Shown: positions 1 to 64,000 of the stretch, one piece after another | How the letters are laid out: each line of letters starts with the position of its first letter | Numbering within the stretch: position 1 is the first letter of the stretch | NCBI RefSeq assembly: GCF_030691135.1 | Contig: NZ_JAUYFA010000075.1 | Location: 1 to 64,000, forward strand | Reading direction: 5' to 3' | Source of the DNA: Phreatobacter sp. | GTDB lineage: Bacteria > Pseudomonadota > Alphaproteobacteria > Rhizobiales > Phreatobacteraceae | DNA: 64,000 nucleotides | Notes under the pieces: generated by a model | What the model was told of the DNA's origin: nothing | Seen by the model: only the letters and a program-made list of their open reading frames with translations | Database searches by the model: none | Position numbers and translations under genes: made by a program

Positions 1-10
1 CAAGTCGTGG

Positions 11-33
11 ATGCCCGGGACAAGCCCGGGCAT
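11..33. repeat. REP-like palindrome downstream of the amidase gene
   Basis: A perfect 9-bp inverted repeat, ATGCCCGGG and CCCGGGCAT, is separated by ACAAG. It lies just beyond the stop codon of the minus-strand amidase gene. Short GC-rich palindromes of this form are common dispersed elements in alphaproteobacterial intergenic regions. It could also help end amidase transcription, but there is no T-run, so a classical terminator is not supported. Confidence 0.55.
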
Positions 34-59
34 GACGCGAAGAGGTTGAGCGCGTCCGG

Positions 60-1457
60 CTACCCCACCACCGGCCAATCCCTCTGCGCCGGCCGCAGCT
101 TCTCCAGTGCCATACAGAAGCGCATGACGCCCCGATCATCGAAGCGGTGGCCGGTGACCTGGACGCCGATGGGGAAGCCGGTCCGGTCGTAGCTCCAGTT
201 GACGCTCGCCGCGGGCTGTTCGGAGAAGTTCTGCGCCACGGTAAAGGGGATGTGCTCCAGCGCCCGGTGCGGGTCGTCGGTGGGGGAGTGGGCCTCTGCG
301 GCATAGTTCACCGGGCAGGTGCAGGGCGACAGGAGAAAGTCGAACCCCTGGATCGCCTGTGTCGCCGCCTCGCGCATGGCCTGCACGGCGAGGAAGCCGC
401 TCATCACGTCCTCGCCGGTGAAGGCGCCGGCGCGCCAAGTCGCCCATTCGACGATATAGGGCAGGATACGCGCCTTCTCCGCCGCGGAGAGCCGCGCCAC
501 GTCGCCGTGGGAGCGCGCCTCGAAGAAGCGGCAGATGCCGTCGAGCATGGCGAGGGTCAGATAGCCCTCGACCGGCGTGACGACGGCGCCCTCGGCGGCC
601 AGCGTCGCGGCCGCCGCCTCCACCGCTGCGACGATGGCGGTATCGGCGGGCAGGCCCGCCGGCATGGCGGTGATGACGCCGACCTTCAGGCCCTTCAGGG
701 GCAGGCCCGCCGGACCCGCGGCGAAATCCTGCCCGTCATGGGGCAGGCTCGCATAGTCGCGCGGGTCGGGCCGGGAGATGACGTTCATCAGCAGTGCGCC
801 GTCCTCCACCGTGCGGGTCATGGGTCCGGCGACGCGGCCGAGAAAGGGCGGGTGGATCGGCACCCGGCCATAGGAGGGTTTGAGCCCGAACAGGCCGCAA
901 TGGGCGGCGGGCAGGCGGATGGAGCCGCCGATATCGGTGCCGACATGCAGCGGCCCGTAGCCGGCGGCCGCCGCGGCGCCCGCGCCGGAGGAGGAGCCGG
1001 CGGGGTTCTTCGAGAGGTCCCAGGGGTTGCGGGTGATGCCGTGGAGCGAGGAGAGCCCCGAGGACATCATGCCGTAATCGGGCATGGTGGTCTTGCCGAG
1101 GATGACGCAGCCGGCCTCGCGCAGGCGCGCGGGCACGGGCGTATCCTCGGCCCGCGGCGTCATGTCGGCGATGGGCACGCCGATGGGGGCGGGGTCGCCC
1201 CTGGTGCCGATGTTTTCCTTCACCGTCACCGGCACGCCGTCGAGCGCCGAGAGCGGCGCGCCTGTCGCCCAGCGGGCCTCCGCGCCCTTCGCCGCGGCGA
1301 GCGCCGCATCCGACGACACGATGTACATGGCGTTGATGGCGGGTTCGCAGGCTTCGATCCGGGCGAGGACGGCGCGGGTCACCTCCACCGGCGAGAGCGT
1401 CTTCGCCGCATAGGCTCTGGAGAGGGCGGCGGCGGTGAGGTCGGCGAGGTCGGTCAT
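60..1457 (-). CDS. Amidase-signature family amidase
   Basis: A 465-residue cytoplasmic amidase that should hydrolyse a carboxylic amide to acid and ammonia; the substrate cannot be told. The amidase-signature Ser-cisSer-Lys triad is visible: Lys in VTVKENI, the Ser/Gly-rich GSSSGAGA loop, and the nucleophile Ser in GTDIGGSIRLPAA. Length fits the family (about 450-500). The ATG at 1457 was chosen because the protein then begins about 70 residues before the catalytic Lys, as usual; upstream in-frame codons overlap the divergent carboxylase gene and encode nothing recognisable. It could belong to the glutamyl-tRNA amidotransferase A-like group, but no gatB or gatC is adjacent, so a stand-alone amidase is more likely. 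Confidence 0.9.
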   Translation of the reverse strand: MTDLADLTAAALSRAYAAKTLSPVEVTRAVLARIEACEPAINAMYIVSSDAALAAAKGAEARWATGAPLSALDGVPVTVKENIGTRGDPAPIGVPIADMTPRAEDTPVPARLREAGCVILGKTTMPDYGMMSSGLSSLHGITRNPWDLSKNPAGSSSGAGAAAAAGYGPLHVGTDIGGSIRLPAAHCGLFGLKPSYGRVPIHPPFLGRVAGPMTRTVEDGALLMNVISRPDPRDYASLPHDGQDFAAGPAGLPLKGLKVGVITAMPAGLPADTAIVAAVEAAAATLAAEGAVVTPVEGYLTLAMLDGICRFFEARSHGDVARLSAAEKARILPYIVEWATWRAGAFTGEDVMSGFLAVQAMREAATQAIQGFDFLLSPCTCPVNYAAEAHSPTDDPHRALEHIPFTVAQNFSEQPAASVNWSYDRTGFPIGVQVTGHRFDDRGVMRFCMALEKLRPAQRDWPVVG

Positions 1458-1617
1458 GGCAGGCTCCGGCAGGTGCGCCCTTGTCCCGCCGCGCGGGCCG
1501 CCGTGCAAGCCGCGGTGCAGGGGGCATGCCATGCACGCGCTTCGTCCCTTCGGCATGCTGGCATCGGCACGCGAACGGGGTACATTCACCGCCCCTGATC
1601 CAGCAGCCGAGGCGCGC

Positions 1618-3666
1618 ATGTTCTCCTCCGTCCTCATCGCCAACCGCGGCGAGATCGCCGTCCGGGTCATGAAGACGGCGAAGCGCCTCGGGCTCCGGAC
1701 CATCGCGGTCTATTCGGAGGCCGACGCCAATGCGATGCATGTGCGCATGGCCGACGAGGCCTACCCAATCGGCCCGGCCCCGGCCCGCGACAGCTATCTG
1801 GTGATCGACAAGATCATCGCCGTCGCCCGGGAAGCCCATGCCGAGGCGATCCATCCGGGCTATGGCTTCCTCTCCGAGCGCGCCGAATTTGCGGAAGCCT
1901 GCGAGGCTGCGGGCATCGTCTTCGTCGGTCCGCCCGCCTCCGCCATCCGCGCCATGGGCCTGAAGGACGGCGCCAAAGCCCTGATGCAGAAGGCCGGCGT
2001 GCCGGTGGTGCCGGGCTATCACGGCGCCATGCAGGAGGCGAAATTCCTCAAGGAGAAGGCCTACGAGATCGGCTATCCCGTGCTGATCAAGGCGGTCGCC
2101 GGCGGCGGCGGCAAGGGCATGAAGCGCGTCGACAAGGCGATGGACTTCGACGATGCGCTGGCCTCGGCGCAGCGCGAGGCGCAAGGCGCCTTCGGCGATC
2201 CGCGCGTGCTCATCGAGAAATATGTGCTCTCGCCCCGCCATATCGAGATCCAGGTGTTCGGCGATACCCACGGCAATGTCGTCCACCTGTTCGAGCGCGA
2301 CTGCTCGCTGCAGCGCCGCCACCAGAAGGTCATCGAGGAGGCTCCCGCCCCGGGCATGCCGCAGGCGATGCGCGAGGCCATGGGCCGCGCGGCGGTCGAG
2401 GCGGCGCGGGCCGTCGGCTATGTCGGCGCCGGCACCGTGGAGTTCATCGCCGACGGCTCGCAGGGGCTGCAGCCGGACCGGTTCTGGTTCATGGAGATGA
2501 ACACCCGCCTGCAGGTGGAGCATCCGGTGACGGAGGCGATCACCGGGCAGGACCTGGTGGAGTGGCAGCTCCGGGTCGCCTCCGGCGAGCGGCTGCCGCT
2601 GTTGCAGGACAATCTGTCGATCGAGGGCCATGCCGTGGAGGCGCGGCTCTATGCCGAGGATCCCGAGAAGGGCTTCCTGCCGTCGACCGGTACGCTGCAC
2701 GCGCTGGAGTTCGGCACGGCGGAGGGCGTGCGCATCGATACGGGTGTGGAAGAGGGGGCGGAGGTCTCGCCCTATTACGACCCGATGATCGCGAAAGTCA
2801 TCGCCCATGGCGCGACGCGCGACGAGGCGCTGGACCGGCTGGGTCAGGCGCTGGCGGGAACGGTGGTGGCGGGGCCACGCACCAATGTGCGGTTCCTGAA
2901 GGCGCTGACCGAGGCGGAGGGGTTCCGCGAAGGGGATTTCGACACGGGGTTCATCGACCGGAATGTCGAGGCGCTGGGGGCGGTGCCGCAGCCGATGGAT
3001 GCCAAGGCGGCGGCGGTGGGGGTGTTGCGGCTGATCCAGGGGGAGCTTGGCCGGCTGGCTTTCCATGGTTTGGGACCTCACGTTGGACCATGGAGTCCAA
3101 TCGAGGCCGACGGCTTCCTCCTCTCGTCCAAAGAATGGTCCCGGCAGCTTGCGTTCGAGTTGAATGGCGAGCGCAAGGTTGCCACGGTCAATTGGTCTGC
3201 GAACGGCCCGACGGTCCGCGTCGATGGCCAGTCCGTTGATGTTCCTGATTTGCCCGGTCACCATCGGCTGGGAAGGCTCGGGGGCTTCATTTTCGGTCAC
3301 GAGGAACATCTCTATCTGGACGATACGCGTGTGATGCCTGTTGCCGACCGCGTCTTTGTCATCCGCGATGGCCGCCAGACCGAAATCCGCGCCTTCGACC
3401 CGCTCGACGTCGACCTCGACCATCTCAACGGCGGCGGTTCGGTGAAGGCGCCGATGCACGGCAAGGTCGTGCAGGTCTTCGTCGAAGCCGGGCAGCAGGT
3501 GGCCAAGGGCGACCGCATCGCTGTCATCGAGGCGATGAAGATGGAGCACACGCTGGTGGCGCCCTCCGACGGGACCGTGACGATGGTTGCGGTGCTGGCC
3601 GGTGAGCAGGTCGCCGAGGGGGCACCGGTCGCCGCCATCGAGGTGGCCGAGGCGCGGGCGGCGTGA
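1618..3666 (+). CDS. Biotin-dependent acyl-CoA carboxylase alpha subunit (3-methylcrotonyl-CoA type)
   Basis: A 682-residue biotin carboxylase plus biotin carrier protein. The N-terminal ATP-grasp carboxylase begins FSSVLIANRGEIAVRV and includes the glycine-rich GGGGKGMK loop and the EMNTRLQVEHPVTE signature. A linker (biotin transfer) domain follows, and the C-terminal carrier domain has the biotinylation motif EAMKMEH about 45 residues from the end. The EWQLRVASGE stretch after the signature resembles methylcrotonyl-CoA carboxylase alpha chains more than propionyl-CoA ones; this is inference. No beta (carboxyltransferase) gene is in the window, so the partner must be elsewhere. The ATG at 1618 matches the canonical N-terminus. 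The linker segment around 3060-3350 has visibly different codon use from its flanks. Confidence 0.88.
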   Translation: MFSSVLIANRGEIAVRVMKTAKRLGLRTIAVYSEADANAMHVRMADEAYPIGPAPARDSYLVIDKIIAVAREAHAEAIHPGYGFLSERAEFAEACEAAGIVFVGPPASAIRAMGLKDGAKALMQKAGVPVVPGYHGAMQEAKFLKEKAYEIGYPVLIKAVAGGGGKGMKRVDKAMDFDDALASAQREAQGAFGDPRVLIEKYVLSPRHIEIQVFGDTHGNVVHLFERDCSLQRRHQKVIEEAPAPGMPQAMREAMGRAAVEAARAVGYVGAGTVEFIADGSQGLQPDRFWFMEMNTRLQVEHPVTEAITGQDLVEWQLRVASGERLPLLQDNLSIEGHAVEARLYAEDPEKGFLPSTGTLHALEFGTAEGVRIDTGVEEGAEVSPYYDPMIAKVIAHGATRDEALDRLGQALAGTVVAGPRTNVRFLKALTEAEGFREGDFDTGFIDRNVEALGAVPQPMDAKAAAVGVLRLIQGELGRLAFHGLGPHVGPWSPIEADGFLLSSKEWSRQLAFELNGERKVATVNWSANGPTVRVDGQSVDVPDLPGHHRLGRLGGFIFGHEEHLYLDDTRVMPVADRVFVIRDGRQTEIRAFDPLDVDLDHLNGGGSVKAPMHGKVVQVFVEAGQQVAKGDRIAVIEAMKMEHTLVAPSDGTVTMVAVLAGEQVAEGAPVAAIEVAEARAA

Positions 3667-3683
3667 GGGTGGTGCTTCTGGTC

Positions 3684-3847
3684 GGCCCCACCCTTACCCT
3701 CCCCTTGTCGCGCCGCTCCAAGGGGAGGGGGACTACCGCGTCGCGTCCTGGCATCGACCCGGCGCGCCTGGCCCGACGTATTGGCGCGAGGCGGAACGTC
3801 GTAGTCCCCCTTTCCTCGCGCAGCGAGGGGAGGGTGAGGGTGGGGCC
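3684..3847. repeat. Long interspersed palindromic element, copy A
   Basis: This 164-bp intergenic element has outer arms GGCCCCACCCT and AGGGTGGGGCC. Each arm holds its own hairpin (CCTCCCCTT with AAGGGGAGG on the left, CCCTCGCTG-type pairing on the right) around a 70-bp core. The reverse complement of the core closely matches the core of the element at 9631-9776: CCTCGCGCC, then CGGGCCAGGC, then GACGCGGTAG in the same order and spacing. It is therefore a dispersed repeat family present in opposite orientation at the two sites. No coding potential is evident. Confidence 0.8.
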
Positions 3848-3897
3848 TTTCCCATGACCCCCCGCACACCGGGTGGATGGCAACGAGGGAGGATGCG

Positions 3898-4266
3898 ATG
3901 AGACCAAGCCCTGTCGCCGCCCTCGTGGCCTTGCTCGCCGCCACTCCCGCCTCGGCCTGCCAGTGCTTCAATTTCTCCCGCGCCGAGATCGTCCAGCGCG
4001 CCGACATCGTCTTCGAGGGCACGGTGGCGGTCGTCACCGTGGCGCGCGGCCAGCTGCAGGCGACGATCGACGTGCAGCGGCTGGAAAAGGGCCCTGAGCT
4101 CACCTCCATCACGCTGCTGACGCCGCTCAGTGCCGCCGCCTGCGGCGTCAGCTTCCAGGTGCCGCAGCGGGTGATCGTCGCGGCGCGGCGCGACGGGCCG
4201 GTCTGGCGCACCGACCTCTGCATGGCGCTGGGGCTGCGGCCGCTGCCGGTTGTCCCCAGCCGCTGA
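3898..4266 (+). CDS. Small secreted TIMP/netrin-like protein
   Basis: A 122-residue precursor whose first 20 residues form a Sec signal ending ATPASA; cleavage there leaves a mature protein beginning CQC. The mature part has four cysteines (precursor positions 21, 23, 82, 108) and a beta-rich stretch with the pattern AEIVQRADIVFEGTV, which resembles the start of tissue inhibitors of metalloproteinases, where Cys1-x-Cys3 begins the mature chain and chelates the protease metal. The resemblance is by motif only. The RBS GAGGGAGG sits just upstream of this ATG. A lipoprotein reading (ASAC) is possible but the -3 residue is Ala, not Leu. It stands alone between a repeat element and a DUF1489 gene. 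Confidence 0.75.
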   Translation: MRPSPVAALVALLAATPASACQCFNFSRAEIVQRADIVFEGTVAVVTVARGQLQATIDVQRLEKGPELTSITLLTPLSAAACGVSFQVPQRVIVAARRDGPVWRTDLCMALGLRPLPVVPSR

Positions 4267-4312
4267 CGCCGCGCCCCTTGGGGCGGCGGCTGCGGCGCGC
4301 TAGGTTGCCGGC

Positions 4313-4726
4313 ATGACCCTCCACCTCATCAAGCTCTGCGTCGGCGCCGATTCCGTCGAGGATCTGCAGGAATGGATCGACTGGCGCATCAAGAGCTTCG
4401 GCGAGCAGGTCCACACGACGCGGATGCAGCCGAAGCGCGCTGACGAGATCATCGGCGAGGGGTCGCTCTACTGGGTGATCAAGGGCCAGGTGCTCTGCCG
4501 GCAGAGGCTGCTCGGCGTGCGTCCCTTCACCGATGGCGAGGGCATCTCGCGCTGCGACCTGATCCTCGAACCGGTGATCCACCGGGTGCAGCCGCGTCGC
4601 AAGGGGCCCTTCCAGGGCTGGCGCTACCTCGCCGCCGCCGATGCGCCGCCGGACCTGAATTCCGGTGCCACAAAGGGCATGCCGCCGGAACTGGCGAAGG
4701 AACTGGCGGAGTTGGGGTTGCTGTGA
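4313..4726 (+). CDS. DUF1489 family protein
   Basis: A 137-residue cytoplasmic protein matching the alphaproteobacterial DUF1489 pattern: an MTLHLIKLCVG start, a WIDWRI segment, the HTTRMQPKR motif and the SLYWVIKGQVLCRQ core. The function of the family is unknown. It is full length, with the start immediately at the conserved N-terminus. Its 3' end is 7 bp from the convergent DUF2842 gene. Confidence 0.85.
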   Translation: MTLHLIKLCVGADSVEDLQEWIDWRIKSFGEQVHTTRMQPKRADEIIGEGSLYWVIKGQVLCRQRLLGVRPFTDGEGISRCDLILEPVIHRVQPRRKGPFQGWRYLAAADAPPDLNSGATKGMPPELAKELAELGLL

Positions 4727-4733
4727 GCGGCTC

Positions 4734-4958
4734 TCAGGCCTCGTCGTCGTCTTCCGGGTCCGGCCGGGTCATCCACCAGATCACCAGCATGGCGACCGGG
4801 ATCCAGGCGAAGCCGGCGACGGCATAGAAGACCGGCTCGCCGATCGGCCCGAAACGGCGGACGGCATTGTGCGTGATCGCCATGACGATGAGCGCGTAGA
4901 AGGTCACCCAGGCCAGGAGCAGGAGCGTGCCGATGAGTTTGCGGGTGCGTTGACGCAT
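4734..4958 (-). CDS. DUF2842 family small membrane protein
   Basis: A 74-residue inner-membrane protein with a basic N-terminus (MRQRTRKL), two predicted transmembrane helices (about residues 9-30 and 43-63) and an acidic tail (PEDDDEA). Size, topology and the GTLLLLAWV and WMTRPD stretches match the DUF2842 family, whose role is unknown. It is divergent from the heme A synthase gene that follows, so the two promoters share about 90 bp. Confidence 0.8.
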   Translation of the reverse strand: MRQRTRKLIGTLLLLAWVTFYALIVMAITHNAVRRFGPIGEPVFYAVAGFAWIPVAMLVIWWMTRPDPEDDDEA

Positions 4959-5051
4959 GCGTGAAGACCGGGTCAGGTTGCCGCCTTGTCGGGCGGGAGG
5001 TGAGGGCTATATCTCCCACCGTACGCTCATCACAAGCTGGAGGATCGCCGC

Positions 5052-6137
5052 ATGACGGCGACAGCGGACCTTCCGTCCCGCCCCGATACCGATCGCATCA
5101 TCCGACTCTGGCTGCTGGTGGTGGCCGCGCTCGTCTTCGCCATGGTGGTGGTGGGCGGCGCGACGCGCCTCACCGATTCCGGCCTGTCGATCACCGAATG
5201 GAAGCCGGTCACCGGCGCCCTGCCGCCGCTCAGTGCGGCGCAATGGGCGGAGGAATTCGCCAAATACCGCGCCAGTCCCCAATATGAAGCCATCAACCGC
5301 GGCATGAGCTTCGCCGACTTCCAGTTCATCTACTGGTGGGAATGGGGCCATCGCTTCCTCGGCCGCCTCCTCGGCGCCGCCATGCTGCTGCCCTGGCTGT
5401 TCTTCGCTGCCAAGGGCTGGATGTCGGTGCGCCTCGCCGCTGGCACCTTCGCCATCGGCCTGATGATGGGCCTGCAGGGTTTCGTCGGCTGGCTGATGGT
5501 CGCCTCGGGGCTGCAGCCGGGCATGGTCTATGTGGCGCCGCTGAAGCTGATGTTCCACCTGTCGCTGGCCTGTCTCATCTTCGCGCTGCTGGTCTGGACG
5601 GCGCTGATGCTCGGTGCGCCCCACCGGCGCGAGCCGGTGCCCGACGCGGTGCGCCGCGGCGGCATCGCCGTGCTTGCGGTACTGGCGCTGCAGATCGCCC
5701 TCGGCGGGCTGGTCGCCGGCAACAAGGCGGGCATGCGCTTCAATGACTGGCCGCTGATGGACGGCGCTCTCATTCCGCCCATGGCCGTGCTGTTCGACAA
5801 GCCGAGCACCTTCGAGGCCTTCATCGACTCGCTGGCCCTCGTCCAGTTCAACCACCGCCTCGTCGCCTATGGGCTGGTCGCCCTGGCGCTCTGGCACATG
5901 CTGTCGGCGCGTGGCACGGCCTATTTCAAGAGCGCGACCGTACTGTTCGGGCTGATGCTGGTGCAGGCGGTGATCGGTATCGTCACGCTGATGCTGGTCG
6001 TGCCGCTCTGGGCGGGCCTGCTGCACCAGGGCTTCGCGGTGGTCCTGCTGGGACATGCGCTGTCGCATGTCTTCGCCCTGACCCACGCGCCGCGGATGCA
6101 GGTGGCGCCGGTCGGGCGTGCGGTGCCGGCGGAGTAG
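5052..6137 (+). CDS. ctaA: Heme A synthase, Cox15/CtaA type
   Basis: A 361-residue polytopic inner-membrane enzyme that oxidises the C8 methyl of heme O to make heme A for cytochrome aa3 oxidases. Eight hydrophobic segments are visible. Recognisable motifs are GGATRLTDSGLSITEWKP, the heme-ligand region YWWEWGHRFLGR, and NHRLVAYG and LHQGF, which supply the histidines of the second half. The start matches the family (short polar N-terminus before helix 1), with GGAGG upstream at 5039. It stands alone, convergent with metY across a hairpin repeat. Presence of heme A synthesis implies an aa3-type terminal oxidase elsewhere in the genome. Confidence 0.95.
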   Translation: MTATADLPSRPDTDRIIRLWLLVVAALVFAMVVVGGATRLTDSGLSITEWKPVTGALPPLSAAQWAEEFAKYRASPQYEAINRGMSFADFQFIYWWEWGHRFLGRLLGAAMLLPWLFFAAKGWMSVRLAAGTFAIGLMMGLQGFVGWLMVASGLQPGMVYVAPLKLMFHLSLACLIFALLVWTALMLGAPHRREPVPDAVRRGGIAVLAVLALQIALGGLVAGNKAGMRFNDWPLMDGALIPPMAVLFDKPSTFEAFIDSLALVQFNHRLVAYGLVALALWHMLSARGTAYFKSATVLFGLMLVQAVIGIVTLMLVVPLWAGLLHQGFAVVLLGHALSHVFALTHAPRMQVAPVGRAVPAE

Positions 6138-6164
6138 GGACGGGCCAGATCGTCGACCGGAGTT

Positions 6165-6195
6165 CTTCACCTCTCCCCGCTGGGGAGAGGTGAAG
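6165..6195. repeat. Perfect 14-bp-stem hairpin repeat between convergent genes
   Basis: CTTCACCTCTCCCC and its exact reverse complement are separated by the 3-nt loop GCT, in the gap between the convergent ctaA and metY genes. CTTCACCTCTCCC hairpins are typical dispersed elements in rhizobial-type genomes. It may act as a bidirectional terminator, although neither side carries a T-run. Confidence 0.7.
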
Positions 6196-6261
6196 GAACC
6201 CACCCGCTCGCGTCATGTACGGCAGGAGGCCGGGCATGATGACGGATGGCGTCGGGCGTCC

Positions 6262-7545
6262 TCACACCGCTCCCAGCGCCTTGTCGAGGTCGGCGATGAT
6301 GTCGGCGGGGTCCTCGATACCGACCGAGAGGCGCACCACTTCCGGCCCGGCGCCGGCCACGGTCTTCTGCGCGTCGGAGAGCTGGCGGTGGGTGGTCGAG
6401 GCGGGGTGGATGATGAGGGAGCGCGTGTCGCCGACATTGGCGAGGTGGGAGAAGAGCTGCACCTCGGAGACCAGCTTCACGCCGGCATCGAAGCCGCCCT
6501 TCAGGCCGAAGGTGAAGACCGCGCCGGCGCCCTTCGGGGTGTATTTCTGCGCCAGGGCATGGCCCTTGTCGCCGGGCAGGCCGGGATAGGAGACCCAGGC
6601 GACCTTGGCGTGAGTGGAGAGGAATTCGGCCACTTTCAGGGCATTGGCGCAGTGGCGCTCCATACGCAGCGGCAGGGTCTCGATGCCGGTCAGGATCTGG
6701 AAGGCGTTGAAGGGCGAAAGCGCCGGCCCGAGGTCGCGCAGGCCGAGGACGCGGGTCGCGATGGCGAAGGCGAAGTTTCCGAAGGTTTCTGCGAGGACGA
6801 TGCCGCCATATTCCGGCCGGGGCGAGGTCAGGAAGGGGTAGCGGCCGGACTTGATCCAGTCGAAGGAGCCGCCATCGACGATCACGCCGCCGATGGAATT
6901 TCCGTGGCCGCCGAGGAACTTGGTGGCGGAATGGACGATGATGTCGGCGCCATGCTCGAAGGGGCGAATAAGGTAGGGTGTCGCCAGCGTGTTGTCGACG
7001 ATGAGCGGCAGGCCGTGCTTCTTCGCGATGGCCGAGATGGCGGCGATGTCGGTGATCTCTCCGGCGGGGTTGGCGATGCTCTCGATGAAGATCGCCTTGG
7101 TCTTCGGCGTGATGGCGCGCTCGAACGAGGACACGTCGTCCTGATCGGCCCAGACGACGTTCCAGTTGAAGCTCTTGTAGGAATGGTTGAACTGGTTGAT
7201 CGAGCCGCCATAGAGCTTCTTCGAGGCGACGAACTCGTCACCCGGTTGCAGCAGGGCGTGGAAGATGAGGAATTCGGCGGCATGGCCGGAGGCGACGGCG
7301 AGGGCCGCCGTGCCGCCCTCCAGAGCCGCCACACGCTCCTCGAGCACCGCATTGGTCGGGTTGCCGATGCGCGTGTAGATGTTGCCGAAGGCCTGCAGTC
7401 CGAAGAGCGAGGCGGCGTGGTCGACGTCGTCGAAGACGAAGGACGTCGTCTGGTAGATGGGTGTCGCGCGGGCGCCCGTGGTCGGGTCCGGCTGGGCGCC
7501 GGCGTGGACGGCGAGGGTCGCGAAACCGGGAGCGCGGTCGGCCAT
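6262..7545 (-). CDS. metY: O-acetylhomoserine aminocarboxypropyltransferase (sulfhydrylase)
   Basis: A 427-residue PLP enzyme of the Cys/Met metabolism family that makes homocysteine (or methionine, with methanethiol) from O-acetylhomoserine. Visible features are the N-terminal [27 protein letters not shown], given here only as the segment around residues 8-34, the YTRIGNPT motif, and the PLP lysine in [11 protein letters not shown]. The ATG at 7545 has a strong RBS (AAGGAGGAC) upstream and gives the family's usual N-terminus. A promoter candidate lies at 7605-7633. No SAM-II-type riboswitch pattern was found in the short leader. Confidence 0.95.
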
Positions 7546-7604
7546 GGGGAGTCCTCCTTGGGGTGCCGTCGTGCGGCTGGTTTCATTGACGAACGTTGTG
7601 TTCT

Positions 7605-7633
7605 TTTTATCGAACGCCCGCATCCCCGGTCAA
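7605..7633 (-). promoter_or_regulatory. Candidate housekeeping promoter of metY
   Basis: On the minus strand TTGACC is followed after exactly 17 nt by ATAAAA, a good match to -35/-10 elements. It lies about 60 bp upstream of the metY start codon and in a locally AT-rich stretch. Confidence 0.55.
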
Positions 7634-7700
7634 GGAAAGAGAATTTTCTTTTCCGTCACGATGGGAGATGTGCGGTTTCCCGGGGGCCGCGAGCCGGCGT

Positions 7701-8255
7701 TCAGTCGCTGCCCTCGAAGGTCTGCCGCAGGCCGAGCTTCTGGAACTTGCCGGACTTCAGCTGCGGGGCGCGCTTGGCCGAGATGGTGCGCGAATTGACA
7801 CCCATCCAGGAGATTTCCGAGGAGAGGCGGCCGAGTTCGATCTTCGGGCAGCGGTTCATCACCACTTTCAGGCCGGCGGTTTCGGCCCGCGCCGCGGCCT
7901 CATCGTTGCGGACGGAAAGCTGCATCCAGACGACCTTCGGCGGCGTGGGCAAGGCGAGGGCCTCGTCGACGACGGCCGCGGCGGCCTCCGCATTGCGGAA
8001 GATGTCGACCATGTCGACCGGCTCGGGAATGGCGGCAAGGCTGCCATAGACCCGGCAGCCGAGGATCTCCTGGCCGGCGAGGCCGGGATTAACCGGATGG
8101 ACGCGGTAACCGCGGTCGAGGAGGTATTTCAGCACGAAATAGCTAGGACGCACGGCATTGGCCGAGGCGCCGACCATGGCGACGACCTTGGCCTCGCCAA
8201 GGATCGCGCGGATGTAGGCGTCGGGATAGTGGTCGTGGTTCACCGGTCTTCCCAT
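7701..8255 (-). CDS. CoA-binding (YccU-type) Rossmann-fold protein
   Basis: A 184-residue protein with a CoA-binding-like Rossmann domain: VVAMVGASANAVRPSY near the N-terminus (nucleotide loop), HPVNPG, and PEPVDMVDIFRN. Family members bind CoA or related nucleotides; no reaction is known. Two starts are possible: ATG at 8255, or GTG at 8243, which overlaps the stop of the upstream enoyl-CoA hydratase gene as GTGA, the usual coupled arrangement. Either way the pair is translationally linked. Downstream is metY, a neighbour that often accompanies this family in related bacteria. Confidence 0.85.
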   Translation of the reverse strand: MGRPVNHDHYPDAYIRAILGEAKVVAMVGASANAVRPSYFVLKYLLDRGYRVHPVNPGLAGQEILGCRVYGSLAAIPEPVDMVDIFRNAEAAAAVVDEALALPTPPKVVWMQLSVRNDEAAARAETAGLKVVMNRCPKIELGRLSSEISWMGVNSRTISAKRAPQLKSGKFQKLGLRQTFEGSD

Positions 8256-9058
8256 CGGGGCTGGCGCTTGGCGAGGGTGGCGCCGATGCCCTCCTCGGCA
8301 TCGCGGGCGAGCATGTTCTCGACCATGACGGCGCTAGCGTGGTCGTAGGCGTCTGACAGGCGCATGCCGCTCTGGTCGTAGAAGGCACGCTTGCCGATCT
8401 TCACGGTGAGCGTCGATTTCGCGGCGATGCGGGCGGCGAGGGCCTCGGCTGCGGCGACCTCCTCGCCGGCCGGGACGACCCGGTTAACGAGGCCCATGCG
8501 CAGCGCCTCCTCCGCCGGGATCATGTCGCCGAGCAGCAGCATTTCCATGGCGTGTTTGGGCGCGACGTTGCGCGACAGGGCCACCATCGGCGTCGAGCAG
8601 AAGAGGCCGATATGGACGCCCGGCGTGCAGAAGCGCGCGGCGGCGGATGCGACGGCGAGGTCGCAGGTGGCAACGAGCTGGCAGCCGGCGGCGGTGGCGA
8701 GGCCCTGGACGGCGGCGATGACCGGCTGGGGCAGATGGACGATCTGCTGCATCATGGCGGAGCAGCGGGCCAGCACTTCGGTGAAATAGGCGCGGCCGCG
8801 GTCCGGGTCGGCGCGGCGGGCTGTCATTTCCTTGAGGTGGTGGCCGGAGGAGAAGCAGGGGCCGACGGCGGTGAGGACCACGGCGCGCACGGACCGGTCC
8901 GCGGCGATGGCGGTGAAAGCGTCGGAAAGGCCGGCAAGCATCGCCTCCGACAGCGCGTTGCGGCTGGTGGGATCGTCGAGGGTCAGCGTCGTCACGCCGT
9001 CCTGGTCACGGCGGTCAAGGATCGGGCGCGTCGAGAGGGCCGGCGCGTGCATCGCCAT
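8240..9058 (-). CDS. Enoyl-CoA hydratase/isomerase family protein
   Basis: A 272-residue crotonase-fold protein. Oxyanion-hole segments are present in FSSGHHLKEM (about residues 89-98) and AAVQGLATAAGCQLV. The C-terminal helical part is complete. The SGHHLKEM motif and length resemble the enoyl-CoA hydratase domain-containing protein 3 group, whose substrate is uncertain; the two catalytic glutamates of classical crotonase are not obvious, so hydratase activity itself is inference. First gene of an apparent operon with the CoA-binding protein. Confidence 0.87.
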   Translation of the reverse strand: MAMHAPALSTRPILDRRDQDGVTTLTLDDPTSRNALSEAMLAGLSDAFTAIAADRSVRAVVLTAVGPCFSSGHHLKEMTARRADPDRGRAYFTEVLARCSAMMQQIVHLPQPVIAAVQGLATAAGCQLVATCDLAVASAAARFCTPGVHIGLFCSTPMVALSRNVAPKHAMEMLLLGDMIPAEEALRMGLVNRVVPAGEEVAAAEALAARIAAKSTLTVKIGKRAFYDQSGMRLSDAYDHASAVMVENMLARDAEEGIGATLAKRQPRWEDR

Positions 9059-9151
9059 CCGCCTTTCGCAAGAGGAGCGGCCGGGACTGTCGCCCGCTAT
9101 CGTCGCGCCCGCAAGGCTGTCGAACGACCGCCGTCGGGATCCGCTTGTGCC

Positions 9152-9598
9152 ATGTCACAGACCAAACCGCCGCCAAAACTCGATGCCGCCGCGATGGAGG
9201 CCTTCCTGGAGAGGGAGTTCCCGCAGGTCTTCGGCGCCGGCAAGACCTTCCTGGTCGAGGCGGTGGAGCACCGCTTCGCCCGCATGCGCTGCCGCTATGA
9301 TCCCCGCCAGCTCCGTCCCGGCGGAACCATTTCCGGTCCCACCATGATGACGCTGGCCGATACCGGGCTCTATGTGGCGATCCTCGCCTCGATCGGGCCG
9401 GTAGCGCTGGCGGTGACGACCAATCTCAACATCAACTTCCTCAGGAAGCCCGACCAGCGCGACCTGATCGCCGAATGCCGGCTCATCAAGCTCGGCAAGC
9501 GGCTGGCCGTCGGCGAGGTGTCGATCTGGTCGGAAGGCGAGCCGTACGAGCTCGTCGCTCATGCGACGGGCACCTATTCGATCCCGCCGGACCGGTGA
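9152..9598 (+). CDS. PaaI-type hotdog thioesterase
   Basis: A 148-residue hotdog-fold protein, probably an acyl-CoA thioesterase. The core shows GGTISGPTMMTLADTGLYVAI (helix with the catalytic-type acidic residue in ADTG), NLNINFLRKP, and ECRLIKLGKRLAVGEV. The start ATG gives about 45 residues before the hotdog helix, normal for the PaaI/YdiI group. It is transcribed divergently from the enoyl-CoA hydratase gene, about 90 bp apart. Substrate unknown; the neighbourhood of acyl-CoA genes suggests lipid or aromatic acyl-CoAs. Confidence 0.85.
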   Translation: MSQTKPPPKLDAAAMEAFLEREFPQVFGAGKTFLVEAVEHRFARMRCRYDPRQLRPGGTISGPTMMTLADTGLYVAILASIGPVALAVTTNLNINFLRKPDQRDLIAECRLIKLGKRLAVGEVSIWSEGEPYELVAHATGTYSIPPDR

Positions 9599-9630
9599 GG
9601 GGACCGCCGTCGACCTTCGGATGGAAGAAT

Positions 9631-9776
9631 GCCCCACCCGCACCCTCCCCGCGCTCCGCGCGGGGAGGGGGACTTCGGCCTCGCGCCCAATTTCTTCGGT
9701 CGGGCCAGGCTCTACCGGGCGGCGCATGCTCGACGCGGTAGTCTCCCGCTCCGCGCGGGGAGGGTGAGGGTGGGGC
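9631..9776. repeat. Long interspersed palindromic element, copy B
   Basis: Second copy of the element at 3684-3847, in the opposite orientation. Outer arms are GCCCCACCC and GGGTGGGGC; the left sub-hairpin is CCTCCCCGCGC with GCGCGGGGAGG. The central 70 bp match the reverse complement of copy A with only scattered differences. It fills the gap between two convergent genes and has no evident coding function. Confidence 0.8.
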
Positions 9777-9797
9777 CGTTCCTGATCCTTGCTCGCC

Positions 9798-11387
9798 TCA
9801 CGCCTCCAGCCGCTTCCTCAGCTCGGCCTTGGCGATCTTCTCCAGCGTCGAGCGCGGCATGTCGTCGACGAGATGCACCTCTCGCGGCACCTTGAAATCG
9901 GCGAGGGCGGCGCGGCAGGCGGCGAGAACCCTGTCGGTAAGGCCCGGCGCCGCGCCAGCGACGCCGCCCTGCGGGATGATGAAGACGACGGGCACCTCGT
10001 CGAGCATCGGATGCTTCTTCGCCACCACCGCCACCTCGCGGACGCCCGGAACCGCCAAGATGACCTGTTCGATCTCGGACGCCGCGACATTCTCGCCGCC
10101 GACCTTCAGCATGTCCTTGTCGCGGTCGGCGAATTTCAGGAAGCCGTCGGGCAGCAGGGTGATGCGGTCGCCGGTGATGAAATAGCCGTCCTCGTCGAAG
10201 CTGTCGGCCATGGCCTTGGCGTTGAAAAGATACTCCTTGAACAGCGACAGGCCGGGAATGCCGCGGATGCGCAGGTGGCCGGTGCCGCCGGCCGGCGTCG
10301 GCCGGCCATCGTCGTCACTCACCCGGATCTCGTATTCCGGCGCTGCCCGGCCGATGGCCATGGGCGTGTTCGGCTGGTTCGCCTCGCCGATGATGCCGTG
10401 GGTAATGGTCTCGGTCATGCCCCACCAGCCGATGGTCTTGACGCCGAAGTGGGCGTCCGTCGGCGGTTCGCAGACGGCGCTGCCCCAGAGCCGGAACGTG
10501 TGGGCCTTCGGAATGTCCCGCTCCATGAGGGCGCGGGTGCAGAAGGGCACGACGGAGGTCCAGGTGCAGCGGTGCGCGGCGGCAATGGTCCAGAAGCGGC
10601 TCGCCGAGAAGCGCGGCATGACGACGGCGGTGGCGCCGCCCCAGAGCGCCGCGAGCACCGAATAGGCGAGGGCGTTGGTGTGGAAGAGCGGCAGGTGGAC
10701 GAGATGGACGTCCTCGGGCCGGAGGTCCTCGTGGACCGCGTTGACCTTGGCACCCCACAGCGCATTGGCGTGGGTCCAGAGCACGGCCTTGGGCCGGGCC
10801 GTGGTGCCGGAGGTGTACTGGACGGAGCAGGGCCATGCGGGGTCGTGCGGCCGTGACGGGCGGTCGGAATCGTCCGCGAAGAGGGCGTCGAAGCGCATCG
10901 CCTTTTCGGGAAGCGCGGCGGCCGGGGCGGGCTCGCCGCCATCATTGTCGGTGACGGCAATCCACCGGAGGTCCGGGCAATGGGCGGCCACCGCGCCGGC
11001 ATAGGCAGGCTGGGTGATGGCAGCCACCGCCCCGCAATGGCCGGCGAAATAGGCGACCTCCGGACCGGCCGAGCGGGTGTTGGTGGTCACGGCGATGGCG
11101 CCGAGTTCGACGCAGGCATACCAGGCGAGCAGGGCTTCGAGGCAGTTGTCGAGGTGGATCAGCACGAATTCGCCGGGCGTGACGCCGCGCTTCGCCAGGC
11201 CCGCAGCGAGGGCGCCGACACGGGCGTAGAATGCGCCGTAGGTGAGGGTGACCGAGGGCCGCCCGAAGGGCGTCCAGACGATGAAGGGATGGTCGCGGCG
11301 GGTGCGGGCCCGAAGCTTCAGGAGCCAGGGCACGTCGAGGCCGGCGAAGGGTCCGACATGGCCCGCGGGCGGGGTGACCATCGGCAT
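9798..11387 (-). CDS. AMP-dependent acyl-CoA synthetase/ligase
   Basis: A 529-residue ANL-superfamily enzyme that would activate a carboxylic acid as acyl-AMP and transfer it to CoA. Motifs in order: the P-loop-like YTSGTTARPKAVLWTH, GWWGMTETITHG, ITGDRITLLPDG, the hinge FADRDKDMLKVGGENV, and the C-terminal catalytic lysine in STLEKIAKAEL. Full length. The SGTTARPK loop has Ala where Gly is usual. Substrate cannot be assigned; caronitine- or crotonobetaine-type ligases share this overall pattern. Confidence 0.9.
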   Translation of the reverse strand: MPMVTPPAGHVGPFAGLDVPWLLKLRARTRRDHPFIVWTPFGRPSVTLTYGAFYARVGALAAGLAKRGVTPGEFVLIHLDNCLEALLAWYACVELGAIAVTTNTRSAGPEVAYFAGHCGAVAAITQPAYAGAVAAHCPDLRWIAVTDNDGGEPAPAAALPEKAMRFDALFADDSDRPSRPHDPAWPCSVQYTSGTTARPKAVLWTHANALWGAKVNAVHEDLRPEDVHLVHLPLFHTNALAYSVLAALWGGATAVVMPRFSASRFWTIAAAHRCTWTSVVPFCTRALMERDIPKAHTFRLWGSAVCEPPTDAHFGVKTIGWWGMTETITHGIIGEANQPNTPMAIGRAAPEYEIRVSDDDGRPTPAGGTGHLRIRGIPGLSLFKEYLFNAKAMADSFDEDGYFITGDRITLLPDGFLKFADRDKDMLKVGGENVAASEIEQVILAVPGVREVAVVAKKHPMLDEVPVVFIIPQGGVAGAAPGLTDRVLAACRAALADFKVPREVHLVDDMPRSTLEKIAKAELRKRLEA

Positions 11388-11596
11388 GGGCTTTCCTCGG
11401 GACTCATGCGGGGCGGGTTGATCCCGCCTCCCGGACCGGATGAGCGTGGCGCAGAGGGGATGGGTCGCTCAACTGGGCCGTGCGGCGGAGCCGGCCGATC
11501 ACGATGGCGCGATGCTTGCGCCGCGCCCTGTGATCGCCGAGGCTCGCGGTCCATCTGACAACCGGGTCCCGTTACACTGACCGGCCAGGAGCTGCC

Positions 11597-12301
11597 ATGT
11601 CCGACCTTTCCGCCTTCGCCGTCACGAGCCGTTGGCCCGCCGCCCATCCCGACCGCATCCAGCTCTATTCGCTGCCGACGCCGAACGGGGTGAAGGTGTC
11701 GATCATGCTGGAGGAGACGGGGCTGCCCTACGAGCCGCATGCGATCAATATCGGCCAGAACGAAACCTGGACCCCGGAATTCCTGGCGCTCAACCCGAAC
11801 GGCAAGATCCCGGCGATCATCGACCCCGACGGGCCCGGCGGACAGCCGCTCGTGCTGTTCGAATCCGGTGCGATCCTGCTCCATCTCGCCGAGAAGACCG
11901 GTCGCTTCCTGCCGGCCGATCCGGTCGCCCGGATCGAGACCATCCAGTGGGTGTTCTTCCAGATGGCAGCTGTCGGCCCGATGTTTGGCCAGCTCGGCTT
12001 CTTCTTCAAGTTTGCGGGCCGGGAATACGAGGACAAGCGCCCCCTGGAGCGCTACCGCGCCGAGGCCCACCGTCTGATCCGGGTGCTGGAGACGCGGCTC
12101 GCCGGGCGCCGCTACATCATGGGCGACGACTACACCATCGCCGACATCGCGCTGATAGGCTGGGTGCGCAACCTCGTCGGCTTCTATGGGGCCGGCGATC
12201 TCGTCGCCTATCACGAACTCAAGGAGGTTCCGGCCTGGCTCGAGCGCTGTCTCGCCCGTCCCGCGGTCCAGCGGGGCCTCGAGATCCCGGCGCGCCCCTG
12301 A
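11597..12301 (+). CDS. Glutathione S-transferase, Nu/Ure2p-like
   Basis: A 234-residue GST with an N-terminal thioredoxin-like domain (IQLYSLPTPNGVKVSIMLEE, described at residues 19-38; NPNGKIPAI cis-Pro loop; FESGAILLHLAEK glutathione gamma-glutamyl site) and an all-helical C-terminal domain with the DYTIADIAL capping box. The TPNG active-site turn is typical of YfcG/YghU-type transferases, which act in disulfide reduction. The ATG has GGAG upstream (11588). It is divergent from the acyl-CoA synthetase. Confidence 0.92.
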   Translation: MSDLSAFAVTSRWPAAHPDRIQLYSLPTPNGVKVSIMLEETGLPYEPHAINIGQNETWTPEFLALNPNGKIPAIIDPDGPGGQPLVLFESGAILLHLAEKTGRFLPADPVARIETIQWVFFQMAAVGPMFGQLGFFFKFAGREYEDKRPLERYRAEAHRLIRVLETRLAGRRYIMGDDYTIADIALIGWVRNLVGFYGAGDLVAYHELKEVPAWLERCLARPAVQRGLEIPARP

Positions 12302-12344
12302 GCCAGGACGGGGGCAAGCCCTTGCAAAATCGGCCATAAAAACA

Positions 12345-12360
12345 AGGTATTAAAATACCT
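12345..12360. promoter_or_regulatory. Perfect AT-rich palindrome upstream of the rplM promoter
   Basis: AGGTATT and AATACCT form a perfect 7-bp inverted repeat around AA. It is embedded in an AT-rich block (about 12335-12390) that stands out from GC-rich surroundings. It could be a regulator operator or part of an UP-like element for the ribosomal protein promoter 48 bp downstream. Confidence 0.45.
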
Positions 12361-12407
12361 ATTTTATAAGTATCTGGTTTTGCTTTTCTTTTTGCCGGTT
12401 GCCTGCG

Positions 12408-12436
12408 TTGACGCGGCAGCCGGTCTCGCCTATAGC
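12408..12436 (+). promoter_or_regulatory. Promoter of rplM-rpsI
   Basis: TTGACG and TATAGC are separated by exactly 17 nt, a good housekeeping promoter. Transcription would start near 12443, leaving a leader of about 60 nt before the rplM ATG. Confidence 0.7.
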
Positions 12437-12502
12437 CCTCCCGACGCGACGGGCGATCTGCGCACCGCCGCTTCCGATTTCTCAATTCCGGAAGACACGA
12501 CC

Positions 12503-12964
12503 ATGAAGACCTATGTGGCGAAACCCGCCGAGGTCGACAAGAAGTGGGTTCTGATCGACGCGAAGGGCCTTGTTGTCGGCCGCCTCGCGACGATCGTGGC
12601 GACGCGCCTGCGCGGCAAGCACAAGGCCACGTATACCCCCCATGTCGATTGCGGTGACAATGTCATCATCATCAATGCGGACAAGGTGGTTTTCACCGGC
12701 CGCAAGTGGGACCAGAAGGCCTACTACCATCACACCGGCTATCCGGGCGGCATCAAGGAGCGGATCGCCAAGACCATCCGCGACGGCAAGTTCCCCGAGC
12801 GCATCGTCGAGAAGGCCGTGGAGCGCATGATCCCGCGCGGTCCGCTCGGCCGCCGGCAGATGTCGAACCTGCGCGTCTATGGTGGCGACAAGCACCCCCA
12901 TGAGGCCCAGACGCCCGTCGTCCTCGACGTCGGCGTGATGAACTCCAAGAACGTGAGGGCATGA
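12503..12964 (+). CDS. rplM: 50S ribosomal protein L13
   Basis: A 153-residue large-subunit protein that binds 23S rRNA early in assembly. It matches L13 throughout: [15 protein letters not shown] at the start, [22 protein letters not shown], and the [11 protein letters not shown] signature. It is slightly longer than the E. coli protein (142) because of the alphaproteobacterial C-terminal tail. The stop codon overlaps the rpsI start as ATGA. First gene of the conserved rplM-rpsI operon. Confidence 0.98.
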
Positions 12965-13443
12965 CCATGGCTGAGACCGTTTCGTCTCTCGAAGGCCTGA
13001 GCGCTCTCAAGCCGGCGACCGCTGACGCCCCCCGGCATGTGCAGAAGCTCGACAAGCAGGGCCGCGCCTATGCCACCGGCAAGCGCAAGGACGCGGTTGC
13101 CCGCGTCTGGGTCAAGCCGGGCTCCGGCAAGATCACCGTCAACGACCGCACGCTCGAAGTCTACTTCGCCCGTCCGGTGCTGCGCATGCTGCTCCGCCAG
13201 CCGCTCGTTCTCGTCGGCCGCGACACGCAGTACGACATCAACGTGACGGTCGCCGGCGGCGGCCTCTCCGGCCAGGCCGGCGCAGTGCGCCACGGCATTT
13301 CCAAGGCTCTGACCTATTACGAGCCGGATCTGCGCGGCGCGCTGAAGAAGGGCGGCTTCCTCACGCGCGACAGCCGCGTGGTCGAGCGCAAGAAGTACGG
13401 CAAGGCCAAGGCCCGCCGGTCCTTCCAGTTCTCGAAGCGCTGA
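12961..13443 (+). CDS. rpsI: 30S ribosomal protein S9
   Basis: A 160-residue small-subunit protein. The conserved core starts at [14 protein letters not shown], includes [19 protein letters not shown], and ends with the RRSFQFSKR tail whose C-terminal arginine contacts P-site tRNA. About 30 extra N-terminal residues are typical of alphaproteobacteria. The ATG at 12961 overlaps the rplM stop; an ATG at 12967 (MAET) is an alternative and cannot be excluded. Confidence 0.98.
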
Positions 13444-13462
13444 TCGCTCTTCACGACATCAG

Positions 13463-13490
13463 AAAGCCGGGCCCTGTGCCCGGCTTTTTC
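13463..13490 (+). terminator. Rho-independent terminator of rplM-rpsI
   Basis: AAAGCCGGGC and GCCCGGCTTT form a 10-bp stem around CCTGT, followed by TTTCGTTTT, 20 bp after the rpsI stop. Confidence 0.9.
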
Positions 13491-13522
13491 GTTTTGGGCA
13501 GGCCGAGGCCGCAGGGCGGCGC

Positions 13523-13783
13523 CTACTCGCCCTTCGGCACGAGCCGTTCGTGGGCCGGGATCGTGGTGCCGGCCTCGGTGGCGGTCGAATGGGCTTCCTT
13601 CAGCACCGTCCGGGACCCCTCGTCGTCCCCGCCGCCGCCCGCCGTGCGACGCTCCACGCCCTCGGCACCCTTCTCGACCGGCTTGTCGTGGGCCGGGATC
13701 GTGGTGCCCTTCTCGGTCGCTGTCGTATGCGCCGTGCGGGTCGTCGTCTCGCGGGCGGTCACGCTCTTCGTCTCGTCCTGCAT
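13523..13783 (-). CDS. Small repeat protein, probable general-stress gene
   Basis: An 86-residue hydrophilic protein not recognised as a named family. It contains two tandem copies of a roughly 24-residue unit, each with an Ala-His-x-Thr-Ala-Thr-Glu lead and the block GTTIPAH (about residues 18-41 and 62-85), separated by a Gly/Asp-rich linker. No signal peptide or membrane segment; probably disordered. The ATG at 13783 has a strong RBS (AAAGGAGG). Directly upstream is a promoter candidate of the alphaproteobacterial general stress sigma factor type, so stress induction is inferred. Alternative longer starts read through that promoter and are unlikely. Confidence 0.7.
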   Translation of the reverse strand: MQDETKSVTARETTTRTAHTTATEKGTTIPAHDKPVEKGAEGVERRTAGGGGDDEGSRTVLKEAHSTATEAGTTIPAHERLVPKGE

Positions 13784-13813
13784 GCCGGGTCCTCCTTTGT
13801 CGTGCTGATCCAC

Positions 13814-13838
13814 AACATCAGGGCGCCCCGGTTGTTCC
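13814..13838 (-). promoter_or_regulatory. Candidate EcfG-type general stress promoter
   Basis: Reading the minus strand, GGAAC is followed after 17 nt by GTT (TGTT after 16), close to the known alphaproteobacterial EcfG consensus GGAAC-N16/17-CGTT. It sits about 30 bp upstream of the start codon of the small repeat protein. A weaker candidate on the plus strand, GGAAC at 13919 with CGTG after 16 nt, precedes the divergent gene. Confidence 0.5.
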
Positions 13839-13966
13839 GGCCCGGCCGGTCGCGGCCGTGTCCGAGGTTCAGCCGCCGGGGCCGCGATCGTGTTTCGCGT
13901 CAATAAGACGTGAATTGCGGAACAGGGTTTTGTCGCCATCGTGGGCATGTCGAGAGGGGTCGGCTC

Positions 13967-14893
13967 ATGTCTTTGGATCGTCGTCATGTCTTGCTCGTGG
14001 GCGCGGGACTCGTCGCCTCGGCGCCTAGGCTGCTGCAGGCGGAGGTCACCCGGCGCTATCACTCCGACTATTTTTCCTTCGTCGGCTCGGACGCGCAGGG
14101 CACCGTCTACCTCGCGCATGACAACAATCGCGGCCAGACCGGAGAACGCTTCTTCGCCGACCACTGGATCGCGATGTTCGCCGAGGGGCAGGGTGTCGTG
14201 CCTGTCGCCGGCAGCGCGCATTATCCCAATCCGGACAAGATCCTCGAGTCCATCCCGGATTCCGAGCACTTCCAGTTTCGCGGGACGGTTGCCGGCGGCA
14301 TGCGCATGGTGAGCGCGACCAACGACATCGACATGGTGGTCGAAGGACTGACGCCGATCCTGCGGCGGCAGACGCCGGACAATGACTACTGGATCGGCGC
14401 GGCCTCTGCCACGATGCGCTGGAAGGGGCGGGAGCTCCGCGGGCGGGTCATCTTCGAGTTCATCGCACGCACGGGCTTCAACCGGTTCACCAGCGATTTC
14501 GGCGCGAACTGGAACAATTTCAACGGCCTTTACCTATGGACCGAGGACAACCGGGACATCTATCTGCGCTACCACGACCGCGCCCAGCCGGGCGTGCCGC
14601 GCGAGAGCGGCATGACCACCGTCGACGGCGAAGGCGTGATGTCGGACATCGATTTCAAAATCCGCGACAGCCGCCCCGTCAGCGACCGCCCCTATCGCTG
14701 GCCGACGCATTGGCAGGTCGGTTTCACCCATCGGGGGGCGCCCTGGCGGCTGGAGGCTGAGACGGTAGCGCTCGAGGAGGTCGCAGACTGGCGGACCGGC
14801 GGGTTCGCCATGGCCGTGATCCGCGGCGACCTGGCGCGGTCCGACGGGTCAGCGCGGCGGAGCTTCAAGGGCTGGGCCGAACTGCTGATCTGA
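13967..14893 (+). CDS. Secreted protein of unknown function with twin-arginine signal
   Basis: A 308-residue protein with an N-terminal LDRRHVLLVGAGLVASAPRLLQA segment (residues 3-25) that looks like a Tat signal (twin Arg, short hydrophobic core, Ala cleavage site). The mature part is beta-rich with many aromatic residues (NWNNFNGLYLW, DIYLRYHDR, YRWPTHWQVGF) and resembles lipocalin/AttH-like or carotenoid-hydratase-like folds only loosely; I do not assign a family. The ATG at 13967 follows GAGAGGGG and gives a correctly placed signal. It is divergent from the small repeat protein. Confidence 0.7.
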   Translation: MSLDRRHVLLVGAGLVASAPRLLQAEVTRRYHSDYFSFVGSDAQGTVYLAHDNNRGQTGERFFADHWIAMFAEGQGVVPVAGSAHYPNPDKILESIPDSEHFQFRGTVAGGMRMVSATNDIDMVVEGLTPILRRQTPDNDYWIGAASATMRWKGRELRGRVIFEFIARTGFNRFTSDFGANWNNFNGLYLWTEDNRDIYLRYHDRAQPGVPRESGMTTVDGEGVMSDIDFKIRDSRPVSDRPYRWPTHWQVGFTHRGAPWRLEAETVALEEVADWRTGGFAMAVIRGDLARSDGSARRSFKGWAELLI

Positions 14894-14971
14894 GCCTTCC
14901 GATCCGGTCGACGAAATCTGGCCTTTCGCCTGATTGCGAGCGGGTCCATGTCGCTCGCTCCGATCCCAGCG

Positions 14972-15364
14972 TCAGAGACGGACTGGCGTCGCGATCCACC
15001 AGACATTGCCACAGGCGTCGCGGAAGCCGCCGCGCCGGTCGCCGTCGCCCTTCGAGGAGGGGGCCTCGACCTCGGTGGCGCCCTTGTCCAGCGCCGCGGC
15101 ATGGGTGGCGTCGACGTCGTCGACATAGACATGCAGCCAGGCGGGGAAGGCGGGGTGGTCGGCGGTGGCCTCGGCGATCATCACCACGGAATCGCCGATC
15201 TTGAGCGAGGCGTGCATGAGGCTGCCATCCTCGCGGGCGATGGCCATCAGCGTCGTCGCGCCGAAGACGGTGCCGAGGAAGTCCATCAGGTCGCGCGCGC
15301 CCTGCGCCATCACATAGGCCGAGACGGTGGAATGGTCGGCGGGCTGGCTGGCCGGTCGGGTCAT
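14972..15364 (-). CDS. VOC-family (PhnB/glyoxalase-like) protein
   Basis: A 130-residue single vicinal-oxygen-chelate module of the PhnB-like group: FLGTVFGATTL, a second strand with MHASLKIGDSVVMIAEA, the WLHVYVDDVD strand and a DACGNVWWIATP ending. Such proteins act as dioxygenases, isomerases or antibiotic-binding proteins; the substrate cannot be told. Full length for the family, monocistronic, divergent from the alpha/beta hydrolase. Confidence 0.85.
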   Translation of the reverse strand: MTRPASQPADHSTVSAYVMAQGARDLMDFLGTVFGATTLMAIAREDGSLMHASLKIGDSVVMIAEATADHPAFPAWLHVYVDDVDATHAAALDKGATEVEAPSSKGDGDRRGGFRDACGNVWWIATPVRL

Positions 15365-15465
15365 GGAGATCTCCTCATCCGCGGGTGAACCGCATGCGGC
15401 CGCGGCGGTTCACCCCGGCGCGATCCATGCGACAGTGGCCATTGTTGTCGACCGGATACCCGATC

Positions 15466-16287
15466 ATGGCCATAGACGTCTCTCCCGTTCCGCAGGCCCT
15501 GCGCGACGCCGCCTACAACAACGGCCAGGCCGTGCCGAGCTGGGTCGAGACATTCGCCGGCTGGACCGCGGAATCCGCTGATATCCGCGGGCGCTTCGCT
15601 GCGACGATGGACCTGCCCTTTGGCACGGCCGCGCGGCAGAAGATCGACCTCTATCCCGGGCGGGACCCCCGCGCGCCCTGTCTCATCTATTTCCACGGCG
15701 GCTACTGGATGCGGAACTCCCGCGAGATGTTCGCGGTGCTGGGCGAGGGGGTGGCGGCCCATGGCTGGTCGGTGGCGATTCCCGGCTACACCCTGGCGCC
15801 CGAGGCGTCTCTGGCGCAGATCGTCGGCGAATGCAGCACGGCGCTCGACTGGCTGGCGGCGAATGCTGCCGCGCACGGCATCGCCGGCCCGCTGATCGTT
15901 GCCGGCTGGTCGGCGGGCGGGCACCTCGCCGCGATGGCGCTGAGCCACGCGGCGGTGACGGCCGGGCTCGGCATTTCCGGCATCTTCGAACTCGCGCCGC
16001 TGGCCGACACCTATCTGAACGAAACCCTCAAGCTCTCGGCGGCCGAGATCGCTGACCTGTCGCCGCTGCGCCGGCCACCGGTGATGAAGCCGTTCGCCAT
16101 CACTTATGGCGCGCAGGAGTTGCCGGCGCTGGTGGCGAACTCCCATGCCATGCATGCGGCGCGGCTGCGTGCCGGTGCACCGGGGTCCATCCTGCCGGTC
16201 GCCGATGCCGACCATTTCTCCATCCTCGAGACGATGCGCCGCCCGGACGGCGCGCTGACGCGGGCGCTGCTCGATCTCGCCCGCTAG
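15466..16287 (+). CDS. Alpha/beta hydrolase, kynurenine-formamidase-like esterase
   Basis: A 273-residue hydrolase with the oxyanion motif FHGGYWM (about residue 76), nucleophile elbow AGWSAGG (Ser near 148) and a C-terminal DADHFSIL supplying the catalytic His. The HGGYW form is shared with bacterial arylformamidases and related carboxylesterases, but without a tryptophan-degradation neighbour the substrate is open. The start ATG has no strong RBS; the preceding in-frame ATG at 15385 would add an Arg-rich, non-conserved stretch. Convergent with the phoX gene, 13 bp away. Confidence 0.85.
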   Translation: MAIDVSPVPQALRDAAYNNGQAVPSWVETFAGWTAESADIRGRFAATMDLPFGTAARQKIDLYPGRDPRAPCLIYFHGGYWMRNSREMFAVLGEGVAAHGWSVAIPGYTLAPEASLAQIVGECSTALDWLAANAAAHGIAGPLIVAGWSAGGHLAAMALSHAAVTAGLGISGIFELAPLADTYLNETLKLSAAEIADLSPLRRPPVMKPFAITYGAQELPALVANSHAMHAARLRAGAPGSILPVADADHFSILETMRRPDGALTRALLDLAR

Positions 16288-16300
16288 CTGCCGAGGGTCA

Positions 16301-18325
16301 CTAGCTGCCGATCTTGCCGCCGCCCTGCCGGGTGATGGCGAGGACGGAGGGCCTTGGGGGCATGTCGGGCGAAAAGTCCGGCCAGCGGGTCGCGGGGTTC
16401 TCGAAGGTCGCGGGTGCCGCCCTCGCATCTTCCGGATCGGCCTCGCCGGGATGCTGGATGGCGACGAAGAAGGTTTCGCCGTCCGGGGTGAATTCCGGTC
16501 CGCAGAGTTCGGCGCCGAAGGGGCATTTGAAGAAGAGCTTCGAGGTGCCGCGCGCCGCGCCCTCGGTCTCCATCGCCCAGACGCCGTCGTTGCGGCCGGT
16601 GCGCGAGGGGAAGTTGCCGTCGGTCGTGACCCACAGCCGCCCGTCGGCGTCGATGGCACAGTTGTCGGGCATGCCGAACCAGCCGTCCCGTGAGGTGCGG
16701 CTGTTGAAGGTGGCGCCGACGGTGGCCACGGACGGGTCGCCGCAGCGCACGAGGATGTCCCAGGTGAAGCGCGGCGCGGCGTGGTCGCGCCCGTCGGGGA
16801 GCATCTCGACGATATGTCCGAAGCGGTTGTCGGCGCGCGGATTGGCGGCATCGACCTCCTCGGGCTTGCGGCGGCTGTTGTTGGTGAGCATCACATAGAC
16901 CTTGTCGGTCGCAGGGTTCGCCTCGACGTCCTCCGGCCGGTCCATGCGGGTGGCGCCGAGGAGATCGGCGGCCCGGCGCGTCTCGATCACCACGTCCGCC
17001 TGGGAGGTAAAGCCATTGGCGGCGGTGAGCGGTCCTTCGCCGAACACCAGCGGCAGCCAGTCGCCCGTGCCGTCGGCGTTGTAGCGGGCGACGGCGAGCG
17101 TCCCGGCATCGAGGAGGTCGCCGTCGCGTGCCCGGTCGCCGGTGACGCGGCCTTCGGTGATGAAGCGATAGACGTAGTCGTAGCGCTCGTCGTCGCCGGA
17201 ATAGAGCACGTAGCGCCCGTCGCGGGCGACGATGCCCGCCGCGCCCTCATGCTTGAAACGTCCGAGAGCGGTGCGCTTCTTCGGCGTCGATGTGGGGTCG
17301 AAGGGGTCGATCTCCACGACCCAGCCGAAACGGTTGGCCTCGTTCGGCTCCCTGGCGAGGTCGAAGCGTTCGACATGGTCGCCCCAGTTGTACCAGCGCG
17401 CGGGAATGCCCATGCGGCGGTAGTTGACGGCCTCGGCATGGCCCTCGGGCAGGCGGCCGGTGAAGTAGCCGTTGACGTTCTCCTCGCAGCTCAGCCAGGT
17501 GCCCCAGGGCGTGCGGCCGCCGGCGCAGTTGTTGAGCATGCCGAGGACGCGCCGGCCTGCCGGGTCGGCGGCGGTGCGCATCCGCGGATGACCGGCGGCG
17601 GGCCCGGTGATCTCCATGGCGGTGTCGGCGGTGATGCGGCGGGCATAGCGCGAGCCGGCGACCACCTGCCAGCGCCCGCCCTCGCGCCGGACCTCGATCA
17701 CGCTGCCGCCATGGGCCATCATCTCGATCGCGACGAGTTCCGGGGTCATGCCGGAAAAGGCCCTCGCGCGGCCGAGCGGTCCGCCCCAGTCCTGCCGGCC
17801 GAGGCCGGGGAACATCAACTCCTCGTTGGTATATTCGTGGTTGATACAGAGCAGGCCGTGGCGCGACGGGTCGGATGCGCCGGGGACGGGGAAATAGCCG
17901 AGATAATCGTTGTTGTAGCCGAACTGGCGCGCCTGGCCCGCCGCGCTCTGGGCGCGCGGATCGAAGGCCGGTGCATCGGCGAGGACCCCGTCGCCCCAGC
18001 GGATCAGCACGTCGGCGGCATAGCCCTCGGCCACTTCGGCGCGTTCGGTGGGCGTCGAGGACAGTTCGCGGAAGCCGAAGGACGGCGTGGTGTCGGCCGT
18101 CTGCGCCGCGGCAGTCCGGGAGGCGAGGGCGGCGGGTCCGAGCGCCGCGGTGATGGCGCCGACACCGAGGACGCCCTTCATCAGGTCGCGGCGGTGGAAG
18201 CGGGCGGCAACGACGTCGCCGAAGGTCGGCGCGCCGGCCGGGCTGAGGCCGATGTCCTCGGCGCGTTCGGCGGCCTGCGAGCGGACGAGGGCCGGATCGT
18301 CGGCGCGGTGGGTCGTGTCGGTCAT
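16301..18325 (-). CDS. phoX: PhoX-family alkaline phosphatase
   Basis: A 674-residue periplasmic phosphatase. The N-terminal region carries a Tat signal (RFHRRDLMKGVLGVGAI near residues 43-59) after an unusually long leader, as is normal for PhoX. Family markers include INHEYTNEELMFPG, LSCEENVNGYF (with the conserved Cys-Glu-Glu), GRFKHEGAAG, and TNNSRR. PhoX enzymes release phosphate from organic esters using calcium and iron. The ATG at 18325 begins MTDTTHRAD; a longer start is possible but adds unconserved sequence. No Pho-box was recognised upstream, so regulation by PhoB is not claimed. Confidence 0.92.
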   Translation of the reverse strand: MTDTTHRADDPALVRSQAAERAEDIGLSPAGAPTFGDVVAARFHRRDLMKGVLGVGAITAALGPAALASRTAAAQTADTTPSFGFRELSSTPTERAEVAEGYAADVLIRWGDGVLADAPAFDPRAQSAAGQARQFGYNNDYLGYFPVPGASDPSRHGLLCINHEYTNEELMFPGLGRQDWGGPLGRARAFSGMTPELVAIEMMAHGGSVIEVRREGGRWQVVAGSRYARRITADTAMEITGPAAGHPRMRTAADPAGRRVLGMLNNCAGGRTPWGTWLSCEENVNGYFTGRLPEGHAEAVNYRRMGIPARWYNWGDHVERFDLAREPNEANRFGWVVEIDPFDPTSTPKKRTALGRFKHEGAAGIVARDGRYVLYSGDDERYDYVYRFITEGRVTGDRARDGDLLDAGTLAVARYNADGTGDWLPLVFGEGPLTAANGFTSQADVVIETRRAADLLGATRMDRPEDVEANPATDKVYVMLTNNSRRKPEEVDAANPRADNRFGHIVEMLPDGRDHAAPRFTWDILVRCGDPSVATVGATFNSRTSRDGWFGMPDNCAIDADGRLWVTTDGNFPSRTGRNDGVWAMETEGAARGTSKLFFKCPFGAELCGPEFTPDGETFFVAIQHPGEADPEDARAAPATFENPATRWPDFSPDMPPRPSVLAITRQGGGKIGS

Positions 18326-18546
18326 CACGGGCTCCGGGTCGGCAGTGAACCTCAACCTCAACGGCAGACTGCGACATCACGGTGACGGCAGGCCCGTCGT
18401 GCCTGGCACCAAAATGTCACACCCTCGCCGCTTCCGTCTCGTTCCGGCGCCACTGCCCATGGCGAGCGGCCCCGTGCAAAGACCTCGTTTACGCCTGCAG
18501 GTCCAGAGTTCGCGACAGGGCAGGCGAGGCGTTCCGGAGTTGCGTC

Positions 18547-18759
18547 ATGGACCGCGTGTTGGGACTGGTGACCGTCGAACAGGATCTGGCGAAGCTGATG
18601 CGCGCTGCCGAGCGCGCCGGCCTGGCCCTCGGTTGCATCGACCCGGAGGAGACCAGCCTCGTGCTCCCCGGCGATGAAAAGAGCGCGGAATGGACGCTGG
18701 GGCGGATCGGCGCCTGGGTCGTGACCGTGGCGCTGTCGGCGACGTTCCTGGTGTTGTGA
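18547..18759 (+). CDS. Small hypothetical protein with C-terminal membrane anchor
   Basis: A 70-residue protein: an amphipathic N-terminus (EQDLAKLMRAAERAGLALG), a short middle with acidic residues, and a hydrophobic last 20 residues (GAWVVTVALSATFLVL) that would anchor it in the membrane. Not recognised. The ATG at 18547 is preceded by CGGAGT. Nothing is conserved upstream of it. An overlapping minus-strand frame exists, but its composition (His/Arg-rich) looks like a shadow. Confidence 0.45.
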   Translation: MDRVLGLVTVEQDLAKLMRAAERAGLALGCIDPEETSLVLPGDEKSAEWTLGRIGAWVVTVALSATFLVL

Positions 18760-19064
18760 CAGGCTGGCTAGCGGGCGCCGCCATCGACGTTCCTCTTCGC
18801 GATCGAAGCCCAAGCCACAGACGACGACGCAGCGTTTTGAGCACGCCAGCGTGACGACGCGGCGCCCGCTTGTCCGGCGTGTCGCACTGATAATCCACAG
18901 ACCGATCTCGACCCGTGGTCCAGCCACGAAGATGCTGCACTCGCGGCTTCGCGGATACCCTTGTCAGAAATATGCAAAGGCTGCACAGTTCAAACTTCCC
19001 TTGAGGAACAGACGTTTCTCCATCGTTTTCAGCACGCCAGCACCGTTGGCATCAGCAGGCCGCA
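18760..19064. repeat. Non-coding gap with a 17-bp direct repeat
   Basis: This 305-bp stretch has no convincing gene. GTTTTNAGCACGCCAGC occurs at 18834-18850 and again at 19025-19041, in the same orientation, 16 of 17 bases identical, 191 bp apart. The second copy ends 23 bp before the GTG of the EAL gene. The block is less GC-rich than its flanks. Confidence 0.5.
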
Positions 19065-20690
19065 GTGACATCCATCTCTCAGCGTGCGTCGGTCGTGGCC
19101 CCGACCCGGCGACCCGGCCGGCTCCAGCAGATCGTCATCGTCTTCGGTTCCACGGTCGCCGCGTCGCTGCTCGCGGCCTTCGCCGCATGGCTGCTGCTGG
19201 TGGCGATCTCGCAGGACCGCATCGCCTCCGTGGGGCACGCCGTCCTCAACCAACTCGCGGCCCTCGATCTCGAGGCGCGGCAGACCCTCGATCTCTTCAA
19301 CCGGCAGCCGGCAGCCTTTTGTTCGGCGGCGGAACTCGAGCAGCTGCGCGAGCGGGTCTTTCTGACGCGCTTCATCAAGGATATCGGCCGCGTGCGGGGA
19401 GGCGCGCTGCATTGTTCGGCGGCGCTGCAGACGCTGCCGTCGCCGGCCATCATCGCACCCCCCGACCTCGTGTCCCGGCAGGGCCTTTCCGTCCACGCGG
19501 CCGAAGCCCTTCTCGTCGTGCGCCACAGCCGTGCGCCGATCCTCGGTGAAGGCGAGGCCAATGTCGTTCTGGATCCCGACGCCCTGGCGCATGATGTGCT
19601 GGTCGGGGTCGATTTCGTCGCCGGCTATCTGGGAGCGGACGGCAGGTTCGTCCGGCTGTTCGGCAAGCCCCTGGCCCTCGGCGGCGCGGAACTGCTGGCA
19701 GGCCGACCGGTGGACCGCGACGGCACGCTGTTCCATCCGGCCTGCGACGGCGATCGCTCGATCTGCGTCGTCACGTCGCTTCCGAAGTCCGAGATCCTCC
19801 GCCTGCAGTGGCCGATTATGGCGGCCGGCGGATGGCTCGGGACGATCATCGGTCTCGGCCTCGGCCTTCTCATCATTCACCGGCAGACAGCCCGGCGGTC
19901 CCTGCCCGAAAAGCTCAAGCGGGCGATCGCCCAAGGCAGTTTCGACGTGGTCTACCAGCCGATCGTCAGGCTCGCCGATCGATCGGTGGTCGGCGCGGAA
20001 GCGCTCATTCGCTGGCGCGACGAAAATGGCGATCAGGTCCCGCCGGCGACCTTCATCCCCGTCGCCGAGGAGGCCGGGCTCATCGGTCAGATCACCCACT
20101 TCATGCTCCGCCGGGTGATGTTCGAACTCGCCGGGTTCATAAAGAGCCATCCCGATTTCTGCGTCAGCATCAACATCTCGGCCAGCGATCTCGACGATCC
20201 CGACTTCTACGAGACCCTCGCCTCCATGCTCGAACGCACGCACATCGAGCCGCGATGCATCATCCTGGAACTGACCGAACATGCCGCCACACGCCGGGAT
20301 CAGGCGATCGACGGCACCAGGCTGCTGCGGGCGAGGGGACACCGCATCTACATCGACGATTTCGGCACGGGCTTTTCGAACCTGTCCTATCTCAACGAAT
20401 TGTCGATCGACGCCCTCAAGGTCGACCGGAGCTTCACCGTGACAGTCGGGGCGGGCAAGAAGGGGTCACCGGTCCTGCCGCAGATCCTCGACATGGCGAG
20501 GGCTCTCGAGATCGATCTCGTGGTCGAGGGGATCGAGACGGAAGAGCAGGCGGCATGGTTCGTCGGGCAGGCGGTGGCCTATGCGCAGGGCTGGCTGTTC
20601 TACCGCCCGGTTGATGCGCAGGCTCTGCAAGGGATCGTCGCCGAGCAGCGCCAGCGGAGCGAGGCGCTCGGGGTCAACCCCGCGACCTAG
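19065..20690 (+). CDS. CSS-motif EAL-domain cyclic-di-GMP phosphodiesterase
   Basis: A 541-residue membrane protein. Helix 1 (about residues 23-48) and helix 2 (about 250-272) bracket a periplasmic CSS-motif-type sensor (Cys at FCSAAELEQ and LHCSAAL, given redox sensing in relatives). The C-terminal EAL domain has the EALIRW signature, DDFGTGFSNLSYL, LKVDRSF and VVEGIETEEQ, so the metal-binding and catalytic residues look intact and the protein should hydrolyse cyclic-di-GMP. No GGDEF domain. The GTG start at 19065 has only a weak RBS; GTG at 19095 is an alternative. Monocistronic. Confidence 0.9.
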   Translation: MTSISQRASVVAPTRRPGRLQQIVIVFGSTVAASLLAAFAAWLLLVAISQDRIASVGHAVLNQLAALDLEARQTLDLFNRQPAAFCSAAELEQLRERVFLTRFIKDIGRVRGGALHCSAALQTLPSPAIIAPPDLVSRQGLSVHAAEALLVVRHSRAPILGEGEANVVLDPDALAHDVLVGVDFVAGYLGADGRFVRLFGKPLALGGAELLAGRPVDRDGTLFHPACDGDRSICVVTSLPKSEILRLQWPIMAAGGWLGTIIGLGLGLLIIHRQTARRSLPEKLKRAIAQGSFDVVYQPIVRLADRSVVGAEALIRWRDENGDQVPPATFIPVAEEAGLIGQITHFMLRRVMFELAGFIKSHPDFCVSINISASDLDDPDFYETLASMLERTHIEPRCIILELTEHAATRRDQAIDGTRLLRARGHRIYIDDFGTGFSNLSYLNELSIDALKVDRSFTVTVGAGKKGSPVLPQILDMARALEIDLVVEGIETEEQAAWFVGQAVAYAQGWLFYRPVDAQALQGIVAEQRQRSEALGVNPAT

Positions 20691-20819
20691 GCATGGACGT
20701 CGGTGGTTCCGGGCCGTTCGCACCGAAGCTGATGTCGGGTGTTGCTTCCGGTTCAGGTTCGTGGCTCGCTCTCAGGAAGGGGATCGATGCCCTGCCGTTG
20801 ATCGGAGAGAGAGGCTGGA

Positions 20820-21413
20820 ATGAAGACGCTGACTGTCGCGACGACGCTGATCCTCGTCGCCATGGGCGCCGCGGGCGCCGACGAATGCCGCGACCGTCTC
20901 GTGCGCTATCTCGAGGGTGCCCTCGACGGCCGGCCTGGCCAGAGCCTCAACACGGTCCAGCAGGGCGCGTCGACCACAGAGAGCGCCTTCATCTTCGTCT
21001 CCCGCGACCACCACATGTTCAAGCCGGTCAATCCGGAGAACATCCCCTGGGTGCTCACGTATCAGGGCGCGATGTACCAGTCCGCCGACCAGGTACGCAC
21101 CTGGACGAAGGTTCACAGCTTCGACCGTGACAAGCAGCATGCCGAAGCCAGGGAGGCGATCAGGTCACAGGCGCGGTCGGCGACGGGAGTGGTCTGCGGA
21201 ACCGAGACGCTCGACGGCGTGGTGCATGACACATTCGATGCGCGCATGACCATGGAGGGCGCGGTGCGGGTCGAGATGCACAACCGCTACTGGATCAGCC
21301 GCGAGAGCGGTATCTCGACGCAGGCGGTCTCGATCTCCCGGTTCAGCGGTGTCGAAATGACCACGACACAGCGTTGGCGGCCGCTCGGGGATATGACGCT
21401 GCCGGTTCCGTGA
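20820..21413 (+). CDS. Secreted protein of unknown function
   Basis: A 197-residue protein with a Sec signal peptide (MKTLTVATTLILVAMGAAGA), cleaved probably after residue 20. The mature chain has two cysteines (ECRDRL near its start and VVCGTET) that could form one disulfide, and beta-strand-like stretches. I recognise no family. The ATG follows GAGAGAGGC. Context offers no clue: it lies between the EAL gene and convergent glnA. Confidence 0.75.
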   Translation: MKTLTVATTLILVAMGAAGADECRDRLVRYLEGALDGRPGQSLNTVQQGASTTESAFIFVSRDHHMFKPVNPENIPWVLTYQGAMYQSADQVRTWTKVHSFDRDKQHAEAREAIRSQARSATGVVCGTETLDGVVHDTFDARMTMEGAVRVEMHNRYWISRESGISTQAVSISRFSGVEMTTTQRWRPLGDMTLPVP

Positions 21414-21487
21414 CAGGGCCTTGAAGGTCGAGCAGCGGGGCGCCGGACTTCTGGGATCAACAGGGCTTCTTGGCGGTAAAACGTCTT

Positions 21488-21520
21488 GAGAAAGAAGGGG
21501 CGGGCCCGAAAGCCCGCCCC
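21488..21520 (-). terminator. Rho-independent terminator of glnBA
   Basis: On the minus strand GGGGCGGGC and GCCCGCCCC form a 9-bp stem, followed by TTCTTTCT, just after the glnA stop codon. Confidence 0.8.
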
Positions 21521-21527
21521 GTCCGCA

Positions 21528-22937
21528 TCAGACCGAGTAGTACATGTCGTACTCGACCGGGTGAGGCGTCATCTCGTAGCGCATCACCTCGGTCATCTTC
21601 AGCTCGATGTAGCTGTCGATGAAGTCGTCGTTGAAGACGCCGCCGGCCTTGAGGTAGGCGCGGTCCTTGTCGAGGTTCTGCAGAGCCTCGCGCAGCGAGC
21701 CGCAAACCGTCGGGATCTTCTTCAGCTCCTTCGGCGGCAGGTCATAGAGATCCTTGTCCATGGCAGCGCCCGGATCGATCTTGTTGGTGATGCCGTCGAT
21801 GCCGGCCATCAGCATGGCCGCGAACGCCAGATAGGGGTTGGCGGTCGGGTCGGGGAAGCGGACCTCGACGCGCTTGGCCTTCGGGTTGGCCGTCCACGGA
21901 ATGCGGCAGGAGGCCGAACGGTTGCGGGCCGAATAGGCCAGCAGCACCGGGGCTTCATAGCCGGGGACCAGACGCTTGTAGGAGTTGGTCGACGGGTTGG
22001 TGAAGGCGTTCAGGGACTTGGCGTGCTTGATGATGCCGCCGATGTACCAGAGGCACTCCTGGCTGAGGTCGGCATACTTGTTGCCGGCGAACAGAGGCTT
22101 GCCGCCCTTCCAGATCGACTGGTGCACGTGCATGCCCGAGCCGTTGTCGCCGTAGACCGGCTTCGGCATGAAGGTGGCGGTCTTGCCGTAGATGTTGGCG
22201 ACCTGATGGATGCAGTACTTGTAGATCTGCATCTGGTCGGCCATGTGCGTCAGCGTGTCGAACTTCATGCCGAGCTCGTGCTGGGCGGAAGCAACCTCGT
22301 GGTGATGCTTCTCGACCTTCACGCCCATCTTGGCCATGGAGGCGAGCATTTCGCCGCGCATGTCCTGCAGGCTGTCGATCGGCGGCACGGGGAAGTAGCC
22401 GCCCTTGATGCGGACGCGGTGGCCGAGATTGCCGCCCTCGTAGTCGGTGTAGGAATTGGTCGGCAGCTCCGACGAGTCGACCTTGAAGCCCGTGTGATAG
22501 GGCTCGGCGGCGAATTTCACGTCGTCGAAGACGAAGAATTCGGCCTCGGGACCGACGAAGATGGTGTCACCGATCTTGGTCGACTTCAGGTAGGCCTCGG
22601 CCTTCTTGGCGATGCCGCGCGGGTCGCGGTTGTAAGACTCGCCGGTCGAGGGCTCGAGAATGTCGCAGACGATGGAGAGCGTCGTCTCGGCGAAGAACGG
22701 GTCGATCTGGGCGGTCGAGGGGTCGAGCATGAGGAGCATGTCCGACTCGTTGATCGCCTTCCAGCCGGCGATCGAGGAACCGTCGAACATCGTGCCTTCG
22801 GCGAAGATCTCTTCGTCGATCATGGTGATGTCGAAGGTGACGTGCTGCCACTTGCCACGCGGGTCGGTGAAGCGGAGATCGACGTACTTCACGTCGTTCT
22901 CCTTGATCATTTTCAGGACATCCTTGGCAGTCGTCAT
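21528..22937 (-). CDS. glnA: Glutamine synthetase type I
   Basis: A 469-residue dodecameric ligase that makes glutamine from glutamate, ammonia and ATP, the main ammonium-assimilation step. Motifs: FDGSSIAGW (beta-grasp N-domain), DPFF, the ATP-binding region around [12 protein letters not shown] and the C-terminal DLYDLPP, whose Tyr is the site adenylylated by GlnE in class I-beta enzymes. Full length. It is the second gene of glnB-glnA, 61 bp after glnB, so it is probably expressed from the glnB promoter with possible internal initiation. Confidence 0.98.
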
Positions 22938-22998
22938 TTAGTGCTTCCTCTTGGTTTGCACGTTTGCATTTGCGACAGGCGGACCCGCCGAATTTCGT

Positions 22999-23499
<501 letters not shown>

Positions 23500-23503
23500 T
23501 CAG

Positions 23504-23520
23504 TGCCGCAAAAATGCGCA
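23504..23520. promoter_or_regulatory. NtrC-like operator 1
   Basis: TGC-N11-GCA: TGCCGCAAAAATGCGCA. The half-site spacing matches the NtrC enhancer consensus and the site lies about 75 bp upstream of the predicted sigma-54 start. Fourteen of 17 bases match operator 2. Confidence 0.5.
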
Positions 23521-23586
23521 TCAGGATTAAAAAATAGTCGCTCTGCCTGCCGCGCGGCGGGTTGCCGTCGGCCGATGCGTCATGTT

Positions 23587-23603
23587 TGCCGTAAAAATAG
23601 GCA
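23587..23603. promoter_or_regulatory. NtrC-like operator 2
   Basis: TGCCGTAAAAATAGGCA, also TGC-N11-GCA and extended outward to a TTTGCC/GGCAAA inverted repeat. It is 83 bp from operator 1 (about eight helical turns). It also lies 67 bp upstream of the divergent nnr gene. Confidence 0.5.
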
Positions 23604-23669
23604 AACAAAATTGTCGTTCCGGCAACCGGGGCGATTGACCCGGACCGGGAGCCTCCCGAAGGTGGCGGC

Positions 23670-25193
23670 ATGACACGCCGTTCCAGCGCTCTCCTGACGC
23701 CCCGGGCCATGGCCGAGGCCGACCGCCTGACCATCGCGGCGGGCACGCCGGGGGCGGTTCTGATGCACCGCGCCGGCGTCGCGGTCGCCGATGCGGTGGC
23801 GCGCGCCACGGCCCTCGGCACCCGCATCGTTGTGCTGTGCGGGCCCGGCAACAATGGCGGCGACGGCTATGTGGCGGCCAGGGTCCTGCGCGAACGCGGC
23901 TTCGGCGTGACGGTTGCGGCCAGTAGGCCGCCGCAGGCGCCCGACGCCGCGGCTGCGGCGGAGGCCTGGGGGAGGGCGCCGGTCCCTCTGCGGGACTGGG
24001 CTGCCGGCCGGCCCGCCGTTGTGGTCGACGCGCTCTACGGCGCCGGCCTCTCCCGCGCAATCGCCGGTGTCGAGGCGGATGTCGTCGCCGCCGTCAACGC
24101 CTCGGGCTGCCGGGTCGTCGCTGCCGACATCGCCTCGGGCATCGACGGTGAGACGGGCGCGGTGCGCGGCGTCGCGATGATGGCGCGGGAAACCGCCACC
24201 TTCTTCCGCCGCAAGCCCGGCCATCTGCTGATGCCTGGACGCCTGCATTGCGGAACGGTCCGGGTCGCCGATATCGGCATTCGGCCCGCAGTTCTGGACG
24301 GGCTCGCCATCCGCGATTTCGCCAACGACCCTGCGCTCTGGTGCGACCATTTTCCGTTCCCGCGGGCGGACGGGCACAAGTATCATCGCGGTCATGCGGT
24401 CGTGGTGTCGGGCGGGCTGGCGCGGACCGGCGCGGCGCGCCTCGCGGCACGCGGGGCGTTGCGGGTGGGCGCGGGCCTCGTGACGCTCGCCTCGCCGCCC
24501 GAGGCGCTCGCCGTCAACGCGTCTCATCTCACCGCCGTCATGCTGGAGCGGATGGACGGGCCTGCCGGCCTCGCCGCCATTCTGTCCGACCGGCGGCGCA
24601 ACGCCGTCTGTCTCGGTCCGGCGCTGGGGACCGGCGAGGCGACGCGGGCGCTGGTCGCCGAGGCGCTCGCGAGCGGGGCGGCGACCGTCATCGACGCCGA
24701 CGGCCTCACCGCCTTCGCCGAGGAACCCAGCGCGCTGTTCGCCGGCATCCGCGCCTGGCCCGGTCGTCCGGTGGTGCTAACGCCCCATGGCGGGGAGTTC
24801 GCGCGGCTGTTCGGAGCCGACCCCGCCCTGTCGAAGCCCGAAGCGGCGCGCCGGGCGGCGGCGCTTTCGGGAGCCGCTGTGATCTTCAAGGGGCCGGATA
24901 CGGTGGTGGCCATGCCCGACGGAACCGTGTCCATCGCCGCCAATGCGCCGCCCTGGCTGGCGACGGCCGGGTCCGGCGACGTGCTGGCGGGCATCGTGAC
25001 GGGCCTTCTGGCGCAGGGCATGGCACCCTTCGAAGCGGCGAGCGCCGCGGTCTGGCTGCATGGCGAGGCCGGGCAGGCCGCAGGTCTCGGGCTGATTGCC
25101 GAGGATCTGCCGGAGGTGCTGCCGCGGGTCCTCGGTGCGCTGGCGGGCCGCCTCGCCGAGGCGAGAGAAGCTGACGCTGCCGACGACGACTAG
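23670..25193 (+). CDS. nnr: Bifunctional NAD(P)H-hydrate epimerase / ADP-dependent NAD(P)H-hydrate dehydratase
   Basis: A 507-residue two-domain repair enzyme. The N-terminal YjeF-N epimerase domain shows CGPGNNGGDGYVAAR and VVDALYGAG; it interconverts R and S hydrates of NAD(P)H. The C-terminal ribokinase-like dehydratase domain has HRGHAVVVSGG, VLTPHGGEFARL and the TAGSGDVLAGI anion hole. Together they restore damaged nicotinamide cofactors. The start is the ATG 30 residues before the conserved epimerase core. It is divergent from glnB, an arrangement frequent in related bacteria; its stop overlaps by 2-3 bp the stop of the convergent SufI-like gene. Confidence 0.95.
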   Translation: MTRRSSALLTPRAMAEADRLTIAAGTPGAVLMHRAGVAVADAVARATALGTRIVVLCGPGNNGGDGYVAARVLRERGFGVTVAASRPPQAPDAAAAAEAWGRAPVPLRDWAAGRPAVVVDALYGAGLSRAIAGVEADVVAAVNASGCRVVAADIASGIDGETGAVRGVAMMARETATFFRRKPGHLLMPGRLHCGTVRVADIGIRPAVLDGLAIRDFANDPALWCDHFPFPRADGHKYHRGHAVVVSGGLARTGAARLAARGALRVGAGLVTLASPPEALAVNASHLTAVMLERMDGPAGLAAILSDRRRNAVCLGPALGTGEATRALVAEALASGAATVIDADGLTAFAEEPSALFAGIRAWPGRPVVLTPHGGEFARLFGADPALSKPEAARRAAALSGAAVIFKGPDTVVAMPDGTVSIAANAPPWLATAGSGDVLAGIVTGLLAQGMAPFEAASAAVWLHGEAGQAAGLGLIAEDLPEVLPRVLGALAGRLAEAREADAADDD

Positions 25194-26506
25194 CCGACGT
25201 CCAGCAGGGCGACGAGGGGATCATCCGCGCCGTTGATCGCCTGGGCCGTCACGCGGAACCGTCCGGCAGTCTCCGCCACAAAGGCGATCCGGGCGGTGCT
25301 GCCGGGCGCCACCAGGACCGTATCGAGGAAGAAGGGCTTCCAGCCGTCGTCGAGGCCGTCGAGAAGGCGGGCGGGATGGCCTTCGAGGTGGACGGCGTGA
25401 AAGGCCGCGCCCTCGTTACGGATCGCTGCGAGGACCACCGCACCACGGCGCAGGCGCAGGGCCGGTGCGCCCGCGGCGTCACGAGCGCTGCGGCCGGCAA
25501 AGGTCGTCGCCCCGATCGGCAGGTCGAGCCGCGTCGCGCGCCGGAAATCCATGGCCTGCGGTAGCGGATTGGCAGGGAACGGGGCTGGGGGTGGCAAGGG
25601 CGCCGCGCGCAAGGGCGAGCCCTCCACACTCATGCGACCGGCGAGGGTCGTGCCGGCGAAACTGGCGAGGGCGATTGGCAAGGTCGTACCGGCCGCCGCC
25701 GCGACATCCCACATGACCTCCGCACGCTGTCCCGGTGCGAGCATCAGCCGGCCCTCGTCGAGCGGAAAGGGTTCGCAGGGCTGGCTGTCGAGGGCGACGA
25801 GGGTGAGGCGCTGGTCGGGCACGGTCCATTGCAGGATGCGGCTTGCCGTGGCGTTGGCGAAGCGCAGCCAGAGCCGCTCGTGCGGGCGGGCGGAGAGGGA
25901 AAGGTCGGGCCGGCCGTTGACGAGGAGGCCCGCCTGCGGCGACGCCGCGCCGCCGGGCGGCTCCGAGAGCAGCAGGGGAATTTCGCGATCGTGGAGCGGC
26001 GACGTCTCGTCGGCGATGACCAGCAGCCCGGCAAGGCCCGCCCGCAGCTGCGCCTCGCCCCCGGCGAGCCGCGGCCGGTAGAGAAAGGTGCCGGCGTCGC
26101 GCGGCGTCAGGTCGTGGCGCTGCGTGGCGCCGGGAGCGATGTCGGGCAGGCTGCCGACGGCCGGGTCCCTGAGGCCCAGCCAGTGGAGGCCGGTCGGTTC
26201 GGCCAGCGCATTGGTGACGTCGATCGCCAGCGGCACACTGCGCTTCGCCCGCAGCACCGGACCCGGCAGGACGCCGTCATAGCCGAGGACGGGCGTCACC
26301 GGGCCGTCTGGGGCCCCGAGCCGGGCCTCGCCCGCTGCGGCGGTGAGCCGCAGGCCCTGCGCCGCAGCGCGTTCCGGCGTCGCCAGCGCGGCGAGGGTCA
26401 GGACCGCCGGGGCGGCGAGCAGGTGGCGCCGACTCAAGGTGCGGGCGCTGGGCGATCGGGGAATATCGGAAGGCAAGGGCGGCCCTGTCTCACAACGGGA
26501 TGGCAC
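25190..26506 (-). CDS. SufI/FtsP-like multicopper-oxidase-fold protein lacking most copper ligands
   Basis: About 438 residues with a Tat signal (SRRHLLAAPAVLTLAALA) and three cupredoxin domains. The layout follows multicopper oxidases, but canonical ligands are replaced: HWHG reads HWLG, YHSH reads YRPR, HPFHLHGH reads HAVHLEGH, and the C-terminal HCHxxxH is gone (GRFRVTAQAING). Loss of these residues is known from E. coli FtsP (SufI), a Tat substrate linked to cell-division stability; the same role here is inference. The start is uncertain: GTG at 26506 was chosen because a longer form would overlap the divergent small gene; TTG at 26476 is also possible. Confidence 0.75.
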   Translation of the reverse strand: MPSRCETGPPLPSDIPRSPSARTLSRRHLLAAPAVLTLAALATPERAAAQGLRLTAAAGEARLGAPDGPVTPVLGYDGVLPGPVLRAKRSVPLAIDVTNALAEPTGLHWLGLRDPAVGSLPDIAPGATQRHDLTPRDAGTFLYRPRLAGGEAQLRAGLAGLLVIADETSPLHDREIPLLLSEPPGGAASPQAGLLVNGRPDLSLSARPHERLWLRFANATASRILQWTVPDQRLTLVALDSQPCEPFPLDEGRLMLAPGQRAEVMWDVAAAAGTTLPIALASFAGTTLAGRMSVEGSPLRAAPLPPPAPFPANPLPQAMDFRRATRLDLPIGATTFAGRSARDAAGAPALRLRRGAVVLAAIRNEGAAFHAVHLEGHPARLLDGLDDGWKPFFLDTVLVAPGSTARIAFVAETAGRFRVTAQAINGADDPLVALLDVG

Positions 26507-26551
26507 GGGACTTGAGGTGGAGAGCGTCCCTGTCCCGAATGGAGGCGTTCC

Positions 26552-26698
26552 ATGGTGAAAATAGCATTGATCGGCATCGCCGGTTTGGTGGCAGCCGGCT
26601 ATTTCGGCCTGGTGCCGCACAGCCAGGCGACGGTCGCGCTTGGCGCCGCCGGTGCCACGGTCGTCATGGTCTGGATCGGCCTCTTCGCCCGCACCTGA
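26552..26698 (+). CDS. 48-residue small membrane protein
   Basis: A short gene encoding two hydrophobic segments (IALIGIAGLVAAGYFGLV and TVALGAAGATVVMVWIGLFA) joined by a polar PHSQ turn, so probably a two-span inner-membrane miniprotein. The RBS GGAGG is 6 nt before the ATG, and the start codon leads straight into the first span. Divergent from the SufI-like gene. Family unknown; existence rests on RBS and hydropathy. Confidence 0.55.
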   Translation: MVKIALIGIAGLVAAGYFGLVPHSQATVALGAAGATVVMVWIGLFART

Positions 26699-26717
26699 CG
26701 GCGAAGGCGCGATTTTC

Positions 26718-26746
26718 TTGATGCAATCGCCAAATGCCGGTGTTAT
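26718..26746 (+). promoter_or_regulatory. Promoter of the tRNA-Leu gene
   Basis: TTGATG and TGTTAT are separated by exactly 17 nt; the tRNA begins about 57 nt after the expected start. Confidence 0.6.
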
Positions 26747-26809
26747 GAGGCCGCGCCCGGTGAATGACTTGCATCTGCCGGGGCGAGAAGCTATTTCGAG
26801 CGGCCCTCG

Positions 26810-26894
26810 GCGGGCGTGGTGGAATTGGTAGACACGCGGGATTTAGGTTCCCGTGGCGAAAGTCGTGGGGGTTCAAGTCCCTCCGCCCGCACCA
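26810..26894 (+). tRNA. tRNA-Leu, anticodon UAG
   Basis: An 85-nt tRNA with encoded CCA. The acceptor stem GCGGGCG pairs with CGCCCGC; the anticodon stem CGGGA/TCCCG encloses the loop TTTAGGT, giving anticodon TAG (reads CTA). The long variable arm (TGGCGAAAGTCG region) and GGTTCAAGT T-loop are typical of a class II leucine tRNA. Confidence 0.96.
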
Positions 26895-26937
26895 TCCTGC
26901 CGGCCGCGCCGATCACGAACACGAAAGAAACGAAGCC

Positions 26938-28296
26938 ATGCAGGTGACCGCCACCCTGTCCGAAGGTCTGAAGCGCGAATTCCGCGTGGTGGTTCCTGTG
27001 ACCGACCTTGCCGCCCGCGCCGATGCCCGCCTCGACGACCTCAAGGGCCGCGTCAACATCAACGGCTTCCGCCCCGGCAAGGTACCGACGGCCCATCTGA
27101 AGAAGCTGTACGGCCGCGCCGTGCTCGCCGAGACCATCGAAGCGCTGGTCGGCGAAGCCAACCAGAAGATCGTTGCCGACAACGGTTTCAAGCTCGCCCA
27201 GGAGCCCTCGGTGAAGCTGCCCGAGGCCGAGTCGGAGGCGAAGGCCGTCTTCGACGGGACCGCCGACCTCGACTACACGGTCGCCTTCGAGGTGCTGCCG
27301 ACGATCCAGCTCGCCGATTTCAAGGGCATCAAGGTCGAGCGTCCGGTGGTTGAGCCGGCAGAGGCCGACGTCCAGTCGATGCTGGAGACCATGGCGAAGC
27401 AGAACCGCCCGTTCGAGGCGAAGCCCGAGGGTGCCGCCGGCGAGAACGGCGACCGCCTCACCATCGGCTTCGTCGGCACCATCGAAGGCGAGAAGTTCGA
27501 GGGCGGCACCGCCGAGGACATCCAGCTGGAGCTCGGCTCCAACTCCTTCATCCCGGGCTTCGAGGACCAGCTCATCGGCATCAAGGCCGGCGAGGACAAG
27601 GTCGTGAAGGTCAAGTTCCCGTCGAACTACATGGCAGAAAACCTCGCCGGCAAGGATGCGGAATTCGCCGTCACGGTGAAGTCGATCGAGAAGCCGGGCG
27701 AGCGCGCCATCGACGAGGAGTTCGCCAAGATGGTGGGCTTCGAGGACCTCGCGAAGCTGAAGGCCGCCGTCACCGACCGCCTGAAGAGCGAATATGCCGG
27801 CGCCTCGCGCCGCAAGGTGAAGCGCGCGCTGCTCGACGCGCTCGACGAGAAGCACGCCTTCGACCTGCCGCAGACGCTGGTCGATCAGGAGTTCGAGAGC
27901 GTCTGGCGCCAGGTCAGCCAGGATCTCGAATCCCGCGGCAAGACCTTCACCGACGAAGAGACGACCGAGGAGAAGGCGCGCGAGGAGTATCGCAGCATCG
28001 CCCAGCGTCGCGTCCGCCTCGGCCTCGTCCTTGCGGAAATCGGCGAGAAGGCCCAGATCAAGGTCAGCGACGAGGAAGTGTCGCGCGCCGTGGTCGAGCG
28101 GGCGCGCCAGTTCCCCGGTCAGGAGCAGCAGGTCTGGGACTATTACCGCAAGACCCCCCAGGCTCTCGCCTCGCTCCGCGCTCCGATCTTCGAGGAGAAG
28201 GTCGTGGACTACATTCTCGAACTCGCCGACGTGACCGAGAAGCCCGTCTCCAAGGATGAGCTGTTCAAGGACAACGACGGCGAGGAAGCCGCCTGA
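26938..28296 (+). CDS. tig: Trigger factor
   Basis: A 452-residue ribosome-associated chaperone and peptidyl-prolyl isomerase that meets nascent chains at the exit tunnel. The N-terminal ribosome-binding domain has the GFRPGKVP signature; a central FKBP-like domain (GDRLTIGFVGTIEGEKFEGG region, about residues 170-250) and a long helical C-terminal arm follow. The ATG at 26938 begins MQVTATLSEGLKREF, the canonical start; upstream sequence is the tRNA. First of the tig-clpP-clpX-lon series, followed by its own terminator. Confidence 0.97.
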   Translation: MQVTATLSEGLKREFRVVVPVTDLAARADARLDDLKGRVNINGFRPGKVPTAHLKKLYGRAVLAETIEALVGEANQKIVADNGFKLAQEPSVKLPEAESEAKAVFDGTADLDYTVAFEVLPTIQLADFKGIKVERPVVEPAEADVQSMLETMAKQNRPFEAKPEGAAGENGDRLTIGFVGTIEGEKFEGGTAEDIQLELGSNSFIPGFEDQLIGIKAGEDKVVKVKFPSNYMAENLAGKDAEFAVTVKSIEKPGERAIDEEFAKMVGFEDLAKLKAAVTDRLKSEYAGASRRKVKRALLDALDEKHAFDLPQTLVDQEFESVWRQVSQDLESRGKTFTDEETTEEKAREEYRSIAQRRVRLGLVLAEIGEKAQIKVSDEEVSRAVVERARQFPGQEQQVWDYYRKTPQALASLRAPIFEEKVVDYILELADVTEKPVSKDELFKDNDGEEAA

Positions 28297-28328
28297 AAGG
28301 CGCTGCGACCGGACAATTCCTTGTGAAG

Positions 28329-28360
28329 GAAGGGCCGCCGCGTGCGGCCCTTCTCTTTTT
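28329..28360 (+). terminator. Rho-independent terminator of tig
   Basis: GAAGGGCCGC and GCGGCCCTTC form a 10-bp stem around CGCGT, followed by TCTTTTT, about 30 bp after the tig stop. Confidence 0.88.
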
Positions 28361-28466
28361 CCGGCAACCGTGTGGATTCACCGCGGATGCGCATTGCCGT
28401 TAGGATGGCGTCAAAGAGATTCGGGCGATGCTCCGTCCGAATCGCGACCCCGAAGGACCGAAGACG

Positions 28467-29102
28467 ATGAGAGACCCGCACGACACGCTGATGAACTACC
28501 TGGTGCCGATGGTGGTCGAGCAGACCAACCGCGGCGAGCGGTCCTACGACATCTATTCCCGCCTCCTGAAGGAGCGGATCATCTTCCTGTCGGGCCCGGT
28601 CGAGGACGGCATGGCGACGCTGATCGTCGCCCAGCTCCTGTTCCTCGAGGCGGAGAACCCGAAGAAGGAGATCAACATGTACATCAACTCGCCGGGCGGT
28701 GTCGTCACGGCGGGCATGTCGATCTACGACACGATGCAGTTCATCAAGCCGGCCGTCACCACGCTCTGCATGGGGCAGGCCGCCTCGATGGGCTCGCTGC
28801 TGCTCACGGCCGGCGCCAAGGGCCAGCGCTTCGCCCTGCCGCATTCGCGTATCATGGTGCACCAGCCCTCGGGCGGCTATCGCGGCCAGGTGACCGACAT
28901 CCTGATCCACGCCGAAGAGGTCAAGGAACTGAAGCGGCGCCTCAACGAGGTCTATGTGAAGCACACGGGCCGGTCGCTGAAGGAGATCGAGGAGGCGCTC
29001 GAGCGCGACAATTTCATGTCGGCGCAGAAGGCGCAGGAGTTCGGTCTCATCGACAAGGTGATCGAGGAACGGGCCGAGGAAGCCGAGCCTGCCAAGGTTT
29101 GA
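28467..29102 (+). CDS. clpP: ATP-dependent Clp protease proteolytic subunit
   Basis: A 211-residue serine protease subunit that forms the tetradecameric chamber. The N-terminal domain has [15 protein letters not shown]; the catalytic Ser is in GQAASMGS and the His in SRIMVHQP; the FGLIDKVIE tail is conserved. The ATG at 28467 gives [18 protein letters not shown], the usual alphaproteobacterial N-terminus and is preceded by GGACCGAAG; an upstream ATG at 28428 would add an unconserved stretch. It works with ClpX, encoded next, but the genes are 290 bp apart and probably separately transcribed. Confidence 0.97.
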
Positions 29103-29121
29103 CGAACGGCGCAGGGTGGAC

Positions 29122-29144
29122 GGGATGCCGGGCACCGGCATCCC
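29122..29144 (+). terminator. Perfect hairpin after clpP, probable terminator
   Basis: GGGATGCCGG and CCGGCATCCC form a 10-bp perfect stem with loop GCA, 20 bp beyond the clpP stop. There is no immediate T-run (only TTTT 12 nt further), so termination is likely but weaker than a standard one. Confidence 0.55.
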
Positions 29145-29392
29145 CCGGGGTGTCACTTTTGGGTCACCACTGGCGGTCCGCCCTTTGCATAGACTGATCC
29201 GAGCGCGCCTGCGGTCCCTCAATGAACCGTATGTGACGAAATAGCGTTAATCCTTTCTTGATCCCGCAGTGCGCACCATGTTTGGCTAGTGAGCCAAACG
29301 GCGTACCGGGGGCCGAGACACCGAGAGACCAGATGGGTCTCGCGTCAGACGATCCTGAGCCCACGGGTGACGGGTTGCGTTGGAGAGAGATG

Positions 29393-30649
<1,257 letters not shown>

Positions 30650-30676
30650 TTCCACGTGTCTGCGAGCATTGCGAGG

Positions 30677-30699
30677 GCGGGTCCACGGGCCCGCTCTTT
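30677..30699 (+). terminator. Terminator after clpX
   Basis: GCGGGTCC and GGGCCCGC form an 8-bp stem with one T-G wobble around ACG, followed by TCTTT, 28 bp after the clpX stop. Confidence 0.65.
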
Positions 30700-31044
30700 C
30701 GCGTTGCGGGGCAGGGCGGTAGCCCGCGGTATCGCGCTTTCCCGCCGTGTTTCGAACGGCTTTGCTCCCCGGCCTTTAGTTGCCTTGACACCCGGGGTGT
30801 GCAGCGCCACCTAATGAACACCGACAGACCCCCGGGCAGGGATTTGTGCCCGAGGTCGGCCAAGCGCCTCGAGACCTCCGAAGGAAGCCGGCAGAGCTTC
30901 CCGGCCGGCCTCAATCCCGCCGCCGTCCCCGCGCGACAAAAGCGTAATTCCGCGTCACCCTAGCCAGGAATCATCCGAGCGCCGCCGTCGGCGCGGGCCC
31001 GCAAGGGCCGCTTCGCGGCGTGTCGAGGAAAGGACGAGTGAACC
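30700..31044. other. Intergenic region upstream of lon
   Basis: 345 bp without a convincing gene. A TTGACA at 30785-30790 overlaps the perfect palindrome ACACCC-G-GGGTGT (30788-30800). A -10 element at proper spacing is not obvious (CTAATG lies 20 nt away), and I could not fit a heat-shock sigma-32 promoter reliably, although lon is heat-inducible in many bacteria. Confidence 0.4.
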
Positions 31045-33471
31045 ATGAGCGATGCCAAGAAGCGTCCGCCCCTCAACCCCGGCGAGGTCAAGACCTTCCC
31101 GGTCCTGCCGCTGCGCGACATCGTGGTCTTCCCCCACATGATCGTGCCTCTCTTCGTCGGCCGCGAGAAGTCGATTCGCGCCCTCGAGGAGGTGATGCGC
31201 GCCGAGACGCATATCCTGCTCGCGACCCAGATGAAGGCGCAGGACGATGATCCCGAGCCCGAGGCCATTTACGAGATCGGCACGCTCGCCTCCGTCCTCC
31301 AGCTCCTGAAGCTGCCCGATGGCACCGTGAAGGTGCTGGTGGAGGGTGTTTCGCGCGCCCGCATCGGTGCCTATTCCGGCCGCGAGGAGTTCTACGAGGC
31401 CGAGGCCGGGGCGATTGCCGACGAGATCGGCGACAAGGTCCAGGTCCAGGCGCTGGCGCGCTCGGTGATCACCGAGTTCGAGGGCTACGTGAAGCTCAAC
31501 AAGAAGGTCTCGCCGGAGATCGTCTCGGTGGTCAGCCAGATCGACGAGCCGTCGAAGCTAGCCGACACGGTCGCCTCGCACCTTGCCGTGAAGATTTCCG
31601 ACAAGCAGTCGGTGCTGGAGACGATCGACGTCGCCAAGCGGCTGGAGAAGGCGCTCGGCCTGATGGAGAGCGAGATTTCGGTCCTGCAGGTCGAGAAGAA
31701 GATCCGCACCCGCGTCAAGCGCCAGATGGAGAAGACGCAGCGCGAGTACTACCTCAACGAGCAGATGAAGGCGATCCAGAAGGAACTCGGCGACGAGGAC
31801 GGCCGTGATGAGCTGGTCGAGCTCGAGGACAAGATCAAGAAGACCAAGCTCTCGAAGGAGGCCCGCGACAAGGCCAACCACGAGCTGAAGAAGCTGCGCC
31901 AGATGTCGCCGATGTCGGCCGAGGCGACGGTCGTGCGGAACTATCTCGACTGGATGCTGTCGCTGCCCTGGGGCAAGAAGTCGAAGATCAAGAAGGACCT
32001 GCCGGCCGCGCAGAAACTGCTCGACGCCGACCATTTCGGCCTCGACAAGGTCAAGGACCGCATCGTCGAGTACCTGGCGGTGCAGCAGCGCGCCAACAAG
32101 CTGACGGGCCCGATCCTCTGCCTGGTCGGTCCTCCCGGCGTCGGCAAGACCTCGCTCGGCAAGTCGATCGCCAAGGCGACGGGGCGCGAATTCGTGCGCA
32201 TCTCGCTCGGCGGCGTGCGTGACGAGGCCGAAATCCGTGGCCACCGGCGCACCTATATCGGCTCGATGCCGGGCAAGATCATCCAGTCGATGAAGAAGGC
32301 GAAGACGGCGAACCCGCTGTTCCTGCTCGATGAGATCGACAAGATGGGCCAGGACTTCCGCGGCGATCCCTCCGCGGCTCTCCTCGAGGTGCTCGACCCC
32401 GAGCAGAACGCGACGTTCAACGATCACTATCTGGAGGTCGATTTCGATCTCTCGAGCGTGATGTTCGTCACCACGGCGAACACGCTGAACATCCCGCCGC
32501 CCCTGCTGGACCGCATGGAGACGATCCGCATCGCCGGCTATACCGAGGACGAGAAGCGCGAGATCGCCAAGAAGCACCTGATCCCCAACGCCGTCACCAA
32601 GCACGGCCTGAGCGAGAAGGACTGGTCGATCACCGACGAGGCGCTGATGACCGTCATCCGCCGCTACACGCGGGAGGCGGGCGTCCGCAACTTGGAGCGT
32701 GAGATGTCCAACCTCGTCCGCAAGGGCGTGAAGGACCTGACGCTGACCAAGAAGAAGACGATCAAGGTCACCCCGAAGGTGGTCGAGGAGTATCTCGGCG
32801 TCCCTCGCTATCGCTTCGGCATGGCGGAGACCGAGGATCAGGTCGGCGCCGTCACGGGCCTCGCCTGGACCGAGGTTGGCGGCGAGCTCCTGACCATCGA
32901 AGCCGTGATGATGCCCGGCAAGGGCCGCATGACGGTGACGGGCAACCTGAAGGACGTGATGAAGGAATCGATCAGTGCCGCCGCATCCTATGTGCGGTCG
33001 CGCTCGCTCGCCTTCGGCATCAAGCCGACGCTGTTCGACAAGCGCGACATCCACGTCCATGTGCCCGAGGGGGCGACCCCGAAGGACGGTCCGTCGGCTG
33101 GTATTGCGATGGCAACAGCCATCATCTCGGTCTTGACCGGCATCCCGATCCGCAAGGACATCGCCATGACCGGCGAGGTCACGCTGCGGGGCAGGGCGTT
33201 GCCGATCGGGGGCCTGAAGGAGAAGCTGCTGGCCGCGCTGCGCGGTGGTCTGAAGACGGTCCTCATCCCCGAGGAGAATGCCAAGGACCTCGCGGAGATC
33301 CCGGACAATGTGAAGAACGGGCTGGAGATCATCCCGGTTTCGCATATGGACGAGGTGATCAAGCACGCGCTGATCCGCGTGCCCGAGCCGGTGGAATGGG
33401 ACGAGGAAACCGAGCCCATGACGCAGCGAAAGGCCGGCGAAGAGGACCCGTCCGGCGTCGTCGCGCATTGA
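31045..33471 (+). CDS. lon: ATP-dependent protease Lon
   Basis: An 808-residue homohexameric AAA+ serine protease of the LonA type. N-terminal substrate-binding domain ([22 protein letters not shown] region), coiled-coil middle, AAA+ with Walker [10 protein letters not shown] and Walker [10 protein letters not shown], and a C-terminal protease domain with the catalytic Ser in [10 protein letters not shown] and the Lys in [10 protein letters not shown]. The start ATG follows GAAAGGACG. A terminator and the hup gene follow, as in many relatives. Confidence 0.97.
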
Positions 33472-33496
33472 ACCCAGCCTTCCGCTCATGATCGCA

Positions 33497-33524
33497 AACC
33501 CCGGGCCGAGGCCCGGGGTTTTCT
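33497..33524 (+). terminator. Rho-independent terminator of lon
   Basis: AACCCCGGGC and GCCCGGGGTT form a 10-bp stem with loop CGAG and tail TTCTGTT. Confidence 0.85.
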
Positions 33525-33667
33525 GTTGAAAGCCTCGAAAATCAACCGGCAGCGGGCGGAAAATCCAGCATTTTCCTTGCTTTCGGACTGCTGGCGCGGC
33601 AAAGGGAACGCCCGCCGGCAACGGAATCCGCATTCCCGGACCGGCGCAAACTGAAGGAGAACAGCCC

Positions 33668-33943
33668 GTGACCAAAAACGAACTGATCGCCGCGGTCGCC
33701 GATGCGGCGAGCCTGACGAAGGCGCAGGCGGGTGCAGCAGTGGATGCCACGTTCGACGCCATCGCCGCCACGCTGAAGGCCGGTGGCGACGTGAAGCTCG
33801 TCGGTTTCGGTGCCTTCTCGGTGACCAAGCGCGCCGCCCGCGAGGGTCGCGACCCGCGCACCGGCAAGCCCGTGCAGATCAAGGCCTCCAACGCGCCGAA
33901 GTTCTCGGCCGGCAAGGGCCTGAAGGACGCCGTCAACTCCTGA
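33668..33943 (+). CDS. hup: DNA-binding protein HU
   Basis: A 91-residue histone-like dimer that bends and packages DNA. Conserved features: MTKNELIAAVADAASLTKAQA start, KLVGFGAFSV, and the beta-arm REGRDPRTGKPVQIKAS with the intercalating Pro. It starts at GTG (33668) with GGAGAA 5 nt upstream. Its place after lon is conserved in alphaproteobacteria. It is followed by its own terminator. Confidence 0.96.
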   Translation: MTKNELIAAVADAASLTKAQAGAAVDATFDAIAATLKAGGDVKLVGFGAFSVTKRAAREGRDPRTGKPVQIKASNAPKFSAGKGLKDAVNS

Positions 33944-33964
33944 TCCGTTGACGCCGTATTGGCG

Positions 33965-34000
33965 AAACGCCGCTGCGGCCTGGGGCTGCGGCGGCGTTTT
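33965..34000 (+). terminator. Rho-independent terminator of hup
   Basis: AAACGCCGC and GCGGCGTTT form the outer stem with an additional paired CTGCGG-rich interior, followed by TTTTCGTCTT. Confidence 0.8.
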
Positions 34001-34040
34001 CGTCTTGCCGCGTCGTGCCGGTCCGGGGCCGAGGCGCCTC

Positions 34041-34069
34041 TTGTCCCGGCGGCGGGAGCGGTCTACATG
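34041..34069 (+). promoter_or_regulatory. Candidate promoter of tRNA-Val
   Basis: TTGTCC and TACATG are spaced by exactly 17 nt, ending 22 bp before the tRNA. Confidence 0.5.
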
Positions 34070-34091
34070 GCGGGAGCACCATGATCCCCGG

Positions 34092-34167
34092 GGGCGGTTA
34101 GCTCAGTTGGTAGAGCGCCTGCTTTACACGCAGGATGTCGGCGGTTCGAGCCCGTCACTGCCCACCA
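34092..34167 (+). tRNA. tRNA-Val, anticodon UAC
   Basis: A 76-nt tRNA with encoded CCA. Acceptor GGGCGGT pairs with ACTGCCC (one G-T wobble); the D-arm AGCTCAGTTGGTAGAGC is standard; the anticodon stem CCTGC/GCAGG encloses TTTACAC, anticodon TAC. The T-loop is GTTCGAG. Confidence 0.96.
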
Positions 34168-34326
34168 TTCCCCATCGGCTGACCTGTCGATCTCCCGGCC
34201 GCGATGCTGCGGCGGCCTCGGGCACGGGCAGCTGGCTTGTCGAAATCGCGTCCGTTGTGGTCCTGGTGCCGTGCTAAGCGGCGGCACGTCGCGGCGCAGC
34301 GGCCGACAGCGTGAGAGGGCAGGGAT

Positions 34327-35427
34327 GTGACGGGTTGGCTCGCCGAAGTCCGCAACGGTTTCGCGGAACTGTCTCCCACCGTTTTCCCCTATCGCCGCTT
34401 CGCCTTCGCCCTCGCCCTCGGCATCCTGGGCGGCGTGATCTTCCATGCCCTGCGCCTGCCTCTGCCCTGGATGCTGGGTGCGATGACGGTCTGCACCATC
34501 GCCGCGCTGGCGCGGGCGCCCGTCGCGGCCCCCAACGTCATCCGTTCGCCGATGTCCGCCATCATCGGCGTCATGCTGGGTTCGGGCTTCTCGCCGGACA
34601 TCGTCTACCAGCTGCCGCAATGGCTCGTGCCGCTGGCCGGGCTGGTGCTGTTCATGATGGCCTGCGGCCTGTCGGTCGTCTGGTACTACCGCCGGGTCGG
34701 CGGCTACGACTGGGTCACGTCGTTTTTCTCCGGCATGCCCGGCGGGCTCGTCGAGATGGTCATCTACGGCGAGGAACGCGGCGGCGACGCGCGCGTCATC
34801 GCGCTCGTCCATTCGGCGCGCATCCTGCTGGTGGTGCTGACGCTGCCCTTCATCATCCAGTTCAGCCAGGGCATCCGGCTGGACCGTCCGGTCGGTGGCG
34901 TGTCGATGTTCGACGCTCCGCTCACGTCGGAACTCTGGTTGGTCGTCTGCTGCTTTGCCGGCGCTTTCCTCGGCCACGTCCTGCGGCTTCCGGCCAAGAC
35001 GCTGCTCGGCTGCATGATCGCGAGTGCCGCCGTGCATGTTTCCGGCCTGTCCGACTTCAAGCCGCCCTATGAGATCGTCAATGCCGCCCAGCTCGTGCTC
35101 GGGGTCGCCATCGGCTGCCGCTTTGCGGGAACGGCGGGCAGGGTGGTCTGGCGTGTGCTGGCGCTCTCGGTCGGATCGACCGCCATCCTGCTGTTCTGGA
35201 TGACGCTGTTCGCGGTGACCTTCTCTCACCTGTCGGGCTTTTCCACCGTGACGCTGATCCTCGCATATTCGCCCGGCGGTTTGACGGAGATGGCGCTGAT
35301 CGCGGTCACCCTGCAGGCCGAGGTCGCCTTCGTCGCCGCCTTCCACATCATCCGGGTCTTCCTGACGATGATCGCCGCGCCGCTGACGTTCCGCTGGCTC
35401 GGTGCAGGAGCCGGGCCACGGCCCTGA
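34327..35427 (+). CDS. AbrB-family integral membrane protein (ammonia-monooxygenase-like annotation)
   Basis: A 366-residue polytopic protein of the AbrB/PF05145 family: two repeats with around ten to eleven hydrophobic helices, and the repeated motif PLPWMLGAM (first half) and GGLTEMALIAV (second half), together with FFSGMPGGLVEMV. The family is often labelled ammonia monooxygenase, but it is unrelated to AmoA, and its real function is unknown; some members are implicated as membrane regulators or transporters. GTG start at 34327 after GAGAGGGCAGGG. Monocistronic, following tRNA-Val. Confidence 0.88.
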   Translation: MTGWLAEVRNGFAELSPTVFPYRRFAFALALGILGGVIFHALRLPLPWMLGAMTVCTIAALARAPVAAPNVIRSPMSAIIGVMLGSGFSPDIVYQLPQWLVPLAGLVLFMMACGLSVVWYYRRVGGYDWVTSFFSGMPGGLVEMVIYGEERGGDARVIALVHSARILLVVLTLPFIIQFSQGIRLDRPVGGVSMFDAPLTSELWLVVCCFAGAFLGHVLRLPAKTLLGCMIASAAVHVSGLSDFKPPYEIVNAAQLVLGVAIGCRFAGTAGRVVWRVLALSVGSTAILLFWMTLFAVTFSHLSGFSTVTLILAYSPGGLTEMALIAVTLQAEVAFVAAFHIIRVFLTMIAAPLTFRWLGAGAGPRP

Positions 35428-35505
35428 CCCGCAGAGGCGACAGGCCGGAGGCGTGTCCGCCCCCGGCCAGCGTGTTGCCGGATGGTCCCGTGGCGCCGAC
35501 AGGCG

Positions 35506-37497
35506 TCAGGCGGCCTTGACCTCGCGGAGGAAGGTCTCGACCGAGCGGGACAGGGTGGTGGCCTGTTCGGAGAGGCTGCGTGCGGCGGTCAGCACCTGCG
35601 AGGCCGAGCTGTTGGTTTCGGCCGAAGCGGAGGTGACGGCGGTGATGTTGTCGACGACGCGGGCCGTCCCGGTGGCGGCGGCCTGGACGTTCTGTGAGAT
35701 TTCGTCGGTGGCCGCCCGCTGCTGCTCGATGGCCTCGGCGACCGCCGAGGCATAGCTCGCGACTTCGGTCATGGTCTGGGCGATGGCCTCGATGGAGCCG
35801 ACCGCCGTCGTCGTCTCCTGCTGCACCGCGTTGATCTGCGCGGCGATCTCCTCGGTCGCCTTGGCGGTCTGACCGGCGAGGGACTTCACCTCGCTGGCGA
35901 CGACGGCGAAGCCGCGGCCCGCTTCACCGGCACGCGCCGCCTCGATGGTGGCATTGAGGGCGAGGAGATTGGTCTGTTCGGCGATGGCGCGGATGAGGTT
36001 GAGGACCTCTCCGATCCGGCCCGCCGCCTCGGCCAGCGCCTTGACGCGCTGGTTGGCGCCGTCGGCTTCGGCGCTGGCGCGCTCGACGACGGAATTGGTC
36101 TGGCCGATCTGGTTGGCGATCTCGTTGATCGACGCCGACAGTTCCTCCGATGCGGCCGCGACCGACTGGACGTTGGCCGAAGCCTGGCGCGAGGCGCCCG
36201 AAGCCTGGTCGGCCTGCCCGGATGCGCCGGCGGCGATGCCGGTGAGGGTGCGGGCGGTTTCTTCCATCCGGCCGGCATTGTCGCCGACCCCCTGGAGCAC
36301 GGTGCCGATCGATTCGGAGAAGTCGCGCACCAGAGAGTCGATACGGGCCTGGCGGGCCTGGCGGGCGCGGGCCTCCGCCTCGGTTTCCGACTCCAGACGG
36401 GCGCGGGCGACGGCGTTCTCGCGGAACACCTCCACCGAGCGCGCCATGTCGCCGATCTCGTCGCGGCGGTCGACCGAGGTGACGTGCTGCGCATGGTCGC
36501 CGGCGGCGAGCGCCGTCATGGTGGCATTGAGCTCGCGGATAGGCTTGCCGAGGTGGCGGGTGAGCAAGGTGGCGATGCCGATGCCGGCGACGGCCACCGC
36601 CAGCAGGACAGCGAGCAGCGTCAGCATGGCGGTGTTGCGGGCGGAGACGAAGGCGCGGGTGTCGATGGCGACCTCGAGCGTGCCGATCGGCTGGCCGGAA
36701 AAGTTCCGTAGCGGTCCCGCCAGCACGGCGACGGGATGGCCGCCGATGGTCGATTCGCGCCACAGCCCCGGAGCCTGGAGCGCCGCCTGATGGACGGGTA
36801 GGGGGAGGAGGGTCTTCTCGGCGAAGGTCGCCCCCAGCGAGTTCAGCGCGCCGTCCTGGATGAGGTGCATGGCGATGTCGGCCTTGAAGCGGCGCTTCAG
36901 GTCGGTGAGGAAGGGAAGGCCGAGCGCCGCGCCGATATCCGTGACGCCGACGATCTGCCCGCCGGAGCGTACCGGCGTGACGGCGAAGATCGAGACGTTG
37001 TCGCGGCCCGGCTCGATGCCGACAACCTGTGCGCCCGAGGAAATGGCGGAGCGTATAGTGTTGCGGCGGCTCAGCACGTTGTCGCCGAAGGCCTGCGGAG
37101 CGTGGACGCGGGCGAAGGCCGTGCCGTCGGGCCTCTGGAAGCTCAGGAGGCCGAGGCCGAGCCCGGTCCTCATCGGCTCACCGAGATCCTTCATGGCGGC
37201 GAGGAGCCCGGCGCGGTCGTCCTTCAGTAAGCTCTCCGCGACGCGCGGATCGTTGGCGATGGCCTGGGAGGCAGCGGCGGCGCGCTGCCCCTGCTCGGTC
37301 ATGGCTGCGACGACAGCCTCGTAACGCTGGACGAGAGCCGACTCGATGGCCTGATCGCTGAGAGCGTCCTGCTGGAAGTAGCCGGCGGTGCCAACAACGC
37401 CCGCCGCGACGAGGGCGGTGGCCGTTACCGTTACCATCAGCTTCACGCCGATCGTGCGCAGTTGCAGAAGACTTCCCAAGGCCATGAACGCGTCCAT
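35506..37497 (-). CDS. Methyl-accepting chemotaxis protein
   Basis: A 663-residue transmembrane chemoreceptor. Helix 1 ([20 protein letters not shown]) and helix 2 (about residues 295-315, [19 protein letters not shown]) flank a periplasmic Cache-like ligand domain of about 260 residues. A HAMP domain and a coiled-coil signalling domain with the hairpin tip ([24 protein letters not shown] region) follow. It ends FLREVKAA, without the CheR-docking NWETF pentapeptide. ATG at 37497, GTG at 37521 and ATG at 37485 are all possible starts; none has a strong RBS. Ligand unknown; no other chemotaxis genes are adjacent. Confidence 0.9.
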
Positions 37498-37676
37498 CCG
37501 CTGTTCGGCACATTCGCGCACCTGATTGCGGAGGTATTTCGCGCGACTCTGGTTAAAGAAGACTCAAATGAGCGGGAAGGCGTCAAAAGAGACATGAAGC
37601 CATGTCCGGCGTGCCTCCCGTTCATCCCATGCCCTGACGCATCGGTGGGCAAATGCGGCGATATCCGCAATTCGCC

Positions 37677-37705
37677 TTGACAGGCTCATGAGCCTCCCGT
37701 AATTC
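37677..37705 (+). promoter_or_regulatory. Strong promoter of tRNA-Asp
   Basis: TTGACA and TAATTC are spaced by exactly 17 nt, 42 bp before the tRNA. Confidence 0.7.
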
Positions 37706-37747
37706 CCGCCACCTCGACCGGCGCACATCAAGCGCGCCGAGCAACGC

Positions 37748-37824
37748 GCGGGCGTAGCTCAGTTGGTTAGAGTGCCGGCCTGTCACGCCGGAGGTCGCGG
37801 GTTCGAGTCCCGTCGCCCGCGCCA
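37748..37824 (+). tRNA. tRNA-Asp, anticodon GUC
   Basis: A 77-nt tRNA with encoded CCA. Acceptor GCGGGCG pairs with CGCCCGC; the anticodon stem CCGGC/GCCGG encloses CTGTCAC, anticodon GTC. G discriminator base, as expected for tRNA-Asp. Confidence 0.97.
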
Positions 37825-38115
37825 TTGTTCTCGCCGGACCTGTCCTTTCGCGGGCATTTGTTCCAGCATCCGGCGGCCCCTCTGCTTCGCCTCGCTGGTC
37901 GGAATGCCGATACGTTTCGCGGGTGATTCGCCGCTTTTCCGGTTCTCGCCTCGAAGTGAGGACGGATGCCGCGCGATTTTCATAACGTTTCCAAGGAAAG
38001 CGACTCCTGAAGGTCTGCCCGCTGCTTGCACCGCAACAGGGGAGGGAGTAAGGCACAGGGCATAGCCGGTTCGGGGGCTCGCGCGCCCCTTGCCGGTCAT
38101 GCAGGAGGGCCTTCG
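37825..38115. other. Intergenic region between tRNA-Asp and the nuo operon
   Basis: 291 bp without a convincing gene. A weak promoter candidate, TTGCAC at 38026 and TAAGGC at 38049 with 17-nt spacing, would serve the nuo operon with a leader of about 60 nt. Readthrough from the tRNA promoter is also possible. Confidence 0.35.
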
Positions 38116-38493
38116 ATGCAGGCTGCGACATCCGCGCTGCTGAACGACTATCTGCCGCTGGTGATCTTCATCGCGCTGGCCGGCTTCATCGGAATTGCCC
38201 TTCTCGTCGCTCCGTTCGTCGTCGCCTTCTCGAGGCCCGACAGCGAGAAGCTCTCGGCTTACGAGTGCGGTTTCAACGCCTTCGACGATGCCCGCATGAA
38301 ATTCGACGTGCGGTTCTATCTCGTCGCCATCCTTTTCATCATCTTCGACCTCGAGGTCGCCTTCCTGTTCCCCTGGGCGGTGGCTTTCAAGGAGGTTGGA
38401 CTGTTCGGCTTCTGGTCCATGATGGCCTTCCTCGGCGTATTGACGATCGGGTTCGTCTACGAGTGGAAGAAGGGCGCCCTGGAGTGGGATTGA
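38116..38493 (+). CDS. nuoA: NADH-quinone oxidoreductase subunit A
   Basis: A 125-residue membrane subunit of complex I with three helices. Signature: [26 protein letters not shown] region with the conserved ECG loop, then [15 protein letters not shown]. The ATG at 38116 follows AGGAGGGC. First of a long co-directional operon running to nuoN at 54.8 kb. Complex I transfers electrons from NADH to quinone and pumps protons. Confidence 0.98.
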
Positions 38494-38503
38494 GGTTCTG
38501 ACC

Positions 38504-39085
38504 ATGCCCACCGCAATCGATCGCGGCGCTCCGCTCGTCGCTCCGGCCCCTAAGGGCCTCATCGGCGCCGACGGGCGACCGCTGGGCGCCTCCGATCCGT
38601 TTTTTACCGGCGTCAACAACGAACTGGCCGACAAGGGCTTCATCGTCACGGCGACGGACGAGCTCATCAACTGGGCGCGGACCGGCTCGCTGATGTGGAT
38701 GACGTTCGGGCTGGCCTGCTGCGCCGTCGAAATGATGCAGCTGTCCATGCCGCGCTACGACGTCGAGCGCTTCGGCTTCGCGCCGCGCGCTTCGCCGCGC
38801 CAGTCGGACGTGATGATCGTGGCGGGAACGCTGACCAACAAGATGGCCCCGGCGCTGCGCAAGGTCTACGACCAGATGCCGGAGCCGCGCTACGTCATCT
38901 CCATGGGCTCCTGTGCCAATGGCGGCGGCTATTATCACTATTCCTACGCGGTGGTGCGCGGCTGCGACCGGATCGTCCCGGTCGACATCTATGTGCCGGG
39001 CTGCCCGCCGACGGCCGAGGCGCTGCTCTACGGCGTGCTGCTGCTGCAGAAGAAGATCCGCCGCACCGGCACGATCGAGCGGTGA
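38504..39085 (+). CDS. nuoB: NADH-quinone oxidoreductase subunit B
   Basis: A 193-residue peripheral subunit that binds the terminal 4Fe-4S cluster N2, which reduces quinone. Cluster residues are seen in [22 protein letters not shown] and [13 protein letters not shown] short N-terminal extension ([12 protein letters not shown]...) is typical of alphaproteobacteria. 10 bp after nuoA and 9 bp before nuoC. Confidence 0.98.
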
Positions 39086-39094
39086 GGGGACACG

Positions 39095-39694
39095 ATGTCG
39101 CTTGAAGAGCTCGGCGAGACGATCAAGGCGGCGCTGCCGGGCGCCGTGACGGGTGCGCGCGTCGCCTATGGCGAACTGACGCTCCAGGCGGAGGCGGGCG
39201 ACATCGTCCGTATTCTGACCCATCTGCGCGATGATCCCGGCTGCCTGTTTCGCAACATCATCGACATCTGCGGCGTCGACTATCCGGGCCGCGCAAAGCG
39301 TTTCGACGTGGTCTATCACCTGCTGTCGCCGAAGTTTAACCGCCGGGTCCGGATCAAGATCCAGACCGACGAGACGACGCCGATCGCCTCGGCGACGGAC
39401 GTGTTTCCCGGCGCGCTGTGGTTCGAGCGCGAGACCTACGATCTCTTCGGCGTGCTGTTCACCGGCCATCCGGACCTGAGGCGCCTGCTGACTGATTACG
39501 GTTTCGACGGCCATCCGCTGCGCAAGGACTTCCCGACCTCGGGCTTCGTCGAGGTGCGCTACGACGATGAGGTCAAGCGCGTCGTCTACGAGCCGGTCCG
39601 GCTGCCGCAGGAATTCCGCCAGTTCGATTTCCTGTCGCCCTGGGAAGGGACTGACTATGTCCTGCCCGGCGACGAAAAAGCCAAGGCGAACTGA
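39095..39694 (+). CDS. nuoC: NADH-quinone oxidoreductase subunit C
   Basis: A 199-residue hydrophilic subunit of the connecting module. The 30-kDa signature [27 protein letters not shown] is readable near residues 109-135, followed by GHPLRKDFP. Separate from nuoD, unlike the fused NuoCD of enterobacteria. Its stop is 2 bp before the nuoD start. Confidence 0.98.
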
Positions 39695-39696
39695 GC

Positions 39697-40881
39697 ATGG
39701 CCGAAGCCGAGATTCGCAACTTCACCTTCAACTGGGGTCCGCAGCACCCGGCGGCCCATGGCGTTCTCCGGCTCGTCATGGAACTCGACGGCGAGGTGGT
39801 CGAGCGCTGCGACCCGCATATCGGGCTGCTGCATCGCGGCACCGAGAAGCTGATCGAGACCAAGACCTATCTGCAGGCGCTCCCCTATTTCGACAGGCTC
39901 GACTATGTCGCGCCGATGAACCAGGAACATGCGTTCTGCCTGGCGATCGAGCGCATGCTGGGCATTGACGTGCCGAGGCGTGGCCAGCTGATCCGCGTGC
40001 TCTACAGCGAAATCGGCCGCATTCTTTCGCACCTCCTCAACGTGACGACTCAGGCGATGGACGTCGGCGCGCTGACGCCGCCGCTGTGGGGCTTCGAGGA
40101 GCGCGAGAAGCTGATGATCTTCTACGAGCGCGCCTCGGGCTCGCGCATGCACGCGGCCTATTTCCGCGTCGGCGGCGTTCACCAGGACCTGCCGGTCGGT
40201 CTCGTCGAGGATATCGAGGCCTGGTGCGACCCCTTCCTCAAGGTGGTCGGTGACCTCGACGCGCTCTTGACCCCCAACCGCATCTTCAAGCAGCGCAACG
40301 TCGACATCGGCGTCGTCACGCTCGACGAGTGCTGGGCCTGGGGCTTCTCGGGCGTGATGGTGCGCGGTTCCGGCGCGCCCTGGGACCTCAGGAAGTCGCA
40401 GCCCTACGAGTGCTATGCCGAGCTCGATTTCGACATTCCGATCGGCAAGAACGGCGATTGCTACGACCGCTATCTCATTCGCATGGAGGAGATGCGCCAG
40501 TCGGTGAAGATCATGCGCCAGTGCTGCAAGCTGCTGCGCGAGACGCCCGGCCCGGTCTCGACCAAGGACAACAAGGTGGTGCCGCCGAAGCGGGGCGAGA
40601 TGAAGCGCTCGATGGAGGCGCTCATCCACCACTTCAAGCTCTACACCGAAGGCTTCCACGTGCCGGCCGGCGAGATCTACGCCGCGGTCGAGGCGCCGAA
40701 GGGCGAATTCGGCGTCTATCTGATCGCCGACGGGACCAACAAACCCTATCGCTGCAAGATCAGGGCGCCGGGCTTCGCCCACCTGCAGGCCATGGATTTC
40801 CTGTGCAAGGGCCATTTGCTGGCGGATGTCTCCGCCATTCTCGGCTCCATCGACATCGTGTTCGGAGAGGTTGACCGGTGA
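39697..40881 (+). CDS. nuoD: NADH-quinone oxidoreductase subunit D
   Basis: A 394-residue 49-kDa-type subunit that lines the quinone site with NuoB. Conserved: [17 protein letters not shown] at the start, [10 protein letters not shown], and the C-terminal [18 protein letters not shown]. Full length. Its stop overlaps the GTG of nuoE as GTGA, so the two are translationally coupled. Confidence 0.98.
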
Positions 40882-41927
40882 GCGTTCGCAGACTGGCGCC
40901 AGACGAGGTCCAGCCGGCCTCCTTCGCCTTCACCCCCGACAATCTCGCATGGGCGCAGAAGACGGTCGGCAATTATCCGTCCGAGCGGAAGGCCTCCGCC
41001 GTGATCCCGCTCCTGTGGCGGGCGCAGGAGCAGCACGCCTACTGGCTGCCGAAGGCGGCCATCGAATATATCGCCGACATGCTCGACATGCCCTATATCC
41101 GGGTCTTCGAGGTGGCGACCTTCTACACGATGTTCCAGCTGCAACCGGTTGGGAAGAAGGCACATGTTCAGGTTTGCGGCACGACGCCCTGCATGCTGCG
41201 CGGCGCCGAGGCGCTGATCAAGGTCTGCAAGAGCCGGATCCATCACGAGCCGTTCCACCTGTCCGACGATGGCGACTTCTCGTGGGAAGAGGTCGAATGC
41301 GCCGGCGCCTGCGTCAACGCACCGATGATCCAGGTCTTCTCCGACACCTATGAGGATCTGACGCCGGAGAGCCTTGAGAAGGTGCTCGACGCCTTCGCCC
41401 GCGGCGAGAAACCGGCTCCTGGCCCGCAGAACGGACGCCACGGCGCCGAGCCCGAGGGCGGGGCGCTGACGCTGCGCGACCTGCCGTATGATGCCGCGGC
41501 GCCCGGGGGCGCCATGGTCGCCGAGAAGAAGGTCGCCGAGAGGCCGGTCGCCGACACCGGACCTTCCGCCGAAGCGCTGGCCCTGGCGGCGCGGGAAGAG
41601 GCCGACATCAAGGCGAAGCTGGCGACGCTCGCTGCCGACGCCACGCCCGAGCAGAAGGCCGACGCGGTCGGCATTCGGCCGCAGGGTCTGCCGGCGGCCC
41701 GCGAGGCGAAGGCCGACAAGCTTCAGCAGGTGAAGGGCATCGGGCCGGTCAACGAGGGCAAGCTGAACGCCCTCGGCATTTTCCATTTCGACCAGATCGC
41801 CGCCTTGACCCGCGAAGAAATCCGCTGGGTCGGCACTTATCTGTCGTTCCCCGGCCGTATCGACCGCGAAGAGTGGACGGTGCAGGCCAAGGCGCTGGCG
41901 GCGGGTCTGCCGTCCGTCAAGGAGTGA
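40878..41927 (+). CDS. nuoE: NADH-quinone oxidoreductase subunit E with C-terminal HhH-like extension
   Basis: A 349-residue protein, about twice the usual length. Residues 1 to about 175 are the thioredoxin-like 24-kDa subunit with the 2Fe-2S cysteines (CGTTPC and [10 protein letters not shown]). A low-complexity Ala/Glu/Lys linker (about 180-275) leads to a C-terminal domain of about 65 residues, [20 protein letters not shown], which looks like a helix-hairpin-helix motif. Such extensions occur in rhizobial NuoE proteins; their role is unknown. GTG start overlapping nuoD. Confidence 0.96.
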
Positions 41928-41931
41928 GAGC

Positions 41932-43233
41932 ATGCTCGCCGACAAGGACCGCATCTTCACCAATATCTACGGCTTCCAGGACAAGAGCCTGAAAGGCGCG
42001 ATGGCGCGCGGGAACTGGGACGGGACCAAAGGCTTCATCGCCCAGGGCCGCGACTGGATCATCCAGCAGATCAAGGATTCGGGGCTGCGCGGCCGCGGCG
42101 GCGCCGGCTTCCCGACCGGTCTGAAATGGTCGTTCATGCCGAAGCAGTCGGACGGCCGGCCGCATTACCTCGTGGTCAATGCCGACGAGTCGGAGCCGGG
42201 CACCTGCAAGGATCGCGAGATCCTGCGCAACGACCCGCATACGCTGATCGAGGGGTGCCTGATCGCCGCGTGCGCGATGGGCGCGCATGTGGGCTACATC
42301 TACGTGCGCGGCGAGTTCATCCGCGAGCGCGAGGCGCTGCAGCGCGCCATCGACGAGTGCTACGACGCCGGCCTCCTCGGCAAGGGCAACACCAACGGCT
42401 GGGACTTCGACCTCTACGTCCATCACGGCGCCGGCGCCTATATCTGCGGCGAGGAGACGGCGCTGCTCGAAAGCCTCGAGGGCAAGAAGGGCCAGCCGCG
42501 GCTGAAGCCGCCGTTCCCGGCCAATATGGGCCTCTACGGCTGCCCGACGACGGTGAACAACGTCGAGTCGATCGCCGTGACGCCGACGATCCTGCGGCGC
42601 GGGGCGACCTGGTTCTCCTCCTTCGGTGCGCCGAACAATGTCGGCACCAAGCTGTTCTGCGTCTCCGGCCACGTGAACAAGCCGGCGACCTTCGAGGAGG
42701 CGATGTCGGTGCCCTTCTCGGAACTCGTCGAGAAGCATTGCGGCGGCATCCGCGGCGGCAGGGACAACCTCCTCGCCGTCATTCCCGGCGGTTCCTCGGT
42801 GCCGCTGGTGCCGGCCGAGCAGATCTGGGACGCGCCGATGGACTTCGATTCGCTGCGCGCCCTGAAGTCGGGCCTCGGCACGGCGGCGGTCATCGTCCTC
42901 GACAAGTCGACCGACGTGGTGAAGGCGATCACCCGCATCTCCTATTTCTACAAGCACGAGAGCTGCGGCCAGTGCACGCCATGCCGCGAGGGCACCGGCT
43001 GGATGTGGCGCGTGCTGACGCGCATGTCGGAAGGCCGCGCCCAGAAGAAGGAGATCGACATGCTCCTCGAAGTGGCGGGGCAGGTCGAAGGCCACACGAT
43101 CTGTGCGCTCGGCGACGCCGCGGCCTGGCCGGTCCAGGGCCTGATCCGGCACTTCCGTCACGAGATCGAGAAGAAGATCGACGCCTATTCGGCCAACCCG
43201 CACGGCGAACCCGTGCGAATCGCTGCGGAGTGA
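41932..43233 (+). CDS. nuoF: NADH-quinone oxidoreductase subunit F
   Basis: A 433-residue NADH dehydrogenase subunit that binds FMN, NADH and cluster N3. Motifs: [18 protein letters not shown] (nucleotide site), [19 protein letters not shown], and the 4Fe-4S binding [15 protein letters not shown] 4 bp after the nuoE stop. It is followed, unusually, by two non-nuo genes before nuoG. Confidence 0.98.
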
Positions 43234-43238
43234 CGCGC

Positions 43239-43697
43239 ATGACCCGGCACGGCCTTCTCCTGATCGGTATCCTCGCGCTCGGCGGCTGCGTCACGGCGGC
43301 CCCGCCGCCGCCCCGTCCGACCGGCGAGACCGCGCTGCGCATCACCATCAACGCCTCGCCGGACTTCGTCCGCCAGACCCTGTTGATGCGCGCTGCGTCC
43401 CGTGGGGCGTCGGCGCGCACGCCCAATGCCCGCACCGTCGTACTGGAACGGCCGATCACCGAGACGACGCCGGCGCTCGCCGCCGTCTGCGGCCCGCACA
43501 AGCCAGGCCGCCGCGTCAGCATCGTGATCTCCACGGAAGGGGCGGGCAACCGCACCGCCCTGACCGAGCGGCGCTTCCTGATCGACGGCGACGGCACGCG
43601 CTGCGCCGTGCTGCTGACGCCCGAGGATGTCGCTGCCGGCAACCGTTCCCTCGCCGAACTCAAGGCGCAGGTCGAGACGCAGATGGCGGGACGATGA
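43239..43697 (+). CDS. Lipoprotein of unknown function inside the nuo operon
   Basis: A 152-residue protein with a type II signal: GLLLIGILALGGC gives the lipobox LGGC with Cys17, so it should be lipidated and face the periplasm. The mature part begins with a Pro-rich spacer (PPPPRPTGE) and contains two cysteines (AAVCGPH, TRCAVLL). No family is recognised. The ATG is 5 bp after the nuoF stop, in the operon's direction, which implies co-transcription with complex I. Confidence 0.75.
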   Translation: MTRHGLLLIGILALGGCVTAAPPPPRPTGETALRITINASPDFVRQTLLMRAASRGASARTPNARTVVLERPITETTPALAAVCGPHKPGRRVSIVISTEGAGNRTALTERRFLIDGDGTRCAVLLTPEDVAAGNRSLAELKAQVETQMAGR

Positions 43698-43785
43698 AGA
43701 GCCCGCCTTTCCACATCGAGCCGACTTCGGGACACTCCCGGCGACGGAGGCAGTGCATCACCGCAACCGCGATGGAGGGCCGGTC

Positions 43786-44673
43786 ATGACCGCTGCCACC
43801 AAGACCGTGAGTGCATTGCCTGCCAGCGCGAACATGTCGCTGGATGCCCTGACTGGCCCGGCCATGGCCGCGATGATGCTGCCGAGCACCATGATGCTGG
43901 GCGGTATCGTCACCATGTGCGGCTTTGGCTTCGCCTTCGCACGGGCCTTCGAGGTCATCGGCCGCGACCAGGGCGCTCCGGCGCCGGCTGCCGCCGCGCC
44001 GCGGCTCGTCGTCTCCAACCCGCCGCCGGTCGCGCTTACCGCGGTCGAAGCGGCGAAGCCTGCGCCGGCCAAGCCGCCGGCCGCGTCGTCGAAGCCCAAG
44101 GCGATGAAGGCCGTCCCGACGAAGGTCGTCCCTGCCAAGGTCGTCGCTGCCAAGGTCGTTCGGGCCAACGAACCGGCTCTCCAGGCTGCCGCGGTGACGC
44201 TGCCGGCCACAAAGGTTTCCGCTCCGGCCGCCACCGTGGAAGCGGCGAAGCCTGTGCCGGCCAAGCCCTCGGCCGCGCCGCCGAAGCCGACGCGCCCCGG
44301 CGGCTCGCCGCCGAAGCCCAAGGCGATGAAGGTCGTGTCGCCCAAGGATGCGCCCGCCGCCCCGAAGGCCGCCGCTGTCAAGACGGCGGTGCCGGAAGTC
44401 CCGGCCGTTGCTCCGGTCGAGGCTGCCAAGCCCGTGTCGGCCAAGCCGACGGGGATACCGCCGAAGCCTTCGCGGCCTGGTGGATCACCGCCGAAGCCGA
44501 AAATGGCAATGCCTTCAACGGCAGAGCCCCCGGTTGCCGCAGCCCCTGCAAAAAAAGTTGTCCCCAAAGCGCCGAAAGCGCTGACAATAGCGACCACATC
44601 GACGTCGAAGGGCATTTCGCTGCCCAAGCTGTCGATTCAGAAGAATCCGGGCTCCGAGCCCGGCAAGGACTGA
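43786..44673 (+). CDS. Single-span membrane protein with Pro/Ala/Lys-rich repeats, inside the nuo operon
   Basis: A 295-residue protein. Near residues 24-50 is one hydrophobic helix (MMLPSTMMLGGIVTMCGFGF region); the rest is a low-complexity tail with three imperfect repeats of VEAAKPxPAKP followed by PPKPxRPGGSPPKPK in the second and third. Composition recalls disordered Pro-rich linkers. The ATG at 43786 gives a short soluble N-terminus; no strong RBS beyond GGAGGGC. Not recognised as a known complex I subunit. 119 bp before nuoG. Confidence 0.7.
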   Translation: MTAATKTVSALPASANMSLDALTGPAMAAMMLPSTMMLGGIVTMCGFGFAFARAFEVIGRDQGAPAPAAAAPRLVVSNPPPVALTAVEAAKPAPAKPPAASSKPKAMKAVPTKVVPAKVVAAKVVRANEPALQAAAVTLPATKVSAPAATVEAAKPVPAKPSAAPPKPTRPGGSPPKPKAMKVVSPKDAPAAPKAAAVKTAVPEVPAVAPVEAAKPVSAKPTGIPPKPSRPGGSPPKPKMAMPSTAEPPVAAAPAKKVVPKAPKALTIATTSTSKGISLPKLSIQKNPGSEPGKD

Positions 44674-44792
44674 AGCCTCCGCCGGCCTCGCAAGGGCAGG
44701 TGGATTTGAGATGAGGGGTGGCGCGAGCCGCCTCACGAGGATGCCGGAGCCGCCGTCGTGCGGTTTCGGCCAGGAGCGGATGGATTGAGCCG

Positions 44793-46868
44793 ATGGCGAA
44801 GGTGATCGTCGACGGGCAGGAGATCGAGGTGCCGGGCGAGTACACGCTGATGCAGGCGTGTGAGGCCGCGGGCGCCGAGATTCCGCGCTTCTGCTACCAT
44901 GAGCGGCTGTCGATCGCCGGCAACTGCCGGATGTGCCTCGTCGAGGTGAAGGGCTCGCCGAAGCCGGTGGCGTCCTGCGCCCAGAACGTCCGCGACCTGC
45001 GTCCCGGCCCGAACGGCGAGCCGGCCGTCATCAACACGCGGACGCCACTGGTGAAGAAGGCCCGCGAGGGGGTGATGGAGTTCCTGCTCATCAACCACCC
45101 GCTGGACTGCCCGATCTGCGACCAGGGCGGCGAGTGCGACCTGCAGGACCAGGCCATGGCCTATGGCGTCGACAAGTCGCGCTACTCGGAGAACAAGCGC
45201 GCCGTCGAGGACAAGTATATCGGCCCGCTGGTGAAGACGGTGATGACGCGCTGCATCCACTGCACGCGCTGCGTCCGCTTCACCACGGAGGTCGCCGGCA
45301 TCTCCGAGCTCGGTCTGATCGGCCGCGGCGAGGATGCCGAGATCACCACCTATCTGGAACAGGCGATGACGTCCGAGCTGCAGGGCAATGTCGTCGACCT
45401 TTGCCCGGTCGGCGCGCTGACCTCCAAGCCCTTCGCCTTTAACGCCCGGCCCTGGGAACTCCTGAAGACCGAATCGACTGATATGATGGACGCGGTCGGC
45501 TCGGCCATTCGTGTCGATGCCCGCGGCCGCGAGGTGATGCGCGTGCTGCCGCGCCTCAACGAGGCGGTGAACGAGGAGTGGATCTCCGACAAGACCCGCC
45601 ACGTCGCTGACGGCCTGCGCACCCAGCGCCTCGACCAGCCCTATATCCGCGAGAATGGCCGGCTGCGCCCCGCGACCTGGCCGGAGGCCTTCGCCGCCAT
45701 TGCTGCCAAGGTGAAGGGGACGGCGCCGGAGAAGATCGGTGCTCTCGCCGGCGATCTCGCCACGCTCGAGGAAATGTACGCGCTGAAGAGCCTCGTCGGT
45801 GCCCTCGGCTCCAGGAGCATCGACGGCCGCCAGGACGGGGTGAAGCTCGACCCGGCCCTCGGCCGCGCCTCCTATGTGTTCAATCCCGGCATCGCCGCCA
45901 TCGAGGAGGCGGATGCGATCCTGCTGGTCGGCACCAATCCGCGGCGCGAGGCGCCGATCATCAATGCCCGCATCCGCAAGCGCTGGCGCATGGGCGGGGT
46001 CAAGATCGCCGTCATCGGCGAGGTGGTGGACCTCACCTATCGCCACGACTATCTCGGCGCCGGGCCGGAGACGCTCGCCGAGGTCGTGTCGGGCAAGCAT
46101 TCCTTCGCCGAAGTGCTGAAGGGCGCCAAGAAGCCGCTGGTCGTCGTCGGACAGGGGGCGCTCGCCCGTGCCGACGGCGCCGCGGTGCTGTCGCTTGCCG
46201 CCCATGCGGCGACCGCCTTCGGCGCAGTGGCCGAGGGCTGGAACGGCTTCGCGGTCCTGCACACCGCGGCGTCCCGGGTCGGCGCGCTCGACCTCGGCCT
46301 GGTGCCGGGCGAGGGCGGTCTCGACGCCGCGGCCATGGCGGGCGGCGGTGTCGACGTGTTGTTCAACCTCGGTGCCGACGAGATCACCATCGGTGACGGC
46401 CCCTTCGTGGTCTATGTCGGCACCCATGGCGACCGCGGGGCGCACCGGGCAGACATCATCCTGCCGGGCGCGACCTATACGGAAAAGTCCGGCCTCACCG
46501 CCAATACCGAAGGCCGCATCCAGGTGGTGAACCGCGCCGGCTTCCCGCCGGGCGACGCCAAGGAGGACTGGGCAATCCTGCGCGCGCTGTCCGACGTCCT
46601 CGGCGTCAAGCTGCCCTTCGATTCGCTGGCCCAGCTGCGCGCCGCGATGGCGAAGGACCACCCGCATACGCTGCGCATCGGCGCGCTGGCGCCCGTCGAC
46701 GCCGCCGCCATCGGTGCGCTCGCCGGCCTCGGCGGCAAGGTGGAGGCGGCGCCCTTCACCGCCGCCATCGAGGACTTCTACATGACCAATCCGATCGCGC
46801 GGGCCTCCGCGACGCTCGCCGAATGCTCGGCGATCGCCAAGGGCACCCACCGGCAGGCGGCGGAGTAA
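44793..46868 (+). CDS. nuoG: NADH-quinone oxidoreductase subunit G
   Basis: A 691-residue 75-kDa-type subunit carrying the N1b, N4 and N5 iron-sulfur clusters. Visible: [19 protein letters not shown] (2Fe-2S), [18 protein letters not shown] (with the N5 ligands), and [13 protein letters not shown] (4Fe-4S), then a molybdopterin-oxidoreductase-like C-terminal domain without an obvious cofactor site. The ATG gives [15 protein letters not shown], the canonical start. Confidence 0.98.
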
Positions 46869-46877
46869 GGCAGAGCC

Positions 46878-47897
46878 ATGGACAATTTCTGGACCCTGAT
46901 CTGGCCTATCCTGCTCATCGCCATCCAGAGCCTCGTGCTCATGGCGGCGCTGCTGGTCTTTGTCGCCTTCATCCTGCTCGCCGACCGCAAGATCTGGGCG
47001 GCCGTGCAGTTGCGCCGCGGCCCCAATGTCGTCGGCCCCTTCGGCCTGCTGCAGAGCTTCGCCGACCTTCTGAAATTCGTCTTCAAGGAGCCGGTGATCC
47101 CGTCGGGGGCCAACAAGGGTGTGTTCCTGCTGGCGCCCTTCGTTTCGGTGCTGCTGGCGCTGGCTGCCTGGGCGGTCATCCCGCTCAACGAGGGCTGGGC
47201 CATCGCCGACCTCAATGTCGGCATCCTCTTCATCTTCGCGGTGTCGTCGCTCGGCGTCTATGGCGTCATCATGGGCGGCTGGGCGTCGAACTCGAAGTAT
47301 CCCTTCCTCGGCGCCCTGCGCTCGGCGGCGCAGATGGTGTCCTACGAGGTCTCCATCGGCTTCGTGATCATCTGCGTGCTGCTCTGCGTCGGCTCGCTGA
47401 ACCTGTCGGACATCGTCAGGGCGCAGGACAAGGGCATCGGCCTGTTCGGCTGGTTCTGGCTGCCGCTGTTCCCGGTCTTCGTGATCTTCTTCATCTCGGC
47501 GCTGGCGGAGACGAACCGCCCGCCCTTCGACCTGCCGGAAGCCGAGTCGGAGCTGGTCGCCGGCTTCATGGTCGAATATTCCTCGACCCCCTACATGATG
47601 TTCATGCTGGCCGAATACGTGGCCATCATTACCATGTGCGCGCTCATCACCATCCTGTTCCTCGGGGGCTGGTTGCCGCCGTTCCCCTTCGCCCCCTTCA
47701 CCTGGGTGCCGGGGGTGGTGTGGTTCGTTCTCAAGATTTCGCTGGTCTTCTTCATGTTCGCCATGGTGAAGGCCTTCGTGCCGCGCTACCGCTACGACCA
47801 ACTGATGCGCCTCGGCTGGAAGGTGTTCCTGCCGATCTCGCTGGTGATGGTCGTCGTGGTGGCGAGCGTGCTGCAATTCACCGGCTGGGCGCCGTAA
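46878..47897 (+). CDS. nuoH: NADH-quinone oxidoreductase subunit H
   Basis: A 339-residue membrane subunit of eight helices that closes the quinone chamber. Conserved: [42 protein letters not shown] (residues around 209-231), and [17 protein letters not shown]. 9 bp after nuoG. Confidence 0.98.
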
Positions 47898-47907
47898 GGG
47901 GCCCGGC

Positions 47908-48165
47908 ATGGACAGCCTGTTCAACCCGGCCGGACTGCTCGGCGCCCTGATCGGCGCCGCGGTCGGCTGGGTCGACTACCGGATCGTCTCGGGTCTGCTG
48001 GTCGGCAAGCTCAGGCAGACCGACCGCTCGACCACCGAGGCCGAGCGGCAGGATTACGAGCGCCGGATCGTCCTGGCGCAGCGGATCCTGATGGTCGTCA
48101 TCGTGCCCGCCTTCGCGGGCCTTGGTTACTGGCTCGGCCGCACGCTCAGCGGCTGGGGCATTTGA
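47908..48165 (+). CDS. Small membrane protein between nuoH and nuoI
   Basis: An 85-residue protein with a hydrophobic N-terminus ([15 protein letters not shown]), a charged middle ([18 protein letters not shown]) and a second span ([16 protein letters not shown]). The family is not recognised. It starts 10 bp after nuoH and ends 13 bp before nuoI, so it is almost certainly part of the operon. Supernumerary complex I subunits are known in alphaproteobacteria, but I see no match to the ones I can recall. Confidence 0.72.
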
Positions 48166-48178
48166 GGAGAAGAGGTCC

Positions 48179-48679
48179 ATGGCGTCGACGTTCCGGCTCG
48201 ACCGCGCGGCCAAAGCCCTGTTTCTGACGGAGTTCGTCTCGGCGTTCCTCCTGTCGATGCGCTATTTCTTCAAGCCGAAGGCGACCATCAACTACCCCTT
48301 CGAGAAGGGGCAGATCTCGCCGCGCTTCCGCGGCGAGCATGCGCTGCGCCGCTATCCGAACGGCGAGGAACGCTGCATCGCCTGCAAGCTGTGTGAAGCG
48401 ATCTGCCCGGCCCAGGCCATCACCATCGAGGCCGGCCCGCGCCGCAACGACGGAACGCGGCGCACGACCCGTTACGACATCGACATGGTGAAGTGCATCT
48501 ATTGCGGCTTCTGCCAGGAGGCCTGTCCGGTCGACGCCATCGTCGAGGGGCCGAATTTCGAATTCGCGGTCGAGACCCGCGAGGAACTCTACTACGACAA
48601 GGCACGGCTTCTGGCCAACGGCGACCGCTGGGAACGCGAGATCGCCGACAGCCTGAAGAAGGACGCGCCCTACAGGTGA
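48179..48679 (+). CDS. nuoI: NADH-quinone oxidoreductase subunit I
   Basis: A 166-residue ferredoxin-like subunit with two 4Fe-4S clusters N6a and N6b: [12 protein letters not shown] and [12 protein letters not shown]. The N-terminal helix ([18 protein letters not shown]) associates with the membrane arm. The ATG at 48179 follows GGAGAAGAGG. A 134-bp gap separates it from nuoJ; that gap holds only short stems and no gene. Confidence 0.98.
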
Positions 48680-48813
48680 CGACGCAGGGACGCAGCCCGG
48701 CGGAGCGCCGTCTGGACGCGTTGCAACTTGGACTTTAAGAGAGGCGCGCGCAGGGCTCCCCCCGAGTCTGTCACAAGCGCGCCCTCCGCAACAGGAACGG
48801 GGCAAAGGGGCAG

Positions 48814-49419
48814 ATGCTCGCCGGTCTCTTCTTCTACCTCTTCGCCTCCGTGCTGGTGGCCTCGGCCGTGATGGTCATCGCCGCGCGCAATCCCGTGCAC
48901 TCGGTGCTGTTCCTGATCCTCGCCTTCGTCAACGCCTCCGGGCTCTTCGTCCTGATGGTCGCGGAGTTCCTGGCGATGATCCTGGTGGTGGTCTATGTCG
49001 GCGCCGTCGCGGTGCTCTTCCTCTTCGTCGTCATGATGCTCGATGTCGACTTCGTCGAGCTGCGCCAGGGCTTCCTGCAATATCTGCCGGTGGGGGCGCT
49101 GGTCGGCCTCGTCGTGCTGGCCGAGCTGTTCATGGTGATCGGCGCCTGGACCCTCGGCGGGGTGTCGCCCAAGACGATCACCGCGCCGATCCCGCCCGAC
49201 ATCACCAATGCCGAGGCGCTGGGGCGGGTTCTCTACACCCAGTATGTCTATTTCTTCCAGCTCTCGGGGCTGGTGCTGCTGGTCGCCATGATCGGCGCCA
49301 TCGTGCTGACGCTCAGCCACCGCACCGGCGTGAAGCGGCAGGATCCGGGCGCACAGTCGGCCCGCACGCCGGAGACGGCGATCGAGGTCGTCAAGGTCAA
49401 GACGGGCGAGGGGGTCTGA
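48814..49419 (+). CDS. nuoJ: NADH-quinone oxidoreductase subunit J
   Basis: A 201-residue membrane subunit with five helices. Conserved AARNPVHSVLFLILAFVNASGLFVLM near residues 23-48, and VVYVGAVAVLFLFVVMML containing the pi-bulge helix. 3 bp before nuoK. Confidence 0.97.
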   Translation: MLAGLFFYLFASVLVASAVMVIAARNPVHSVLFLILAFVNASGLFVLMVAEFLAMILVVVYVGAVAVLFLFVVMMLDVDFVELRQGFLQYLPVGALVGLVVLAELFMVIGAWTLGGVSPKTITAPIPPDITNAEALGRVLYTQYVYFFQLSGLVLLVAMIGAIVLTLSHRTGVKRQDPGAQSARTPETAIEVVKVKTGEGV

Positions 49420-49422
49420 ACC

Positions 49423-49734
49423 ATGCTGACCATCGGCCTCTCCCACTACCTCTCCGTCGCGGCCATCCTGTTCACGCTCGGGATGCTCGGCATCTTCCTC
49501 AACCGGAAGAACATCATCGTCATCCTCATGTCGATCGAGCTCATCCTGCTGGCGGTGAACATCAATCTCGTCGCCTTCTCCACCCATATGGGTGACATCG
49601 TCGGCCAGGTCTTCGCGCTCATGGTGCTGACGGTGGCGGCGGCCGAGGCGGCCATCGGGCTCGCCATTCTCGTCGTCTTCTTCCGCAACCGCGGCTCGAT
49701 CGCGGTCGAAGACGTCAACATGATGAAGGGCTGA
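49423..49734 (+). CDS. nuoK: NADH-quinone oxidoreductase subunit K
   Basis: A 103-residue membrane subunit with three helices and two conserved membrane glutamates ([13 protein letters not shown] and [10 protein letters not shown]), which take part in proton translocation. Confidence 0.97.
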
Positions 49735-49741
49735 CCGGTCC

Positions 49742-51811
49742 ATGTATCAGGCCATCGTCTTCCTTCCGCTCGTCGGCTTCCTGATCGCCGGCCTGTTCGG
49801 CCGGGCCATCGGGGCGCGCGCTTCGGAGATCGTCACCACGGGCCTTCTCGGCATCGCCGCGCTGCTGTCCTGGGTCGCCTTCTACCAGGTCGGCTACGCC
49901 GGCCAGGGCACCACGGTCGAGCTGTTCCGCTGGATCAGCGCCGGTTCGCTCAACGTGTCGTGGTCGCTGCGCATCGATACGCTCACCGTCGTCATGCTGG
50001 TGGTGGTGAACTCGGTCTCGTTCCTCGTCCACCTCTATTCCATCGGCTACATGCACGAGGATCCGGACCGGCCGCGGTTCTTCGCCTATCTGTCGTTCTT
50101 CACCTTCACCATGCTGGTGCTGGTGACGGCCAACGACCTGCTGCAGATGTTCTTCGGCTGGGAGGGCGTCGGTCTCGCCTCCTATCTGCTGATCGGCTTC
50201 TGGTACAAGAAGCCCTCGGCCAATGCCGCGGCGATGAAGGCCTTCATCGTCAACCGCGTCGGCGATTTCGGCTTCCTGCTCGGCATTTTCGGGCTCTACA
50301 TGCTCACCGGCTCGGTCAGCTTCGAGGCGGTTTTCGGCGCCGCCCAGGGCCTCGCCGGCAAGCCGATGGAGTTCCTCGGCTACCAGGTCGACGCGCTCAC
50401 CGTCGTCTGCCTGCTGCTCTTCATGGGCGCCATGGGCAAGTCGGCGCAGTTCCTGCTGCACACCTGGCTTCCCGACGCGATGGAGGGGCCGACCCCGGTC
50501 TCCGCCCTCATCCATGCGGCGACCATGGTCACCGCCGGCGTCTTCATGGTGGCGCGGCTGTCGCCGGTCTTCGAATATGCGCCGACCGCCCTGCAGGTGG
50601 TGATGTTCTTCGGCGCGACGACGGCCTTCTTCGCCGCCACCGTCGGCCTGGTACAGAACGACATCAAGCGTGTCATCGCCTATTCGACCTGTTCCCAGCT
50701 CGGCTACATGTTCGTGGCGCTCGGGGCAGGGGCCTATTCGGTCGGCGTCTTCCACCTCTTCACCCATGCCTTCTTCAAGGCTCTCCTGTTCCTCGGGGCC
50801 GGCTCCGTCATCCACGCCATGCACCACGAGCAGGACATCCGCCGGATGGGCGGCCTCGCCGGCCATATCAAGTTCACCTATGCGATGATGGTGATCGGCA
50901 CCCTGGCGCTGACCGGCTTCGGCCTGCCGTTCCTGCATATCGGCTTCGCCGGCTATCACTCGAAGGACGCGATCATCGAGGTCGCCTATGCCGCTCACGG
51001 CGCCATGGGGCCCTATGCCTTCTTCATGACGGTCGCCGCGGCGCTGATGACCTCGTTCTATTCCTGGCGCCTGATCTTCATGACCTTCCACGGCAAGCCG
51101 CGCTGGGGCCACGACGACCACGCGCACGCCCCGGCGGAACTTCATGCCCACGGCCATGCCGATCCGCATGTCGCCGCCCACGGCACCCATGACGATCATC
51201 ATGCCGCCCATGGTCACGGCCATGCCCACAAGCCGCACGAGAGCCCGCTGGTCATGCTGATCCCGCTCGGCGCCCTGGCGGTCGGCGCGGTGTTCTCCGG
51301 CTTCGTCTTCGCGAAGAGTTTCCTCTACGGGGACGGCATCAAGTCGTTCTTCCGCGACTCGATCTTCATGCGGCCGGAGAACCACATCATCCACAACTTC
51401 CACGCGGTGCCCGGCTGGGTCCCCTGGACGCCCTTCGTGATGATGGCGATCGGCTTCGCGCTGGCCTGGTACATGTACATCAAGCGGCCGGACGTGCCGG
51501 CACAGCTCGCCCGCGAGCACCGCGGCCTGTACCAGTTCCTGCTCAACAAGTGGTATTTCGACGAGCTCTACGACCGCATCTTCGTGCGGCCGGCGCGCTG
51601 GCTCGGGCGGTTCTTGTGGAAGAAGGGCGACGGCTGGCTGATCGATGGCTTCGGCCCCGACGGCATCGCCGCAAGGGTCGTGGACGTCACCCGCGGCGTC
51701 GTGCGGCTGCAGACCGGCTACCTCTACCACTATGCCTTCGCCATGCTGATCGGGGTCGCGGCGCTCGCCACCTGGTTCATGTTCTCCGGCGGCGTCGCAG
51801 GAGTCCGCTGA
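49742..51811 (+). CDS. nuoL: NADH-quinone oxidoreductase subunit L with a His-rich loop
   Basis: A 689-residue antiporter-like proton-pumping subunit with the long lateral helix. Conserved: [40 protein letters not shown], and a lysine/histidine relay. Between about residues 455 and 500 is a histidine-rich insert ([16 protein letters not shown] and [17 protein letters not shown]), seen in some alphaproteobacterial NuoL proteins and able in principle to bind metal. Stop overlaps the nuoM start (TGATG). Confidence 0.98.
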
Positions 51812-53334
51812 TGTCGAACGCTCCGATCCTTTCGATCATCACCTTCCTGCCGCTGCTCGGCGCCGCGCTGATCCTCCTGGTGCGCGGCGACGACGAGGCG
51901 GCGAAGCGCAACATCCGCATGATCGCGCTGTTCGCCACTCTGGTGACGTTCGGCCTGTCGCTGATCCCGGTCTGGCTGTTCAACCCGGCCACCGCCGAGT
52001 TCCAGTTCGTCGAGCGTGCCGCCTGGCTCGGCGGCGTCATCAGCTACCGCATGGGCGTCGACGGCATTTCGCTGCCGCTGGTCATCCTCACCACCTTCCT
52101 GATGCCCTTCTGCATCCTCGCCTCGTGGGTCTCCATCGACAAGCGGGTGAAGGAATACATGATCGCCTTCCTGGTGCTCGAGACGCTGATGATCGGCGTC
52201 TTCTGCGCCCTCGACATCGTCCTTTTCTACCTGTTCTTCGAGGCCGGCCTGATCCCGATGTTCCTCATCATCGGCATCTGGGGCGGCAAGCGGCGGGTCT
52301 ACGCGGCCTACAAGTTCTTCCTCTACACGCTGCTCGGATCGGTGCTGATGCTCCTCGCCATCATGGCGATGATCTTCGCCGCCGGGACCTCCGACATCGC
52401 CGAGCTGATCAAGACCGGCCCGCAGATCTTCTCGCGCGACATGCAGTTCTGGCTGTGGCTTGCCTTCTTTGCCTCCTTCGCGGTGAAGATGCCGATGTGG
52501 CCGGTTCATACCTGGCTGCCGGACGCCCATGTGGAAGCACCGACGGCGGGCTCGGTGATCCTCGCCGGCGTGCTGCTGAAGATGGGCGGCTACGGCTTCC
52601 TGCGCTTCTCGCTGCCGATGTTCCCGGAGGCGAGCGCCTTCTTCGCGCCCTTCGTCTTCACGCTGTCCGTCATCGCCATCATCTACACCTCGCTCGTGGC
52701 GCTGATGCAGGAGGACATCAAGAAGCTGATCGCCTATTCCTCGGTCGCCCATATGGGCTTCGTGACGATGGGCATCTTCGCCGGCAATGCCGAGGGCATC
52801 CAGGGCGCCGTGTTCCAGATGATCTCCCACGGCATCGTGTCGGGCGCGCTCTTCCTGTGCGTCGGCGTCGTCTATGACCGGATGCACACCCGCGAGATCG
52901 CCGCCTATGGCGGTCTGGTCAACCGCATGCCGATCTATGCGGTGATCTTCATGGTCTTCACCATGGCCAATGTCGGCCTGCCCGGCACGTCGGGCTTCGT
53001 CGGCGAGTTCCTGACGCTGATGGGCACGTTCAAGAGCTCGACGCTCGCCGCCTTCCTCGCCACGACGGGCGTCATCCTGTCGGCCGGCTATGCGCTCTGG
53101 CTCTACCGCCAGGTCGTCTGGGGCGAACTGACCAAGCCGTCGCTCAAGGGCATCGCCGATGTCGACCGCCGCGAACTGACGATCCTCGTCCCACTGGTGG
53201 TGCTGACCATCTTCTTCGGCGTCTATCCGCGCCCGATCCTGGCGACGTCCGAGGTCGCGGTGAACGCGCTGGTGGAATCCTACAAACAGGCGAACGGAGC
53301 GGCCCGCACGGCCGCTGCCGTTCCGCCGCGCTGA
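51811..53334 (+). CDS. nuoM: NADH-quinone oxidoreductase subunit M
   Basis: A 507-residue antiporter-like subunit. Conserved: [57 protein letters not shown] and [14 protein letters not shown]. The ATG at 51811 overlaps nuoL by one base; the stop overlaps nuoN similarly. Translational coupling is likely. Confidence 0.98.
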
Positions 53335-54782
53335 TGGTGTCGACGATGAACGCTCCTGTCCTCGACCTCGTCCCCATCCTTCCCGAGCTGATCCTGGCGC
53401 TCGGCGCCATGGCGCTGCTGATGTACGGCGTCTTCACCGGCGACCGTTCGGCCCGCACCGTGACCGTCGGCGCCATCGTGCTGCTGGTCGCGGCGGCGGT
53501 GACGGTGATGCTCATCGGCGGAACGCCGCGCAGCGCCTTCAACGGTTCCTTCGTCCTCGACGCCTTCGCGCGGTTCATGAAGGTTCTCGCCTTCCTTGGC
53601 GCGGCGGTGGCGCTCGTCCTGTCGCAGGACTTCCTGCGGCGGGAGCGCATCGAGAAGTTCGAGTTCCCGATCCTCATCCTTCTGTCGACCACCGGCATGG
53701 GCGTGCTGATCTCGGCCGGCGATCTCATCGCGCTCTATATGGGCCTGGAGCTGATGTCGCTGGCGCTCTACGTCATCGCCTCCATCCATCGCGACAATGC
53801 GAAATCGACGGAAGCCGGCCTGAAATATTTCGTCCTCGGCGCCCTGTCGTCGGGCATGCTGCTCTATGGCTGCTCGCTGATCTACGGCTTCACCGGCACG
53901 GTTCAGCTCGCCGGTATCGCCGCTGCCCTGAAGACCGGTCCGATCAGCCTCGGTCTCATCTTCGGCCTCGTGTTCCTGATCGCCGGCATGGCGTTCAAGG
54001 TCTCCGCCGTGCCGTTCCACATGTGGACGCCCGACGTCTATGAGGGCGCGCCCTCGCCGGTGACCGCCTTCTTCGCGGCGGCCCCGAAGGTCGCGGCCAT
54101 CGCCATCTTCGCCCGCGTCCTGGTCACCGGCTTTCCGGCGGCGACGCAGCAGTGGCAGCAGATCGTCGTATTCGTCTCGGTCGGCTCCATGCTGCTCGGC
54201 GCCTTCGCGGCGATCGGCCAGACCAATATCAAGCGTCTGATGGCCTATTCCTCGATCGGCCATATGGGCTTCGCGCTGGTCGGCCTCGCCGCCGGCACGG
54301 CCGCCGGCGTGCAGGGCGTCGCCGCCTATATCGCCATCTACATGATCATGACGCTCGGCACCTTCGCCTGCATCATCGCCATGCGGCGCGGCGACGAGGC
54401 GGTCGAGACCATCGACGATCTGGCGGGACTGTCGCGCACCAATCCGCTAATGGCGGCGGCTCTCGCGGCGCTGCTGTTCTCGCTCGCCGGCATCCCGCCG
54501 CTCGCCGGCTTCTTCGCCAAGTGGTACGTCTTCTCGGCGGCCATCGAGGCCCAGCTCTACACGCTGGCGGTGATCGGCGTTTTGTCGAGCGTCGTCGGGT
54601 GCTACTATTATCTGCGGATCATCAAGCTGATGTATTTCGACGAACCGGCGCCGGCCTTCTCGCCGGTCCGGATCGAGCTGAAGACGGTTCTCGTCGCTTC
54701 GGCGCTGTTCAACACGTTCTTCGTCGTCTATCCGGCCCCTCTCGTCGCCGCGGCCGCCGCCGCGGCGCGGGCGTTGTTCTGA
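53334..54782 (+). CDS. nuoN: NADH-quinone oxidoreductase subunit N
   Basis: A 482-residue antiporter-like subunit, the last of the operon. Conserved: [54 protein letters not shown] and [14 protein letters not shown] second ATG at 53346 is possible. The birA gene follows after 160 bp. Confidence 0.98.
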
Positions 54783-54942
54783 GCCCGGCGGCCGATCCGG
54801 CCTCGCTCCTGCCGCGTTGCAGCACGGCCGGGCTTGTCCCGGCCTTTCGCGGCTTATAGGACTGCCGGCACATGCGGGCGGTCTTGCGGTGGTTTTCTCG
54901 CGGGTGGACCTCCCCGGTCCGTCGTCTCTTGAGCAGGATTTC

Positions 54943-55716
54943 GTGCTGACCCTCTCCGACACCGCCAACGCGGCAGGCTTCCAACTCGTCCATCTCGCCG
55001 AGGTCGGCTCGACCAATGCGGAGGCGCTGGCGCGCGGTGCAGCGGGCGAGACGCGGCCGACCTGGGTGGTGGCGGACCGGCAGACGGCAGGTCGAGGGCG
55101 ATGGGGCCGCTCCTGGGCCGGCTTCGAGGGCAATCTCTTCGCGACGCTCCTGTTGACCGATCCGGCGCCGCCGGCCCGCATCGCCCAGCTCTGCTTCGTC
55201 GGTGCCCTGGCGCTGGACGACGCGCTCCTGACGCTGGCGCCCGATCTGGAAAGCCGGTTCAAGGTGAAGTGGCCGAACGACGCGCTGCTCGACGGAGCCA
55301 AGGTCTCCGGCACGCTGATCGAAGCGACGACGCGTGGTTCCACGACACAGGTCGCCATCGGCATCGGCGTCAATGTCGCCCATCATCCCGACGGCATGCC
55401 CTATCCGACGCAGAGCCTCAGGGCGGCTGGCATCGCCGTCGACCGCGGTGCGGTCTTCTCGGCGCTCAGCCGCTCGATGGTGACGGCGCTCGCCATCTGG
55501 CGGCGCGGCGAGGGCTTCGACGCCATCCGCGCCGGCTGGCTCGCCCGCGCCCACAATCTCGGCGGCCCCATGGTGGCGAAGAACGGCGACAGACGCATCG
55601 AAGGCGTCTTCGTCGGGCTCGACACCGAAGGGCGCCTTCTCCTCGATACCCCGGACGGCCGGGAAATGATCACCGTCGGCGAGGTCGTTCCCGCGCTGGC
55701 CGGCACGGTGCACTGA
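54943..55716 (+). CDS. birA: Biotin-[acetyl-CoA-carboxylase] ligase
   Basis: A 257-residue biotin protein ligase that biotinylates carrier proteins such as the carboxylase subunit earlier in this window. Class I: the catalytic domain has GSTNAEALARG, TAGRGRWGRSW (biotinyl-AMP loop), KWPNDALLDGAKVSG and GIGVNVAHHP; no N-terminal DNA-binding domain, so it is not a repressor. A GTG start (54943) was chosen because upstream in-frame sequence is not conserved. The C-terminal SH3-like domain is complete. Confidence 0.92.
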   Translation: MLTLSDTANAAGFQLVHLAEVGSTNAEALARGAAGETRPTWVVADRQTAGRGRWGRSWAGFEGNLFATLLLTDPAPPARIAQLCFVGALALDDALLTLAPDLESRFKVKWPNDALLDGAKVSGTLIEATTRGSTTQVAIGIGVNVAHHPDGMPYPTQSLRAAGIAVDRGAVFSALSRSMVTALAIWRRGEGFDAIRAGWLARAHNLGGPMVAKNGDRRIEGVFVGLDTEGRLLLDTPDGREMITVGEVVPALAGTVH

Positions 55717-55717
55717 C

Positions 55718-57403
55718 ATGGCAAGACGACCCAATCCAGGAACGGCCGAGGAGCTCGTCTTCTGTCCGCTCGGCGGCGTTGGCGAGATCGGCATGAACTT
55801 CTCGCTTTACGGCTTCGGCTCGCCGGCGAAGAAGGACTGGCTGGCGGTCGACTGCGGGGTCGCCTTTGCCGGTCCCGACCTGCCGGGCATCGACCTGATC
55901 ATGCCGGATCCGCGCTTTCTCCGTGACGAGAAGAAGCGCCTCAGGGCGCTGGTCATCACCCATGCGCACGAGGATCATATCGGCGCCGTCGCCGACCTGT
56001 GGCCGCGCCTCGGCTGCCCGGTCTACCTGACCCCCTTCGCCGCGGCCATGCTGGAATCCAAGCGCCTGTCAGAGCATGGTGCGCCGAAGATTCCAATCCA
56101 CATCATCCAGCCGGGCCAGAAGATAGACGTCGGGCCGTTTTCCTTCGAGATGATCGCGGTGGCGCATTCGATCCCCGAATCGACCTCGCTGGCGATCCGC
56201 ACGCCGCTCGGGCTCGTCATCCACACCGGCGACTGGAAGATCGACCCGACGCCGGTGCTCGGTGCCGTCACCGACGAGGCGCGCTTCAGGGCGCTCGGCG
56301 ACGAGGGCGTCCTCGCCATGATCGGCGATTCCACCAACGCCATCCGCGAGGGCATCTCGCCCTCCGAGCGCGCGGTGGCAAACGAGCTCGAAAAGATCAT
56401 CCGCGCGGCGAAGGGCAGGGTGGCGGTCACCACCTTCGCCTCCAATGCCGGTCGTATCCGCTCGGTGGCGGAGGCGGCGATGCGCTGCGACAGGCAGGTG
56501 GTGCTGGTCGGCCGCGCCATGGATCGCGTCATCGGGATCGCCCGCGAACAGGGCATGCTGGACGGCATTCCGCCCTTCGTCGGCGCCGAATCCTACGGCT
56601 ATCTGCCGCGCGACAAGGTGGTGGCGGTGCTCACCGGCAGCCAGGGCGAACCGCGGGCGGCGCTCGCCCGCATCGCCAACGACGACCACCCCGAGGTGAC
56701 GCTGACCCCGGGCGACACGGTGGTCTTCTCCTCGCGCACCATTCCCGGCAACGAGAAGGCGGTGGGCAACATCATCAACAGCCTCGTCAAGCAGGGCGTG
56801 AAGATCATCACCGACCGCGACGGCCTGGTGCATGTCTCCGGCCATCCGCGGCGCGGCGAGATGGAGCAGATGTACAACTGGGTGCGGCCGAAGATCGCCA
56901 TTCCGGTGCACGGCGAGGCCTATCACATGGCCGAACACGCCGCGCTCGCCCGGCGCATGGGCGTCAAGGACGTCATCCTCGCCAACGACGGCGACGTCAT
57001 CCGCCTCGCTCCCGGTGAGCCGGACGTAGTCGATACCGTGCCGGCGCAGCGCCTCCTGAAGGACGGCTCGCTGCTGATCGAGGAGGCGGCGCGCGTCGTC
57101 CCCGATCGCCGGCGCCTGTCCTTCGCCGGTATCGTCTCCGTCGCCATCGCCCTCGACGACCGCGGCCAGATCGTCGGCGACATCCAGATGGACATGGCCG
57201 GCGTGCCCGAACAGGACGCGATGGGCGTGGATTTCGCCGAGCTTGTCGAGGAAACGGTCATCGACTGCGTCGAGGGACTGCCGAAGGCCCGCCGCCGCGA
57301 TCCCGATGCGGTGGCCGAGAGCGTCACCCGCGCCATCCGCGGCACGCTCAACGGCAAGTGGGGCAAAAAGCCCATGTGCCATGTGCTCGTGGTGACGGTA
57401 TAA
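55718..57403 (+). CDS. rnj: Ribonuclease J
   Basis: A 561-residue metallo-beta-lactamase/beta-CASP nuclease with 5'-3' exo and endonuclease activity in RNA maturation and decay. Motifs: PLGGVGEIGMN, the zinc-binding HAHEDHIGA, HTGDWKIDP, VSGHPRRGEMEQM and IPVHGEAYH. The ATG is 1 bp after the birA stop, so the two are coupled, as in relatives with RNase J next to nuo-birA. Confidence 0.95.
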   Translation: MARRPNPGTAEELVFCPLGGVGEIGMNFSLYGFGSPAKKDWLAVDCGVAFAGPDLPGIDLIMPDPRFLRDEKKRLRALVITHAHEDHIGAVADLWPRLGCPVYLTPFAAAMLESKRLSEHGAPKIPIHIIQPGQKIDVGPFSFEMIAVAHSIPESTSLAIRTPLGLVIHTGDWKIDPTPVLGAVTDEARFRALGDEGVLAMIGDSTNAIREGISPSERAVANELEKIIRAAKGRVAVTTFASNAGRIRSVAEAAMRCDRQVVLVGRAMDRVIGIAREQGMLDGIPPFVGAESYGYLPRDKVVAVLTGSQGEPRAALARIANDDHPEVTLTPGDTVVFSSRTIPGNEKAVGNIINSLVKQGVKIITDRDGLVHVSGHPRRGEMEQMYNWVRPKIAIPVHGEAYHMAEHAALARRMGVKDVILANDGDVIRLAPGEPDVVDTVPAQRLLKDGSLLIEEAARVVPDRRRLSFAGIVSVAIALDDRGQIVGDIQMDMAGVPEQDAMGVDFAELVEETVIDCVEGLPKARRRDPDAVAESVTRAIRGTLNGKWGKKPMCHVLVVTV

Positions 57404-57468
57404 CGAACGGGGAGCGACGCGTGGCGAATGGGAAAAGGGTTGCCGGCCTGTAAGGTCGGTCCCGTTTT

Positions 57469-57496
57469 CGCCACTCGCCACTCGCCACTCGCCACT
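57469..57496. repeat. Heptamer tandem repeat (4 x CGCCACT)
   Basis: Four exact head-to-tail copies of the 7-mer CGCCACT, 18 bp before the start of mce. The sequence TTCGCCAC at the left edge pairs with GTGGCGAA at 57421-57428, making a stem of about 8 bp over a 40-nt loop. Such TGGCGAG-type heptamers are common in rhizobial intergenic DNA. Confidence 0.75.
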
Positions 57497-57513
57497 CCCG
57501 CAAGGAGCGCTTC

Positions 57514-57918
57514 ATGATCGGACGCCTCAACCACGTCGCCATTGCCGTGCGGGACATCGCCAAGGCGAGTGCGCTCTATCGCGACACGCTCGGGGCGAAG
57601 GTGACCGCGCCGGTCGCGCAGCCCGCGCATGGCGTCACGGTGGTCTTCGTCGAACTGCCGAACACCAAGATCGAGTTCCTCGAGCCGCTGGGCGCCGACA
57701 GCCCGATCGCCAAGTTCCTCGACAAGAACCCGGACGGCGGCATCCACCACGTCTGCTATGAGGTGGACGACATCATCGCCGCCCGCGATCATCTAAAAGC
57801 CCAGGGCGCACGTATTCTCGGTAATGGCGAGCCGAAGATCGGCGCCCATGACAAGCCGGTCCTGTTCCTTCACCCGAAGGACTTCAACGGGACGCTGGTG
57901 GAGCTCGAACAGGCATGA
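57514..57918 (+). CDS. mce: Methylmalonyl-CoA epimerase
   Basis: A 134-residue vicinal-oxygen-chelate enzyme that interconverts S and R methylmalonyl-CoA in the propionyl-CoA pathway. Metal-binding residues are seen in LNHVAIAV, GGIHHVCYEV and the C-terminal GTLVELEQ. The ATG gives the canonical MIGRLNHVAIAV start and has CAAGGAG upstream. Its stop overlaps the DUF1467 start by 4 bp. Confidence 0.94.
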   Translation: MIGRLNHVAIAVRDIAKASALYRDTLGAKVTAPVAQPAHGVTVVFVELPNTKIEFLEPLGADSPIAKFLDKNPDGGIHHVCYEVDDIIAARDHLKAQGARILGNGEPKIGAHDKPVLFLHPKDFNGTLVELEQA

Positions 57919-58187
57919 GTATCGCCGCGGCACTCGCCATTTATTTCATCATCTGGTGGCTGGTCCTGTTCGTCGTGCTCCCGTTCGGCGTGCGCTCGCA
58001 GATCGAAGCGGGGCGCGTGGTGCCGGGCAGCGACCCCGGCGCGCCGCAGCGCACGGTGATGCGCAACAAGCTGATCGCCACGTCCTTGGTCGCAGCCGTG
58101 GTGTTCACGCTCTACTATATCAACTTCATCTATGGCTTCTTGACCCTGGACGACATTCCCTTCCTGCCGCACGCCGTCGTCGGCTGA
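57915..58187 (+). CDS. DUF1467 family membrane protein
   Basis: A 90-residue inner-membrane protein with two helices (about residues 8-27 and 56-76) and the polar GVRSQIEAGRVVPGSDPGAPQR segment between, given as residues 25-46. This matches the alphaproteobacterial DUF1467 family, of unknown role, found beside mce and proS in relatives. ATGA overlap with mce. Confidence 0.88.
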   Translation: MSIAAALAIYFIIWWLVLFVVLPFGVRSQIEAGRVVPGSDPGAPQRTVMRNKLIATSLVAAVVFTLYYINFIYGFLTLDDIPFLPHAVVG

Positions 58188-58495
58188 AGGTTTCACGACC
58201 CTGTATGCTGCAGCGCAGCGCAAGGTGGCATACGTATTCTTCCGGACAGGCTATTTTGCACTTTTTTTCGCCACCGGCTGCCCACGTTGGTGACAAAGCT
58301 TTTTATGTCGTCTAACCTCAATTTGCTGCAAGAAAGAGGCCCCTGCGCACGAACGCGGAAAGGCTTCATGGCTCAGGTCTTGGGAGGAAGACCCCCTGTG
58401 ATGCAGGTTCGGAAGAGCCTTCGTCACGGGATATAAAAAGGAGACGGCCGGCGCGATACTCCGCGACGTCGATCTTCACTGGCATGACCTAGAGG
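58188..58495. ncRNA. Candidate structured RNA locus before proS
   Basis: A 308-bp stretch with no clear gene but several neat hairpins: GGTCTT/AAGACC around GGGAGG (58376-58393), CCCTGTGA/TCACGGG (about 58393-58430) and GGTTC/GAGCC around GGAA (58406-58419), followed by a strong terminator. On the minus strand the first loop reads CCTCCC, an anti-Shine-Dalgarno sequence as in known alphaproteobacterial sRNAs. A 58-residue minus-strand frame (58193-58369, MKPFRVRAQG...) also fits here but has no RBS. Strand and nature are open. Confidence 0.35.
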
Positions 58496-58527
58496 AGGCG
58501 GGATCCATGATCCCGCCTTTCCTTTTT
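58496..58527 (+). terminator. Strong rho-independent terminator before proS
   Basis: AGGCGGGATC and GATCCCGCCT form a 10-bp perfect stem with loop CAT, followed by TTCCTTTTT. It ends either the mce-DUF1467 transcript or a small RNA. Confidence 0.85.
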
Positions 58528-58704
58528 GGGGCGGGGCCGAAGCCGGCCGCCGGGCCCCCAGGCCGGGCGCCTTTGACGGCCCGAACGCCGCAAAGCCATG
58601 CGCAGCCGGCCTTTCATCTTGCTTCCGACGGCAAAAGAGGGTCAATTCCGCCTCCCGCGCCCTGCTGCGCGGCCGCCACCGCCACGCCCCTACCGAGGTC
58701 TTCG

Positions 58705-60030
58705 ATGCGTCTGTCCCGCTATTTCCTGCCGATCCTGCGCGAGACGCCGAAGGAAGCCGAGATCATCTCCCACCGCCTGATGCTGCGCGCCGGCATGGTC
58801 CGCCAGGAGAGCGCGGGCATCTATGCCTGGCTGCCGCTCGGTCTCAGGGTGCTCAACAAGGTGCAGGCCATCGTCCGCGAGGAACAGAACCGCTCCGGCG
58901 CGGTCGAACTCCTGATGCCGACCATCCAGTCCGCCGATCTGTGGCGCGAGAGCGGGCGCTACGACGCCTATGGCAAGGAGATGCTGCGCATCCGGGACCG
59001 GCACGACCGCGAGATGCTGTTCGGGCCGACCAACGAGGAGATGATCACCGAGATCTTCCGCGCCTATGTGAAGAGCTACAAGGATCTGCCGCTCAACCTC
59101 TACCACCTGCAGTGGAAGTTCCGCGACGAGGTGCGTCCGCGCTTCGGCACCATGCGCTCGCGCGAATTCCTGATGAAGGACGCCTATTCCTTCGATCTCG
59201 ACAAGGACGCCGCGGTCCACGCCTACAACAAGATGTTCCTCGCCTATCTCCGGACCTTTGACCGGCTCGGCCTGAAGTCGATCCCCATGCGCGCCGATAC
59301 CGGCCCGATCGGCGGCGACCTCTCCCATGAGTTCATCATCCTGGCCGAGACGGGCGAGAGCCAGGTCTATTGCCACAAGGACTATCTCGACTTCCCCGTG
59401 CCGCCGGCCGACACCGATTTCGACGATGTCGCAGGCGTGAAGGCGACGGTGGCGAAATGGACCTCGCTCTATGCCGCCACCGACGAGATGCACGAGACCG
59501 CCGCCTATGACGCCGTCCCCGAGGCCTCGCGCGTCTCGGCGCGCGGCATCGAGGTCGGCCACATCTTCTATTTCGGCACCAAATATTCCGATCCGATGGG
59601 CGCCACTGTGCAGGGGCCTGACGGCAAGCCGGTGCCGGTCCATATGGGCTCCTACGGTATCGGCCCGACGCGCGTCGTCGCCGCCATCATCGAGGCCTGC
59701 CACGACGAGGCGGGCATCAAATGGCCGCTGGCGGTGGCGCCCTTCACGGTCTCGCTGATGAACCTCAAGCAGGGTGACAGCGCCTGCGACGCGGCCTGCG
59801 AGGAGCTCTATCGCATGCTGTCGGCGAAGGGCGTCGACGTGCTCTACGACGACCGCGAGGATCGCCCCGGCGCGAAATTCGCCACCGCCGACCTGATCGG
59901 CATTCCCTACCAGGTGATGATCGGCCCGCGCGGCCTCGCCGAGGGCAAGGTGGAGATGAAACTGCGCGCCACCGGCGATCGCGAGATGCTGACGGCGGCC
60001 GACGTCGTCGCGCGCGTCACCGGTGGCTGA
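58705..60030 (+). CDS. proS: Prolyl-tRNA synthetase (short alphaproteobacterial type)
   Basis: A 441-residue class II synthetase that charges tRNA-Pro. Motif 2 [21 protein letters not shown] is near residues 138-158, motif 3 is [15 protein letters not shown], and the C-terminal anticodon-binding domain is present. It lacks the INS editing domain of the long bacterial form, as usual for the mitochondrial-like type. The ATG at 58705 ([15 protein letters not shown]) is the conserved start. Its stop overlaps the following GNAT gene. Confidence 0.96.
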
Positions 60031-60466
60031 CGGCCAGCCGCCGGACCGGATCGAGATCCGGGTGGTCGGACCGGCCGACCGCGCGCTTTTCAAGCGCGTG
60101 GCGCCTGATGTCTTCGACGGACCGGTGGTGCCCGAGCGGCTGGCCGGCTATCTCGGCTCGGCGGACCATCTCATGGTCGTCGCGCTGCTCGACGGTGAGG
60201 TGGTGGGGCAGGCGGCGGCCGTCATCCACCGTCATCCCGACATGCCCGACGAGCTCTATGTCGATAATCTCGGAGTGACGCCGGCGCTGCAGCGCCAGGG
60301 CATCGGGCGGCGGCTGATGGACCGGGTCTTCGCACTGGGCCGGGCGCGTGGCTGCGAGGAGGCCTGGGTCGCGACCGAAACTGACAACGGGCCGGCGCGG
60401 GCGCTCTACGCGCGGCTCGGGCCGGTCGAGGACGAGCCCGTCGCCTTCTATCTCTATGAGCTCTGA
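60023..60466 (+). CDS. GNAT-family N-acetyltransferase
   Basis: A 147-residue acetyltransferase. The acetyl-CoA loop is [10 protein letters not shown], after a beta-strand [11 protein letters not shown], and the C-terminal [13 protein letters not shown] is conserved. It resembles small-molecule acetyltransferases, including distantly aminoglycoside 3-N-acetyltransferases, but the acceptor cannot be assigned from sequence. GTG start overlapping the proS stop by 8 bp, so probably translated by coupling. Confidence 0.85.
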
Positions 60467-60530
60467 GAGCCGCAGCGCCGCCCATCTGGGCCTGCCTTGT
60501 CCGCCAAGCCCCTGTGCCTATCTCGAAGGG

Positions 60531-60576
60531 GGCAGGGTCGCCCCTGCCATCGTGATGCGCCACTGGGGACGACCCC
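60531..60576 (+). promoter_or_regulatory. Tandem-hairpin leader of the guanidinium exporter, possible guanidine-II-like element
   Basis: Two small hairpins precede sugE: GGCAGGG/CCCTGCC with loop TCGC (60531-60548) and GGGG/CCCC with loop ACGA (60565-60576). Guanidine-II riboswitches consist of two hairpins with ACGR loops and regulate this gene family. Here only the second loop fits, so it may be a degenerate or single-half version; the RBS AGGAGG follows at 60584. Confidence 0.35.
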
Positions 60577-60594
60577 GCACCGTAGGAGGCTGCC

Positions 60595-60915
60595 TTGGCC
60601 TGGATCTATCTCCTGTTCGCCGGCCTGTTCGAGATCGGCTGGGCGGTGGGCCTCAAGTTCACCGCCGGTTTCACCCGGCCGGTGCCGACCGTCCTGACCA
60701 TTGCCAGCATGGCGGTGAGCCTGACGCTGCTCGGTCTCGCCCTGAAGACGCTGCCGCTCGGCACGGCCTATGCGATCTGGACCGGCATCGGCACGGTGGG
60801 GACGGTGGTGCTCGGCATTGCCCTGTTCGGCGAGAGCACCCACGCTCTCCGCCTTGCCTGTATCGGCCTCATCGTCCTCGGCATTGTCGGCCTGAAGGTG
60901 GTTTCGCCGGAATGA
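60595..60915 (+). CDS. sugE: SMR-family guanidinium exporter Gdx (SugE)
   Basis: A 106-residue four-helix small multidrug resistance protein. The start MAWIYLLFAGLFEIGWAVGLKFT (first helix, residues 1-23, with the essential Glu13 and the GWAVGLK signature) and LGTAYAIWTGIGTVGTVVLG mark the Gdx subtype, which exports guanidinium in antiport with protons. TTG start with AGGAGG 5 nt upstream. It is a dual-topology homodimer in relatives. Confidence 0.92.
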   Translation: MAWIYLLFAGLFEIGWAVGLKFTAGFTRPVPTVLTIASMAVSLTLLGLALKTLPLGTAYAIWTGIGTVGTVVLGIALFGESTHALRLACIGLIVLGIVGLKVVSPE

Positions 60916-61083
60916 CGAGTCGGATGAATCGGTTGCGGCGGGGTGCTGGGAGATCGATTCCGGTCGTTGAGGCGCTGATTCAACTGGCGGGCGCGCCGAG
61001 AAATCGAGTCCGGAAACGGCGCCAAGTGATTGCGTTTGGAGTCGTTTCCGTTCGCGCGTGACGGCAGGGCCCGTTGCCGCGCC

Positions 61084-62187
61084 TCAGGCCAGCGTGAAGG
61101 CCTCGTGGATGGCGCTCTTGACGCCTCCGCCCATCTGCGGGCCGCCGCCGGCGACATAGATCGCGTCGCCGATCGCCACTGCGCCCATGCCGTGGCGTGG
61201 GGTCAGCATCGGTGCATAGGCTTCCCAGCGGTCGGCGACGGGATCATAGGCCTCGTTCTGGCCGTAGACGCGGTTCCAGCCTTCGCCGCCCATGCAGAAG
61301 ATCCTGCCCTGGAAGACCACGGCGCCGTGGCCCGAGCGCGGCGTCGGCATGTGATTGCGGGCGGTCCACTTGTCTTCCCTGGGCTCATAGACGTGGTGCA
61401 GGACGGAATTGGTGTGGAAGCTGTCGACCCGCCCGCCGATCAGGTGGATGCGGTCGTCGATGGCGACGATGCCGACATGGTCGCGGCCGAGCGGCATCGG
61501 GGCGAGGCGCGTCCAGCGGTCGTCCTTCGGGTCGTAGACCAGGTGCCAGTCGATCGACTTGCGGTTGGCGAAGGTGTTGCCGATGGCGCCGCCGATGGCG
61601 TGGATGCGCTCGCCGATGGCGATGCAGGCGATGGCGCCGCAGGCCTCGGGCAGGGGCCGGATGGCGGCCCAGCGGTCGCCGTCGGTACCCCAGATGAAAC
61701 ATTCGGCATGGGGCGTGCGATTCTGCTCGATGAAACCGCCGATGGCGTAGAGCTTGGTGCCCGCCACAGCGACGCCGACATGGTTGGCGCCGCGCGGCAC
61801 CTCCGCTGCGGTGATCCAGGCGTTGCTCGCGGGGTCGTAGACGTGGTGATAGGGCCGGTCGACGCGCTGTTCGGCATAGCCGCCGACCAGGTGCATACGC
61901 CCCTCGCGGCCGACCGCCCAGGCCATCTCCGTGCGCGGGATCGGCAGCGGCGCGCGTGCCTGCCAGCGGCCGGGATTGGCGGCCATCGGCACCGGGCTCG
62001 TCACATAGGCCTGGGAATGGTGGATGTCGGGGATGTCGACGCGGCCCGGCGCGTTGAGCCGTTCGAACTGGCCCTCGCGGTGGGGGTGATGCGGGCCGTG
62101 ACCGGCATGGGGGTTCTGCGCCAGGGCGGCGCCGGAGACGACGGCGAGGCCGCCGGACAGCATTAGGCGACGGGAGGGGTTGTTCAT
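61084..62187 (-). CDS. Tat-exported Kelch-repeat beta-propeller protein
   Basis: A 367-residue protein with a twin-arginine signal (NPSRRLMLSGGLAVVSGAALA) and about six Kelch repeats, each with the double-Gly plus Trp pattern (MHLVGGYAEQR, LYAIGGFIEQN, IHAIGGAIGNT, IHLIGGRVDSF, IFCMGGEGWNR, IYVAGGGPQMG). A His-rich stretch follows the signal (HAGHGPHHPHREG). Likely a periplasmic binding or enzyme-like propeller. Convergent with sugE, which leaves a 168-bp gap without features. Substrate unknown. Confidence 0.87.
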   Translation of the reverse strand: MNNPSRRLMLSGGLAVVSGAALAQNPHAGHGPHHPHREGQFERLNAPGRVDIPDIHHSQAYVTSPVPMAANPGRWQARAPLPIPRTEMAWAVGREGRMHLVGGYAEQRVDRPYHHVYDPASNAWITAAEVPRGANHVGVAVAGTKLYAIGGFIEQNRTPHAECFIWGTDGDRWAAIRPLPEACGAIACIAIGERIHAIGGAIGNTFANRKSIDWHLVYDPKDDRWTRLAPMPLGRDHVGIVAIDDRIHLIGGRVDSFHTNSVLHHVYEPREDKWTARNHMPTPRSGHGAVVFQGRIFCMGGEGWNRVYGQNEAYDPVADRWEAYAPMLTPRHGMGAVAIGDAIYVAGGGPQMGGGVKSAIHEAFTLA

Positions 62188-62333
62188 CGCGATGTCTGGG
62201 GTTTCCGAGGGCCAGGGACCCCGAGGCTAACGCCGCCGCCGGCCAGCGCAATCTGCCGCGATGGCCTAGACCGCCGACGCGGCGCGGTGCGATCACGACT
62301 TGCATTCGACGCCGCCTTCGCCAAATTCAGCCA

Positions 62334-63086
62334 ATGACGCAGAAGAATCCTCTCGCGCCGGGACAGACCGGCACCGCCACTCCCGGCCGGACGGGCGCCG
62401 GCGGCGTTTCCGTGTCGGGTGCGGCGGATATCTCGGCCTTCCTGAAGACGGCAGCCGCGGTCGGGCCGCCGAAAGTGCCGGGCGAACGCGGCCGGCTGGT
62501 TTTCGCCCTCGACGCCACGGCGAGTCGTGAGCCGACCTGGGGTATGGCGCAGGAAATCCAGGGCCAGATGTTCTCGGAAGCGGCGCGGGTCGGCACGCTG
62601 GACATCCAGCTCGTCTTCTTCCGGGGCATGGGCGAGTGCCGCTCCTCGGGCTGGGTGGCGGATGCGGCGAAGCTGAAGGCGCTGATGGCCAAGGTGTCCT
62701 GCATCGGCGGCCAGACGCAGATCGGCCGGGTCCTCGCCCATGCAGCGGAGGAGGCGGGGGAACGGCGCATCCATGCCGTCGTCTATGTCGGTGACGCGAT
62801 GGAGGAGAGCCTCGACGATCTCTGCGCCAAGGCGGGCCGGCTCGCCTTGGCCAATGTTCCGGTCTTCCTGTTCCTGGAGGGCGGCGATCCCGTCGCCGAA
62901 CGCGCCTATCGCGAGATCGCGCGCCTGACGCGCGGCGCCTTCGCCAGGTTCGACCCGGGGGCCGGTGCCCAGCTCGCCGAACTGCTGCGTGCGGTGGCCG
63001 CTTTCGCCTCCGGCGGAAGGCTGGCGCTGGCGGATGCGGCAAAGGGCTCGCGCGGCGCGCAGGTCCTCCTCGGCCAGATGCGCTAG
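62334..63086 (+). CDS. VWA-domain protein
   Basis: A 250-residue cytoplasmic protein with a von Willebrand factor A-like fold: a MIDAS-type start ALDATASREPTWG, a middle IGGQTQIGRVLAHA and a VVYVGDAMEES loop. A Gly/Thr-rich N-terminal 40 residues is probably disordered. It is followed after 9 bp by a J-domain membrane protein, so the two likely form an operon; VWA proteins paired with AAA+ or chaperone partners often assemble complexes. Function unknown. Confidence 0.8.
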   Translation: MTQKNPLAPGQTGTATPGRTGAGGVSVSGAADISAFLKTAAAVGPPKVPGERGRLVFALDATASREPTWGMAQEIQGQMFSEAARVGTLDIQLVFFRGMGECRSSGWVADAAKLKALMAKVSCIGGQTQIGRVLAHAAEEAGERRIHAVVYVGDAMEESLDDLCAKAGRLALANVPVFLFLEGGDPVAERAYREIARLTRGAFARFDPGAGAQLAELLRAVAAFASGGRLALADAAKGSRGAQVLLGQMR

Positions 63087-63095
63087 ACTGAGCCC

Positions 63096-63815
63096 ATGAC
63101 CTATTTCATCGCGGGCCTGATCGCGCTCATCGTCTTTTCCGGCTTCCTCAACCAGATCCTGGGCGCCAATCCCAAATGGCTGTCCAGCACGGTGAAGAAG
63201 GCCGGCGGCATCGCCGTGATCGCCTTCGGCGTCTTCCTGCTGGCGCGCGGGCGCTGGGAGATGGCGCTGCCCGCCTTCCTCGCCGGGGCGACGCTGCTCG
63301 GCATCATGCCGGGCCAGGCGGCCCTTTCAGGCTGGGGCCAGGCGGGCAACAAGACGCCGCGGCAGAACTCGACGGTGCGCTCGCGCTTCGTCGAGATGGT
63401 GCTCGACATCGATACGGGCGAGATGAGCGGCCGCTTCATCGCCGGTTCGCTCGCCGGCCAGACGCTGGAACAGATCCCGCTCGCCCGGCTGATCGAGGCC
63501 TTCGCCGAGATCGACGGGGAAAGCGCGCAGCTACTCGAGGCTTATCTTGACCGCCGGGAGCCCGGCTGGCGTGAAAACGCTCATGGCGATGCGGGTGCGC
63601 GGCAGGGCGGCACGCCGAGCTCGAGCGCGATGACGGAGGAGGAGGCCTACCAGATCCTTGGCCTTCAGCCCGGGGCGGACGAGAAGGCCATCCGCGGCGC
63701 GCATCGCGCGCTGATGAAGAAGCTGCACCCCGACCAGGGCGGGTCGACGTGGCTCGCCTCGCGGGTCAACCAGGCCAAGGACACCCTCTTGGACCGTCAT
63801 GGCCGGAACTCCTGA
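63096..63815 (+). CDS. Membrane-anchored J-domain protein
   Basis: A 239-residue protein. The N-terminus has two or three hydrophobic segments (YFIAGLIALIVFSGFLN, GGIAVIAFGVFLLARG, PAFLAGATLLGIMPG); a middle amphipathic region follows, and the C-terminal 55 residues are a J-domain with the HPD motif (ALMKKLHPDQGGS), so it should stimulate Hsp70/DnaK ATPase at the membrane. Architecture recalls Pam18/TIM14-like alphaproteobacterial proteins. Stop 32 bp before the convergent SPOR gene. Confidence 0.85.
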   Translation: MTYFIAGLIALIVFSGFLNQILGANPKWLSSTVKKAGGIAVIAFGVFLLARGRWEMALPAFLAGATLLGIMPGQAALSGWGQAGNKTPRQNSTVRSRFVEMVLDIDTGEMSGRFIAGSLAGQTLEQIPLARLIEAFAEIDGESAQLLEAYLDRREPGWRENAHGDAGARQGGTPSSSAMTEEEAYQILGLQPGADEKAIRGAHRALMKKLHPDQGGSTWLASRVNQAKDTLLDRHGRNS

Positions 63816-63846
63816 AACGCGTGTCATCGGGTTTGGATCGCTGGCA

Positions 63847-64000
63847 TCAGTTGCGGACGGGGATGCAGTCGAAGTCGCGTGACTTCAGTGCGCGGCAGGC
63901 GGCATCGGCGCTGGAGCGGTCGAAGCCGGCGAAGCGGGCACGGACCAGCGTCATGCCGCGGGCCTCGACCTTCTCGGTATAGGGATCGGCAGCGCCGAGC
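63847..64000 (-). CDS. SPOR-domain protein, 3' end only
   Basis: The last 51 codons of a minus-strand gene cut by the window edge. They read ...EKVEARGMTLVRARFAGF, ADAACRALKSRDFDCIPVRN, the pattern of a C-terminal SPOR domain that binds denuded peptidoglycan. In related bacteria this end is often on a D-alanyl-D-alanine carboxypeptidase or lytic transglycosylase, but the catalytic part is outside the window. Confidence 0.7.
   Translation of the reverse strand, partial: LGAADPYTEKVEARGMTLVRARFAGFDRSSADAACRALKSRDFDCIPVRN

Follow-up and report, generated by a model that had tools for sequence, protein, structure and literature searches.

The TIMP family is commonly regarded as one of animals. 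TIMP-1 acts through Cys1, whose amino and carbonyl groups coordinate the zinc of the protease; residue 2 (Ser or Thr, with Lys being tolerated) goes into the S1' pocket, and the unprimed sites are taken up by residues 66-70 (PMC3679795). Not every protein having this fold behaves in this way, of course. AceES-2, for example, is an NTR protein without MMP inhibition (PMC3679795). A survey of Metazoa from 2023 traces TIMPs back to early eumetazoans, and a term search of its text gave no mention of bacteria (PMC10755359).

No described bacterial TIMP was found in the open literature searched, though an earlier mention of bacterial TIMP-like sequences is possible. The Inh/AprI serralysin inhibitors (PF02974), which are small, exported, bacterial, and named as metalloprotease inhibitors, have a lipocalin-like barrel as their fold.

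The gene considered here comes from Phreatobacter. It lies in the window, by which is meant the whole stretch of 64,000 nucleotides that was analysed, and encodes 122 amino acids plus a stop. The protein reads MRPSPVAALVALLAATPASA up to the predicted cleavage site and CQCFNFSRAE... from there on. A short n-region leads into a hydrophobic core, then ASA, then CQC; cysteines are found at positions 21, 23, 82, and 108 only. The features of the locus are these:

3887..3892, + strand: Shine-Dalgarno-like GGGAGG, read from the sequence, 5 bases 5' of the ATG
3898..4266, + strand: gene for the TIMP-like secreted protein (open reading frame, orthologues, purifying selection)
3898..3957, + strand: predicted signal peptide, residues 1-20, ending in ASA (hydrophobic core, AxA site; in phase with Cys1 in relatives)
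3958..4263, + strand: mature domain of 102 amino acids, predicted TIMP/NTR OB-fold (AlphaFold, Foldseek, VIA, profile match)
3958..3966, + strand: Cys21-Gln22-Cys23, predicted mature N-terminus C1-Q2-C3 (aligns with TIMP C1-x-C3)
4141..4143, + strand: Cys82 of an ACG motif, predicted partner of Cys21 (aligns with TIMP-2 C72; lost together with C1 in the relative L048)
4219..4221, + strand: Cys108, predicted partner of Cys23 (aligns with TIMP-2 C101)

This open reading frame is a real, conserved gene, and a chance pattern is excluded, because orthologues are present in 12 of the 12 Phreatobacter genomes searched, their four cysteines are invariant, dN/dS is low, and the neighbours are kept. In the genus core, dN/dS lies between 0.00 and 0.40; for the most divergent member of the genus (L012) the value is 0.79, its dS being poorly resolved. 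Public contigs that carry the gene are mostly named Phreatobacter. The gene is followed by one for DUF1489 (Pfam E 1e-51) and preceded by one for an acyl-CoA carboxylase subunit, alpha-like as its identity is read from the open reading frame. DUF1489 adjoins it in all orthologues, and the carboxylase is upstream in all that have enough flank; the sequences of L003 and L020 end there.

The original prediction, made by inspection of the letters, had seen in this protein a resemblance to TIMPs. Searches with the window protein as a single sequence return weak matches only: agrin NtA in Pfam (E 0.028, within a range of 0.011-0.028 for NtA) and TIMP-2 in the PDB (E 0.6). Pfam TIMP (PF00965) gave no reported match to it up to E 10, the gathering score not being reached. 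A profile built from the orthologues and one distant relative finds TIMP-2 in the PDB with E 7e-5. A profile of 14 diverse bacterial mature domains finds TIMP-2 (5e-9), TIMP-3 (1.7e-5), TIMP-1 (1.5e-3), and agrin NtA (0.03); its 19 PDB matches up to E 10 are all TIMPs or agrin NtA, with no unrelated protein among them. In the profile alignments, Cys1, Cys3, the cysteine of the CG motif, and the distal cysteine fall on Cys1, Cys3, Cys72, and Cys101 of the TIMPs. Further, an alphaproteobacterial relative (L037) clears the Pfam TIMP cut-off, with 26.1 bits against 23.1. When run against 299 Pseudomonadota genomes, the Pfam TIMP model gave no match; the control was silent as well, this model missing most such sequences.

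Structure comparison gives the same relatives. AlphaFold models the mature protein with a pLDDT of 87.8 and a pTM of 0.76. The 15 best Foldseek matches in the PDB are all TIMPs (E 8e-5, TMq up to 0.76), and VIA-align places model residues 1-96 on chain residues 1-103 of N-TIMP-3 (Z 12.7, 96 residues, 2.3 A). Agrin NtA and the meteorin NTR domain are among the next fold matches below the TIMPs; matches to RecO in VIA (Z about 8) were set aside as generic OB-fold similarity. Thus, the profile matches, the Foldseek and VIA comparisons, and the score of L037 turn the resemblance seen earlier into true homology, and membership of the window protein in the TIMP/NTR superfamily is established. As modelled, its fold is the TIMP/NTR OB-fold; a non-OB fold, the outcome that would have spoken against the original prediction, is not what the model gives.

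The TIMPs are therefore the closest matches in both sequence and structure. The N-domains of human TIMP-1 to -3 share with the window protein the OB-fold and the CG and distal cysteines in register; secretion and a mature C-x-C start are predicted for it as well. Identity is about 15-25%, and the window protein itself scores below the Pfam TIMP cut-off. The bacterial protein also lacks the third disulphide of the N-TIMP domain (C13-C126), having only four cysteines in its mature form. It lacks the C-domain of vertebrate TIMPs, its reading frame ending at residue 122; some helminth TIMPs, too, are without a C-terminal domain (PMC3679795). Agrin NtA (PF03146) and other NTR domains (meteorin, PCPE, complement C3-C5) belong to the same OB-fold superfamily. 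NtA, however, scores lower and aligns in sequence over the first half only, and it is the TIMPs that have a flush CxC tip. Inh/AprI inhibitors, although present in the same genomes, are a separate Pfam family with no match to the window protein.

Whether the tip is exposed depends, of course, on where the signal peptide is cut. This was examined in 32 distinct CxC members from Alphaproteobacteria, other Proteobacteria, and Eisenbacteria. A site of the signal peptidase I type is flush before Cys1 in 28 of these; the same count made with a shift of one residue gives 1/32, and with a shift of two residues 18/32. The last number makes it possible that the window protein is cut two residues earlier, between TPA and SACQC. 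In L012, two residues (QT) separate AMA from CQC.

A cysteine that directly follows a signal peptide ending in Ala (positions +1 and -1) might also mark a lipoprotein, in which a lipidated Cys21 would anchor the domain and bar its N-terminus from any active site. A strict lipobox, however, is found in only one of the 32 members. Ala occupies position -3 in 24 and Leu in one, and His, Trp, Glu, or Arg are frequent at position -2, as is typical of signal peptidase I. Further, the conserved partner of Cys1 implies a disulphide, in which a lipidated Cys1 could not take part. The lipoprotein reading, very unlikely as we judge it, was rejected on these family-wide site statistics. The original prediction, which had assumed cleavage directly ahead of Cys21 and had named lipidation of that residue as evidence against itself, thus agrees with the signal seen across the family.

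The pairing that it had guessed (21 with 82, 23 with 108) likewise coincides, by alignment, with C1-C72 and C3-C101 of TIMP-2. In L048, Cys1 and the CG partner are both absent while the other pair is retained, which fits a predicted bond between C1 and C62 (mature numbering). This bears on another reading, that of a periplasmic metal-binding or redox protein acting through its CxC thiols. CxC motifs in other proteins do bind metals. Here, however, the two partner cysteines are conserved at the positions of TIMP disulphides, and the one member that is without C1 is without its partner as well; a metal or redox role accordingly appears most improbable. Thus, the predicted fold, the cysteine layout, and the predicted exposure of Cys1 in the window protein are well supported.

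What this protein does is a more subtle question. The bacterial family retains the zinc-binding anatomy of TIMP-1, and of the 22 members from beyond the genus core, 16 have at residue 2 the Ser or Thr of active TIMPs. The ten distinct core proteins of Phreatobacter, the window protein included, all have Gln there, rather than the Ser, Thr, or Lys of known inhibitors. This Gln might alter or abolish affinity.

If the protein acts as TIMPs do, signal peptidase I would cut after ASA to free a Cys1-Gln2-Cys3 N-terminus. Disulphides C1-C62 and C3-C88 would tie the tip and the ACG loop to the five-stranded OB-fold. Through its free amino group and its carbonyl, Cys1 would then coordinate the catalytic zinc in a metallopeptidase; residue 2 would enter S1', and the loop ahead of Cys62 would fill the unprimed side. 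For a free-living Phreatobacter, a bacterial metzincin, whether its own or that of a competitor, would be a likelier target than an animal MMP; the host or predator enzymes that the original prediction had also named would be conjectural targets.

A candidate target does exist. The window's own genome encodes a serralysin-type metzincin (L092) having the motif HEIGHALGLGH, with Pfam M10_C at 87 bits and M10 at 27 bits, both over the cut-off; it is a plausible target. The flanks sampled for distant members, which reach up to about 9 kb on each side, contain no open reading frame with an HExxHxxGxxH motif. Within the class, M10_C is not enriched in genomes that have the TIMP-like protein, at 2/6 against 69/289, a comparison that has six clear positives only. 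Inh-type inhibitors (PF02974) have matches in 12 of the 12 genomes of the genus.

Members of the bacterial family were found in several alphaproteobacterial groups, in other Proteobacteria, in Eisenbacteria, and in one actinomycete, Nonomuraea gerenzanensis, whose protein starts with CSC after AHA and ends in a likely membrane anchor. Outside Phreatobacter they are sporadic (10 of 398 genomes of the phylum at E 1e-4); three weak matches (L032, L033, and L034) were left out of the member counts. Some relatives bear C-terminal regions of HEAT, TPR, or pentapeptide-like type, the latter two labels having been read by eye.

The evidence can thus be read in two ways. One is that the window protein, exported and made of a single domain, is a bacterial relative of the N-domain by which TIMPs inhibit, and that it acts as they do on a metallopeptidase. 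For this count the homology and fold, the flush Cys1, the Ser or Thr at residue 2 in most members outside the genus core, the joint loss in L048, and the metzincin in the genome. Against it count Gln2, the missing third disulphide, the two extra residues of L012, the want of metzincin linkage or enrichment, the Inh-type inhibitors that are already present, and the existence of non-inhibitory NTR proteins such as AceES-2 (PMC3679795). We give inhibition slightly less than an even chance.

The other is that the TIMP-fold domain binds some other protein or a component of the cell envelope and inhibits no protease, its Cys-x-Cys being structural. Agrin NtA, which binds laminin, and the meteorin NTR domain are, after all, among the fold matches that follow the TIMPs. 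The Gln at position 2, the fusions to repeat regions, and the want of a metalloprotease link in flanks and co-occurrence also speak for such a role, as does the documented case of AceES-2 (PMC3679795). A purely structural role, however, would have no need for a Cys1 that is flush in 28 of 32 members, nor for a residue 2 that is mostly Ser or Thr. Such non-inhibitory binding is a reading that we consider only a little less likely than inhibition.

The fold and the motif are known already; what is new is their occurrence in bacteria, in a minimal form with four cysteines and with a flush Cys1 that is conserved. Some bacterial proteins probably carry a TIMP label in databases already, since L037 clears the Pfam cut-off. 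A broader hypothesis is that exported inhibitors of the TIMP type form a family widespread among bacteria, and that they direct against bacterial metzincins the zinc-binding tip, with its free Cys1, that animal TIMPs use. This is possible, if rather doubtful. Were it true, the TIMP mechanism would predate animals or be shared between domains of life. Having bacterial proteins with the TIMP fold, cysteine layout, and flush Cys1 makes the ancestry of that mechanism directly testable. If inhibitory, they would join Inh as a further type of metalloprotease inhibitor from bacteria, one built on a minimal scaffold with four cysteines.

Several smaller observations were made. In six relatives, the TIMP-like domain is fused to a HEAT-repeat region (in Eisenbacteria) or to TPR/pentapeptide-like regions (L025, L046, L048, L050, L029, and L030), which suggests binding roles for some members. 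The PF02974 matches (L112 and others) number at least three per Phreatobacter genome searched, some being tandem pairs in one open reading frame. The metzincin L092 (541-2754) and several related Phreatobacter enzymes start with a short cysteine motif such as MC.VC.

The region before the gene also varies. Translation might instead begin at an in-frame ATG at 3877. In four other Phreatobacter sequences (L002, L004, L005, and L007), no nearby ATG is visible upstream, leaving the start codon ambiguous, and a different repeat, one frame of which reads HPEVRG...SRASKD, lies directly against the signal peptide. In the window, a long imperfect inverted repeat lies between the carboxylase and the TIMP-like genes (3684-3847), with arms of 30 nucleotides that are 87% complementary. 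It has a strong predicted fold and resembles a mobile palindromic repeat.
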